Positions 1 through 64,000 of a DNA stretch of 64,000 nucleotides are shown one piece after another. Each line of letters starts with the position of its first letter. Position 1 is the stretch's first letter. A program made the translations under genes and the position numbers. Where the stretch lies: the NCBI GenBank assembly GCA_025200525.1, contig CM045762.1, forward strand, positions 30,646,196-30,710,195, read 5' to 3'. Source of the stretch: Camellia lanceoleosa. Lineage: Eukaryota > Streptophyta > Magnoliopsida > Ericales > Theaceae. The notes below the pieces were generated by a model, which was given only the letters and a program-made list of their open reading frames with translations, was not told the origin of the DNA and ran no database searches.

Positions 1-757
1 TATGAAGAGCTCAGTTCATTTACAACCCTTAATCATGATAAACCAAATAAGCATGAAGAGTTTGATATTTTACTTTTTTAGAATCCACCTCCTCAATGCC
101 AAAGTTTGGCCTAATGGATAAAGTGTTTCCTTATCAGGATATTTGAGTTTAAGTCTTATTTATTGTGTAATGCAGTTTTTTGGATAAAAAAAATGAAACC
201 TCAACCATACTTTTTCTCAAGAACTGAGTCATGACAAAGTAAGATCTCAAAATCCGTTTAATGATTTAACAAATTATAATTAATTGATCCGTTTAATGAT
301 TTAACAAATTATAATTAATTGATACCAAAATTAACGTGTTAATACAAAAATTAAGAGGATTTAAAGCGATGCCCATCACTGCTAAAAAGCCCTCCAAGCT
401 GTTTAAGGGTCATTTTTGACTCCAAGAACGGTTCAGAGGTCATTTTCTACAAAACGCTTCAATTTATTGGAGTGATCAAATCTGTGATAGCCACAAGGAA
501 GTGAATGAGACATCTTGTCCAAAATTTTGATAAACAGCCTTTAAATCCTAGGTGAGACGTTATGTACTAAAAGAAAAATAAAAATAAAAAACACAAAAAA
601 ATGTTCATAATTTGAATATGTTTAATGTAAATTTAGATTAATGTGGAACAGTGAGTGACATTTAGAATAAATTTAATTCATACAATTAAATTTTTGATAC
701 TTTTCTAAATATATTTTTTAGATACATAAAATCTATTGCATAGTGAATTAAAAGCTT
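1..757. other. Flank left of the Tat retrotransposon, no gene
   Basis: AT-rich sequence with no credible coding region on either strand. A 36-bp unit is duplicated in tandem at 253-324. The last five bases before the retrotransposon (758-762, gtatg) are the left copy of its target-site duplication. Confidence 0.6.
253..324. repeat. 36-bp tandem duplication
   Basis: Two adjacent, essentially identical copies (253-288 and 289-324) of an AT-rich unit beginning ccgtttaatgatttaac. Seen directly; no function inferred. Confidence 0.8.
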
Positions 758-762
758 GTATG

Positions 763-1534
763 TGTTGGTTACATATTTTGTACGAGCCAATTACAATTCG
801 ACGCGTGGCGAAATAAAGGTAATATAGGAAGACTATTCAGGTCCTCGATCCTGATCGTACACGTGACAGTTAGTATTGGTTATTAAAAGATCTGAGTAGC
901 AGTGGATCAACAAAGGGATACAAAGTGATGTGGCTTCAACGGTTACTCGCATTTCAGATTCAAATTTAGGAGGGAAGCTTAACTGCAAGTAATGGCGTAA
1001 TGAAGCTAATATTGGGGCAACATGATCGATGATCATGGAGGAGCAGTTCGACGGTTGGAAGTGCAATTCAATAGTCACCCTTGAGCAGTATAAATAGTAG
1101 AGAAGGCCCCAGAAAAAGCCCCCAGACTCAGATCCAAAAAACCAGTCCTTTATACTTATTTTCTTTTCCAGTTTTACATTTATAGTCTTACATTTACAGT
1201 TCTTTACATTACTGTACTTTAAAATTCCTGCACTGCATTTCATTTCATAGGAGTAGTTCCAAGTAGATTTGCTGTAAACTTCTACGAGACTGAGTTTGGA
1301 TCATTGTAAGTCTTTTCATCTTAATGAAATACTTCGACTGTTCTTCAATTCGTTATTATCTGTTTAATTCTCCTAAGTCAAGCCACCAGTAAAAGTCCTC
1401 TTCATTGAAATTTGAAAAAACTAAGCATAATCGTCTGATAATTGGTTGGCAATTAATTTTCTGTGAGGACTAATTGATCCTTACTGGCACGCTCGCAATT
1501 ACCAAAATAACCTTCGAAAGCCAAAAAGCCAACA
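763..1534 (+). repeat. 5' LTR of the Tat element
   Basis: 772 bp, TG...CA ends, nearly identical to 24208-24979. It starts U3 transcription, with a TATA box at 1089-1096, and carries no protein gene; short open frames inside it are not conserved coding sequence. Confidence 0.95.
1089..1096 (+). promoter_or_regulatory. TATA box of the 5' LTR
   Basis: tataaata, about 326 bp into the LTR and conserved in the 3' LTR (24534-24541). Its position fits the end of U3, so transcription of the retroelement would begin about 30 bp downstream. Confidence 0.7.
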
Positions 1535-1542
1535 TATATTTT

Positions 1543-1560
1543 TGGCACACCAAGTGGGAC
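1543..1560 (+). other. Putative primer binding site
   Basis: Starts with tggcacaccaagtgggac eight bases after the 5' LTR. A TGG start just inside the LTR is what a tRNA-CCA primer needs. I cannot say which tRNA it matches. Confidence 0.5.
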
Positions 1561-1570
1561 CACATTTAAA

Positions 1571-3767
1571 ATGGCTAGACGTAGAAGACAAGGAGAAAAT
1601 GAACGCTTGGAAGAAGGCGTGGAATGAGAGGTAGAGATACCTAATCCAGAGGACAATGTGATAACACGTTCTGTGGAAACTCCTATTTTATCAGAACCTA
1701 TGGTCAAACAGACTAGTACTTCAGAACAAGTACCATATACTCATGATATTGGACGAGACCAAGGAATTGGACCATCCACTGTTCCATCTACTCAGCCAAT
1801 AAATCCATGGGGTGGCTTAGTAGATGCTATGGGACAGCAATTAATGAATACAATGGAAAGGTGGGCAATATCCTTTTTGGATCGAATGAATAACCACCAA
1901 CCAACAAGTGCAAGACACATCGAGGAAATTTCAAATGTCCCTCAGCAAAGATTGGCTAGAGATAAACAGCCTATGCAAGTTAATGGACATTCTAATGGTC
2001 AAACTAGTAATCAAAACTATGAAAGACCATCACCTCAGTCTTGGTACGAACCTATTCTGAGGCCTATACCAGGTCAAAATGCCTCAATACTTAATAGTGA
2101 AGCCATGTAATTTAGCGGATCTGGCCCAGTACAAGAAAATGGCATAAGAATGGTTCTAAATCCTATGTTCGAAGCCATACCTGGCACAAGGGGGTTCACT
2201 AATCCCTTATTCGAATTTATACCGGGGGGGGGGTTTGGAAGGTTTTCCTACAAATGGAAAAGATACAACACCAGTTCCAGCACCTTTCGTAGGTTCTTTC
2301 GCAGGACAGGCTCAAAGGGGTTACCCACATCCCCAACAGCAACCTGTACCACATGGACAACCAATCCCAAATGTACCACCTTATGGACCAAGAGGACCAC
2401 AGGCATAAGTTTGCCCACCAAATCCTGTGTTTGCCCCTCCAGTAGTGGTTCAGCAGGCACAAAATATGGTCCCTAGGGACCAAATTGCTGACATTGTTAG
2501 AGAGATATATGGACCAATGGCTTGGGGGGTCCAAACTCCAGCGTACAAGAAACCGTATCCAGAATGGGTAGACATGGTACATGAATACCCAAGAGGCTTC
2601 AGGATACCAGACTTTGCCCTTTTTTATGGGAATGGAAACCAATCAACAGTAGAGCATATTGCTAGGTTTGTTGCTCAATGCGGCGAATTTACTAATAATG
2701 ATTATATGAAGTTAAGGTTATTCCCAAATTCCCTAACTGGGGGAGCATTTATATGGTATATTAACCTTACACCTGGCTCTATCCAGACTTGGCAACAAAT
2801 GGAAGAGGCATTTCATGCCCAATTCTTCCAATCAGAGCCAGAGGTTTCCATGGTAGATTTGGCAAGATTAAGTCAAAGGCCTGATGAGAAGGCTACTCAG
2901 TTCATTACCAGATTTAAAAGGGCTCGAAATAAATGTAGAGTCATCTTACCAGAGCCAGAATTCGTGAGATTGGCTCAAAATGGTCTAGAGTTTAGGCTTC
3001 GAAAGAAGTTTGACTCGACTGAGTTCAGAGACTTAGTAGAACTCACCTATAAGGTGTCTAGATACGAAGCATTGTTAGAAGAAGAACAAGATCGAAATAA
3101 TACATCGTATAAGACATATTATAGAGATCCTAATTATGAGATCGATGCAGCAGAGATTGTGGGGAAAGAACCTGTAATTTGTGAAGCATTAATTCATAAA
3201 GATACAACAATTGACCAACAGTTTAAAAAGAAAGACCTTCATAGGAAATACTCTTGCGATTTGACTAAGGCAAATGACATTTTTGATCATTTGCTTGCAG
3301 CCAACTTCCTTAAGTTACCAAAAGGAGTCAAAATTCTATCTCCTGATGAACTAAAAGGAAAAGTATATTGTAAATGGTATAATTCTTGGTCTCACTCGAC
3401 TGAGAACTGTATTGTTTTTCGAGACAAGATCCAAGAACAAATTCGGAAGGGAAGTTTGAAATTCCCAGCCAAAGCAGAAAAGGCCATGGGAATCGACAGT
3501 AATCCATTTCTAGAAATTGAGGAGGTAACCAATGTCATTGTGCTAGACCTTCAGAACCTGTCTTTGAAAGAATTGGAAGAAGTCAATGTGCAGATGCATG
3601 TGGCCAACCAAACAGCTACCAAGAGAGGCACTGGAAATCTACCTGCTATTGGACAAGATTTCTCACACCAGGGGGAAGATTCTGATAAGGAAACACTGGA
3701 TGACGATTCCTTAGAAGCAGCTGTAATGCAAAGGATGTGTCCCAGGTGCAGACTAAGTTACAAGTGA
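1571..3767 (+). pseudogene. gag: gag of the Tat element (capsid/nucleocapsid), broken
   Basis: Encodes the structural protein of the retrotransposon particle. The start is the first ATG after the primer site (1571, reading MARRRRQGENERLEEG). The N-terminal third is polar and proline/glutamine-rich. The conserved retrotransposon gag domain (PF03732 type) lies at about 2570-3080, with blocks YPRGFRIPDFALFYGNG and LTGGAFIWY. Breaks: in-frame stops near 1625, 2108 and 2407, plus a frameshift at a run of G near 2223-2232, after which the frame matches the gag domain and the downstream protease. No zinc knuckle is obvious, though a C-x2-C-x4-H-x4-C-like remnant could be hidden near 3370. It ends at a stop near 3765; the same frame continues to the protease with further stops. 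Confidence 0.9.
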
Positions 3768-4886
3768 TTGAAGGGGCTTCCAATTGATGGGAAGTAGTAC
3801 TACAAGGATGTGCAAAGACGTCATAAACCAACCAATGCTTACAATAAGAGGGCATATCCATCTGGTGTTAGGCAGCAACCATTGATGGTTGAACTAACGG
3901 CCGATAGAATGCGTTTTAAAGGCAAGAGGCCTTTGTATGAATCCAGATCACCTAATTATTACAAGATGGAGAGCAGTCATTCTGAAAGGAGACTGGAGAA
4001 GGGTTCAGTTTATGGAATCGAAGCCAGGGATTAGCCCCATAGATCAATTTCACGCAGGACAGAAAGTGGACACCTTCATCGGAGGCCTGAATTAGGCCTA
4101 AAACATGAAGTTAGGGCCAAGCAGTGGCCTTCACAGATAGCTTCAAAGGTAGCTTCGAAGGAGGAAAGAAGCAGTTCAACAGTTGGGTCAGTGAGTTCGT
4201 GGGTACCTGGGGTCCCAGATTGGTTTGTGATGCAAAACAAGCCTAGGGAAGTGTTTACTCAAAGAGAGGTAATTGGAAACCAAGGCAGGATGGTCAAACC
4301 TCCTTTGGTGGCTCCCAACAATTGGGTGTTGCTTAAGCACCCAAAAACAAAGGAACCAGACATGGTCCCTGTAATTTCTAGATCACAAAGGAGGAAAATT
4401 CAACGCAGGTATACTCAGTACCAGCAAGACTTGAAAGAGAGTGGAGAGAGCTCTTCATTAGTCTAGACAAAAGGAAAGAAGAATCCAAAGTCAGACTACA
4501 TTCCAAAACCAACTCCACAAAGCAAAATGGGTTGTAGTAAAGAACAGTTGGCCGAAGTTCATTCTGAACTAAAAGCCAGAGAGAAATCCAGTGTAGTAGG
4601 ATTGGAGAAGGCATTGATGGAAAGTGATAGCGAGGTAGAGAAAGAAGTTGGCTTAGGCCAAAAGAAAGAAATGGTTGAAGAAGAAATGTTCGAAGCCTTT
4701 ATGGTCGAACAAACTTTTTTGGTTGAAAAGCCAGTCGGAAAAGACCATTTGAAAGAATCTGTTAGGAATGAAGTGCCAGAATACAGTATGGAGGATGCTT
4801 CTGAAGTGGCTGAACAAGGTGGCCAAGAGGAGAAGCAAACATAACCAGCCATCCAATTTGGCTCGTTTCCTCCAGTATCAGTAAAT
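3768..4886 (+). pseudogene. gag-protease linker region, decayed
   Basis: Same reading frame as gag and protease, open at 3810-4034, 4191-4466 and 4527-4844 and separated by single stops. The product would be basic at first (many K/R), then strongly acidic and rich in glutamate (about 4527-4844). I recognise no domain. Linkers of this kind are usual in Tat-lineage polyproteins, and the shared frame suggests it was once continuous with gag. Confidence 0.6.
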
Positions 4887-5687
4887 ATGGTACACATACT
4901 ACCGCATGAATTCCAAGCTGGAGATGAGAACCAAGAAGGGCAAGAAGTGGACCCAATTCCAGTCTCCCGTGAAGACTCACAAGTGAGTATGGTGCAGGAT
5001 GATTTCGGAATGGCTACTCCAATGGAGACTGAATATGAGAGTGAAGAAGAAGTAAGCATTAACATTTCGTATCCTTTTGAGTATCCCTCAAACTCTATGA
5101 CACAGCATGTCAAGCCTTTGTATATCAATGCTTTCTTTGATGGGATACAATTAAACCGAGTCTTGATAGATAATGGGGCAGCGGTAAACTTACTACCGAA
5201 ATCTTCCTTGAAGAAACTAGGGAAAAGGAATCCTAGGTTAATCCTAACCAGCACAACCATTGCTGGTTTCACTGAAGACAAGCAGATGGCTTAGGAAATT
5301 CTACCCATTAACCTGAGTGTGGGAACCAGAGATTGTATGACAGCATTCTTCGTCATCGACAGCAATGCTAAGTACAATGCTTTACTTGGTAGAGATTGGA
5401 TCCACACTAACAAATGTGTGCTTTCCTCTTTGCATCAAAAAATAATGATGGCCTTGGGCAATGGGGAGACAGAGAAAATTGATGCAGATCCTCAACCTTT
5501 CATAGCCTGTGCAGACTTTGCAGAGGCCAAACTGTATATTGAGGAAGTGACACCACTTAGTATACTAAGGAAACTTGATGGCTCAGCCGAAGTAACAGCT
5601 GATGAGGAAGTGACACACCTGAAGCACTTTGTTCAGAAGAGTGCTGATGAGGAGGTTATCGTTAAGGATGACAATGATGCCTGATTG
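4887..5687 (+). pseudogene. Aspartic protease of the Tat element
   Basis: Retropepsin-like protease that would cut the polyprotein. The active-site region reads VLIDNGAAVNLLP near 5160-5200. The usual D-[TS]-G-A or D-G-G-S motif appears here as D-N-G-A; the catalytic aspartate and glycine are kept. The second landmark, ALLGRDWI, is near 5380-5400. One stop (about 5292, TAG where a CAG is likely) splits the domain. It shares the frame of gag. The frame changes after 5684, before RT. Confidence 0.85.
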
Positions 5688-6133
5688 TAGGCAAAGAAAT
5701 AAAGTCCAAGAAGCCAAGTCTTTGGCTCTAATTAAGTTCTCAGTATTGGATGTAAAGTCAATAGTCCAGAGAGTACAAGAGCAAGGGAAAGAAGCCATGA
5801 TGATTGGCTACAAGCAGGAGCAGAAACAGGCCAGAGTTTTGGTCCTTGACAAATATTGTGCATTGGACATTGAAACAAAAGTCCAGGAGATACAGGAGGA
5901 AGAGGCCTTATGGACAGATTTTTTTTTATGAGGAGGAGGGTAAGGATGTTGAATTAAAGAACCTGGGAACAGAACAAAGTAAGAAAATTGCTTCGAAGTC
6001 AGAGGGGATCAAAGAAGAAGCTTCAGTAAGTTATCAGATTCTAGACCCCTTAGAAAAAGTAAATTTAGGGGAAGGTTCTATACAATAGCCCACCTATGTA
6101 AGTGTTTGTTTGAATGCTCTGGACAGGGACTAG
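5688..6133 (+). other. Protease-RT junction of the Tat element
   Basis: No conserved domain. Frames here are interrupted: gag and protease use one frame, and everything from about 5804 to the end of integrase uses another. Ogre-type Tat elements are known to splice out an intron between protease and RT. This junction could be a remnant of that, or simple decay. A run of T at about 5921-5928 is a possible slippage site. Confidence 0.45.
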
Positions 6134-8077
6134 TTGTTAGTTGTTTTGAAGAAGTATAAAGATTGCTTTGCATGGCCTTATAATGAACTACCAGGATTGG
6201 AAAGATCACTAGTAGAACATAGGCTCCCTATGAGGCCTAATTTCAAGCCATACAAGCAAAAGCCAAGAAGAATGAGTCCAGAAGTGATTCAGAAAGTTAA
6301 GGAAGAAATTCTTAGACTACTCAAGGCAGGCTTTATTAAGACAGCCAGGTATGTTGAGTGGCTATCCAATATTGTGCCTATGGTAAAAAAGAATGGTAAA
6401 ATGAGAGTATGCATTGATTTCAGAAACTTGAATCTAGCAACTCTAAAAGATGAGTATCCTATGCCTATAGTAGACTTGTTGGTAGACAGTTTAGCAGGAC
6501 ATCGAATTTTATCAATGATGGATGGGCACTCTGGTTATAACCAAATCTGCATTGCAGAGAAGGATGTTCACAAGACCGCATTCAGATGTCCTGGGAATAT
6601 TGGGACCTTCGAATGGGTTAAAATGCCGTTTGGCCTAAAGAATGCTGGGGCTACATATCAGAGGGCTATGAACACTATCTTTCATGACCTCATTGGAGGG
6701 TATTTAGAGTGTTATATCGATGACATTGTAGTTAAATCCCAATCCATGGAGGAGCATCTGTTTCACTTAGAAGCAGCCTTTGAAAGAATGAGAAAGTTCA
6801 AATTGAAGCTCAATCCTCTTAAGTGTGCTTTTGGCGTACCATCTGGAAACTTCTTGGGCTATGTGGTATACAAGAAAGGAATACAGATTGACCAGAATAA
6901 AGCCAAAGCCATCATTGAAGCCAGACCTCCATCAAGTAAGAAAGAATTCCAAAAGTTCCTTGGACAGGTTAATTTTCTTCGAAGATTCATTTCTAACACT
7001 GTAGGGAAAACTAAAGTTTTTTCTTCCTTATTAAGGCTGAAAGATGAAGAGGAATTTGTGTGGACAACAGAGCATCAAATTGCTTTCGAAGGTATCAAAG
7101 CCTACTTGGCCAACCCTCCAGTGCTGATGCCACCAAAGGGTGACAAGCCCTTGAAGTTGTACATAGCTGCAGCAGAAGATTCATTGGGAGCTTTCTTAGC
7201 CCAAGACAATGAAAAAGGCAAGGAGCAAGATGTTTATTACCTTAGTAGGTTTTTAAATTCTTCTGAATGTAAATATTCATCTGTAGAAAAGCTGTGCCTT
7301 GTATTGTATTTTGCTGCAATGAAATTAAGATACTATCTTTTACCTACAACTGTCTTGGTAATTGTAATCACAGATTTGGTTTAGTATATGTTATCTAGAC
7401 CTATGTTGAGGGGAAGAATTGGCAAATAGATATTAGCCTTATCAGAATTTCATTTAGAATATGTTCCCCAATGGGCAGTGAAAGGAGAAGTTTTAGCCAA
7501 TTTTTTGGCAGATCATCCATCTCAAACAGAAAGCCAAGAGATAATGGAACTCGATATGGCTAGTGTTAAGCCATGGCAAATGTGGTTCGATGGATCGAAA
7601 GCCAATGGTCTAACTGGAATTGGTGTAGTGATTAAGTCACCATAAGGAATAGAAACCACACATTGTTTCAGAGTGGATGAAAGTACTTGTTCTAACAATC
7701 AAGCTGAATATGAGGCCTTAATAGTGGGATTGGAAATTCTGATTGGATTACAAGTTCATATAGTTGACATATTTGGAGATTCTCAATTGGTGGTTAACCA
7801 AGTGAAAGGAATTTTCAAATGTCAGAGTATAAGCATGTTGCCATACTATGTTGTTGCATTACATCTGCTTTCTCAATTTCAAATAGCAAATGTAACTTAT
7901 GTCCTAAGATTCTTGAATAATAGAGCTAATGATGTGGCTCAGAAAGCTTCGAATTTCAAGATGAGGGATAATACTCAAAGGGACATAAACCAAGCAACAT
8001 ACCAGAAATCTATACCACCTTTAAGTAAAAGGAATGTGGTCCTAGAAGTCAATCACAATGATTTACAGGAACAAGAT
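6134..8077 (+). pseudogene. pol: Reverse transcriptase, RNase H and second RNase H of the Tat element
   Basis: Copies the element RNA into DNA. The RT fingers/palm is intact over 6134-7381: RVCIDFRNLN, the MDGHSGYNQI block and the catalytic YIDDIVV at about 6712-6732. The RT-linked Ty3-type RNase H follows (KLYIAAAEDSLGAFLAQ, about 7150-7380) and is cut by stops at about 7382 and 7426. A second RNase H of the type acquired by Tat elements begins at about 7582 (MWFDGSKANG), with AEYEALIVGLE and GDSQLVVNQ carrying the acidic residues. A stop near 7644 interrupts it. All pieces are in one frame, so the decay here is nonsense substitution rather than indels. Confidence 0.92.
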
Positions 8078-8089
8078 TAGAGGCATCCA

Positions 8090-9328
8090 ATAATGCAGTA
8101 CTTGGCTGGTCCATCCTCGAAGGCCAGCAGGAAAATTAAATTGTAATTCATGCAATACATCATATACAGCAATGCTCTCTACAAAGGGGGGGAGTGGGGA
8201 AATGGTTTATTGTTGGAATGTTTGGGCCCAAAAGAAGCATTAACAGCTATGGCTGAGGTTCATGAAGGCATCTGTGGTGCTCACCAACCTGGTGTGAAAA
8301 TGAGATGGTTGCTTCGAAGGCATTCCTACTATTGGCCAACTATCCTTAAAGATTGCATAGAGTATGCAAAAGGTTGCCAGGCATGTCAAAAGCATGGCAC
8401 AATAAGGCATGTGCCCATAACTGACCTGCATGCAGTGGTAAAACCTTGGCCATTCAGAGGATGGGCCATGGATATGATGGGGAAAATACACCCACCCTCT
8501 TCGAAGCATCATTGTTTCATTTTATTAGCCACTGATTATTTCACTAAGTGGGTCGAAGCTAAGCCATACAAGGCAGTAGACCAGACTGAGGTCATTGGGT
8601 TTCCATAGATTTGGCATCCCACAAACTATATTGATAATGAGACTATGTTTGATGGGAAAATAGTGAAGTCCTTTGTGGCAGAGTTTGGAATTAGCCTTAT
8701 TGATTCTACCTCCTATTATGCACAAGCTAATGGTCAAGCTGAATCATCCAATAAGTCCTTAAAGAAAGGAATATAAAAGGTCGTGGAAGACAATTCTAGG
8801 GATTGGCATAACTTATTATTGGATGTATTGTGGGCTTATAGAACTTCCCCAAGGTCAAGCACAGGAGTTACTCCTTATGCCTTGGTGTATGGGCATGATG
8901 CAGTGTTACCTGTGGAAATTAATGTTAAATCATTGAGGGTCAGATGCCAAGACCAGCTAAATCCTAAGCAATACCATCAGAGTATGTGCTTGGAATTAGA
9001 AAGCATAAATGAAATCAGAATTCTGGCATTAAATAGTATTCTCTTTTAAAAGAAGAAAGCAGCCAAAAATTACAATAAGAAAGTCAAATACATTGGCTTT
9101 GATAAAGGTGATTTGGTGTGGAAGACAATACTCCCAATAGGAATTAAAATCCATAAGTTTGGTAAATGGTCTCCTAATTGGGAAGGACCATATCAAATTC
9201 ATAGAGTCCTGCCTTTTGGGGCATACCATTTGAGAAATTTGAATGGATACATACATCCCAAAAAAATCAATGGCAGATATTTGAAGCTTTATTTCCCAAC
9301 CATTTGGGAAACACAAGGAGTAGAATAA
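8090..9328 (+). pseudogene. pol: Integrase of the Tat element, broken
   Basis: Inserts the cDNA into the genome. The zinc-binding HHCC region is at about 8262-8395 (HEGICGAH ... CQACQ). The catalytic core has the first acid in WAMDMMG (about 8465), the second in DNETMF (about 8633) and the glutamate in GQAESSNKS (about 8735-8755). The C-terminal part has GDLVWK and the GPYQIHRVL block (about 9185-9210). Stops near 8606, 8774 and 9046 break it. The frame is the same as RT. It ends 78 bp before the stop of the convergent antisense gene at 9406. Confidence 0.9.
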
Positions 9329-11100
9329 ATGTCAAGCAAAAGAACACAAGAGCACTCAAATGATAAATCAGAATTTGCTTTTCTTCATAAAGAGTTAAAT
9401 ACATTCTACCATAAATTGGCCCAAAAATCATTACAATGCCTTAGTTGTTCTTTTACAACAGACTTCCTATTCTTAAATGAGGGAACCAACTGAATGGCTG
9501 TGGTCATTTCTTGCTTTCGATCGGCCAATTCTTGATTGGTGATCTGTAGTTTGGTGTCAGTTCGAATTAAAGCTTGATTCACTGCAAGCAGCTCCTCCTC
9601 AAGTTGAGCTTTCCTCTCTAATAGTTGTGTTCGAAAATGGGAGGCAGAGGAATGTTGTTCCTTTAGCACTGAGACTTCAGAATGTACTGTCGAAACAAAG
9701 CTCTTATCTCTCACTAATTCCTCCTCTGCAGCCTTGGCAGTATGGCAAATGTTGATGTAGAAGTCGATAGTAGCTGCTGCCTGAGATAGATGACTCGAGA
9801 CAGTTATGTTATATTGCTCAACAACTTTGCAGCACTGCAGGAAGCCATTTCTTATTATAGGCCTTTGTAAAGCCTCGAAAGGAATCCTTGAAAAAGATAT
9901 TAGCAATTCCAGACAACTGTCTAAATCCATTAGAGGTGCAGAAGGCTTCTTACTGGAGGAAGAGGAGCTCTCAAGGATTTCTAACAAAGAGTCAGCCAAA
10001 ACTAACGGCTCGGCCTCATCATTAGTTATTGGAGAGGTAAAAGGTATGTCGAAGAGACTGGCTAGTCTTGCTTCGAAGACATCTACTTCGTCCATGGATA
10101 TGAGGGGTGTAGAAAGAGTGGTAGTGGGGGACACAGAGGACTGCATAGGGATAGGAGAAATGGATTGAGCATCCTCAGCAGTCTCTATGGTCCTAGCCAC
10201 CAATACGTCAAGGGAAGAAGGGTTGGAAGTAGGTAAAGGTGATAAACCATGGGTCGGAGAGCTACCAGCACCCTCTTTAGGGGAATCAGCTATCATCAAA
10301 GATGGAGCAACAGTTGGAACTTCCTTAGGAGGAGGGGAAAGAGCAAGGCTCGGAAAAGAATTGAATAGAGGTGAATCAAAAGATAAGAAAGAAAGATATG
10401 GATTTAATCCAAAGGGAAAAGGCAGGAATGTTTGGCCTCAAAGGGGGTACATGGAATGTAGGCCTGGGAAGTGGGAGTATTATTTGGATGGCCTTCACAT
10501 TTTGCATTTGATCAACCTCAAAGCAGTAATAGGAGAGCTTCGAAGAGAGTAGTGCTCAGCAATGTGTTGCCTTTTTGCAGCATCCTTTTGAATTGCATCA
10601 ACAGCAGCAGCAGCTTCATCTCTTAGGAATTGCTGCTGCCGTCTCTTCTCACCTCTCTCGAAGACAATTATAGCCTTGGAATACTCTTGTTCCACTGCCT
10701 TAGCAGCTGCCTCATGTACAGGGTCCTCGACAAAATCAGAAGGAGAGACAGTTAGCTTCCTTCTCCTTTTTCTTTGTACTGGCATTGAATGTTCTTCCTC
10801 AATTTCTTTCTCTCCAATTTGGGATTCAGATTCTTCAGAGGTGAGTTCCTTTACTCTGACAGTTGCTTCATGTGTGGGATCTTGGATTAAGTCAGAAGCA
10901 GGGACGGTCACTCTTTTTCTTCTTTTCAGGAGAGACTCTTGCTCTTAAGTTAATTCTTCTTCTTCTTCTTCTTCTGCTGCTGCTTGCACCTCAAAAACTT
11001 CTTTTTCAGGCTCAAGTAAAAGTCTCCTTTTCTTTTGTTACCGTTTGCTTGAGGAGATTTAGAGCCTGAGTCTTTTGAGAAGAGTCTCCATGTGAGGCAC

Positions 11101-11186
11101 CTGCACCACCTTCACAAAAGAAGAACTAAAGATAAGACTAAAAGCATTATAAAGAAGGTAGAAAGAGAAGAGATGAGGGTATATAC
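11101..11186 (-). other. Likely 86-bp intron in the antisense gene
   Basis: On the minus strand the open frame runs to AAG|gtatatacc (donor at 11186). It resumes after a T-rich stretch ending gtggtgcag| (acceptor at 11101). Removing it joins two exons in frame (... SKK then GASHGDSSQKTQ). Length, GT/AG borders and the T-rich tract all fit a plant intron. No transcript evidence is available here. Confidence 0.6.
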
Positions 11187-14089
11187 CTTTCTTCGAGGTG
11201 GCCCTAGTAACTCTAGGACGAGTTGAAGCAGCAGGGGAAGATTGTGTGGAGGCAGGCTGTAGACGTCCCCGAACGCCCCGGGGAGGGAATGAGGTCCCCC
11301 GTTCCGTTCGTTTTGGGCTCACTACAGTTCAGGACTCAAATTGTCACGGTTCGTAATCTGAACCAAAGAGTCCAAATCCGGAAAATCGTTTTGAGAAAAC
11401 AGATTTTCTGAAAAGAAGTGCCAAACATGGACTGCTTTGCCAGATACAGAGTTGCCACCTAAATATTTTATTTTGGGAAATTTAGGAAACCCTGACTCGT
11501 GCCTAAGGCCACGTGTCCGTCATCACCAAAGTTTCCTCGGCTCGGGAACTTGGGTACGATTGGGGAAGGTCACTTCGTGAGCACCCCCGCTCGCCCGATC
11601 AAAGATCGGCCTCTACTAACCATGATATCTAGTTTCGAAAACATTATGCGTTCTTATTCCGGTTATTAGCCTAGATTTACTATGTGATGCACACAGCATA
11701 CAAGTATAGACCGGGTCGCCTGAATTGGAACAAAACATTTCATGTTTGTTTTTGAAAGATAGTTTGCTACCCGCAGGTAGGCTTAAAATACAGATTTTGC
11801 CACCCTCGGGTGGGCTTACAAAAGATGGTTTTGCCACTATCTAGTGGGCTTAAAATTCACAGTCAATACATTGTTCCAATCCAAATAACCCAACCTTCAC
11901 CCACAGGCATTCAGGCAGTTATATCACATAAGTAAATAGCCTCATGGTAAGCATGCTATCATGGCAGTCACTCACACACATGCAAGGATGCTAAAGCGTA
12001 AAACTTACCGAGTACTCCAAGCCAAAACAGAAGCTAATTAGAAATCCATGCATGATCCTATTTATACAGAAATGCCTAATGCAACACATGCAAAAATGTA
12101 ACTATAGCAGGCTCGACTATTCTAAACATGGCATATGAGATGCAACAGCTATCAAGTATTGAACTCGGAATTGAAATACAAATGTAGTTAGTATGATGCG
12201 CCGAGCCCGGTGCATGTAAAACAAATGAATGAATGCAAACATGCTATCATACTGTATGCTAATTGAAACATGCCCTAATCTAACCATCATAAGTCGGTAA
12301 ATAAAAGGGAGGAAAGACGTGGGGTTGGAAGACATACATCACACTCACGCACACTTATTACAACATTGCCCTCGTGCGGAGGGTCCGAATAAATAATACA
12401 GTCCCAAATAAATACAGTCCGAATAAGTACAAAACCCTAATTAATTAACAAATTAGCTAGGAAAGCTATAAACTGGCATGCAAGCTAGGGACTGCCTCGA
12501 CTCTGTTCCGGATGATGGATGATGCATGTTCGGGTTGCCTTGGCGCGGAAATCCACTACGACGCCCCGATTAGCCTCTGTTTGCAATTGTTCTTGGAAAG
12601 CGCACCAAGCTCCGGAAGGCTGCTGATTCTTGATTTGCTGCAACAGAGAGCAGGAAAGGGGCATGGCAATGTATTTTCACATATGTATGCATGCCTCGAT
12701 CCTCGTGTCACCAATCACACATCTCGATGCATGATGGCCGAGGAGTCGAATTGCATGACTCGATATGAGATGAATGCACATGAAAACACAATAAGACCTA
12801 ACTCCATCATGGATAATCCGGAGTGTCGCGGATCGAATTGAGACACGTTCGAGTACTCGGTCTGAAAGCATACCTCGTTTCCGTTTCAAGACTAACTCCT
12901 ATCCCAAACACAATGCAATATGCATGACATGCATGAATGCAACTAAGATAGAACCTAACATGTACAATGCTGTGAAATGGCACACACGATGTACGAGGTA
13001 ACATGGCATACACAATGCGCTAACATACAACCTAGCATACACAATGCTATGAAACGAAATGGCATGCACAATGCATAATGGACTTACACCAACACAAGTG
13101 GACCTCAGCCACACTTACATAAGAGGCCATAAGATGAAAATGAGATACTCGAGATGCGTGCACGCATGCACGCAAACTGAGGACCGAACCTAAGGCACGA
13201 ATGCCACTCTACCAAAGCATGGTAAGGCATGGAACATGGCATACAAAAATGCGAATCTCAGCGCTAAAATATGATGCTAAACAGCCCCGAAACATGGCAA
13301 TATGGCACCCGATGCATGAGATGAGACCCGAAACTCAAAACTAGGCACATGGAATGACTTATAGCTATACAAAGCATGCATTATTTTAACATGAATCATG
13401 AAGACAGAGTCAAGGCAGTCCCAAAACATGAACTTTTCCAGTTTAGAGTGTGGCCAAAAAGTGCTAGCAAGATGGCTTAAATTAGCATGCAATTTTGACT
13501 AGTAAACAATGGTTTACATGGCAAGTGTATGAAGCAGGTAAGAACTCATCAAACCAGAAAAAATCAATGAATAAAACATGCCAAAATATGCCCAAATAAC
13601 CTCTGAAAAGCAGCCAACACATGCATAAATGATAAGCTCCTTTAGAGGGCTATACGAGGGATTCTTAAGCACATACAAGATAGACATGTGGCAGCCCCAA
13701 ATCAACTTTGAAAATAAAATATGATAGTCTTAAAACTCACCAAATTGACCCTGAAATGTGACTAAGAAGCATGTAAGATAGGGTCGCTTTGGAAGGCCGA
13801 AATGGCCACCAAACAAGTCAAGGTGAGAGGGGGTCACCCCCCTCTGATTTGGAAGCTCAAAATAGCATCAAAGCCACTGGAAATCCACTGGATTCTAGTG
13901 GCTAGAAGGTCAAATAAAGCATGCAACAAGGGTTAGGGTGTAAGGCTCAAAATGGGAAGCAACCAAGCATACAAGATAGCATATGACCTCAAAAAAAAAA
14001 TGGGACCTTAATAAAACATGAAGATGATGTCAAAAAAAACCACTTTTCAATTTATAACAAGTCTCAAAAGTGATCACAAATATGGCTTA

Positions 14090-14590
14090 CCTATCATGCA
14101 AAAAAGGCCCTAAAAGGGGGAAAAGAGATAAGGGACAGAAGCTGGCCTCAAATGGCAAAGAGCCCTTCAACAAAGTTTAAGAGGGGCTCAAAACAAGGCA
14201 CTTCACAGTTTACATCAAGCCACGAAAGTGAACACAAGTAAGGCTAAACTATCATGCAAGAAAATGGCCTAAAAGAGGGGTAAAGAGGCAAGTGGTAGCT
14301 GCTGGCATCAAACTGAGGAAGGCCCTTCAACAATGTTGAAGAGGAGCTCAAAAAATGATATTTTACAGTTTATGAAAAAGTCCAAAATAGCTCACAAATA
14401 AGCCCAAAATACTATGCAAAAATAGGCCTAAAAGAGGGTTTAAACACAAAGGGTAAGAAGGGAGCCTCAAACAGGGAAAGACGCTTAATCAAACATGAAA
14501 AGGAGGTTAAAATATGACTATTTACAGTTTGAGTCGGAGCCCAAAAATGCAAGCAAGAGGAGCTAATATATTGAGCAAAAAAAGACTAGA
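14090..14590. repeat. About 160-bp divergent tandem repeats in the outer solo LTR
   Basis: Each unit contains a cttcaacaa-like block followed by tttacagttt and ends in a catgcaa-a-ggcctaaaagaggg-like block. The landmark block recurs near 14165, 14325 and 14486, giving a period of about 160 bp. Divergence between units is high, so the array predates both insertions. Confidence 0.75.
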
Positions 14591-17229
14591 AAAAGAGAAA
14601 ATAGGACTCACCCTTGTAGAGCCAATCTTTAATAGCCTTTGGACCAAGTTTGGGAGCTCTTAACCTCTGGAAGACAGCCTCAAGCTGCTGGAATGGATGT
14701 TGGAGGTATTGTGCTATGGCTTGTAGAGTAAAGGGTGTAGGAAGCTTAAAGTTTTGAGGTGTGGAAGAGAGGGAGAGGGAGAGTTAATGCAAGAGGCTTA
14801 GAAAAAGTTTTTGTAACCCTCAAAACACAGCTGGGGGTGCTGGTTGTATAGGCAGAGGAGTGGAGGAAAAGGGGGGGAAATGAAATTCAAATTTCCCCCC
14901 CAAAAGTTCCCCCATCGAATACAGAATCTGGGGGGAAAAGGAGGGTGTATTTGTAAGGAACCAGCAGTGAGGATCATGGCCGGCCAGTTTTTGAAAGTTC
15001 AGGTGGCCAGCCGGCTACCTCCCTTGGCTGGCCGACTAGGGTCAAAAGGTTCAAACAGAGAAAGCTGGCCGGCCACTGTAGACAAGCCCACGGGAGACCT
15101 CGCTACAGTTCGCACTCGATTTGTTGTCACGGTTCTTAATCTTGAACCAAAGAGTCTAAATCCGGCAAATCATTTTAAGAAAACAGATTTTTGAAAGAAG
15201 TGCCAAACATGGACTACTTTGCCAGATACAAAGTCGCCACCTAAATATTTTATTTTGGGGAAATTTAGGAAACCCTGACTCGATGCCAAAGGCCACGTGT
15301 CCGTTATCACCAAAGTTACCTCGGCTCGGGAACTTGGGTACGATTGGGGAAGGTCACTTCGTGAGCACCCCCGCTCGCCCGATCAAAGATCGGCCTCTAC
15401 TAACCATGATATCAAGTTTTGAAAACATTATGTGTTCTTATTCCGGTTATTAGCCTAGATTTACTATGTGATGCGCACAGCATACAAGTATAGACCGGGT
15501 CGCCAGAATTGGAACAAAACATTTCATGTTTGTTTTTGAAAGATGGTTTGCTACTCGTAAGTAGGCTTAAAATGTAAATTTTGCCACCCTCAAGTGGGCT
15601 TAAAAAACATGGTTTTGCCACTATCTAGTGGGCTTAAAACTCACAGTCAATGATTTTGTTCCAATCCAAATAACTCAACCTCCACCCACAGGCATTCAGG
15701 CAGTTATATCACATAAGCACATAGCCTCATGGTAAGCATGCTATCATGGCAGTCACTCACACACATGCAAGGATGCTAAAGCATAACCACTTACCGAGTA
15801 CTCCAAGCCAAAACAGAAGCTAATTAGAAATTCATGCATGTTCCTAATTATACATAAATGCCTAATGTAACACATGCAAAATGCAACTATAGCAGGCTCG
15901 GCTATTCTAAACATGGCATATGAAATGCTAAAACTAACAAGTAATCAATTTGGAATTGAAATACAAATGCAGTTAGTATGATGCGCCGAGCCAGGTGCAT
16001 GCAAGACAGATGAATGAATGCAAACATGCTATCATACTGTATGCTAATTGAAACATGCCCTAATCTAACCATCATAAGCTGGTAAATAAAAGGGAGAAAG
16101 ACGTGGGGTTGGAAGACATACATCACATACACGCACACTTATTACAACATTGCCCTCGCTCGGAGGGTCCGAGTAAATAATATACAGTCCCGAATAGTAC
16201 AGTTCAAATAAATAATACAGTCCAAAATATGTATAAATTCCTAATTATTTAACAGAATTAACTAGGAAAACATTAAATTGGTGTGCAAGCCAGGGACTGC
16301 TTTGACTCTTCTCCGGATGATGGATGATGCATGCTCGGGTTGCCTTGGTTGGAAAATCTCTTGCGATGCCCCGATGAGCCTCTGTTTGCAATTGTTCTTG
16401 AAATGCGTGCCAAGCTCCGGAAGGTTGCTGATTCTTGATTTGCTGCAACAGAGAGCAGGAAAGGAGCATGGCAATGTATTTTCACATATGTATGCATGCC
16501 TCGATCCTCGTGCCACCAATCACGCATCTCGATACATGATGGCCGAGGAGTCGAATTGCATGACTCGATATGAGATGAATGCACATGAAAACACAACAAG
16601 ACCTAACTCCATCATGGATAATCCGGAGTGTCGGTGACTGGGAATTGAGACACGTTCCGTCACTCGGAGTACAAAACGTCCCTCGTTTCTCGTGCTCGGG
16701 CTAACTCCTATCCCGAACACAATGCAATATGCATGACATGCATGAATGCAACTAAGATACAACCTAACATGCGCAATGTTATGAAATGGCATACACGACG
16801 CGCGAGGTAACATGGCATACACAATGCACTAATATACACCCTAGCATACGCAATGCTATGAAATGAAATGGCATACACAATGCATAATGGACTTACACCA
16901 ACACAAGTGGACCTCAGCCACACTCACATAAGAGGCCATTAGATGAAAATGAGACACTTTCGAAATCGTGCTGCGTGCACGCAAACCGAGGACCGACCCT
17001 AAGGCATGGAATGCCACTCTAACAAGACATGACAAGGCATGGAGTATGGAATATTAGCATGCAAATTTCAGTACCAAAATGTGATGCAAAACAGCCCCGA
17101 ATCATAGAAACATGGCACCTGATGCATGAAATGAATCCCGAAACATGAAATTAGGTACATGGAATGACCTATGGCTATGCAACGCATGCATTATTTGATC
17201 ATGAAGCATGAAAACAGAAGCAAGGCAGT

Positions 17230-18560
17230 CCCAAAACAAGTATATTTACAGTTTTAAGCAAGGCCAAACAATGAACACAAATGGAGCTAAGCTAGCATGC
17301 AAAAATGGCCCCGAAAGGGAGATAAGGAAGCAAGTAGCAGCTGCTGGCCCTAAATGGCAATGAGCTCTTCAACAAAGTTGAATAGGGGCCCAAAATATGG
17401 TATTTTACAGTTTATGATCAGACCCAAAACAGTGCACAAGGAAGCTTAAAATACTATGCAAAATAAGGCCTAAAAAGAGGTTTAAACACAAAGAGCAAAA
17501 AGGAAGCCTCAAACAACAAAAGACCCCTAATAAAACATGAATAGGGGGTCAAAATAAGGCTATTTACTGTTCGGACCAGAGCCCAAAAATACAAGCACAA
17601 TGAGCTAACAAATCATGCAAAAATGGGGCCAAAAGAGGGATACAAAGGCAAGTGACAAAAGGAAGCCCCAAACAGTGAAGAGCCCTTCAACAATGTCGAA
17701 GAAGGGCTCAAAAAAAATCACTTTTCAGTTTATAACCAAGCTCAAAACAGTTTACAACTGAGCCTAAAATACTATGCAAGAAAGAGGCATACAAGAGAGG
17801 TAAAGAAGCAAGTGGTAGTATGAAGCCTCAAACAGAGAAATACCCTTAAACATACATGAAAAAGAACTCAAAATAATACTATTTTCAGTTAGGGTCGGAG
17901 CCCAAATATGCAAGCAAGTATAGCTTAAAAAGCATGCAAAAAAAGCTCAAAAAGAGGGAAAATGTGGCTCACCCTTGTAGACCAAACTTCAATAGCCTCT
18001 TGGCTTGAGAAAAGGTGCTCCTTGCCTCTGGAAAACCAGCTCCAAGTGTTGGAAAGGATGGTGGAAAGGTGGTGCTATGTGGTGGTGTAGAAAGGGTGTA
18101 AGGAACTTGGGGTTTTGATGGTTGGAATATAGAGAGAGAGAGATTGAATGTAGGAGGCTCAAAGCAAAAATTTCTAACCTCTAAAACCAGAGCTGGGGGG
18201 GTGTTTATATAGGCAAAAGAGTGGGGGAAAAGGGGGGGAAATTGAAATTGAAATTTCCTCCCAAAAAGGCCAAAAAGTGAGATAAAGAGGCAAGTGGTAG
18301 CTGCTGGCCTAAAACCGAAGAGAGCCCTTCAACAAAGTTGAAGAGGGGCTCAAAACAAGACACTTTATAGTTTATGATCAAGTCCAAAACAGCTCACAAG
18401 TAAGCCTAAAATACCATGCAAAAATAGGCCTAAAACAGAGTTAAAGAAGCAAGTGATAGTAGGAGACCTCAAACAGTAAAAGGTCCTTAATCAAACATGA
18501 AAAGGAGCTCAAAATATGACTATTTATAGTTTGGGTCGGAGCCCAAAAATGCTTTCAAGA
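17230..18560. repeat. About 160-bp divergent repeats in the inner solo LTR, split by the promoter-like region
   Basis: Same unit as in the outer LTR. The landmark block recurs near 17366, 17524, 17684 and 17846, then two more units occur near 18318 and 18484 beyond a unique stretch (about 17960-18260) that holds the TATA-like motif. Confidence 0.75.
18204..18213 (+). promoter_or_regulatory. TATA-like motif in the inner solo LTR
   Basis: tttatatagg in an otherwise GC-richer segment. The matching place in the outer copy (near 14845) reads ttgtatagg, a weaker match. This suggests the LTR is read on the plus strand, with U3 to the left. Confidence 0.45.
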
Positions 18561-21478
18561 AAAGCTCGGGGGCCAAAACGCGCAGCCCGGGGCCCCGAAA
18601 ACTGATTGTTAGGCATCGGAAGTGGTGTTTGACCACGAAGTCAGTCTCTCGTACCACAGTGTCCCTCAAAAGGGAGGAAATAAGGTATGTACCAAAAATT
18701 AGAGCAAACGGAGGTGGTTATGCGGTCCCGAACCGAGGCACACGGCCGACAGCTCCGAAAAATCAAAAACCGAGCTCCAAACGGGGAAAATGGCCTACGA
18801 CCACGAAACGTAGCCTACGGCCACTGAGAGATGGTCTACGAGACCTCTCCCTTTCTTTGGGAAGAGAAAACGGAGAAAACAGAGCCTGGTTCGCAAACCG
18901 AGGCAAGGCACAAAAGAGTCCGGTAGTCCGGGGGCAAGGCTCGCAGCCGAGACTCTAGAACCTCTGAACGAGCACGATATGCAATATCACCAAGCGCTCA
19001 ATCAGTGACGTCTGAGTCTTAAGGTCAGTCAAAAATGGAGTGTCTACAGCCACTCATATTGGTGGCCTCCCATGTGTGCACAACACAACTATGTGGTTGA
19101 AACCCTGAAAATGTGAACCAGGAGAGAGAAAACCCAACTTTTCAGAGGAGTTCAAAAGGGTCAGGAACAATTGCTGGCCGACCATGACATATTGGTGGCC
19201 TCCCAGGTGTGTACAACACAAATATGTGGTGGAGGGCCAAAGAAAGTGGCCCGGGAATGGTCAACGTCAGCTTTCTAGCGAGGAAAACGGGCAACGGAGA
19301 GTGATGAAGGAATAAAGCTGGCCTTTCAGAGCAATTGCTGGCCTCCCACCCTTTTACGACCTTCAAAACAATGAAAATAAGGTCCCTGCCAAAAATGAAC
19401 TCAAACCGATGCAAATTGAAGGTTCGGGGGCCGAAACACGCACCGTGGTCCCAAAACCGATCATATAATCGGAGGTGGTGTTCGACCACGAAGTTGGTCT
19501 CTCGGACCACAGTGTCCCTCAAAAGGGAGTAAATAAGATGTATGCCAAAAATCGAAGCAAACGGAGGTGGTTAAGCGGTCCCGAACCGAGGCACACGGCC
19601 GACGGCTCCGAAAATCGGGAACTGGGCTCCGAAATGGGAAAAATGGCCTACGACCACGAAACGTAGCCTACGGCCACTGAGAGATGATCTACGAGACCTC
19701 TCCCTTCCTTTGGGAAGAGAAAACGAAAAAAACGGAGCCTGGTTCGCAAACCGAGGCAAAGCACAGAAAAGCCCGGAAGTTCGGAGGCAAGGCTCACGGC
19801 CGAGACTTTGAAACTTCGGAACGAGCACGATATGCAACATCACCGAGTGTTCAGTTGGTGACGTCTGAGTCTTAAGGTCGGTCAAAAATGGGGTGTCTAC
19901 ACAGGCACAGGAGCTGGAGTGGTCAGAACAATGGAAGAAGTAGCAACTCCAGCTCCAGCTCCTTTGGGCTTGGGCACATCCAACACCGTCAGTAGGTCTT
20001 GAGGAGAAATGGCCAAGTTCACTTCCATATTAGTCACCCACCAATTTTGGTATCTCTTCAAAATGTTACCTTGGGGAAAGATGGGGAAATACTCAAAATC
20101 GATCAAGTCCTGTATAAATTTGGAAGTTGCCTCTTCCAGTCTGGACCTTCGAACTTTCATATCCTTTATGGTAAGACTTAGATTGGTGTTACTACCAAGA
20201 GGTATTGGGACCCCCTGTGTGAAGCCAAATTGTCTAGCAAATTGTGCAGGACAATAGGGCTCAGCAATGCATTTGTAAGCTCTGGGGTTCATAGTCCCAA
20301 TGAATAATTCTCTGGGGATCAAAATGGAGGCCCATATATCTTTGTGAGCAGGTGAAGCACAGAGCCTATCACTTTGGAAATTCCTCAACCAAAGTGGGCC
20401 AATAATATTGGGTTCGAGGGGACGAAAGCAGTGGGAAAGAGGAGAAGCTGAAAGTTGGTGGAAGAAAGAGAAGTAAAAAGCAAAAGAAGAATAAAGGAAA
20501 GCATTGGCTAGGCTCATGCCATGAGTAGGAGGGTCTGGTTCATAAAATTTAAGGTATTTGGCTTGTAACTCAAGGAAGTAAGCAAAAAGCCAAAGTTAAA
20601 GAATCCAAATCGGCCCCCCTTGATTGACATCTAAGGGTTTCTCACAGAAAAGAGAGCAAACTCTATATACGTGGCCTAGAAGGTATAGGGCTAAAGCCAT
20701 CCTCTTCTGTAAAATAAGGGCTTTGGCAAGAGGGGTAAATTCAAGCATAATTCTTTGGGAAGAGGTACAGAACAGGAACTTGCAAAGCTAATATAATAAG
20801 AAAGAAGAATTCCCTATCGGTCACAGGACCCTCCCTTCTATTCTCAGCCTTGACAAAATCACTATAGGATGAGTTAAGAGAGGGGAGGGAAAAAGGGACG
20901 GCTACGTCAGGATAGTCTGGTCCAAGGGGAGTCCCAATGGGAGATAATCCTAAAAGATAGAAAATGTCAAGAACAGTAGGGGCCATCATCCCACATCTGA
21001 ATTGGAAGAAATTAAAAACAGAATTCCAAAAGCATAGAGTAGCAGGAATTAAAAAGGGGTGCTCTGAGATGGTTAACCTGGATAGTCGGAGAGCGTCGAG
21101 GAGGCAGAGTTCTTGAAGGTTTAGGGTCCTACTAGGGACGACTCGATCGTTCCATTTCTACCACTCCGGTCTCACCGTGAGCCAGCATCGGTGGAGGCGG
21201 TTCGTCTTCCAGTTCCTCCAGTCAAGGCCACCTTCGTAAAGGAGACAATGGTCTTCCAAACGAGGATATAGAGCTCGAAGCTCAATAAGAATCTCCTTGA
21301 ATATGGGGCCAAGTACAAAGTCTTGTTGCACATGACGACGAAGGATAAAGATGCGTCCGTCAATGGCACTTTTCTCCCCAGCCTTGTACTTTTCGCATTC
21401 TACATCAATGAGCCTTTTCAGGGCTACAGAGGGGCTCACACACTCTATAACTGGCACTTTTGATGAAGATGAAGCCAT

Positions 21479-22689
21479 TGATAGAACGCTTTCTCAAAGG
21501 ACGAAGCTGGGAAAGGGAGTAGAAAGAAGTGAGAGATGAATAAAGATAAAGGGTTTGTATGTCGAGCAAGCATGTGATTTCAGAATGTGAAATAAAAGGG
21601 TTTCAAAAGCCTTTATATTTGAAAGATACATCGTGTAAATTCTTTAAGTACTAAAAGTACGAATACGAAGAATTTCCTTCAATATTGATACTCTTGGAGG
21701 GAAAACACATCCCAGATGTTGATACCAGCTTCGAAGTAGAATGTTTGGCTTCGAAGCCAGATTTTGGTGCCAAAAATCAAATAACAAATGCTTTCGAAAC
21801 TAAGAAGCCAGCTTCGAAGCACATTCCATGCTTAAGGATGTAAGAATACTCAAGTACTCATTTACTTCGAAGGGGATTAAAAGACCTATCTTAGGTTTCT
21901 TAGTGAAAGTAATGTCCTTCGAAGTGAAACTTGAGACCCAGTGATGATGGGAATTGGTGTTCAAAATATAGCACACCAGATTTTGGCGCTAAAAGTCCAA
22001 TAACAACGGCTTCAAAACTAAGAAGCCGGCTTCGAAGCACATTCCGTGCCCAATGAATGCAAGAATGCTCAAGTATTCATTTACTTTAAAGGGATTAAAG
22101 ACCTGTTTTAGGTTTATCAATAAAAGTGATGTTCTTCGAAGTAAAACTAGAAATCCCTTAGGAATGGAAATTGGCATTGCGAAATATCAAAACCAATAGT
22201 TGGTTTATATATATTTAGAAAAAGTTGTCTTTTCGAACTAAAATAGTGCAGCCCTCAAAAGGAGCTTCCATATTTTTGAAAGTATGGATTGTTGTTCAAG
22301 ACAAAAAGATCAATTTAAAACTGATTGATTATAATAAATCATTGACCATATGTTGGTTGTGATTGAAACAAGTTTTGAAGAGTAAGATTGTTAAATTCGA
22401 AGCATGGATCCTAAATGGAAAAACAACAAAAACTATTTGCTGCATTCCATAAATTGAAAAAATTCATGGTCGTTTTGTTAATATTCATTTAAAACGATTG
22501 AATCCAGGTTCAAAGGAAAAGATTGTTCAGTTCAAAGCTCTAAAATTGCTTGTAAAGACAAATGGAGACAAGATCAAACCATATCAAACAAAGAGAAGTC
22601 TTAGTGGTATTAAAGGGAAAAAAAAAACAGTTATATCGAATGGCCCTTTTTGGGTACAAACTCAAACTCATAAAAATAGGGAATGGAAT
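21479..22689. other. Non-coding spacer between the two antisense genes
   Basis: AT-rich; I see no conserved coding sequence. It contains a 219-bp tandem duplication and many copies of the palindrome cttcgaag, which also recurs through the rest of the element (for example near 4955 of the LTR-proximal side and 10080). Confidence 0.5.
21757..22195. repeat. 219-bp tandem duplication inside the Tat element
   Basis: Copy 1 (about 21757-21975) and copy 2 (about 21976-22195) both start ccagattttgg and contain ggcttcgaagcacattcc. They differ at many sites. Tandem repeats in the untranslated 3' half are a known habit of Tat elements such as Retand. Confidence 0.8.
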
Positions 22690-24025
22690 AAATAACAAGA
22701 TTATGAAATTTAGTCCAACTATGATCAATGAATTTCTGTTCTTTCTTTATTCTGTCCTTTATTTCTTCTAACATTGGCTGCATGAGTTGATGTGCTCTCA
22801 TTTCGTAAAAGAGCTCTTCAGCCTTTATTTCGAAAGCTATTTCTCTCAATCCTTATTCCAATTCGTCTATATCCAAGTCATCCAAGTATGCAGAATCTTT
22901 ATTCTTGAAATTATCGAATTCTTCAATAAAGTTTTCTGCTTCGTATTGGGCATGAATTCGGAGGGACGAAAGTTGGTCTAAAGATTGTGTAGTGTTCATA
23001 GAGGTACAATGCCAGTGAATAAGCAATGGAAGTTGGTCCAAAAACATGTGAAGCTCTGCTTAGGCGAGGGGATTGAGGACATGACCCCGAGTTAGAATAT
23101 CACAAGCCCATCGAAAGTTCTTAAGAGGGACTTCGTCCTCAAGAACATTGAAGGGCAAGTGGGAAAAAGCAGCGAGCAAAAGTTGAGTTTGTTTCCGCTT
23201 AGTCGGAGTAGGGGAAGGTGGTGGTTTGTTAGGTGGAAAGGCCTTATCTGCGGAGAGAACAAGCCTCAGTTTCTCTATCCAGCAAGGATTTGGCGAAAGA
23301 GAAGGTGTGGATGTTTCTATCTTAGGAGGTGGAGCAAGGGCAGAAGGAACAAGGGCATTGATATAATCGAGCCAGTCAGAAGAACAAATCTTCGCCTTCT
23401 GAGCTAAGAATGATGGATTGTATCCTTGTGCCTCTTCTGGGGGTCGGACAACATGCACTGTCTTTGTAGGCATGGAAGATGTATACCATGCCACAAGCAG
23501 ATTCTCCTCCAAACTACATCGGTGGTCAATGAGCACGTAAGGATAGACCACCGAGCTTCGCGCATAGGAAGGGAATTCCAAAGGATCAGTAAACTCAAGA
23601 AAGTGATGGTTGATTCGTTCCCTTAAATCACAGACCTCGGGTTTGGACCAGTTTGTCCAGTCAGAAGCCCCAGAAGAGGAAGAAATTGCAGCCTTATCCC
23701 ATGCAGAGGGTTGTGAAGAAAAACTTCCCATGTCCATATTTGCAATTTTCTGAATCAAAGGATTAAGAGCAGTTTGTTCGTAGTTTGAGGATGAGTCAGA
23801 AGAAGACCTTTCAATGTCCATATTTGTAAGTTTTTGAATCGAAGGATTAAGGGCAATATGTTCGAAGTCCAAGGGTTGATAATCTGCAAAGGCATTCATG
23901 ACTTGAATATAGAAGGGTGGGTAAAGGTGGCTAATTAATGCATGGAGGTTCTTTCGAGGAAGAACAACATCATCATATGACTCTTCGTGTGCTCGATCAA
24001 TGAAGGGAATAATTGATTCGGCCAT
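22690..24025 (-). pseudogene. Second antisense gene of the Tat element, unknown function
   Basis: Likely start ATG at 24025 (MAESIIPFIDRAHEESYDD), 183 bp inside the 3' LTR. It is open to about 23060 (about 320 residues) and then continues through a stop near 23058 and another near 22850 to about 22690. A duplicated polar motif (HIALNPSIQKLTNMD / QTALNPLIQKIANMD, about 23740-23870) is visible, then a proline- and aromatic-rich stretch. I recognise no domain. Its length and open frame next to a 95-percent-identical LTR suggest it was coding at the time of insertion. It could be the downstream partner of the antisense PMD gene or an independent unit. Confidence 0.55.
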
Positions 24026-24194
24026 AAAAAGTGTACCAGTCTGTTCGAATACTAAGGTGGTGGAGGTGTTCAAAAGATTGAAGGGGAGTTTAATGCAGAT
24101 GATAAATGATAGTTGCACTGCTGGAAACCATGCACGTTCTAAGACGTGGGAAAAGACTTTGATCCACTAATATCACCAAATATTGGGTATATTA

Positions 24195-24207
24195 GTGCGG
24201 GGGGTAA
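24195..24207 (+). other. Polypurine tract before the 3' LTR
   Basis: gtgcggggggtaa directly abuts the 3' LTR start at 24208. A purine run at this spot primes plus-strand DNA synthesis in LTR retroelements. Confidence 0.6.
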
Positions 24208-24979
24208 TGTTGGTTATATATTTTGTACGAGCCAATTACAATTCGACGCGTGGCGAAATAAGGGTAATATAGGAAGACTATTCAGGTCCTCGATCCTGAT
24301 CGTACACGTGACAGTTAGTATTGGTTATTAAAAGATCTGAGTAGCAGTAGATCAACAAAGGGATACAAAGTGACGTGACTTCAACGGTTACTCGCATTTC
24401 AGATTCAAATTTAGGAGGGAAGCTTAACTACAAGTAATGGTGTAATGGAGTTAATATTGGGGCAACATGATCAATGATTATGGAGGAGCAGTTCGACGGT
24501 TGGAAGTGCAATTCGATGGTCACCCTTGAGCAGTATAAATAGTAGAGAAGGCCCCAGAAAAAGCCCCCAGACTCAGATCCAAAAAACCAACCCTTTATAC
24601 TTATTTTCCTTTCAAGTTTTACATTTATAGTCTTACATTTACAGTTCTTTACATTACTGTACTTTAAAATTCCTGCACTGCACTTCATTTCATAGGAGTA
24701 GTTCTAAGTAGATTTGATGTAAACCTCTACGAGGCTGAGTTTGGATCATTGTAAATCTTTTCATCTTAATGAAATATTTCGACTATTCTTCAATTCGTTA
24801 TTATCTGTTTAATTCTCTTAAGTCAAGCCACCAGTAAAAGTTCTCTTCATTGAGGTTGAAAGAACTAAAACACAATCGTCTGATAATTGGTTGGCAATTA
24901 ATTTTCTATGAGGACTAATTGATCCTTACTGGCACGTTCGCAATTACCAAAATAACCTTCGAAAGCCAAAAAGTCAACA
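24208..24979 (+). repeat. 3' LTR of the Tat element
   Basis: 772 bp, same ends as the 5' LTR, TATA box at 24534-24541, followed by the target duplication gtatg (24980-24984). Confidence 0.95.
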
Positions 24980-24984
24980 GTATG

Positions 24985-25457
24985 ATAATTGATCTTTTTT
25001 AAAGGTTTTTTTAAAAAAATTTATTACAAAAGGACATATAAAAATATAGAGAAAATAAATTGACTTTTTATGGTGAATTTTTAATTTTATGACTAAATTT
25101 CATCTTCCCAAACGTTTATACATCATAAAACAATAACATGTCTACAAAAAAATTATTGAGAAAAATATTTAATATATATATATATATATTTTTATCTATA
25201 GTCCACATTATCTTTCATTTGTGATACTTTTTTAGATACAAATTCTAAGTAGATAACATTTTTCATATTTGACCTTTGTTAGATAAGCCATAGATAAGCC
25301 AAACACGTGCAAACGATATCATATTAAATTATTAATTACTAATTCATCTAAAACTTATGCTTTTAGAAAAAAGTAATTTTATTTTTTATATTATATTTTC
25401 AACAATATATATACAACTGAAAATTGAAAAAAGAACAAAAGGATGAGACTTAAAAAA
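24985..25457. other. AT-rich intergenic DNA, nothing recognised
   Basis: Contains a (TA)n run near 25173-25190. No coding or RNA gene seen. Confidence 0.6.
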
Positions 25458-25807
25458 TTAGGATAAATTACAAATACACTTCCTGAACTTTGATTAAAAT
25501 ATGAATTATCTCATGTGATTTTCGAAATTACATTTTACTCTTGAGGTTTCTAATTTCATAACAAACCGCATTTTTTATTAATAAATTATAAAATCAATTA
25601 ACAGTTTTTAATGATATTAGAAGTATGTTTCAATAAATAGTTTAAGTAATTTTATTATTGTATAGGAAAACAATTATGAATTTTATTTTGTTAGTTAATT
25701 TTGTTGAATAAATTTTTTTGACAAAGGGGTATTTATAATTTTTCAAATCATAGGGACAATTTATATTTTAAACAAACCTCAAGAGATATATTTGTAATTT
25801 ATCCTAA
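25458..25807. mobile_element. MITE, about 350 bp
   Basis: Inverted termini: left ttaggataaattacaaata, right the reverse complement of nearly the same (ending ttgtaatttatcctaa). No coding capacity. The family is not assigned, because the tta/taa at the ends could be duplication or part of the terminal repeat. Confidence 0.65.
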
Positions 25808-25823
25808 TGATTAACATATAATC

Positions 25824-26735
25824 TAGGGATGCTCATCGGATATTCCAATCTGCCCAAACCGACCGAACTGAACCGAATCGATCCGTCACAATTTGGATGA
25901 ATGCGTGATGACGAGCGGACGATTGCAGATTGATTTTTTTTTTTCAATCTGCCTAGTTTTGGACGGATGACGGATTTGAGGTTCCTTTAGTCGCACTCGA
26001 ACCACCAAACTGCGATCACTCTTAGTAATTTTTAAGATTTTGTATTTTTAATTTGTTTAGATATTCTGTTTGTGTTTTCAATTGAAAAATAATTTAGATA
26101 TTCTATTATATTTTCAATTTGAAAATCCTTTTATCAAATGACAATTGTTGATATTTGGTATTTTTGTGTAAAAAATATAAGGCTTAATTTTGTCATATTT
26201 AAAAAAAATCAAATTAAATAGTTTTTGAAAGAAAAAAAAGTAATGAAATAGTTTTGATAATATATGGTTTTCTTATAGAAAAATACTTGAAACCTCCATT
26301 TTTTGGAGACTTCCATAACCCTCTCTGGATCTCCACCATTGATGTATGTGTAGGACACGCTCATGTATGTGTAGGGTCCACACCAGCAATGGTGGAGATT
26401 CAAAGGGGGTTGTGGGGGTCTCCAAAAAATGGGGTCTCAATCATTGTTGTTTTCTTATATGTATTTATTATTAGTATTTGAAAATTTATTTGATAATCTT
26501 TTAGCTATGTTGAATTGGATTGTTATCCAAAAAAAATAAAAAATATTGACAAATTGTTGCATTATATTCAAAATTTGTAAAAGTTTAAACTGCCAAATCG
26601 ATTTACATTCATCTACCAATCCATATCTATCAATCTAGCGAATGGAAGCAGATTGATTTTTTCTACTCTTCCAATATGACAGACGAATGACGGATTGAAA
26701 GTTCTTTGACCGCAACCGAATTGCAAGCACCCCTA
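25824..26735. mobile_element. Non-autonomous hAT-like element, 912 bp
   Basis: Left end tagggatgctcatcgg; right end, reverse-complemented, taggggtgcttgcaattcgg. The flanking 8-mers atataatc (25816-25823) and atagaaac (26736-26743) match at 6 of 8, consistent with an aged 8-bp hAT duplication. It carries the same type of GC-rich subterminal cggat motifs as the element at 37533-39881. No transposase. Confidence 0.6.
26289..26442. mobile_element. Small inverted-repeat MITE nested in the hAT-like element
   Basis: Arms of about 50 bp: the left contains ccattttttggagac ... gatctccaccattg, the right its reverse complement, with a loop of roughly 45 bp. The total is about 154 bp. Confidence 0.65.
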
Positions 26736-26743
26736 ATAGAAAC

Positions 26744-27640
26744 ACTTTTCTTTTTTAAAGATAAAATTGCCTATATCTTATTCTTTACAAATTCTGTGCA
26801 CTTTGTTCTTCCTTCTAGCTGGGAGCATATTGAAGTTTTGCCTATTTTGGGAAGATGGTAAAAAGTAATTTTTTAGATTTTAATCAAATTTTTGATATTT
26901 TTTGACAAATGATTTGAGAAGTCGGTAAAAAGTTACTTTTGATTTTTTTGATTAATATTTATTTATGATGTCAAATCATAATAAAATGACCAAACTATCT
27001 CCATTTATTTAAAATATTTACAACTTTATCTATGTAATACATTTTGACCCATGAGGGGTATAATTATAATTTCACCATTGACTAAAAACTAACTTTTTAA
27101 ATATATATATATTTAAAAAAAAAAAAACAACTTTTAACTTTTGCTACAAATCAAAAAAAGAAAAAGTACCTAAAAACTAACTTCCTAAAACAAGCCTTTG
27201 ATAACTTGGGTTTGTCAGGGCAGTTTAGCTTACAAGGGAAATTATTTGGTATTCCTAGGGCAAGTTGAGGTAGTATCTTAACTTAATTTTTATTTATTAA
27301 AATAATAAATTTATCATCTTTTTATTTTATTTTAAGAGATAATTAAACAAGTATTTAATTATGAAAGGTGTGAAGCAATAATCAAGGCTACTAAATAACT
27401 TCGCCTGGTTAGGACTCTATTCAATCATTCGCATAGGATCACCCCTTCCTATCATTCTTCCAAATTGTTTGACGTAACTTATGGAGTTGTTTTTTAATTT
27501 TTTATAAAATTATTTAATGCAGTTTTTATTTATAATTTATGAGGTAAAATAACTTAGATAAATTGACATAAAGTTAATTATTGAGGAGTAGAAAAGTCTT
27601 GCCTTAATATTATTTTTTAATGATATATTTGATTTACTTA
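26744..27640. other. AT-rich intergenic DNA, nothing recognised
   Basis: No long open frame, no RNA gene and no clear repeat structure beyond simple A/T runs. Confidence 0.6.
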
Positions 27641-28494
27641 TTTTTATGGACGAGTTATACTAATAGTTTTTATAATTTAAAATTCGTATCACTTTAATTT
27701 TTAATTTTTTAATTGTGATATATTTTATCTTAAATTTTAAATCTTGTTCTAAATAAGAACAATTGAAAATATTATCGTTTAATTTAAGGATAAAATTATC
27801 AATTTGATAAAATATAGACTAATTTGACAAAAATAAATGTCAAAAAAATATTTTTAAATTTTTAAAAATTATTTCTACCCACAAAAGATAAAATTATGTA
27901 AAATTGATAAATCTTTTAGACATTTATTTATTTTACCAGATTAATTTTTATTATGTGTTTGGATGATGATCATGTAATGGGTGATTGTTAGGATTTTAAT
28001 GTGTAATCGATATATTTAATAAATGAAATGTTTTTAGTTTTGAATTTTTTGATTTAATAGATTGGTTTAATAATGATATCAAAACTATCGTTATATTTGA
28101 CTTTTGAAAAAATAGAAACTAATTAATAAAAATAAAAATAATCACTCATTACATGATCATCATCTAAGCATATAATAAAAATTAATTTAGTAAAATAAAT
28201 AAATAAATAAATATCTAAAAGATTTATCAATTTTATATAGTTTTATCTTTAGTGAGTAGAAATAATTTTTAAAAATTTAAAAATATTTTTTTGGCATTTA
28301 TTTTTTTCAAATTAGTTTATATTTTATTAAATTGACAATTTTTTCCTTGAAATTAAGTAATGATATCTTCAATTGTCCTTATTTGAAACAAGATTTAAAA
28401 ATTCAGAATTAAATATGTTATAATTGAAAAGTTAATGACCAAAGTAACACAAACCTCAAACTATAGGGATTGTGAGTATAATTCATCCTATTTT
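27641..28494. repeat. Long imperfect inverted repeat (arms about 350 bp)
   Basis: Left arm about 27641-27991, right arm about 28138-28494, spacer about 146 bp. Matching landmarks include gatgatgatcatgtaatg near the inner ends and aaatatttttaaatttttaaaa in mid-arm. A transcript would fold into a long hairpin. It could be a foldback/MITE element or a hairpin small-RNA source. Confidence 0.75.
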
Positions 28495-28801
28495 TATAGT
28501 TGAAAAACATATGTGTATGTGTTGGAGAAGTAGTAGTGTTTTTTTTTTAACTTAAAAAAAAAAAAAAAAAAACAAACTCCGTGGAGGTATCATAGGCCTT
28601 GTTTGTCATAATTTAAAAAAATTAAAAAGTCAAAAAATTACTATTCTATTTAAGTCATATCAACTATTTAAATCACATCACATCTCTATTACATCACGTT
28701 AAACCTAACCCATACTCAACTTATATTTTATAAAAAATTAAAAAATACACTTATTTAAATCATCTTAAACCATCTAATGGTTTCCGAAGACCCTGACTCT
28801 G

Positions 28802-28952
28802 TGGCCAAGTTTGGGAAGTTTAGAATAAGTGCACTTTTTGACTTTTTTTGTATTATGTGTAGAAAAAGTAGAGAGGAGATGTTAATTGATGTCATCCAAA
28901 AAAGATAAAAAAATGAAATAAATACACTTATATTGGGATGCCAAACTTGACC
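28802..28952. mobile_element. Short MITE, about 150 bp
   Basis: Left end ggccaagtttgggaag; right end, reverse-complemented, ggtcaagtttggcatcc. There is no coding content. The 28500-28800 stretch before it is A/T-rich with polyA/polyT tracts and contains the start of another GGCCTTGTTTG-type repeat near 28593. Confidence 0.5.
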
Positions 28953-28984
28953 TTAATATAACCTAAAGACAGAGACACTCCACT

Positions 28985-29132
28985 AAGATAATAATGACTC
29001 CAAACAGATCCGACATCAAAATTCTAAGGCGTGTGAAAGAAGGCATAATACAGTCTGCGCCTCGATGAATCGAACTTGAGACACTTTGCGTGGGGGCAAC
29101 ACAAATTTCCACTGAACCACCACTCCCGGTGG
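28985..29132 (-). mobile_element. tRNA-derived SINE fragment
   Basis: On the minus strand it begins ccaccgggagtggtgg, the same 5' end as the SINE at 52556-52859. A box-A-like tggttcagtgg and a box-B-like agttcgattc follow at tRNA-like spacing. The 3' end and tail are unclear, so it is called a fragment. Confidence 0.6.
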
Positions 29133-29189
29133 CTGCAGTACTAATGGTTTGAATGCAAATTCTTACCAAGCTGCACTATTTGATATATT

Positions 29190-29438
29190 CAGTTGCGGTG
29201 TTTGGAAAAGATTTTTTTTTAATTTTTTTTTTATTAAAAGACAAATTAGTTATTAAAAAAAAAATTTAAACAAAATATCACATCAAACCTCATAATCATT
29301 TCACTTTTTCTCTAACAAACATCACATTTAACCACAAAAAAACTTAAATATCTTTCTAAATACAATTTTTTTTTTCTAATAATATCTTACAACTAAAAAA
29401 ATCTAAAAAAACCCTACTTCCCAAACACCCACATTGAA
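29190..29438. mobile_element. MITE-like inverted-terminus repeat, about 250 bp
   Basis: Left end contains ggtgtttggaaaaga; the right end contains cccaaacaccc, its inverse. The middle is polyT/polyA-rich. There is no coding sequence. The remaining 29439-29613 shows nothing. Confidence 0.5.
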
Positions 29439-29613
29439 AGTTTATGAGATTTCAAGAGAAAATATCATATGCAACTACATTAGAGTACTAATGCAGAAGT
29501 AAGTTCAAAAAATAAATAAAAATAAAACAGTACTACTGCGGAAGATCAATGAGAATGAAACAAAACTCTACTTTGCTAATTTGAGTAGAATGAAAAGTAA
29601 TTGACATAAACAA

Positions 29614-30046
29614 ATTATTGGACCATTTTAATATCTTTTATTTTTTATTTTTAATTTTTTGATGATTTTTTGTCTTATCCATGAATAGATGTTATTTTGA
29701 AGGTCATGGACTTAGAAGTGAGTTAATATTTAGAGGTTTTGGGACTCTCAATTTTCTCTAGTGTAATAGTCATTATTTTTGGTGTAATTTGTAAGGTTCT
29801 AGTGGCCTATATATTGTTATTCTCATCTAATCTTTTCTAGACCAACTATTTTTATACTTAAGAGATTACTAGCCAAAGAATAGTGTTTTTCTTAGTGGAG
29901 TTTTGGATTCATCATCTTGTGTAAAGTTGACTTAGACCATACGACAAGTGGTCGGGCTGTTGTATCTTGGAGGGGACAAGTCAGAGTTTATTGACTGCTG
30001 CATCGGTATTTAGATTCTTCTTACCACAGTGGACTTGATCTCCTTA
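29614..30046 (+). repeat. 5' LTR of the Copia element
   Basis: Aligns with 36466-36886 over its whole length. Both contain ctagaccaactattttta and caagtggtcg/ataagtggtcg blocks. Confidence 0.8.
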
Positions 30047-30058
30047 AAATTGTTAGTG

Positions 30059-30123
30059 AAAATACCAAAAGAATTATATTTTATTAATAAATAATGCAAA
30101 GAAAATGAAATACAAATAGATCA
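30059..30123 (+). repeat. 65-bp segment, inverted partner outside the 3' LTR
   Basis: Nearly the reverse complement of 36913-36977 (about 57 of 64 positions). It lies between the 5' LTR and the remaining gag end, where the primer site and most of gag should be. Confidence 0.7.
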
Positions 30124-33100
30124 GGTGGTAAATCTCATAATAAATGGATTAATCCAAATAAGAACCAAGGTTTACCATCTCCACAAAATTTTACATGTTT
30201 TGTCTGTGACAAAAGTGGGCATATTGCTCGAACTTGCAAATTTCGAAAACGTGCACCTATTCCAAAGGCTAATTTTATCAAGGAGCCATTTGTGGCGATG
30301 ATTATAGACATTTGCATGGTTAATTATGCAGATGGTTGATGGGCAGATTCTAGTGCTAATAGACATGTTTGTTATGATAAAGTTTGGTTCAAGGTGTATA
30401 CTCCCTTTGATGATGAGAAAACAATTATGCTTGGTGACTCTAGTCAAACCAAGATACTTGAGAGTGGTGAGGTTGACTTTAAGTTCACCTCTGGACGTGT
30501 GCTTACTTTAAAAGATATGTTTTATACACCGCCCATGAAGAAGAATTTAATGTCAAGTTATTTGTTGAATAAGGTTGACTTTAAGCAAACTATGAAATTT
30601 GATCAATATGTGATTATTAAGAAGGGTATTTCTGGGGTAAGGGTTATGCTAGTGATAGGATATTCAAACTAAATGTTGAGATTAATAAACCATCTACCAA
30701 TTCGGTTTATATGTTATTTTCTATGAATTTTGGCATGCTCGCTTGTGTCATATTAACAGTAAATATGTGGGAATCATGAGTAGTTTAGGATTAATTTCTA
30801 AATTGACAAAATTTTTTGAAAAATGTGAAGTTTGTAGTAAAGCAAAAATTACTAAGAGACCTCATAAAAGTGTTGAGAAAAATACCGAATTGCTAAAATT
30901 ATTTCATACTGATTTGTGTGAGTTTGAAGGAATTTTAACTCGTGATGGTAACTAATTTTTTTATTACTTTTATTGATGATTTTTCAAAATATACAAACGT
31001 ATATTTATTAAAAAACAAAAGTGATGCTTTTGAGAAATTTAAAGAATTCCTTTTTGAAGTGGAAAATCAATTCGGTAAAAAAAATTAAGAGAATTAGAAG
31101 TGATAGAGGCCGGGAATATGAATCTCTTGGATTCAATTCTTTTGTTCAATCATTAGGAATTATTCGTAAGACTACTCCACCACATTTACCTTCATATAAT
31201 GGTGTAGCTAAAAGAAAAAATAGAATGTTAATTGACTTAACGAATGCTATGCTTATTGATTCAGGTGCTCCTTCAAATCTTTAGGGCGAGGCTATTTTGA
31301 CAGCTTGCCATGTAATAAATAGAATACCACACAAAAAGACTAAAATTATACCTTATGAGTTGTGGCGGGGGTATAAACCAAATCTAATTTATTTGAGGGT
31401 TTGGGACTGTTTAGCTTTTGTGAGGCTTGCAGATCTTAAACGACCTAAATTAGGTAAACGAGCTACCACTTGTACTTCTCTAGGGTATGCGTTATATAGT
31501 ACAACTTATAGATTTTTTGATATGAAAAATAGTATTATTTTTGAATCAGGTGATGCTATTTTTCATTAAATAAATTTCCTTTCAAATCTAGAAATAGTGG
31601 GGGTCAAATATTTTTTGAAAATATTTTATCCATGCCTAGTTTTTTTTACTCTATCTCAAGTTTTTCAAGAACAAGAAAATTCTCAAATCCAACCAAGGAG
31701 GAGTAAACGAGCTAGAGTTGAAAATGATTTTAGCCTTGACTATTATCTTTACAATGTAGAAGAAATTCCTTTTTCGATGCAAGAAACTTTATTATCATCT
31801 GATGCTATTTTCTGGAGAGAGGCTGTGAATAATGAGATAGATTCACTACTTTCAAATAAAACATGGAAGCTAGTGGATTTACCTCAAGGTTATAAAGTTA
31901 TTTGGTGTAAATGGGTCCTCCGTAAAAAATTTAAACTTGATGGAACTATAGATAAATATAAAGCGAGGCTTGTTGCTAAAGGTTTTAAGCAATAAGTTGA
32001 TCTTGATTTCTTTGACACTTTTTCTTCGGTTATTAGAGTTACATTCCTTAGATTGTTGATAGCAGTGACAACAATTCATGATTTAAAAATTCATCAAATG
32101 GATGTGAAAACAGTATTTTCAAATGGAGGTCTAAATGAGGAGATTTACATGGACCAACCCAAGGGCTTTGTGGAGCCTGGCCAAGAAAGCAAGTTGTATA
32201 AGCTAACTAAGTCCCTTTATGGTTTAAAACAAACTCCTAAACCGTGGAATGAGAAATTTAATTCATGTATGCTTGAGAATGGCTATAAAACTAATAAATG
32301 TGATAAGTGCATATATTATAAAACTTGTGAGAATGCACATGTGATTATTAGCCTATATGTGGATGATCTACTTATCTTTGACTCTAATTTGTATATTATA
32401 AATGAGACTAAAAATATGCTTAATAGCTACTTTGATATGAAAGATCTTGGTGAAGCCAATTTTATTTTGGGAATTAAAATTACCAAGACTAATGATAGCA
32501 TTTTTTTTTTATTAGTCGCATTACGTTGAGAAAATTTTAAAGAAATATAATTTTCTAGACTGTAAACACATTGCTACTCCTTTTGATGCAAGCATATATT
32601 TATTTGCTGTAGCAAATGAAAAAGATGTGATTAATCAAAAGGAATATGCTAGCATGATTGGTAGTTTGAGATATGCTACTGACTGTACTAGACTTGACAT
32701 TGCATATGTTGTTGGAGTACTTAGCAAGTTTACTAACAAGCCAAGTCGAGATCATTGGCTAGCCATGGGAAGAATTATGAGATATTTATCTGGTACAAAA
32801 AATTATGGTTTGTTTTATAATAAGTATCCTGTGGTACTTGAGGGATATAGTGATGCCGATTGGAACACTTTGTCATGTGATTCTTTTTCTACCTCGGGTT
32901 TTATTTTTACCTTGGGTGGTGGTGCTATATGTTGGAAGTTTAAAAAATAGACTATAATTGCTAATTCTACAATGGAAGTTGAGCTTATAGCATTAGCTTC
33001 AACATGTGAGAAAGCAAATTGGTTGAAAGATTTGTTACACGAAATCCCTTTTTGGGAAAAACCAATTCCTCATATGTTAATTTGTTGTGATAACATTGCT

Positions 33101-33316
33101 ACTATTGGTAAAGTGAACAACCATTTTTATAATGGTAAATCCAGACTTATTAAAAGGAAACACAATAATGTGAGATCCTATTTGAGTAATGACATCATAA
33201 CTGTGAATTATGTAAAATCTTGTGATAATCTTACGGATTCGTTAACCAAGGCCTTGGCAAGAGATAAGGTCTGGAATGCATTGATGGGGATGGGTTTGAA
33301 ATCTATAAAATCATAA
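30124..33316 (+). pseudogene. Copia gag (3' end)-pol, multiply broken
   Basis: Remains of the Copia polyprotein. The gag zinc knuckle CFVCDKSGHIARTC (about 30190-30240) fits C-x2-C-x4-H-x4-C. The protease start reads [10 protein letters not shown] near 30345, where a D-[ST]-G-A motif is expected, so the glycine is lost. Integrase has the HH-CC region (WHARLCHIN ... CEVC, about 30730-30840), FHTDLC, SDRGREYES and an ELWRGYKPN block (about 30900-31410). RT has WCKWVLRKKFKLDG, QMDVKTVFSNG and catalytic YVDDLL (about 31900-32370). RNase H includes SDADWN and MEVELIALAS (about 32855-33010). Stops or shifts near 30672, 30955, 31283, 31995, 32527 and 32948 mean it is not functional. Confidence 0.9.
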
Positions 33317-34513
33317 ACCATGTATGAGGATACCCAACCTGGGGACCAGAGATCCTGTAACTAGTTTCAATGGGAAGAATGAATTATATAGTGGTTGTAA
33401 AAAATGCACTCCTTACTATATTGTTATTTATCTCTATGATGTAAGTGCATTTGTCCTGTAATGTTGGAAGGTTGAGTCTTTATACTTTTAATGAAATTAT
33501 GTAGCTCTTGTTGAGTGGGGTAAGTCAATTAGAGGAACATCCTTGATAGATTTCACCTTTGTGAGCATGGAAGTAGGGCCGCTTTTTATGAGAACAAAGT
33601 CTATTCTCAAATATGCTCATGAAAACTAGGATTAGCATAAGGCCATAATGTGCTAGTTGTTTAAAGCTCATGTCAACATGTAATAATCCCGACCTGTGAT
33701 TAGCATGATTAAACATGCCTAATACGTAATTAAGGAGAAATTTTGGAGTAATTACATGTGTTGCCTTATTTGTGCTTTTATCTGTTTAACGTAGAAATAT
33801 CTATTTGTGTTTCTGTTTTGTTCTGCGAATTGAAAGCCTTATTGACATCCGATCACGAAATTAACTTGATTTATTTGCTATTTGGGATTTTTAGAATTTT
33901 ATGGTAAGTTTCATTAAAATTCAATTCGAAATGAATAAATTAGAATAAAATGATCCCGCTTAGTTAACTTTCACTCCAATTAATTAAGAGCCACTAATGG
34001 AGTCTATATAAAGCTCATATGACCTCTAGAATACATTTTTTGCACTCTCACTTCATCATTCCTTGAGTAGAAAAACGTGAGGAGAGAGGAGAGGAAGAGA
34101 AAGTGAGATCAACTAGAGAGAAAAGAGATTGCTAAAGGATTTAAGGAAATTTGATGGAATTACTTAAGAACTCACTAGGATTCAAATACTTGCGGATTTT
34201 AGGTAAGAATTCAATTCATATTTTATGAGCTCAAGTTATTTTTCATGAACATTCAAGAGAATATAAGAATTGATCCATAATTGAAGCTAAGAAAATAGAA
34301 TTGGGAAGCCTATCATGCATGCATGCTCATTCCAACATAATTTGAGTTTGTTTTCGATGAATTTCCCTCTTGCATGTTCCTATATTCGGCTTGTTCTAAT
34401 AATTCATCATGTCTTTGAGTTAAACACCTTATTTGATCATGTTTTGAAGGCTTTGAAGTCAAGAAATTACATGCATGTTATGTTTTCCACATTTCAAGTT
34501 TGAATTTGCATAA

Positions 34514-34787
34514 TTGACTTACTATTGGGCCTTGATTTTGCGAAATGGTTTCGAATTCATGGTGTTTTCTAAGTTTACACAAGTTTCCTTGAGTTTTTGG
34601 CCTAAGAGAGCATGAGTTGTAGCATTGAATTTGAGTTTTGAGCTTAGAAATTGACTTACTATTGGGCCTTGATTTTGCGAAATGGTTTCGAATTCATGGT
34701 GTTTTCTAAGTTTACACAAGTTTCCTTGAGTTTTTGGCCTAAGAGAGCATGATTTGCAGCATTGAATTTGAGTTTTAAGCTTAGAAG
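34514..34787. repeat. 137-bp tandem duplication in the solo LTR
   Basis: 34514-34650 and 34651-34787 are almost identical, both starting ttgacttactattgggcc. Only a few substitutions separate them, so the duplication is recent compared with the host Copia. Confidence 0.9.
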
Positions 34788-34817
34788 AGCAATCTGAAAA
34801 TTTCAGATTCTGCATCT

Positions 34818-35115
34818 CTGCTCGAGCGACAGAACCTGCGCTCAAGCTACCACTCTGTGTTTTGCACTTCCGCTCGAGCGACTAAAAGTTGGCTTAAGTG
34901 TAAAATGTATGCTTCCAGAAGTTTATCATTTTTGCATACCGCTTGAGTGACAATAGTTGCACTCGAGCGAGGACCTTAGTTTCATGCTCGAGCGAGCGTC
35001 GACCAGAGAATTCACACAACCAGTACTTTTGCAGAGTTTACAGACCGCTCGTGTGACTGAAGTTGCACTCGAGCGACCACTCACATATTTGAGCCTCCGC
35101 TTGAGCGAGGAAAGT
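34818..35115. repeat. Cluster of CGCTCGAGCGA-type palindromes
   Basis: About nine copies of a motif close to cgctcgagcga, some decayed (for example cgcttgagtgac), spaced by about 20-50 bp. The same motif fills 57231-57590 in the related LTR. Confidence 0.75.
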
Positions 35116-36465
35116 TTTGAGCGAAGGCCCTATTTTCAGCAGATTTTGTGAAGTATTTCAAAGTGCATTTTTGCATCCTCATTACATCCTAAGCATTTCT
35201 AGGTCATGAGTAAAACACAATATGGGGATAAAGACTTAGAAACACACTAAGAATGAAACAAAATACGTTAAGTACTATCCGGGTGTGTGTTTCAAGTACA
35301 TATCTGTTATGTTTGTGTAAGTCACGCGCTATAAGCCCTTTGATTTGTTTGCTCTATCTATCTGCCTCTGGAGCCATCTGTGAGTAATAACTTAATAAAG
35401 CTATGTTCAACTTAATTTATTTTCTGTATGAAGAATTAAGATCTATTTTATGACATGTTATATTTTGTACAATGATTGTCTAAGTTTCTGAAAGGTATTC
35501 ATGGCATCCTTAGTACAACACCCTTGTCTAGGGGTAACAATACTGTGGTTTATGAGCACAAGGCCCTTTCTTGAGGGTAACAATACTGTGGCTTAAGCAT
35601 GTTATCTGCTATTGGTAACGAAGGTTCCTCTATGGAACTGGCAAATATGACTCTTAATGCTCTGTATTCGATTTGTTAGAGCTAATGATGTACCATGTAA
35701 GATCAAGCATGAACTTTGATTTCAGTCTATGATTTGAACAAGAATGTGAATAAGAATCTGTTTCTGATATGAAGTCTGTTTTCTGAATCTGATATGGGAC
35801 ATCATTAAGTTAAACCCTTTACTCTGTTATTATTCACTGAGCTTCCGCTGACTCCATTATTTATGTATGTAGATGACCAGACGCGTGACCAAGCTCAAAG
35901 TTGATGACCTGGAGCTTATGTTTTGTTAGCCAGCCCTTGTGGCTCCTAGAGAGGTTCTCGTTGGTAGAAGTCACATTCTTATTTTGTTTTTGTCTATCTG
36001 TACTTAAGGCTAAGTCCCTTATGACATTGTCTGTATGGTGATGCATGACATATGGAAGTTTGACTTCATATATATATATATATAAGTTTTAAATTTTCTG
36101 TCTCATGTATGTCTACACAGTTCTATAGACATTGTATTTTATATATTTGCTTCAGCAGCCCCTTATATTTTGGTGATTTTGTTTCGAGACCTTTGATAAT
36201 CCAAGGATTATTGGTTGGTTACGATGCTAAACCTATATGGGCGGGTTTGGGTTGTGACACAACACCTGGATCATTATGTGTGAGCAGTAATACTTCATTT
36301 CCCCTAAGCAGTCATAGTTCAAGTCTGAGACTACTATTGACTTTGGAGTAGAGGTTATCGTTTCATTAATGAAGGTTCAATGCAGAGCACACTTTCATGA
36401 TGTATACTAGTCTATCTTTGTTTGATAATCTCTTTTGTTTTTGTTGATATTAAAATGAGTGGGGG

Positions 36466-36886
36466 ATTATTGGGCAATTTTAATATATTTTATTTATTTA
36501 TTTATATTTCTTATCCATGAATGAAGGTTATTTGGAAGGTCATGAGCTTGGTGGTGAGTTAATATTTGGAAGTTTTGGGATTTTTCCTTTTCTCTAGTTT
36601 AATGATAATTATTTTTAGGATATTTTGTAAGGTCCTAATAGTCTATATATTGTTCCTCTCATCTATTATTTTCTAGACCAACTATTTTTACACTTGAGAG
36701 ATTACTAGCCAAAAGAAGGGTGTTTTTCTTAATGGAGCTTTGGGTACACCATCTTGTGCAGAGTTGGCTTGAACCATATGATAAGTGGTCGTACTGTTGT
36801 ATCCTGGAGGGGGACAAGTCAGAGTTTAGTGCCTGCTACATCGGTATTTAGTTTTTTCCTACCGCAGTGAACTTTATCCTCTTAAA
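36466..36886 (+). repeat. 3' LTR of the Copia element
   Basis: Homologous to 29614-30046. It follows a purine tract. The outer end is uncertain by a few bases and no clear target duplication was found. Confidence 0.8.
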
Positions 36887-37842
36887 GAAAATGAGATATC
36901 CGTATATTAAATTAATCTATTTATATTTTATTTTCTTTATATTATTTATTAATAAAATATAATTCTTATGATATTTTTTTTAATATAAACCAAAATGAAT
37001 TCTTGAGAAGGCGTTAGGATCCTCTAGAGTGATCCATCTAGAGTGATCTCCTAGAGTGAATGAGATAGATCCGACACGTGTCCCGCTAATGGAATGAAAG
37101 GTTGAGATTAATCCTCACCAAAACGACGTCGTTTTGGTGGAGGAAATTATAAAAAAAAAAAAAAAAAAAAAGAAAGAAAGAAGAAAAAACGTGAACAAAA
37201 TGAGAAAGAAGCTTCAAACTGTATCATCATCATGGATTTTGATCTGTGAGATCTAGATAAAAAAGAAGATTAAATCAGTTCGATAATAAGATTGATTTAG
37301 ATATGCATCATCATCATCATCAAAAGATTAAAAAAAAGAGGCTTCAAACTATATTATTATCATGGATTTTGATATGTGAAATCTAAATAAATAAAAAAGA
37401 AGATTAAATCGATTCAATAATAAAATTGATTCAGATATGTATCATCATCATCATCATCAAAAGATTGAAGAAAACCCGTGAACAAAATGAGAAAGAGGCT
37501 TCCAAAGATTAAATCGATTTGTCGATAATAAGTAGGGGTGGGTGCGGATCGGTTGCGGCCACGAAACCTCCAATCCGCCATCTGTCTGCCAAATTGGCAG
37601 ATTGGAAAAAATCAATCAGCATCCGTCTGCCAATCCGGCGGATGCAGATTTGGCGAATTGACGGATTGACGGATGGATGCGAATCGGTTTGGCGGTTTGA
37701 AATTTTATAAATTTTTGACATACAAAAAAAAAATATATATATATCTAATCTCAAATTTCAATAAAAAAATTTCAAAATTCACATCATAGATTATGTGTAC
37801 AGAGTTTTTGTTGGAAAGATAATGAGGGAATGCTGCACTAAC

Positions 37843-39309
37843 CTATTGCCCAAAGTAGAGTGCAATTTAATGATGATTTCTTCTTCTTCAGAAGATATGT
37901 TGCCTTTCTTTAAGTCAGATCTCAAGTAGTTAATCCATCTTAGTTTGCAGCTTTTCCCACACCTAAGTAACCCTTCAAAACCATAAATAAAAAATATAAG
38001 ACATACCAAATCTATTGTATTGCTTAGCTATTGCACTGCTGTTGTGACATACCAAATCTAAATTGTATTGCATTTTTTTTATAGCACAGAATATGTAAGA
38101 CAGAGTATACAAACAAATTACAATAAGGTTAAGCACACATAGGCTCAACCATCCATCAGAGACATTGAAGATCAAATGATTTTCATATGTCATATGCAAT
38201 TTTCTCATATGCCATCATATGCAATTTTCTCATCAGAGTAATCTTCTTATCTTTTTATTGTTATTTCTAAAACCATAAAATATTTATTAAGCATATATCA
38301 AGCAACGTTAAGGAGACTTGAACTCAAAACATGTTGCTTCAAAAGTCTCACAGGTAAGCCATACGAGTCAGGATCCTCTAGAGTGATTTTTCGTAAAGTG
38401 ATTGCAAAGTAATAAGATTAGGTTTTGAGAGTTGAAAGGTCAAATAATTAGATATCCTCAATTTTGTCAAAATTAATTCTCCGTCATTTAAAAAATTACT
38501 CTAAAAACACTTTACGAAAAATCACTGTAGACAATCATGATTCAAGCTATACCCCTTTGAGCCAAATGATCTCATACTTAATCACACATGAAACTCAACT
38601 AAAACCACAAAGAATTTCACTAAGATTCTGAAAAAGACTTAAAATAAAGAATGAGACTTAAAAACAATTTCTAATCACAACTTTATTGGATATTTTTTAA
38701 TAAGTAATATATAATTACTAAAATTAAAAAAAAAATATATATATATAATAGGAAAAAAAAAAGAAGAAGAAAAAAACCATCGTTGCAACAACGTAATTGG
38801 AGAGAATTGACAAACGTTCACAGTAGTGGATTGACCTTATTATCTACCATGAATTGAGCCTAAAGAATCCACCAACAAAATTTGGTAGCTTTCCTTATCT
38901 AAAAAATAATTTTAAAAAATAAAAATAAAAAATTGTTAACTTAATTTATTGCAAGATTCATAATTTGGTCAAAACCTACAAAGTGATGTTTGGCCAAAGC
39001 CAAACAAAGAAAGAAAAAGTTCCCAAAATCAAATCATAATGAGATACGAAATATTTGTCAATCTATTTCTTTCTATTGAAAACTTATATTGATAAGACAA
39101 AGACGAAAAGCAACCCTCTCAACTTACATATATAAGTTTGATACAGTGAAATGTAAAGAAGAGTAGAAAATCTCACCAGCATTCTTGGGCATAGACCTCC
39201 AAGAACATTCCCCATTAGCTTGAATGTACTTGGTCAAGATCTCATCTTCTTTTGCAGTCCATCTCTCCCTTTTCAACCCCACTTTCTCACAGCAAGGTGC
39301 TCTTTCCAT
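37843..39309 (-). pseudogene. R2R3-MYB gene fragment, exons 1-2 only (subgroup-7-like)
   Basis: Exon 1 is 39177-39309 (133 bp, start ATG at 39309, [17 protein letters not shown]), ending in GCTG|gtgag. The intron is 37973-39176 (1204 bp). Exon 2 is 37843-37972 (130 bp), with acceptor gaag|GG and donor ATAG|gttag. These exon lengths and phases are the standard ones for plant R2R3-MYB genes. The frame is fully open, covering repeat R2 and the first part of R3 ([14 protein letters not shown], then GNISSEEEE). The N-terminus and PKNAG junction resemble flavonol-regulating subgroup 7 (MYB11/12/111). Exon 3, with the last R3 helix and activation region, is absent: only about 310 bp remain before the transposon end. 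G-E-C-S-W replaces the usual G-E-G-S-W. So this is a captured fragment, not a working factor, though it could be transcribed. Confidence 0.85.
38370..38545. mobile_element. MITE inside the captured MYB intron
   Basis: Terminal inverted repeats of about 33 bp: left aggatcctctagagtg then atttttcgtaaagtg, right its inverse ending ctgtagacaatcatg. The left end shares aggatcctctagagtga with the border at 37016. Confidence 0.7.
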
Positions 39310-39408
39310 TTTAGTCTAAAAAAAACACACACTTGATCACCCAACTCACTCAAGGTCTGTACTCCACTTCTCAGATAAATGGTAGAAGAGAGAGAAAAAT
39401 GTAGTAGA

Positions 39409-39410
<2 letters not shown>

Positions 39411-39450
<40 letters not shown>
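39411..39450. repeat. (GA)n microsatellite
   Basis: About 20 GA units in the region upstream of the captured MYB exon 1; on the MYB strand it reads (CT)n, as often seen in plant 5' leaders. Confidence 0.9.
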
Positions 39451-39452
<2 letters not shown>

Positions 39453-39551
39453 CCTCAGTGGAGTAGATCGATCGTCGTTCAGTGCAAGCAAATCATCGAT
39501 CAGAAGTGTAGATCGTCGGCCGGAGGTTACCGTCGGACGGTAGGGTATGGT

Positions 39552-39599
<48 letters not shown>
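39552..39599. repeat. Second (GA)n microsatellite
   Basis: About 23 GA units with one interruption, 100 bp from the first tract, also within the hAT-like element. Confidence 0.9.
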
Positions 39600-39601
<2 letters not shown>

Positions 39602-40559
39602 TCAGCGTGTTGGTCTGTGAAGGAATTATGGCCAATTCTAAACAAAAGGGGACTGATGCATGTATAAATTTGGGGGGAAAAACGAAGGAAAAAAGAAAGG
39701 CATGGACGGGTTGGGTTTGCGGAGTAAAATGGCGGATCACCCGCCACCCGACCCAAACCCAAAAAACTTAAAATAGTCGGCCCGCACTCGTCTGCTAAGT
39801 ACCATGCATCTATCCATTTGTCGTCGCGTCGGGTCGGGTCGGGTGGTTATGGCGAGTTAGGTCATCCGCTGCACAACCCTAATAATAAGATTGATTCAGA
39901 TTTGTATCATCATCATCATCATCAAAAGATTGATCCAGATATGTATTTCTATATGCATATATGTATATTTACAGACCCTGCGAAGAAGATTAAATTGATT
40001 CGATAATAAAATTGATTCAGATCTTTATCAACATCATCATCAAAAGATTGATTCAGATATGTATTTCTATATGCATATATGTATATTTACAGACCCCATA
40101 GTGCAAGCACCAAAGATTGATTCAAATCTGTATCATTGTCATCGCCATCATCAAAATCAAAATGAGCAACAAAATCAGCAGATCCGATCAATGGACATGG
40201 AGATCGGCGAAGGAGATCGGTGACAGAAGATCTTCCATGGCTGACTTGAACAAGGGTTGTTCATCATCATCATCAAGAACAAGAACCACTTACTATTCAC
40301 TTGAATCAAAAGATTTCTAAAATGAAGTAGAGTCTTAACTCAAAATCAAAGCTCTGTCCCTTCTCTTGATTTGGTCCCTTCTCTCTCTCTCTCTAACTCT
40401 TCCATGAACTAGTGAAAGACAACTCAGAAAGTTAATTTCTATTTTTTTTTTATTTTTTAAAATTACTAACCAAAATAATGTCGTTTTGATTAATTTTATT
40501 TTGAACCGTTGAATCACTCATTTCAAGGATCATTTCAGGAAATCCCGATCCTGATCCTT

Positions 40560-42899
40560 GAGAAGAGGAGGTGTGGGGACTCTTCATTAAAAAGAAGTGT
40601 CCTAGTAGATGTCTAATCAGATCCATTTTGGTTGACTAAAAGCATCATTGCAAAATCTTTTCTTGATTCTAAACTCACAGATGAAATTAATGACAAGTAT
40701 CTAAACATGGTCCAATAATTTATTCACTGAAGGTAAGAGGGGGCCATCTTGTATTATTCATCCCTTTGAGCAAGATTAAAAATATTAAAATTAATAGAAT
40801 TAGTATGAAAATATAAAGATAAATAAAAAAAACAAATATACATTTTACTGTAAAATATATAATACTAATTTTTTATTCATATAATTTACAAATTATTGAT
40901 AAAAAATAGGTCAAGTGTTGTGGGTATTAAAATATAAAGATAGCTCAATGTAATTATATTAAAATTATAATTTTTTTTATATTTTTTAAAATTTCAAGGA
41001 GGTTTGTGTAATTTACATTTAAAAAAAAATAATAATAATAGTAAGATGCATGGTAAGATTTGATTTGAACTTATATATCATCATTCACTAAAAGAATAAG
41101 TCATTCACTAATTTCATAAAACTTCTAATCTTACAAACAAATTTCACTTCAGAAAACACAATCTTAAAGTTTTGTCATTGACCAGATAACATTTTGTTGT
41201 ATTCATTAAAAGATTTCACAAAACATTGGAATGTGAATGACCATTCCTGTATCATTTGATTTTACATTAATTCCAATCTTATCTTGATTTCTGTTCCCTC
41301 TTATTGTTAAAAATTTAGCCTAACAATGAGATGACTAGAGAAAATTATGAAAAATCCTAGAAAAATTGATTTTTCTTCTTGGTAGAAACACTTAGGACTT
41401 AAACAGAAGCTTATGAATGAGAAACGTTAAGGATCACAAATTGCTGCTGTGTTCCATACACATTCTTTTGTGCCCAAAATAAAATAACAAAATGTTCTCA
41501 TTACATCAATTGAGACAGATTTTATTTATTTTTAAAGAAAGCAACTAGGAATAGTAAGTATCTTTTTCCTTCATTTGATCGAGTTGGGTTCAATATTTGA
41601 AAAAAATACAATATGTTACATAATTTTTATATAATTACACCAATTTTGCTAAATAGACCGAAATTAATACAAATAATGTGACACACAAAAATAAACAAGA
41701 AAAAAAATATATATTTTAGTGTAAAAAAAAAATCACATTAGTTTTTTCATTCATATATGACTAACAAATTATTGATAAAAAAAACTTAAATATTATATAA
41801 ATTAAAATCTTAATATTTAATGTAATTATGTTAAAATTGTGATTTACTATATTATTTTTAAATATATTGCCTTAATGATTCTGAGAAGAGAAAAAAAAAA
41901 TTGTAAGGGGAAGAAAGAAACTTCTGGAGAACTTTATTTACTAAAAAAAAATAGTATTTCATTGGGAGAGTACTAAGAATTGTTGGATAAGTTTCAAATA
42001 AGAACAAAAAAGTGTTGATTTCATTCAACAGTATGCCTAATTAAATTACAGCCACACAGAAAAATACACATAAAGTAAGAATTTTAAAAGGTTGGCCGAT
42101 GATAAAAATTCAAAATCTCAAGTTTAAATTTGTCAATTGGCCATTGAAAGTTTGGACCCCAGAAGACTAAGCTGGGCAGGAGATACATGAATTAAAAAAA
42201 ATACAGTAACACATGAGATAATAAACAAAGATAGTAAAGGTTCATTATTACTAATAGTTGGAGAGATTGGTATAATTAATTTAAAAAAAATATATGATCA
42301 TTATATTCTTATTGCTAAAATATCATAATGAGTTGATGCAAAGAAGCATATGGAATGAAAGGAAAACCAAAAAAAAAAAAAAAAAATTAATAAAATCAAA
42401 GGACACCATAGAAATGAGAAATATTTCTCTCAATTTTGTTACTCTAACAGTAACTAAATAGTTCCAACGGCTTACAATTAAATTTATAACAAATAATGCT
42501 TAATCATCATGCTTCAAATCAAGTCAAAATTACATAATATAATTTTTTTCCCTCCAAAAATAGAAAAATTAGTTAGGCTCAAATTTAGAGTCTTAAAAAA
42601 AATGTTTTTATTTATACCCCAAAATTAAGCATTTGATATCTTTTCAAATATAGTAAAAAAATTTAATTCAAAGGCTAAAATAGAATTCATCCAAAATTAA
42701 GCACAAATCACCATGTTGTCGAACTTGTTAAACTGTTTTGAACCGAATATGCTTGTTTTGGGTCTAATCCAACAGCCTTGAAAAATCAAAAGCAGTGAAA
42801 TTATAATTTTATTATCAAATGGTTAAACTACTCGATAAACTTGATATCAATCACCACTGTATCATGGAGCCACTTGTTTTTGCTCCCATTTGCATTTTT
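40560..42899. other. AT-rich intergenic DNA with a dispersed duplicate
   Basis: No gene seen. About 40790-41035 and 41660-41885 are two diverged copies of one sequence (shared order: ttactgtaaaatat-like, tcattcatat, acaaattattgataaaaaa, aatgtaattat-ttaaaatt). Several A/T homopolymer runs, one at 42369-42386. Confidence 0.6.
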
Positions 42900-43012
42900 G
42901 TCATGATGCTTATAGTATGATTCATTTTATTTTCCTTTTATTGATGTTCCATGTAAAATTCTACCTTAATTCTTATTTAATAAAGATTTCTTTTTACTGA
43001 TAAAAAAAAGTC
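42900..43012 (+). mobile_element. Probable LINE 3' end, truncated
   Basis: Ends aataaagatttctttttactgataaaaaaaa (split here as aataaagatttc + tttttactgat + A8), the typical tail of plant L1 elements. The 5' boundary is a guess and there is no coding part. Confidence 0.4.
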
Positions 43013-45309
43013 TATCTTCCCTTAATATAAAATTGGGTAATAAATTACACACGATGTACACATTACATGATGCATGCATTCAAGTGGAATTGACATGTAG
43101 CTTGAATTTAGGAAACAAGGTGCAAGGGCAAATATGGTATTTACCTATAGATTTCAATGTAACTTGCAAAAAGTGAGGGAAGGATAAAGGAAACCAGATG
43201 GGCAACAACAAAAACATCACTAACAGCAGTACAATGGGATCTTAATTAGTATCATTAAGCATTATCACCAATACTGTTGGTGATGGTAATGACAGTGGTG
43301 AAAATTGATATTCTCACAGCATTATTCTTCAAACAAACGATCAAGTTTGAATCGTAATGTGACATGTGGCGGCAATTAAGTCCTTAATTTTTTGTTTTGA
43401 TTATGTGGGTTCTTTTAATTGGGGGGGATTTAGAACCTTTCATGTCTTCATTTGTGAAGTTACATGCTCATCCCACCTTATAGTATACCAAAATCTTTGA
43501 TAGTCAACCAGATCTTAAGAATATGATACATGTCCAGGTGAGAAAAAAAAAAAAAAAAAAAAAAAAATTTCAAATGTTGGTTTTTTTCTTCTTTCACAAG
43601 TGCACATCATATGCATCTTATGCAAAAATAATTTCTTTCACAAAATGTATAATTTTTGTCACAAAAAATATAATTTTTTTTCTTCAAAAAAAATGTAATT
43701 TTTACTTCTCTCAAAATGTATAACTTCTCTAAAAAAAGGTATAACTTTAGTTATACATGATTTTTAAGTGCACATTATAATTTCAAAATTTATAATTTTC
43801 ATCACAAAAATCATAATTTTTATCTAACAAAATGTATAACTTCTCACACAAAAAGTATAACTTTTACATTATAACCTCTCCCAAATATATTTAAGTAAAA
43901 TGATTTACAAACATAAAATTTGTACAAAATTTTATACCAAAATAATGTAGTAATGCCATTGTTGTATAAAATTCACATTGATGGACCTTTATTACATTTT
44001 TGAAATGATAAGATCCATCACATCATTCCATATAAAAAATGTAGAGGCTAGATTCAAGAAGCAAGAATAAAATTATCTGAAAAATTACTCAAAAAAATAT
44101 GTCTATAGACTACGTTTATTTTGTATATCCTACATCATATTAATTTTGAATCTATACTATACAATTTATTTTTGGAACGTATAAATTTTTTGAATAGATA
44201 CCATTTTCTTTATATAAAGTCTGTTTGTAACTTTATTTTATTTTTTTTTTGGATCGGCAAAGAAAAATTTCATTTAACAGTAAGAAATTAAAAGTACAGG
44301 AAGATGAAAGCATCGAGAGAGATTCGGAAGTATAAAAATACCCCTACTACTGTTACTCGCAATCATACAACCAACCCTTAAACCTCTTGATTTAAAAAAA
44401 AAAAAAAAAAAAAGTTAAGAAGAACCATTACATTTCCCGCATTTAACAATACCATTACATTGTCATCACCTTATTTATAGCATTATGTTCATCTTATTTA
44501 TGCATGTCCGCTGCTCCTACTGAAAAGAAAGAGAGACCATGAACTTGAAGTTTTGTTTTAAGTTGTATTTGGATCATGGATTAGATATGATTTTTTTCCC
44601 CCCTCCAAATCTCTACCTAATTTCAGTAGAGGCTTGTAAAACACACAATACCTTCCAAATAGTTTTTTTGTTTTTTTTGTTTTTTGATTTTTTTTTTTTT
44701 TTTTTTTGCATGGCATGACTCTACATTTTCATATAAGTTTAAAATCAGTCAAAAAAAATAAAAAAATCAGTCATTTTCTAAATAATTTTAATTCTGTTGA
44801 TCTAGTAAAAACAACAATTTCCTCCTAATAAAGAACCTCTATTAAAGGCTAGTGGCTACAAGTAGTCATCCTTCTTTATTTTTTTTTTTTAATATATAAA
44901 ATCCAATAAAAAATTTAAAGGAGACAAGTTTGTTCATCACCCTAAGCATTATGAAGATGCTAAAATCTTTTTACGTTCATCTCCCTTTTTAATTTACTAT
45001 TTTTTAACTGCACTGTCAAACGCGCCCTAACTCAAAGCTACTTGCACCAGCAACCTAGTCACTAGCTAGGTCCCAAATCATAGTGCTAAATTTGCTAATA
45101 TGCTGGATAATGATTGCTTTGATGATGATAACATACTTATAAATATTTGGGAAAAAAATAAACTGTACAATTAATGCTAATAGTACAATTAATGGATCAA
45201 GATAATTTGATGGATCAAGAAAAAAAAAATTAAAAAAAAAGAGCTAAAGCACTTTCGTTGGTCCCATATTATGTGTCCTCACTTCTGACTAGTCCCATGA
45301 TGTGATCTC
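43013..45309. other. Intergenic region upstream of the ALOG gene
   Basis: Contains long A runs (43541-43567, 44395-44413), a degenerate ~22-bp repeat zone with recurring aaaatgtataa (43600-43880), and T-rich stretches. No gene or RNA gene seen. Distal promoter elements of the ALOG gene may lie here, but nothing specific stands out. Confidence 0.5.
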
Positions 45310-45357
45310 CATCTTTCTCCTCTCCAATAATATCTTTCATCCCTCTCCTCCGAAAAA
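45310..45357 (+). promoter_or_regulatory. Pyrimidine patch upstream of the ALOG gene
   Basis: Pyrimidine-rich run (ctttctcctctccaataata then tttcatccctctcctcc) 60-100 bp before the start codon. Y-patches near the transcription start are common in plant core promoters. No convincing TATA box nearby. Confidence 0.4.
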
Positions 45358-45413
45358 ATAGAAATAAAAAAAAGACGAGAAATTCCAGAAGAACTCATTT
45401 GCATCGATCATCG

Positions 45414-45974
45414 ATGTCAGGTGAGAAAGGAAGAGGATCAGGAGAAGGATCATCGCGATCTGCTGCTGCACTTGTTGATGATGAAAATAATCAGCGTCGG
45501 CAGGTGCAGCAACCGGCTCAATTGAGCCGATACGAGTCACAAAAAAGGCGAGACTGGAACACCTTTGGGCAGTACTTGAAGAATCAAAGGCCTCCGGTAC
45601 CCATGTCTCACTGCAACTACAACCACATACTCGATTTCCTTCGCTACCTCGATCAGTTTGGGAAGACTAAAGTGCACTTACAAGGGTGTGTGTACTTTGG
45701 GCAGCCCGAGCCACCGGGTCCTTGCGCTTGCCCACTTAGGCAAGCTTGGGGAAGCCTTGATGCCCTAATCGGTAGGCTTAGAGCTGCCTATGAAGAGAAT
45801 GGTGGCTTACCGGAGTCTAATCCTTTTGCAAGTGGAGCTATACGCATTTACTTGCGCGAGGTGAGGGATTCTCAAGCAAAGGCTCGGGGAATCCCTTACA
45901 AGAAAAAGAAGAAGAAGAAGATTCAAATGAACGCCTATGATGACGCCTCAAACCCTCAGATGCAGTTATCTTGA
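45414..45974 (+). CDS. LSH10-like: ALOG-domain nuclear protein, LSH10-like
   Basis: Single-exon gene for 186 residues, the only intact host gene in the window. ALOG (DUF640, Arabidopsis LSH1 / rice G1) proteins are small plant nuclear regulators of organ boundaries, meristem and light-dependent growth; this copy's exact role is not shown. Start: ATG at 45414 (MSGEKGRG); an in-frame TTG at 45399 is not a credible start. Residues 1-36 are polar and poorly conserved. The ALOG domain is about 37-162 ([18 protein letters not shown] ... [11 protein letters not shown]). The zinc-ribbon insert keeps H88, C92, C104 and C106. Residues 163-169 are seven lysines, the family nuclear-localisation signal. 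No stop, shift or missing key residue. The short N-terminus, and the [11 protein letters not shown] end, are closest to LSH10 among those I know. No introns, as is typical of this family. Confidence 0.96.
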
Positions 45975-46880
45975 TTGCTTTCAGCTTCTCAACAGAATGG
46001 TAATTTTTCCTCTAGAAGTTGGATCTTGTTGATATATAGCATGAAATTGAATTCAACTTTCATTGATATATATATATATATATATAAATTTGTGATGTTG
46101 ATGAACTGTAAGGCTTGTGCTAGATGATTATTATTGTTTTTATTTTTAGAAGTTTAGATCTGATTTGAATCCTTAAATGAGAAAATCCTAAAAAGAGGAA
46201 AAGAAATCAATATAATTGAACTATCCATTCTGTCAAGAACTGAGACATATCAGTCCCCTTCATAGAAAACCCTAGGGCAAGGGTTCCAAAACCCTAATTT
46301 GTATACTCACTTTGAGTGTAAAAATACATAGAATATCTTATGGTACTTTATTACCATATCAACTTTTACACTCACCAAGGTTAGGGACAATCATCAAAAT
46401 AGGGAGAAATAATTTAATATAAGGATGATACCATTATATCACTGGTACAGGGTATCATTATTCAATAATAAATTATTATATAAGCATAATAAATCTCGAT
46501 AAAGTATATGTGGTAGCTACAAAATTATCTTAAAATATGCATTTATACCTAAATCGAGGAATTCACTAATCCTTTTTTATTTTTGTTATTGATTAATAAT
46601 ACTGTGTGTTAATATATTGAATTTTTACTCAAAAAATAGGAGCCCATCTCATGCAAAATCACAGATTGTTAATAACCAAAGTTAAAAAATCTATTATTTT
46701 GTATGCTTACTTTTCTCTATTCTTGGCCCCTTGGGGATTCTACAAGATCTTGCGCCCTCCATGAATGGCCATTAGACATGAAATCATCAAATTATTCACA
46801 TAATTACAATTAAATGAGTCAATAAATAAGAAAAATATGTATATTTAATGAACTCAATGCTTATATATCTAATGTGTTTG
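45975..46880. other. 3' flank of the ALOG gene
   Basis: The transcript end is probably within the first few hundred bases. A (TA)n run lies at 46067-46086. No other gene seen. Confidence 0.5.
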
Positions 46881-46884
46881 TTTG

Positions 46885-47935
46885 TTTTTTTTATCAGCAA
46901 CAAAGGAAATCTTTATTGATATAAACCAACAAACAAGGAGGAAATACATCAAAAAAGATAAGGGGAGGTGAGTGCAAAGAATATCATAACTACACAAGAC
47001 AATCACAACTAGGCTGGCAGCGACAAAACAAGCACAATCATATATTAGTACACCACCAAGTTGGAGAGGATCCAACTGAACAAGAAAATAGAAAAGAAAA
47101 CCAAAAGAAGGCCAACCCCAGTTGAAAAATGTACAGGAAACACAAGAACCACCCAAAAATAACTTAGCAGCCTAAGTCACTCCTCAAATATCCTTGGATG
47201 ATGTTCTAATCTATTGGATATTAGAGGGGTTTGGGTATGGTGTGCAACTTACACCTTACACCTTATACCTTACACTTACACTTACACCTTACACTTACAC
47301 CTTTTGTGAAAAATTAAACCTTATACTTACACATTTTTTGAGGTTGCACACCATATGCAACCCACTTACACCTTATACTTATACTTACACCTTACACTTA
47401 CACCTTTTGTGTAAGTGGCACATGGTGTGCACTTACACACTTAAGAAAACTCCATATTAGAGACCAACTCCTGAATTGTGTAACATAGCCTCCTTACATT
47501 GCTTTTAATCCACAAAGCTACTCTAACTTTAGTCAGTTCCTACAACTCCCCAAAGTTTGGCTGAGCATTCATGAATTTGCATCAATTTCGGTGTTTCCAC
47601 ACAGACCCACTATTGCCAGCAACAGAGCTTTCCATAGTCTTGCTTCCAACTTTCTATACTTAAAACCAGCCCACTATTCCAACAGTCCTACCAAAGAGCG
47701 TGGTATAACCTAGTACAGTCCCCACCAATTCATCAAATGAGACCAAACCTTCCAAATTGGATAGCAGCCCATCAATACATGATCAGTTGTTTCTATATTA
47801 GTATTACAGAAAATACACAAGTTATTCATGTTGACACCAAGTATATCAATTCTCTGTATATAAGTAGAAGTTTTAATCTTACCCTTTCACACTAGCCATC
47901 CAAAGAATTGAACTTTTGGAGAGAGAGATATTTTT
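46885..47935 (-). pseudogene. LINE (L1-type) 3' end with zf-RVT remnant
   Basis: On the minus strand the stretch 47935-47470 reads, with a few breaks, like the C-terminal zinc-binding region that follows RT in plant L1 elements (FGWLVWKGKIKTSTYIQR, then LCIFCNTNIETTDHVLMGC). It ends with a 3' UTR and an A-tail seen as polyT at about 46888 (tatcaataaagatttcc on the minus strand). A small MITE interrupts it at 47226-47453. No endonuclease or RT core is present, so it is a 5'-truncated copy. Confidence 0.75.
47226..47453. mobile_element. 228-bp MITE built of ttacac repeats, in the LINE
   Basis: A perfect 8-bp duplication atattaga flanks it (47218-47225 and 47454-47461). Ends are ggggttt and, inverted, ggagttt. 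The interior is mostly short tandem repeats of the kind cacttacacctta, plus two inverted copies of atggtgtgca. The 8-bp duplication points to hAT. Confidence 0.7.
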
Positions 47936-47953
47936 CCAAATAATGTGTTTGTT

Positions 47954-49460
47954 TGTTGGTGTTAATGCATCAACATATCAGCTATTAGTCTTAGGTTGCA
48001 TTTGGTTTAATTTTGAAATTGTGATTCTCTTGTTAGAGTTGTGAATTGACTGTAGAATTGTGAGTTGAGTTTTGAAAAGAAAAAATTAGTTTGGTTATGA
48101 GTTTTGAAAAGAATTTTTAAATTTTAAATTTTGAAAAGAGCGGATTGGGTCTACTCGATCGTTCGCCTGGACATCCTCCCGGATGTTCAGCTGGTTGACC
48201 GGAACAGTGTAAATTTCATTTTATTATTTTGTTTTGTTTTTGTTGTTTTTGTAATTGAAGAAAAAAATATTTGTTTTAGATACTTTTAAAAATACAGAAT
48301 TTTTTTTTATAGATTTTTTTATAAAAATATCACTAACTATTTTTAAGACTATATCATCAAAAGAGTTTTGAGTTGAGTGTTTGGTTATGAGTTGTGAAAT
48401 TAATTTTTAAATTGAGTTTTGAGTAATTTTAAGTTGTGTGTTTAGTTATGAATTTTGAAAAGTAATTAGATTTCTTGTGGATCATAAATGCAAGAGAATT
48501 ATATTTTAATTTTTCTTTCTTTCTTTCTCTTTATAATTCAATTCTTATTATAATGGATGTTCTTTCTTTGGAAATGCCATTGTTCTATTTGCCTGAAAGA
48601 TTGTCTTTTGATTGTATATCAGAGTAATTAAGTACTAAAAACCATAGAAAAAAATAAAATAAAATAATAAGTGTAACAATACAGAAAACGATTACAAAAC
48701 TACATTGGAATGCTCGGTTTAGCACAATACTACTTCTGCCCAAATCTTTTGATTTTATTGATGTACCCCATTAATGTTGACCTTTTTGGTCCCATCAATT
48801 AGATTTTCTTTTAGCAATAAAAATATAAATAAACTCGATACAAAATGTACACGTATGGACAATTTTTTAGATGTAAATCTCACTAATAAATTTTATACAA
48901 TATGTCCGTTCATGTATATTCTAAGTCTGTTTTGTGATTGATTTTTGTATTCACAATTATTATATATTATCAAGTTTTTTTGTCACCTTTATGTATCACT
49001 GCTTTCATGGATTCCTATAATTAGTTCTTTATTTGTAAATAATAAAAGTAAATAATATGTTCGATAATATAAAAATAATAGAAAAATCTAGTGATATATA
49101 ACATTCTAAAAATCATATCATCCTACATTCCCAAGATAGCTGCTGGGTGAATTCCTTTTAAATTGTTTAATGGGAAAATTATAAGTTATTTTTAAAAGAA
49201 GCACTATGAAAAATTAACAAAACAATAAAAAACAAAATTCATGATTGCAGCAACTGTTTTGATCAAACATCAGTCTAGTTGATTATTTTTTAATTAGGCA
49301 TCCAATTCACTGATCTTGTTAATAAAATGATATTTTTATCATAATATTTATTTTTGTGCTTGGTTCATTAAAAATAATAATAAATAAATTACAAATAGAG
49401 TCAATATTTATCATAATTGTTTCTTTATTTTCATAAATGTTGAAATTAAGGGCCACATTG
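47954..49460. other. AT-rich intergenic DNA with a GC-rich island
   Basis: No gene. Near 48000-48480 there are repeated gttttgaaaag/gagttttga words around a GC-rich island (about 48140-48210, with ggacatcctcccggatgttc), which looks like the inside of a non-autonomous transposon whose ends I could not place. Confidence 0.5.
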
Positions 49461-49948
49461 CAATGGGGGTGTTTGTTTCAGCTTTTCAGAGCTAACTTAT
49501 GGCTTTTAGCTTTGAAAAAGTTATTTTGGACTGTTTGGTTAAACTTATTTCAAACAGCTTCTGATTTTAACAGCTTATTTTAACTCAAAAAAGCTGATTT
49601 TGAAAAGCTGCTCACCCCTTGCTTTTGATTATCAGCTTCTGCTGTGGACATGTTAATTTATGGTTATACTCTTAAATTTTTTTATTTTTTATTTTTTTAA
49701 AAATAGAAAAAGACTCAAATGGACTATAGATTATTATTATTATTATTATGAGAAATGTAGACAAACAAAAAATAAAAATTAATTGAAAAAACTATTTCAC
49801 AGCTTATTTAACAAACACTACTCAGCAACTTAAATCTATAATCCAACAGTTACACCAAACAGATTAACAACTTCTGATTAAAGTCATAATCTATAATCTG
49901 TTAAGCTATAATCTATAAGCTGTTTTAACAGCTACACCAAACGGGGCC
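49461..49948. mobile_element. MITE, about 490 bp
   Basis: Left end gggggtgtttgtttcagc; right end, inverted, ggccccgtttggtgtagc. Subterminal agctt/aagct and acagctt words are repeated. This is a common plant MITE type, but the duplication is not clear, so no superfamily is assigned. Confidence 0.6.
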
Positions 49949-51522
49949 AATGTGTGAAGCTGCTCTTCAACATTTTCCTTAGGTAGTTGCAATGTGCCTT
50001 TTATGTCAGTCTGCTGTTAAGCCGGTTAACGAAAATTGTCAAGTGAACTTCAAATTAGGCATATTTTAGGATGAAATTGTATTTTTCTTTCAATTTATAC
50101 TTCTTCAACATTTTACCATAGTACTTTCTCTTTTTACTGTTTTTCTAAACTGACCACCCCTTTCCTGGTGGGTTTATTAAATATAATAGAAAGAAAATAC
50201 AGTGAACATTAGGCATTTTTAGGGTGAATGTGTAATTTTCTTTCAATTTCTACTTCTATATTAGCCCGTAGTATTTTCTCTTTTACTATTTTTTCTAAAC
50301 TCACCACTCTTTCCTAGTGGGTTTATAAAATATTATGGAGAGAAAATACAATGAAAAAATAGAGAAGAAGAAGAAGAAGAAAATTTCATGTTTGCCTGGA
50401 AATTGTCACGTGTTTAAGGTGACAATTTTCGTTAGGCAATTTCACACCAAATTAGCAAAAGGACCATAACTTAAATGAAAGTGCTAATAGTTGAACGTTA
50501 TAATTAAAAAATGAGAGATCAAAATGAGATTTAATGTAAAGTGCTAAATGCAAAGAGTAATTTACTCAACTTTCTATCGTTTTGTTTATGAAATCATGAA
50601 AAATAAAAATAAAAACACAACCAAACACCTTTGCAACTTTTAAATATGGACTGATGAACTATTAGATACAACTTTTGTTGATATTTCTGTGAATCTTTTG
50701 ATAATAGTACTTGCTTTATGAATGAATTATATAATGAAGGGTTAGGATTCTCATATTTTAAAATTTGAATTTGATTGTCATGTTCAGGCTCATGGGACCC
50801 ACAATGGCTCCCGTTTGAATAATTCGAACTATTCATTTTATACGGCCTTCTGTGTATATCACTCATGAAAAAATTTTAATTGATAAGGTAATCGTAACTT
50901 TCTCTAATAATTTTAGAGTGCACACACTGTATATTTCTCGCAATGCAATGGCACCATTTATCACTTGATGTGGTTTCTCCAATGTCAAGAAGAATTATTG
51001 CTTTTGATTTTCTCATCTACACTCTTTAATTTTGTCACAAAATTATTTTCATTTTGATCATTTTATTTTAACTCTTCATTGTTTGGAACTATTACAGGCC
51101 CCATATGATATGTTTTGGAGCTCTATGGTATCGGATATTGTGGTGATCCGACGATCTAAGTTTAAAGTTGAAGGAAAATGACGTTTTAAGTTGTGTGTGA
51201 TTTAAAAAATAGTACGTGGTATTTTGATGTCATTTTACTTCAATTTTAAACTTAAGTCGTTATATTATGAACTTTGTTTACATATCTTGTTGTGGTAAAA
51301 AAACGCAATAGAGTCATTGCAGAAAAATGATTCTCGTCCAAATCAAGTACTTGATATTTCTTTTACTTCTTTCTCGCGAGAGATATATAGCTCAAGAACT
51401 ATATATGTATTTATATGAATTGTATAAATGAGAATTCATGCATGAAGTTGACAAAGATAGAACCAAGAGTTGGATGTGGTATATATATGCTCTTTTCTTT
51501 CATTTTAACTTTCAATTTAGTT
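49949..51522. other. AT-rich intergenic DNA
   Basis: No gene. Includes a tandem duplication (50055-50360). Short open frames on both strands lack any recognisable protein character. Confidence 0.55.
50055..50360. repeat. 154-bp tandem duplication
   Basis: Copies at about 50055-50208 and 50209-50360 share ttaggcat, tttctttcaattt, ttttctaaact-accac and ctagtgggttta-like blocks. They are moderately diverged. Confidence 0.75.
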
Positions 51523-51815
51523 TTGGTAAATTACAATTTTAATTCTTATAGTTTGATTCAGATTTCAGTTTAATTCTTATTATTTCAAATTAAACAATTT
51601 GATCTCTGCATTTTAAGTCTAGTTTTAATTTAATCTTTTCGTTCATGTTGAATGTTAAAATTATGACACCTGTTAGTCCCTTGAGGTGTACATTAACAAA
51701 AAAAAAAAAAAAAAAATTAATAGAAATTTGGACGGAATGACCAAATTGAAAGTAAACTTAAAGTGTAGTGACCAAAGTAGAATTTGGATCTAACTACAAG
51801 GGTGAAATTGTTGTA
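51523..51815. mobile_element. Weak MITE-like inverted repeat
   Basis: The left half (aaattacaattttaattc...) and the inverted right half (acaacaatttcacccttg...) are similar at perhaps two thirds of positions, with a poly-A centre at about 51700-51717. Low confidence. Confidence 0.35.
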
Positions 51816-51959
51816 GTGTTGGCCAAACTTAGAATTAATTGATCTATACATTTTATTTTTTTATCTTTTTGTACATTCTATTTTGGTGTTTTTTTTTTAT
51901 TAGCAAAAATATGTTGTTAGTTATTAGATTAACATCTATAAAAATTAGTCTCTCTACCC

Positions 51960-52112
51960 TTATAAAATACCAAATGCTTGCCTTCTTAATTCAACTTCTC
52001 TTTAGGGAGAGTTGAACCCACCATGACCTCCCCTTTGATATAATATTGATGTGTGCCTTTCTTTTTACATCAATAAATTTCTTTTGCCTATCAAAAAAAA
52101 AATAAATAAATA
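51960..52112 (+). mobile_element. Truncated LINE 3' end, plus strand
   Basis: Contains gatgtgtgcctttcttttt, then atcaataaatttcttttgcc and A9, the usual L1 tail. Only the untranslated end is seen; the left boundary is uncertain. Confidence 0.45.
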
Positions 52113-52141
52113 AATTTAGAAGAATTATGGTGGCAAACTAA

Positions 52142-52215
52142 GTTTTTTTTTTTGATTGACAAAACAAAAGCTTTATTGATGATAAAAGGCACAATACATG
52201 CGAAAATTACATCAA
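52142..52215 (-). mobile_element. Truncated LINE 3' end, minus strand
   Basis: PolyT followed by gacaaaacaaaagctttatt, the reverse of an L1 tail. It lies tail-to-tail with the fragment ending at 52112. Confidence 0.45.
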
Positions 52216-52555
52216 CAGAACCGGGGAGATGCAAAAGCATTGTTGTTTAGAGATTGATGCATCATAAATTTTGCATGAGATTGGTTGATGTTTCAGGATA
52301 ATGTGTTGATGCTAACAAGAAATATACTTTCTTGCACACTTGATTGAAGAAATTATAATTATTAGTTTGATCAATGTGTAACAGTAGGCTACTTTGTGTT
52401 TTCCTTTTTGCATATAATACATAAATTCAAATATATATATATGTCCATCTTTCTATTATTTGTATAAAGTAGGTTTAACTCGTGATATTTCATATTTGGA
52501 ACTGGATTCTCTATGATTTGCATTTCAACTGTACGGTTTTAGGCCCATCATGGTC

Positions 52556-52859
52556 TTTTTTTTTTTTTTTTTTTTTTTTGGAGCTTAAAAAAAGGAAGCT
52601 CTGTGGTGTCATCACTGCCTCCGTAGGCTCAGGTTCCGGGATAACCGGTTGACAGCCTGGCTTGACCCAACCCATAAGAAGAGACCTACCACCGAGGCAT
52701 CAATGGAGTTCAACTATACGCTACAGGCCGCTGAGGATTCAAACCGGAGTACAGAGGGGGGTCTCAAAGAGAGCACTTCCACCTCCCGCCAGGATTCGAC
52801 CCTAGGTCAAGCCTGTGGAAATGAGTTGCTTTCACTATCAGGCCACCGCTCCCGGTGGT
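52556..52859 (-). mobile_element. Full-length tRNA-derived SINE, 304 bp
   Basis: On the minus strand it begins ccaccgggagcggtggcc, has a box-A-like gtggcctgatagtg and a box B gggtcgaatcc, then a tRNA-unrelated body and a 3' poly-A of about 24. A 10-bp duplication with one mismatch flanks it (52546-52555 catcatggtc, 52860-52869 cattatggtc). It is non-coding; open frames across it are incidental. Confidence 0.88.
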
Positions 52860-52869
52860 CATTATGGTC

Positions 52870-53359
52870 TACTTTGATGACCACATCTGTTATTTTTTGT
52901 GAAAAATATTAAATTGATTTGATAATCACAATTACATATTTTATCACATTTATTTATATAAAAATAATTAATATGTTATCAACATTATACTTGTTGGTTA
53001 TTTTTTTAGAGAAAAAATATAATAAAATCATGCAACTACTACAATTATTAAATTAATCTATTTTTTTTTTTATAAATAATTTACATACAAGGAATTGAAA
53101 TTTGAATAAATTGAATCTTTAAAATAAGTCATATAACAACACATAAAAATAGACGGGATAGTTTAATCTTTTTAATATACGGAAGAGAATTCAAATCTTA
53201 AATTTTACCAAGACATTTATATGCATGTCCCACTTATAAATTTTATGATCTGGTCATTGGATTCCTTTTTCACCATTTCACCCATGTTAATCAATTTACC
53301 TGAGTGTTGCAAACAACTTAAACTCAGTTGGATTAAATTGATAAAGTTAAAAGATTGAT
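52870..53359. other. AT-rich intergenic DNA, nothing recognised
   Basis: No gene or repeat structure stands out. Confidence 0.55.
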
Positions 53360-54642
53360 AATTCACATACACATTAGAACATTTTCTTAGTTTAATGACA
53401 TTTAAAAGTGTCACAAAATTATTAGTTTGATAACATTTTGTAGTCTTGGGGCATTTTGAACAAATGCCATTTATATGCGTACCACGGTAGATACTTGCAA
53501 GTGTTACTACACTATCATGGCTGAAAACTTTCAATGACATTTTGATGTTATGGTAAATATTATTTGTGACACTATCAAGCGCCATTAAAAAAAGAGTTAA
53601 TGACACTTCAATGACACTTATAAGTGTCATTACATTATCAGGGCTAAAAACTTTTAGTAACACTTTAACACTACTAGAAACTAGGGTTTTTGAGTCGGCA
53701 GCGTGCCGTCGCAAATAGCGTATTTGCCGACGCAAAAACTTTTTGCGACGGCGTTTCAACGGCAACTCAAGGGACGAAAATGGTGGGGTCGCAAAAAGTT
53801 TTTGAGTCGGTAATCTGCCAACGCAAAAAGTTTTAATTTTTTGAGACGGTAGATTGCCGACTCAAAAAGTGGTTAAATGTTTTAAAAAATTTAACCTATA
53901 ATTTTCTCATTGAGGCTCCCAAGTTTCGAACACATACTGTTTGAACGCTTTGACCCGAAGCCACCGCACTAAATCCACTTCACCACCATACCTCTTTCAG
54001 ATATTTAATGAGATATATATTATTTATAGTATATACACTCAATATTAATATAAAAGTATATGTATAAATAAATATATTTATTAAATATAATCAAGTAAAT
54101 ATATATATCTTGGCTATAAAATTTTTTTTTTTTGCTACGGCATCAGTTGCCGACACAAAAAGGTCTAATTTTTTGCGTCGGCACAAATTTGCCGACGCAA
54201 AAGGTCTATGCCGACTCAAAAAGTCTATCTTTTGCGTCGGTAAATTCAACCGACTCAAATAATGCTATCAAATATTAATTTTTTGTGTCGGCCAACGGTG
54301 CCGACGCTAAAGGTTTGGTATTTGAGTCGGTAACTCTGTGCCGTCTCAAAAAGGCTACCTTTTGCGACGGTAAAATCTGCCGACTCAAAAAACCGACTCA
54401 AAAGGCCCTTTCTTTAGTAGTGTAATGTCATGGTAGGCACTATTCGTGACGTTATCAAGTGCCATTCAAGAAGACTTGCAATCTAAAAAATGCCACGATA
54501 TGGATTTTTAATGACGCTTATTATGCCACAATTGATATTTATAACACCTTCATAAATGTCACTAAATCCAATTCATTTGTGCTATTAAATAGATATAAGC
54601 GCCATTGAAATTTATTTTAGTGACACTTTGCAAAGCTACTAT
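53360..54642. repeat. Block rich in TGACACTT/AAGTGTCA words, split by a small CACTA element
   Basis: Repeated words such as tgacactt, aagtgtcat and gccattt occur in both orientations from about 53395 to 54625, including a perfect 20-bp palindrome at 53611-53630 (atgacacttataagtgtcat). The same words occur just inside the CACTA end at 54643. This looks like the subterminal region of a related transposon or a tandem end, but I find no second terminus. Confidence 0.55.
53669..54422. mobile_element. Non-autonomous CACTA element, 754 bp
   Basis: Ends cactactagaaa and, inverted, cactactaaagaaag. 3-bp duplication taa (53666-53668 and 54423-54425). Subterminal repeats of the type tgcgtcggca / tgccgacgcaaaa occur many times in both orientations, as expected for transposase binding. 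No coding capacity. Confidence 0.9.
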
Positions 54643-57213
54643 CACTACTACAAAATGCCACTTATATATTCTTTTCATTGACACTTTTAAAAGTTACAAT
54701 TATGCATGCGTAAATGCCTATAAAAATTGAATCAATTTTATAAACAATTGAATATTAATTGTCACATCATATATTAATTTGACATCCATTCATCTTGTAA
54801 TATTTTCATTATAATAAACAAATATTACCATCATAAGATCATCACATCAAAAATAAAAAAATTCAAACTACAATCAATTATTTATTATTGAAATATAAAT
54901 TTATTTATATTGTAATAAAAATCCCTTGCCAAAATTATAAAATATTCTATCACACTAACAAAGTTAAAGCAAAAACAATTTAAAAGAAAATTATTCCAAT
55001 CATAAGTTCTGAAAAGCCATAGTGATATCCATATTCCGAACAGAAAAATTATCAAAAATAAATCAGTTCCCAAATTCTCAACCTCACTTGTATAAATATT
55101 CTTGGCTAGTATCCATAACTTGCGAAATCTGCATCCAAAAGATAAACATATAAAAATAATTGAAGCTATATTAAGTTAATGTAAATTTGTTAATGAAATT
55201 AGTATTTACGAAAGAAATTTACCACAAATGGAGCAGGCCAAGCAACATGAGCTCCAATAGCTTGTCCAGCTACTTTGACAAGTCCATATGATCGAATCAA
55301 GCTCTAATTAGGTTTGATTGGCACTTTAACATGTATCTCTCAATAGTGAGGTCCCAGTTCTTCCCCTTCTACTTCTTTAGATGCATCTGTGCTTTTAAGT
55401 ACTCCGATTGCAACTATTTCTGTTGGCCTAATGATACTTTTTAGAACAATTATATCTCCCACCTGTAAATCAAGATTTAACTACTTAAGTAATTGTATAT
55501 TTAAAATTAATAAATAATAGTTAAAAAAACTAGTACAAAGTGCTAGAGTGAAGATGATCACAACTGAAAGTGATATGCATTTCTCTAGTAGATAAGCAAG
55601 CCAAATGCATTTTAATTGTTTCACTGCACTACAACAAATTATATAAAAGTAACAGCTGTCACGCCCTCAAATTTAACCCAAAATACATACAATATTGACA
55701 TGTATCGACATAAGAAAGTAAAATATTATTCCATTCATCAGAGTATCCTTAAAAGAAAACATTACATGTAATAACGAAAGTAAATGCCCTACGGGCTTAC
55801 ATCTTTCCAAGCCAATACGTGGATATAAAAGAAATGAGTACTAACTCAACTAAAAGTTAAGCCCTTGGCTTGTAATTACATGTAACATCAAAATAACAAA
55901 CTAACAAACTAGCATATCACCTGGACCTGAAAATGATGTTCTCGTATAGGGTGAGCCACAGCCCAGCAGAAATATACTAAACCAAATATACGAATTTACT
56001 AAAGCAATAGCATTCACTAGATGGTTACACTTATAAATCACTTTTATCACAATACAGTTTCACTTTCCATTATTTATCCAATTTTCCATTTATACAGACA
56101 TGGCTCAGAACCTGGCCAAACAACAAACTGAGAGTACATCTCAAATTAATATTTCTTCTGATCTTAACAATTAAATGAGGCTAAGGCTCATAATAAAACA
56201 CTTCCATCAATTGATAAGTACACATATATGCTGTACTAGTACACTTCCATACAACAATAAGTACACAGATTTGCTGTACTAATGGAGTCCATCCCCTTTC
56301 TCCTCCTAAACAGGTTTGAGAGTCCATCCCCTATCTTCCCTCAAACCATGGAGTACAACCCCTATCTCCTCCCAAACAATATGCATATACAATGTATTAA
56401 ACACTTGTCATACACAATATTCAATCAATACACAAATTCGCTGTATTAATTCAACTGTCAATTTCAATGACTCATTCAATGTGATTAGTTTCAGTTTTCC
56501 CTAATCAACATGCAATGTCTACAACAATCACGACTATCCTCCACCGATAGCCCAAAACAGTTATTTCTAAACAGGAAATAAATGTACCCACAAATGTAAA
56601 CTCTACATTTTCATAGGTGAGTGATTAAACTATCCGACTACACCATTTAATTTCATAATTCCCCAAATTTCGAGAATTAAACTTAATTCCACATTTTTCT
56701 CTAAATTAATTATACAAATTAATTTATTATAATAACTAGGGCTTTTCCCCATTTTCTCAAAATTAACCCTAAAGTTCAATTTTAATCAACCTGACACTAC
56801 CAATGTCATTTATCATGATTCACAATCACATGGAATTTAATATATAAACAATTTCCTATTTCTCAAATTTTAACACAAACCTTAGTTTTCCCAAAGTTAC
56901 TAAACGACACCAACATATCAAAAATACCAAAACTTAGGTCAAAACCTATAATATGGAGTAGGAAATCCCTACCTCGAAGTGAAGAACTCAAATGGAGAAG
57001 ATGGCGAAAACCCAATGTGCTCCAAACCCAAGATTGTTCAGATTAAAGTGAAGCCCTCGACCCACTCTATTTCTTTAACAAAGGACCTAGGGTAGAAATA
57101 CACTCTAAGTAGATCAAACCTAAGAGAGAAGGTGTGTAAAGGAAGAGAAAACACGGACCTAGGGTTTTTAAAACAAAAGAGGTTGAAAAAAGATGTTTAA
57201 AACCGCTGCTGCG

Positions 57214-57224
57214 TATTTAAATAA
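57214..57224 (+). promoter_or_regulatory. TATA-like motif before the CTCGAG array
   Basis: tatttaaataa, 17 bp before the first cgctcgagc motif. If used, the motif array would lie at the 5' end of the LTR transcript. Confidence 0.4.
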
Positions 57225-57230
57225 AACAGG

Positions 57231-57592
57231 CTCGCTCGAGCAAAGACTTGGTCGCTCGAGCGACCAGACACAGAAAAATCTCGCTCGAGCCAAGAAGGTC
57301 TCGCTCGAACCAACAACCCAGAAGCTCGCTCGAGCGACAGACTGCTCGCTCGAGCCAACCACTCAAACCCTCAGGTCTGCAACCAAACGCACGCTTAAGC
57401 GACGGAACGCTCGCTCGAGCGATGAACAAACCAGCTCGCTCGAGCGAAGAAGAGCTCGCTCGAGCCAAGAAACACAGCTCTCAGGTCTATACCTAGACGC
57501 AGTCGCTCGCTCAAGCGAAGAAACGCTGGATCGAGTGACTGACCAAAACAAAAAGCTCGCTCGAGCGACAAACTTCTCGCTCGAGCGAAGGA
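57231..57592. repeat. Array of about 14 CGCTCGAGCGA-type palindromes
   Basis: Motifs near tcgctcgagcga recur every 20-35 bp, some variant (ccaag or caaag after gctcgag). A higher-order period of about 112 bp is marked by ctcaggtctgcaacc (57370) and ctcaggtctatacc (57481). All six frames are open across parts of it because of the repeat, giving false LERA/ARSS-type peptides. Confidence 0.85.
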
Positions 57593-57779
57593 CCAAAATT
57601 TTGGGCAGCAACCCTTTGCTTCCAAACACTCCCAACCTATAACAAACCTGCCCAATACATCCTATAACTCAAAAATAAGGAATTAAAGGACGACAACAAC
57701 AAATATATAACAAGAGAATCTACGGAACGCAAGTCCGGATACAACCACCAAATGGAAAAAGACCGGGGTCGCTATAACA

Positions 57780-58140
57780 ACCGTAAGTCTTTAGACCATA
57801 TCAAATAATAGCTTAAAAAATCAATAACAACCAAAAGCACCAATCAACAACAATCAAAACCATGCCCATTATCAATATCAAGATCCCCTAACCTCAACAA
57901 TGTAAATCAAATGTAATTGTAAAAAATGACAATCAACTAGTTACTTTCAAGCAATATTTTGAGAGAATCAGAAAGAGCCTATGCGGTAATAAATGATGGA
58001 GAGATGTCTTTTTAAAAAAATACAAATTTCGTCATATCATGATTTTGACTATGTAGCACATTTTGTCTAGACTTAAACAATGGAATTTATGTCCGCAATA
58101 TTCATTCCTTGGTTAATTGTAAGATAAGTGTTGCATGCTA
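57780..58140. other. Intron remainder of the CACTA second gene
   Basis: AT-rich, no coding sequence recognised. Confidence 0.45.
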
Positions 58141-59352
58141 TTCTAAAATAAAGCTGGAAGTAATGTGATATTTATGATTAGTTCTTAGTAGGTACCTGAG
58201 TAAGAGAGGTATCTTGTATCGATGACAAAGACCATGCTTGATGTCGAGCTGCCATGTCAAGAGGACTAGAAGTTGTTGTGGCTTAACCAAATGTGAACTA
58301 ATTAATTTTACAAACACACACATAGATATATATGTATGTATATATAAGTGTAGGAAAACATTAATAACTTATAAATTCTATTAAAAAAATTACCTGATTA
58401 AATGTGTTTGTCAAGTTATTCGGAGCATGCTGAACATGGGAAATTTTGAACCTTAGCTCTGAATTTTCAGCTTTCATAGTATCCATTGTTGTGTCTTGGT
58501 TTGCTTTATGACCAGATGTATCTCTCCATAAATTAGACGGGGAGACACCTAATCCATACATGCGAACTCATCCATGTTTTTCTTTACCCATCACTTGTCC
58601 AAATGTATCATTTGGGTCCTCATTTGATAAATTTGCATTTAAGGTTGTCTTCTCATTCATTTCATCCTATAAGGTTGCAATAAACATAACTTTAATATAT
58701 ACATTTCAGTCACTCAACACTATAATGTGGGAATTTTAACTAATCTACAAGTTCAAATGGACATATAATAATTTGGTACATACTATCATTGTTTTCTTTG
58801 CCTCAGGAGTTCCAATCTCTTTTGTATAACATACTTTAAACATGTGAGCATGTGTTGGAAAGTGTCCCAACTTATTCTTCTACAAAATAATATATTCCGA
58901 AATATAAATTATATCATTCTGTCACATCATGCATACATTATCATATTAAATATACAACATGAAAAGATGAATTAACCTGCTCCTTTCGAACACATGGAAA
59001 ACTTTTTGTTCAAGTAGTATGATTATACTTTCGCTTTGCACGACTTGCTTTGTTTTTATCACTTTGTGCCTAAAATTACAAATGCATAAATCAATGGTGC
59101 CCAAACTATAGCAAGTAAAATAACATATAATGATTAGATCAAGTATACCATTACTTCTTCGATGGCCCAATACTTAAAAAGGTATTCCCATTGATCAACA
59201 TATACTCTATTTTCTTTATAATGCTTTTGTTAGTCAAAACTCAAGTGATTTTTATAATGATTTTTCTTTATGTTTGCCTTCCAGTCTTTTAACTTCTTAC
59301 CAGAGCACTTCATAACCCAATTCCTAGCATGACTTGGAAGATCAAACTTTGA

Positions 59353-59355
59353 CTG

Positions 59356-59388
<33 letters not shown>
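59353..59388. repeat. (GA)n microsatellite next to a splice acceptor
   Basis: About 17 GA units. On the gene strand it is a (CT)n tract leading directly into ttttcag| at 59353. Confidence 0.85.
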
Positions 59389-59392
<4 letters not shown>

Positions 59393-59958
59393 ATAAAAAA
59401 AAATAAAAAAATAATCTTTCTACATAAAAAATAAAAAATAAAAAAATTATAAAGAGTGTCGTTTTAATCATATTACTCATGTTTACTATTTTTCACATGT
59501 GATCTTCGCACAATATTGTGTCATTTACCTATACAAGTGCCCATACGTGATCTTTGTAATGTTCTGGGACTTTATGCCAACTCTTGTAAGTGAGTGGTGC
59601 ATTTTTCCCATCACGCACAATAGTTCCAATGAACGATGATAACTTTGTTGCTAATTTGTCATCAGGTTGGCCAAGTTTGTTCCAATTGACTGTTAGGCGC
59701 TCATCATCACGAGTACCCCAAATATTACGCGTTTGAGTGGGGCCTTTAGTTTTCTTCTGTCCATTAGCACCATCTAGTTATAATAAATAAAAATAGTAAT
59801 AATAAATTATATACGAATAAATAATGACATTTTTGTAAGGTTTGAACTTGCATACCTGCATTATCATTGGGCTGACTAGAGTTTGGCTGAATCTCAAATG
59901 GAGTTGATTCACTAAACTCACCAACATTGCCTGAGCAAAACTGAAGATATGGGTCCAT

Positions 59959-60325
59959 AGGCTTTTTGCTTTATAGATGAATCCTAGTATGATTCAAGCA
60001 AAATAGACAAATTAAATTGTAAACTTAGAATGATCCAAATAAATTATTTGTAAATGAACAAAATGCTTGAAGAAAATTAACAAAAAAAAATTGTGCATTC
60101 ACCTTTATTGCGTTGCTATCTTGATAGTGACTAAATATAACATATAGTTAATAAATATTTTGTAGCCACATATGAAAATCACATAGTTAAATTAAAAACA
60201 CATTATTCATTCTTCAAACAATCAATTAAATTAACAAAAACAATGATAAAGAAAGAAAGCAAAATGAAACTATAGAATTGTTTTCAAATATAAATAACTA
60301 ACAATGTTCAACAAGTTTAATAGTC
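59959..60325. other. Spacer between the two CACTA genes
   Basis: AT-rich, no conserved coding sequence. The TNPD-like gene ends at about 60326 and the TNPA-like gene starts at 59958 on the same strand. Confidence 0.5.
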
Positions 60326-63300
60326 ACATCGGATCTAATTCTTCCTCATCTCCATCATCATGAACATCATTGTCTTTCAACACCTGAGAAAGTGGCGCAT
60401 CTACAATTGCAGTAGACATGTCTGTCCTAATCAAATCAAAATTATTGTCCTCATCACCACTTTGTGTATTGCATACAACACTATGCAAGTATGCCTCCAC
60501 ATTGTCCACAGAAAACCCCGCATTCATATCATAAAAATCTCTTGGATTTATCTTGATAGCAACTTGCCAATCTTTGTGTTTGTGGTCTTCTACATACATT
60601 ACCTATTCTGCTTGAGAAGCCAACACAAAAGGCTTAGCATCTTTCATTAATCTTGCAAAGTTGACTAGTGTGCAGTCTTTATCTTGTTTTTTCCCTGATT
60701 GTGACACCCATTCACCTTTAAATAACACGACCCTCTTCCCAAACAGATAATCTAACTCAATTATTTTTGTTAACACACCATAAAATGTAATATCTCCAGA
60801 GACAGGATTTCCATCTCTACCACTTGCAAAGCTTTGTGTTTTTGCGGCGACAATAGTCCCACTATTTTGAATTTTTCTCTTTCACTCGATCTCCTTAGTA
60901 TGGAACCTAAAACCATTTATCAAGTATCACTTATATTTTGTGAAAATTTTATTTGGACCATGAGCCAAACATTTAAGCTCTTCCGTTATTGGACTATCCC
61001 CTGCATTATGCAATTTCTCAACCTGTTTTCAGACAATTGATGACATAACTTCTTTAAGTGTGGAATGAAATTGAAGTTAATATAAAGTCAAATTTTAAGG
61101 AATTTCAAAACACTACTTACATGTTTATCAAACCATGTTGGAAATGTTTCACTATGAATGCGATCAATGGCTATTTCACGAAGACGTGAATTTTGTATGG
61201 TAATAAGTCTACGGTGTTGTCTGTATGCCATATAAAAGATTTGTGAGTGTGTGGAAAAGTATGTATAATAATAATAATAAAAATAAAAATTGATTACAGA
61301 TGTGGAGTGTCTTACTCAATAAATTTGTTGACTATTTCACAATTAAATAGCACATATCGATGTGCCTTTTCTTTTGTGCCATCATCCATTGTGTCTATCA
61401 CGCCCTTATTTAATGGTCGTCCATGCATTGAGAAAATAGATAATCCTTCTGTACCATTACCCCCTCATCGTAATTTCGAGACATCCGATTGAACCGTGTC
61501 TCAACACCTTCCATATATCTTGAGCAAAATGTCAAGCATTCATTTACAAGGTATCCTTTTGCCATACTACCCTCTGGTCGACTTCTATTTTGCACATATG
61601 ACTTTAATTTACTCAAGTACCTATGTTTTGGTAAGTTCAAAAAACAAAATTTTGAATGATGTTCAATAATAACAGAAGTAAAATATTATAATGCTGGTAA
61701 AGAAATATGTAATTTAATGTAAAATTTACTTCTCAATAGAATACATCCAACGATAATGCACAGGTTCTGCTAATCTAGTCTCAGATGCTAAGTGAACCAC
61801 CAAATGCACCATAATATCAAAAAAGTTAGGGGAAAATACTTTTTCAAATTTACAAAGTGTTATTGGTATTTTCCTTTCAAGAAGCATAAAGTCTTGTGCC
61901 AAACCAACTTTAGAACATAACTCTCGAAAGAAATTACTCAACTCAATCAAAGGTGAAGTCACATGTGAACTCAACATTCCTTGAATTGCTAAAGGGAGTA
62001 ATTGTTGCATTAAAATATGACAATCATGACTTTTAAGTCCAAAGATTCTACGTTGCCTTAAGTCGATGTATCGTGAAATATTCGTTGCATAACCATCAAG
62101 AAACAGTTTTTAAAAATTTACAAAAAGCATCTTTTTCTTGTTTCTATAATGAGAAACAAAAATGAGGCAAGATGGTTTTATTTGTTGCATTTTCTTTTGG
62201 ATGGAGTTCAGGCCTTAAACCTTGAAGTTTCAAGTCAAGACGTGCATTTAGATTATCCTTTGTCTTCCCCTCTAAATTCAGTAGTGTTCTAAGCACACTT
62301 TCGCATACATTTTTCTCAATGTGCATCACATCAAGATTGTGACGCACTAGATTATCCTTCCAATATGGTAATTCAAAGAATATGCTTCTTTTCTTCCAAT
62401 TATATGGTAATTCTGGATTAGTACTCATCTTTCCATAAGTGATATTGAACCCATGTAACATATCCAATACCATAGAACCAGTTAAAGGATTGGGTCCAGT
62501 TCTTTTTTCTTTAGTAACCATTAAAAGATCGCTCATCATCTCGAAATACATGACGTTTGTCCAAGAATCGACGATGACCCATGGAACAATTTTTTCGGCC
62601 ATGCTTTAACCACTGGAAGCATGTGTTTTCATGGCATGAAGGGCATGCATACTTCCCTTAGTACTCCACCCTGACAAATAAGCATAAGCAGGGAACTCAC
62701 TGATAGTCCACATTAATGCTGCATGCAATTGGAAATTTTGTTTAATTGATGCATCATATGTCTCTACTCCATCCACCTATAATTCCTTTAATTCATATAT
62801 TAAAGGTTGCAAATACACATCAATATTGTTTCCAGGTGCACTACAACCGGGGATGATCAATGATAATAGAAAATTCGTCTGCTTTATACACATCCATGGA
62901 GGCAAATTATATGGTATAAGAATTATAGGCCATGTGCTATACGTGCTGCTCAATGTTCTGAAAGGGTTCACACCATCACACGCCAAACCAAGTCTGATGT
63001 TTCTACAATCTGCTGCTAAATCAGGATGTAGGCGGTCAAAAGTCATCCAAGCTGGAGAATCGGCAGGATCATTAGTGCGACCTTCTTTATGCCATTTCAT
63101 AGATGTGCTGTTTTGTATGACATGAATAACCTTTGTAGCCTTGGTATCAAAGGAAATTAATGTAGAACCTTAGAAGGTGTTTTATAGCTGCCTTTTTTAG
63201 AGGATGCCTCGTTGCCTGAATCATTTTGGTCTGTTACATGCCTAGATGTATGGAAAACATAACATTCAAAATCGATTTTGTGCTCATTCCTATACAACAT

Positions 63301-63960
63301 GCAATCATTGGGACATGCATGAATCTTCTCATAACTAAGTCTTAACTCTATAACTATCTGCTCAACTTCATAAACAGTATTAGGCAGTGTTACACCCTAT
63401 GGGAATGCCTCCTTTAATAACTTTAATAACATAGTGAACGAATTATTACTCCATCCGCCTAAATTCTTGATATGAAATAACTGAAGGATAAATGAGAGCT
63501 TTGTAAAATTCCTACATTGTGGATAAAGCTCCTTTTGTCCATCATGTATCAACTTATAGAACTTCTCTGCTTGTGGATTTGGTTTATCTCCCAGATTTTC
63601 ACGGTTGTCTCCATCGACTCTGTTATCGTCATTTGAGATTCCAAATGCCTCGTGTACTAAACCATGTGTATCAATATTTAATTGTGGCCCATTCTGCATG
63701 TGCGTATCAAGACTTGTTGTAGCAACAGATGATGCTTCACCATGTAAAACCCATTTAGTGTAACCCTTTGCGAAGCCATCACATACTAAGTGATCATATG
63801 CAACTGATTGAGTGACAGGAAGTGTAAGTCCACACTTGATGCATGGACATATGATCTTATCTTCATAACTTGCATTAGTAAATGCAAAATTGAGAAACAT
63901 GTCAACTCCTTTCTGGTATGCATCACTTAATCTTGATCGATACATCCATGTCTTATCCAT
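60326..63960 (-). pseudogene. TNPD-like CACTA transposase, broken
   Basis: Catalytic transposase of En/Spm elements. Start ATG at 63960 (MDKTWMYRSRLSDAYQKGVD), the transposase-associated domain (PF13963 type), with its cysteine pair CPCIKCG (about 63840). The tnp2 domain (PF02992 type) follows: WMTFDRLHPDLAADCRNIRLG (split WMTFDRLHPDLA / ADCRNIRLGLACDG) at about 62980-63050, then RSIFFELPYWKDNLVRHNLD and VMHIEKNVCES at about 62300-62400. DUF4218-like sequence is at about 61730-62010 and 61410-61640 (LPLAIQGMLSSHV). DUF4216-like sequence follows at about 60330-60830 (VLTKIIELDYLFG, then PFVLASQAE). Frames change and stops occur several times (for example near 63396, 63170, 62776 and 62140), beyond what introns would explain, so it is likely inactive. 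Confidence 0.82.
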
Positions 63961-64000
63961 AAGTAAACAATCTCGATTAAACAAGTGTCCAAAGTGTTTC
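63961..64000. other. Upstream end of the TNPD-like gene, window edge
   Basis: Only 40 bases of leader are visible; the 5' part of the CACTA element lies outside. Confidence 0.5.

Follow-up and report, generated by a model that had tools for sequence, protein, structure and literature searches.

Gene capture by hAT transposons has precedents in maize and rice. The Pack-hAT elements portrayed in the relevant portion of a maize and rice Pack-TYPE account (PMC8903248) combine non-autonomous hAT ends, 8-nt duplications, captured coding DNA, multicopy clusters and internal rearrangement. The maize hAT elements Ds2-22 and Ds-l4-354 contain intron-containing gene fragments copied from another chromosome, and Ds-l4-354 bears a fragment of ZmMybst1, which is MYB-type by name (PMC3260210). 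In the part of that source considered here, gene capture by hAT elements is called rare and the way in which excising elements acquire DNA is given as not known. Pack-MULEs are named in a further source (PMC8277862). The element described here lies in a 64-kb window of Camellia lanceoleosa DNA (the whole stretch analysed, 64,000 nucleotides) and resembles the Pack-hAT/Pack-TYPE elements in each of the listed features, and Ds-l4-354 in its MYB content. In contrast to the Pack-hATs as covered in PMC8903248, one genome provides the donor, MYB-free relatives, a relative with transposase domains and a microsatellite junction in the Camellia case; it also contains sister elements with other pieces of the gene and the multiplied product. 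It differs from Ds2-22 and Ds-l4-354 as there described in copy number, the chimera having reached at least six copies, and in its donor, a subgroup-7 R2R3-MYB gene. We put the probability at roughly 0.93 that the window element is a Pack-hAT carrying subgroup-7 flavonol MYB DNA from contig C11, which has been copied and is now decaying. The process is known but uncommon, and the element is an unusually completely resolved Pack-hAT example; among the titles and abstract openings listed in a literature search, none describes a tea hAT-MYB case.

The hAT element is non-autonomous and occupies positions 37533-39881 of the window (2349 bp). An exact 8-bp target site duplication, ATAATAAG, flanks it on the left (37525-37532) and on the right (39882-39889); the limits and the duplication proposed in a first-pass annotation of this DNA were right to the base. 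Its left end (element positions 1-201, 37533-37733, plus strand) is 85-94% identical to MYB-free relatives and to a transposase-bearing relative, while its right end (element positions ~1902-2349, 39434-39881, plus strand) is 77% and 79% identical to the MYB-free elements L023 and L024, respectively, and ~68% identical to L029 and L030. Both segments are hAT ends since they are present in these four elements without the captured span. The MYB-free relatives have their own target duplications, which match at 8/8 positions in L023, L029 and L030 and at 7/8 in L024. Short terminal inverted repeats of the T/CAGGG type are typical of hAT elements, and the window repeats, TAGGGGTGGG and TAGGGTTGTG, fit this type. 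Other copies have similar repeats; L003 begins with CAGGG at one end, and in L006 one left terminus is altered. The 30-bp ends of the window element score 18, whereas 500 null draws gave a 95% value of 16 and a maximum of 24. Being near the chance range, the repeats are weak evidence by themselves and were rejected as stand-alone proof of a hAT element. The hAT assignment rests on the target duplications and the family. As in Pack-MULEs, host sequence has been captured by a DNA transposon with terminal inverted repeats; MULE target duplications are 9-11 bp long, unlike the 8-bp duplications and hAT ends found here.

The insertion was received by an older, multicopy host repeat (37002-40565), whose inverted ends are imperfect and whose edges (37002-37010 and 40557-40565) are marked by a 9-bp direct repeat, CTTGAGAAG. 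Joining the flanks of the element restores one host-repeat unit with a single ATAATAAG, as the first-pass annotation had read it. Furthermore, all five paralogues of the host repeat that were fetched (40 candidates scored) align uninterrupted across the insertion point without the hAT element and thus represent empty sites. One ATAATAAG is printed in the alignment of each of the four forward-orientation paralogues; for the reverse-orientation paralogue L043, continuity across the site is taken from the BLAST span only.

The window chimera has transposed repeatedly as a finished unit and has reached several chromosomes. Six near-full copies, L001 (the window copy) to L006, form group A and share 95.5-96.9% pairwise identity (gaps excluded); as 40 of 3581 candidates were scored, copy counts are lower bounds. 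Target duplications are exact (8/8) in five of the six copies (ATAATAAG, GTTGGACT, GAGAGAAC, GTATGCAT and CACGACCC) and match at 6/8 positions in L006. At least five chimera copies with the same ends thus exist beyond the window, four of them with exact duplications of their own, in agreement with what the first-pass annotation had proposed to look for. The related element on C9 (L032:455-5264, 4810 bp) has an exact 8/8 duplication, GTTAGGAG, and encodes zf-BED, hAT-like RNase-H (PF14372) and Dimer_Tnp_hAT (PF05699) domains in a transposase frame split in two ORFs. It matches the window element with 93.5% identity over 201 bp at the left end and 74% over 196 bp at the right end. L032, with its split frame, or a closer relative is the likely predicted source of transposase, which would have been supplied in trans for the spread of the chimera. 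The window element itself lacks a transposase; its single stop-to-stop ORF of at least 150 aa overlaps the captured 5'UTR and exon 1. The absence of transposase, the captured gene DNA, a donor elsewhere and the same chimera at six sites place it among the Pack-TYPE elements, and the 8-bp duplications, the terminal repeats and the relative with hAT transposase domains place it among the hATs.

All MYB segments lie on the minus strand. Exon 1 (39177-39309, 133 nt) starts with the ATG at 39309 and ends at a GTGAGA donor site, and exon 2 (37843-37972, 130 nt) is preceded by an AG acceptor and followed by GTTAGT. The exon lengths, splice borders and intact frame are as first annotated: the frame is open across both exons, which are separated by an intron of 1204 nt (39176-37973). 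Homology to the donor extends over the 5'UTR (39310-39427, element positions 1778-1895), the 5' part of intron 1 with its GT donor (39125-39176), the 3' part with its AG acceptor (37973-38002) and the first ~106 bp of intron 2 (37736-37842), in which read-through from exon 2 stops at 37793-37791, such that the ORF ends after 104 residues. The 88 captured residues match Pfam Myb_DNA-binding, and residues 13-88 match the WER structure 6kks, corresponding to R2 and the first half of R3. A complete R2 plus R3 unit is not encoded, as exon 3 is absent and the WER/Pfam match ends in the middle of R3. Scanning both strands of the 64-kb window with motif patterns revealed no R3/exon-3 motif, neither just downstream on the minus strand nor elsewhere, and the complete gene is on a different contig. 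The captured MYB has its best full-length protein match, of the 120 listed out of 2591, in Camellia fascicularis (91%).

The parental gene, for which the first-pass annotation had suggested a search, is intact. Searching the genome with protein P0001 (106 of 663 candidates scored) gave an exon-3 match at one locus at 96%, on C11, where a three-exon gene encodes 389 aa (L017, C11:9003001-9012500). Its exons (L017 3436-3568, 3683-3812 and 7207-8113) have GT-AG splice sites and are separated by introns of 114 bp and 3.4 kb. Exon 3 contains GRTSRSAMK, which corresponds to the subgroup 7 motif GRTxRSxMK as given in PMC11017525; the proposed flavonol-type (subgroup 7) identity of the MYB is thus borne out by the donor. 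The published CsMYB12 (TEA009412) and its weakly expressed homologue TEA016401 (PMC8087823) are both candidates for the identity of the donor. BLAST aligns the donor and the window element over L017 3326-3622 (94%) and 3653-3918 (97%), any other matches being short and of simple-sequence or low-complexity type. The donor span kept in the window element amounts to 593 bp. Exons 1 and 2 are included, together with 110 bp of 5'UTR, all but 30 bp of intron 1 and the first 106 bp of intron 2. Since intron sequence is present, the capture took place from genomic DNA. The span starts within CT-rich 5'UTR sequence, 110 bp ahead of the ATG; thus, of the upstream DNA that had been thought captured, the 5'UTR is present and promoter or regulatory DNA is not. 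No match to the hAT ends was found in the 9.5 kb fetched around the C11 locus. The donor elsewhere, six loci with different duplications, MYB-free relatives, empty sites and the transposase-bearing relative together establish that the MYB arrived by hAT-type capture, as the first-pass annotation had concluded from the flanks.

The splice borders of intron 1 come from the donor; the intron between them is mostly filler: ~1.12 kb of its 1204 nt (38003-39124, element positions 471-1592) is absent from the donor, whose own intron 1 of only 114 bp rules out that the long intron is the original one. The filler stands in place of 30 bp of donor intron 1, is shared by the six chimera copies, with a length of 1105-1150 bp in those five whose edges were both located by exact search, and would have entered the intron after the capture. 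It includes a MITE-like inverted repeat (38365-38543) with many dispersed relatives of ~170 bp in the genome. A common transposon as the filler is not supported, as the 40 candidates scored, of 68, include full-length filler at only seven places, six of which are the chimera elements. The seventh, on C1, is found 1.3 kb past the end of a family-8 glycosyltransferase ORF; hAT ends were not found within the 9 kb fetched, and the edges of the segment showed neither an inverted repeat nor a usable duplication. Its identity of 83% is far below the 94-97% between the element and the MYB donor and makes C1 a doubtful candidate as the direct source of the filler.

If transcribed, the copies might give rise to small RNAs matching donor exons 1-2. 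The element family might then act as a source of trans-acting small RNAs, with siRNAs from several methylated copies lowering the donor transcript or methylating its first exons. We regard this as rather unlikely. In its favour, 113 of 113 donor exon-1 21-mers and 103 of 110 exon-2 21-mers have an exact match among the six chimera copies; the window copy by itself holds 52/113 and 52/110, respectively. Among the singletons of the six copies, 110 of 172 are C>T or G>A changes, 36 of them in CpG, an excess expected of methylated DNA. A passage in PMC13317346 was also counted in favour; hAT elements are unmentioned in that passage. Against this reading, the 1-kb promoter shares 0 of 977 24-mers and 2 of 980 21-mers, and exon 3 shares 0 of 884 and 0 of 887. 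In the 110-bp 5'UTR, 21 of 91 21-mers are found in some group A copy. As the promoter is barely shared, direct promoter silencing is unlikely, and since the matches are confined mainly to exons 1-2, a small-RNA effect would act on the transcript or gene body. An effect of small RNAs on donor exons 1-2 is conceivable. It is unlikely that the Pack-hAT family, via exon-directed small RNAs in trans, dims flavonol synthesis to an extent that varies with copy number among tea cultivars. With this family, it can be tested directly whether copies of this kind influence a flavonol regulator.

Smaller MYB pieces are carried by at least six further elements (groups B and C), raising the question of whether several independent captures were made from the same gene. 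In group B (L022, whose right terminus has diverged, and L025, identical in location to L008; both with 8/8 duplications), exon 1 is kept and exon 2 is absent, as the donor sequence runs to 3629 and, after ~11 bp, resumes with 3891-4056. Group C (L018, L019, L020 and L021) keeps donor positions 3326-3500 and 3889-4021; duplications are 8/8 in L019, L020 and L021, and the left end of L018 lies outside the fetched stretch. The different donor pieces in groups A, B and C and a TTT insertion common to A and C and lacking in B are in line with several captures. Moreover, the MYB-bearing elements are not united in the end trees (14 and 16 rows, poorly resolved): in the right-end tree, group A is one side of a branch (93/92), the MYB-free L023 and L024 group with A and B, and L029 groups with C, while support for group A in the left-end tree is only 40/79. 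The 12 MYB-bearing elements argue otherwise, as they have an identical 5' boundary and other differences from the donor in common. BLAST against the whole donor stretch places the boundary at donor position 3326 (3327 in L022) in eight of the 12 (window, L006, L018-L022 and L025), and the remaining four match the window copy along their whole length. All 12 aligned rows differ from the donor by three shared base changes, one being C to G, and by a 3-bp insertion (GAG; AAG in L005), suggesting that a single source is likely; five base changes divide the donor from all six group A copies over ~560 aligned bases. The remaining group differences can be explained by later deletions and fillers. Thus, several independent captures appear improbable.

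For the Pack-hAT reading, a single capture would have occurred in gap repair following excision of the element. The junction on the 5'UTR side lies within a (GA)n tract (39412-39450). The MYB-free L023 and L029 have a GA tract at the same place, reading CTTCTATCTAGAGAGAGAG... followed by GATACCT.AGTG, and a CT tract of the donor lies at the edge of its homology to the element. The shared (GA)n suggests a microhomology switch, in which the template would have changed between the (GA)n/(CT)n tracts of the hAT element and the donor. A junction in a microsatellite common to hAT and donor bears on how hATs acquire DNA. On the left, the primary junction was not located: in groups B and C, donor sequence continues into intron 2 (to 4056 and 4021), and the DNA past these pieces showed no match to anything else fetched. 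More than 593 bp was probably captured at first, as sister elements contain additional intron 2 sequence, and a later deletion probably produced the left junction of group A. The mean K2P distance over intron 1 of the six copies is 0.026; the corresponding age of ~2 million years, at a rate of 6.5e-9, is unsafe because of deamination and woody-plant rates.

The copies decay without detectable protein constraint, and the present role of the window element is likely that of a decaying passenger. If transcribed, it could yield a read-through product of 104 aa that contains R2 and half of R3. Such a product should not bind DNA alone, as exon 3 encodes the recognition helix of R3. That the copies express this truncated MYB and that it is selected as a competitor or partner-binding peptide is very unlikely. 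The ORF and intron-1 splice sites are intact in the window copy and L002, so the open frame behind the earlier suggestion of a truncated MYB stands; its maintenance as a protein is unsupported. The coding singletons of the six copies comprise 14 replacement and two stop changes versus five silent ones, compared with a neutral expectation of 71% replacement plus stop (ratio 1.28 to neutral; p = 0.81 against neutrality), and 21 coding changes were observed versus 22.0 expected from the element-wide rate. With 21 changes, the test has low power; it leaves out two changes, one at residue 20 and one silent in codon 53, each of which occurs in two copies. The coding changes fit neutrality in this small sample and give no sign of protein maintenance. 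Moreover, stops occur in L005 and L006, the intron-1 acceptor is changed from AG to AA in L003 and L004, and the window copy deviates at residues 2, 15, 35, 54 and 67, which are conserved in 116-118 of 118 homologues (usable of 120 listed). Two further observations favour an expressed short protein: a short isoform is listed for the maize Myb-related protein P (P0149), and the MYB111-like Camellia sinensis proteins P0121 (102 aa) and P0122 (104 aa) have an identical intron-2 read-through tail. The donor's own read-through, read by hand, would give this tail too, so P0121 and P0122 may be copies or partial donor models. The changes of P0122 at residues 45, 52 and 64 are present in 0, 0 and 1 of the 118 homologues, which suggests that P0122 is an element copy; it is identical to none of the six group A copies. 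Some short tea 'MYB111-like' gene models may thus be transposon passengers.

A further reading, a normal MYB gene or pseudogene residing here whose hAT-like ends are due to chance, draws weight only from the near-chance score of the terminal repeats and is refuted by exact duplications at five loci, 5/5 empty sites and a donor elsewhere.

Rfam gave no match over the window at gathering scores. An ALOG ORF at 45306-45974 of the window shares 98% identity with Camellia sinensis proteins.

Residue 47 of R2, encoded in exon 2 of the donor (3683-3812 of L017, the stretch with the intact three-exon subgroup-7 R2R3-MYB gene), is proline in the donor MYB of this genome, whereas all six captured copies carry leucine at this position. 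Across homologues, leucine prevails (114/118), while lysine occurs in three and proline in one of the 118. MYB exons 1-2 are also present in a third short tea MYB111-like model (P0123, 146 aa), where they are flanked by different N- and C-terminal residues. P0123 is possibly a captured copy fused with host exons.

The 1.1-kb filler inside captured intron 1 (38003-39124) has a single relative outside the elements among the 40 scored out of 68 candidates. This relative (L026, 4221-5398) lies near an ORF of a family-8 glycosyltransferase and shares just 83% identity with the filler, a divergence inconsistent with how long ago the MYB was captured. The sister elements with smaller MYB pieces contain additional fillers in their interiors, namely one of ~790 bp in group B (L025, L022) and two of ~190 bp and ~740 bp in group C (L018-L021). 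Among the loci fetched, matches to these fillers are restricted to their own group.

The host repeat at the insertion site (37002-40565) has ends that are imperfectly inverted relative to each other, carries a 9-bp direct repeat and contains CAT-rich tandem units in its interior. Among 40 candidates scored, many are related to it at 71-87% identity across the greater portion of its right part, and some relatives of the repeat (L040, L044) are apparently arranged in tandem.

Elsewhere in the window, an ALOG (LSH10-like) ORF is located 5.4 kb from the element (45306-45974), with 98% identity to Camellia sinensis vs. 82% to the best Camellia fascicularis protein among the matches listed. Furthermore, retrotransposon gag, RT and integrase pieces are found at 2409-8608 and an RVT_2 (Copia-type) piece at 31996-32529.
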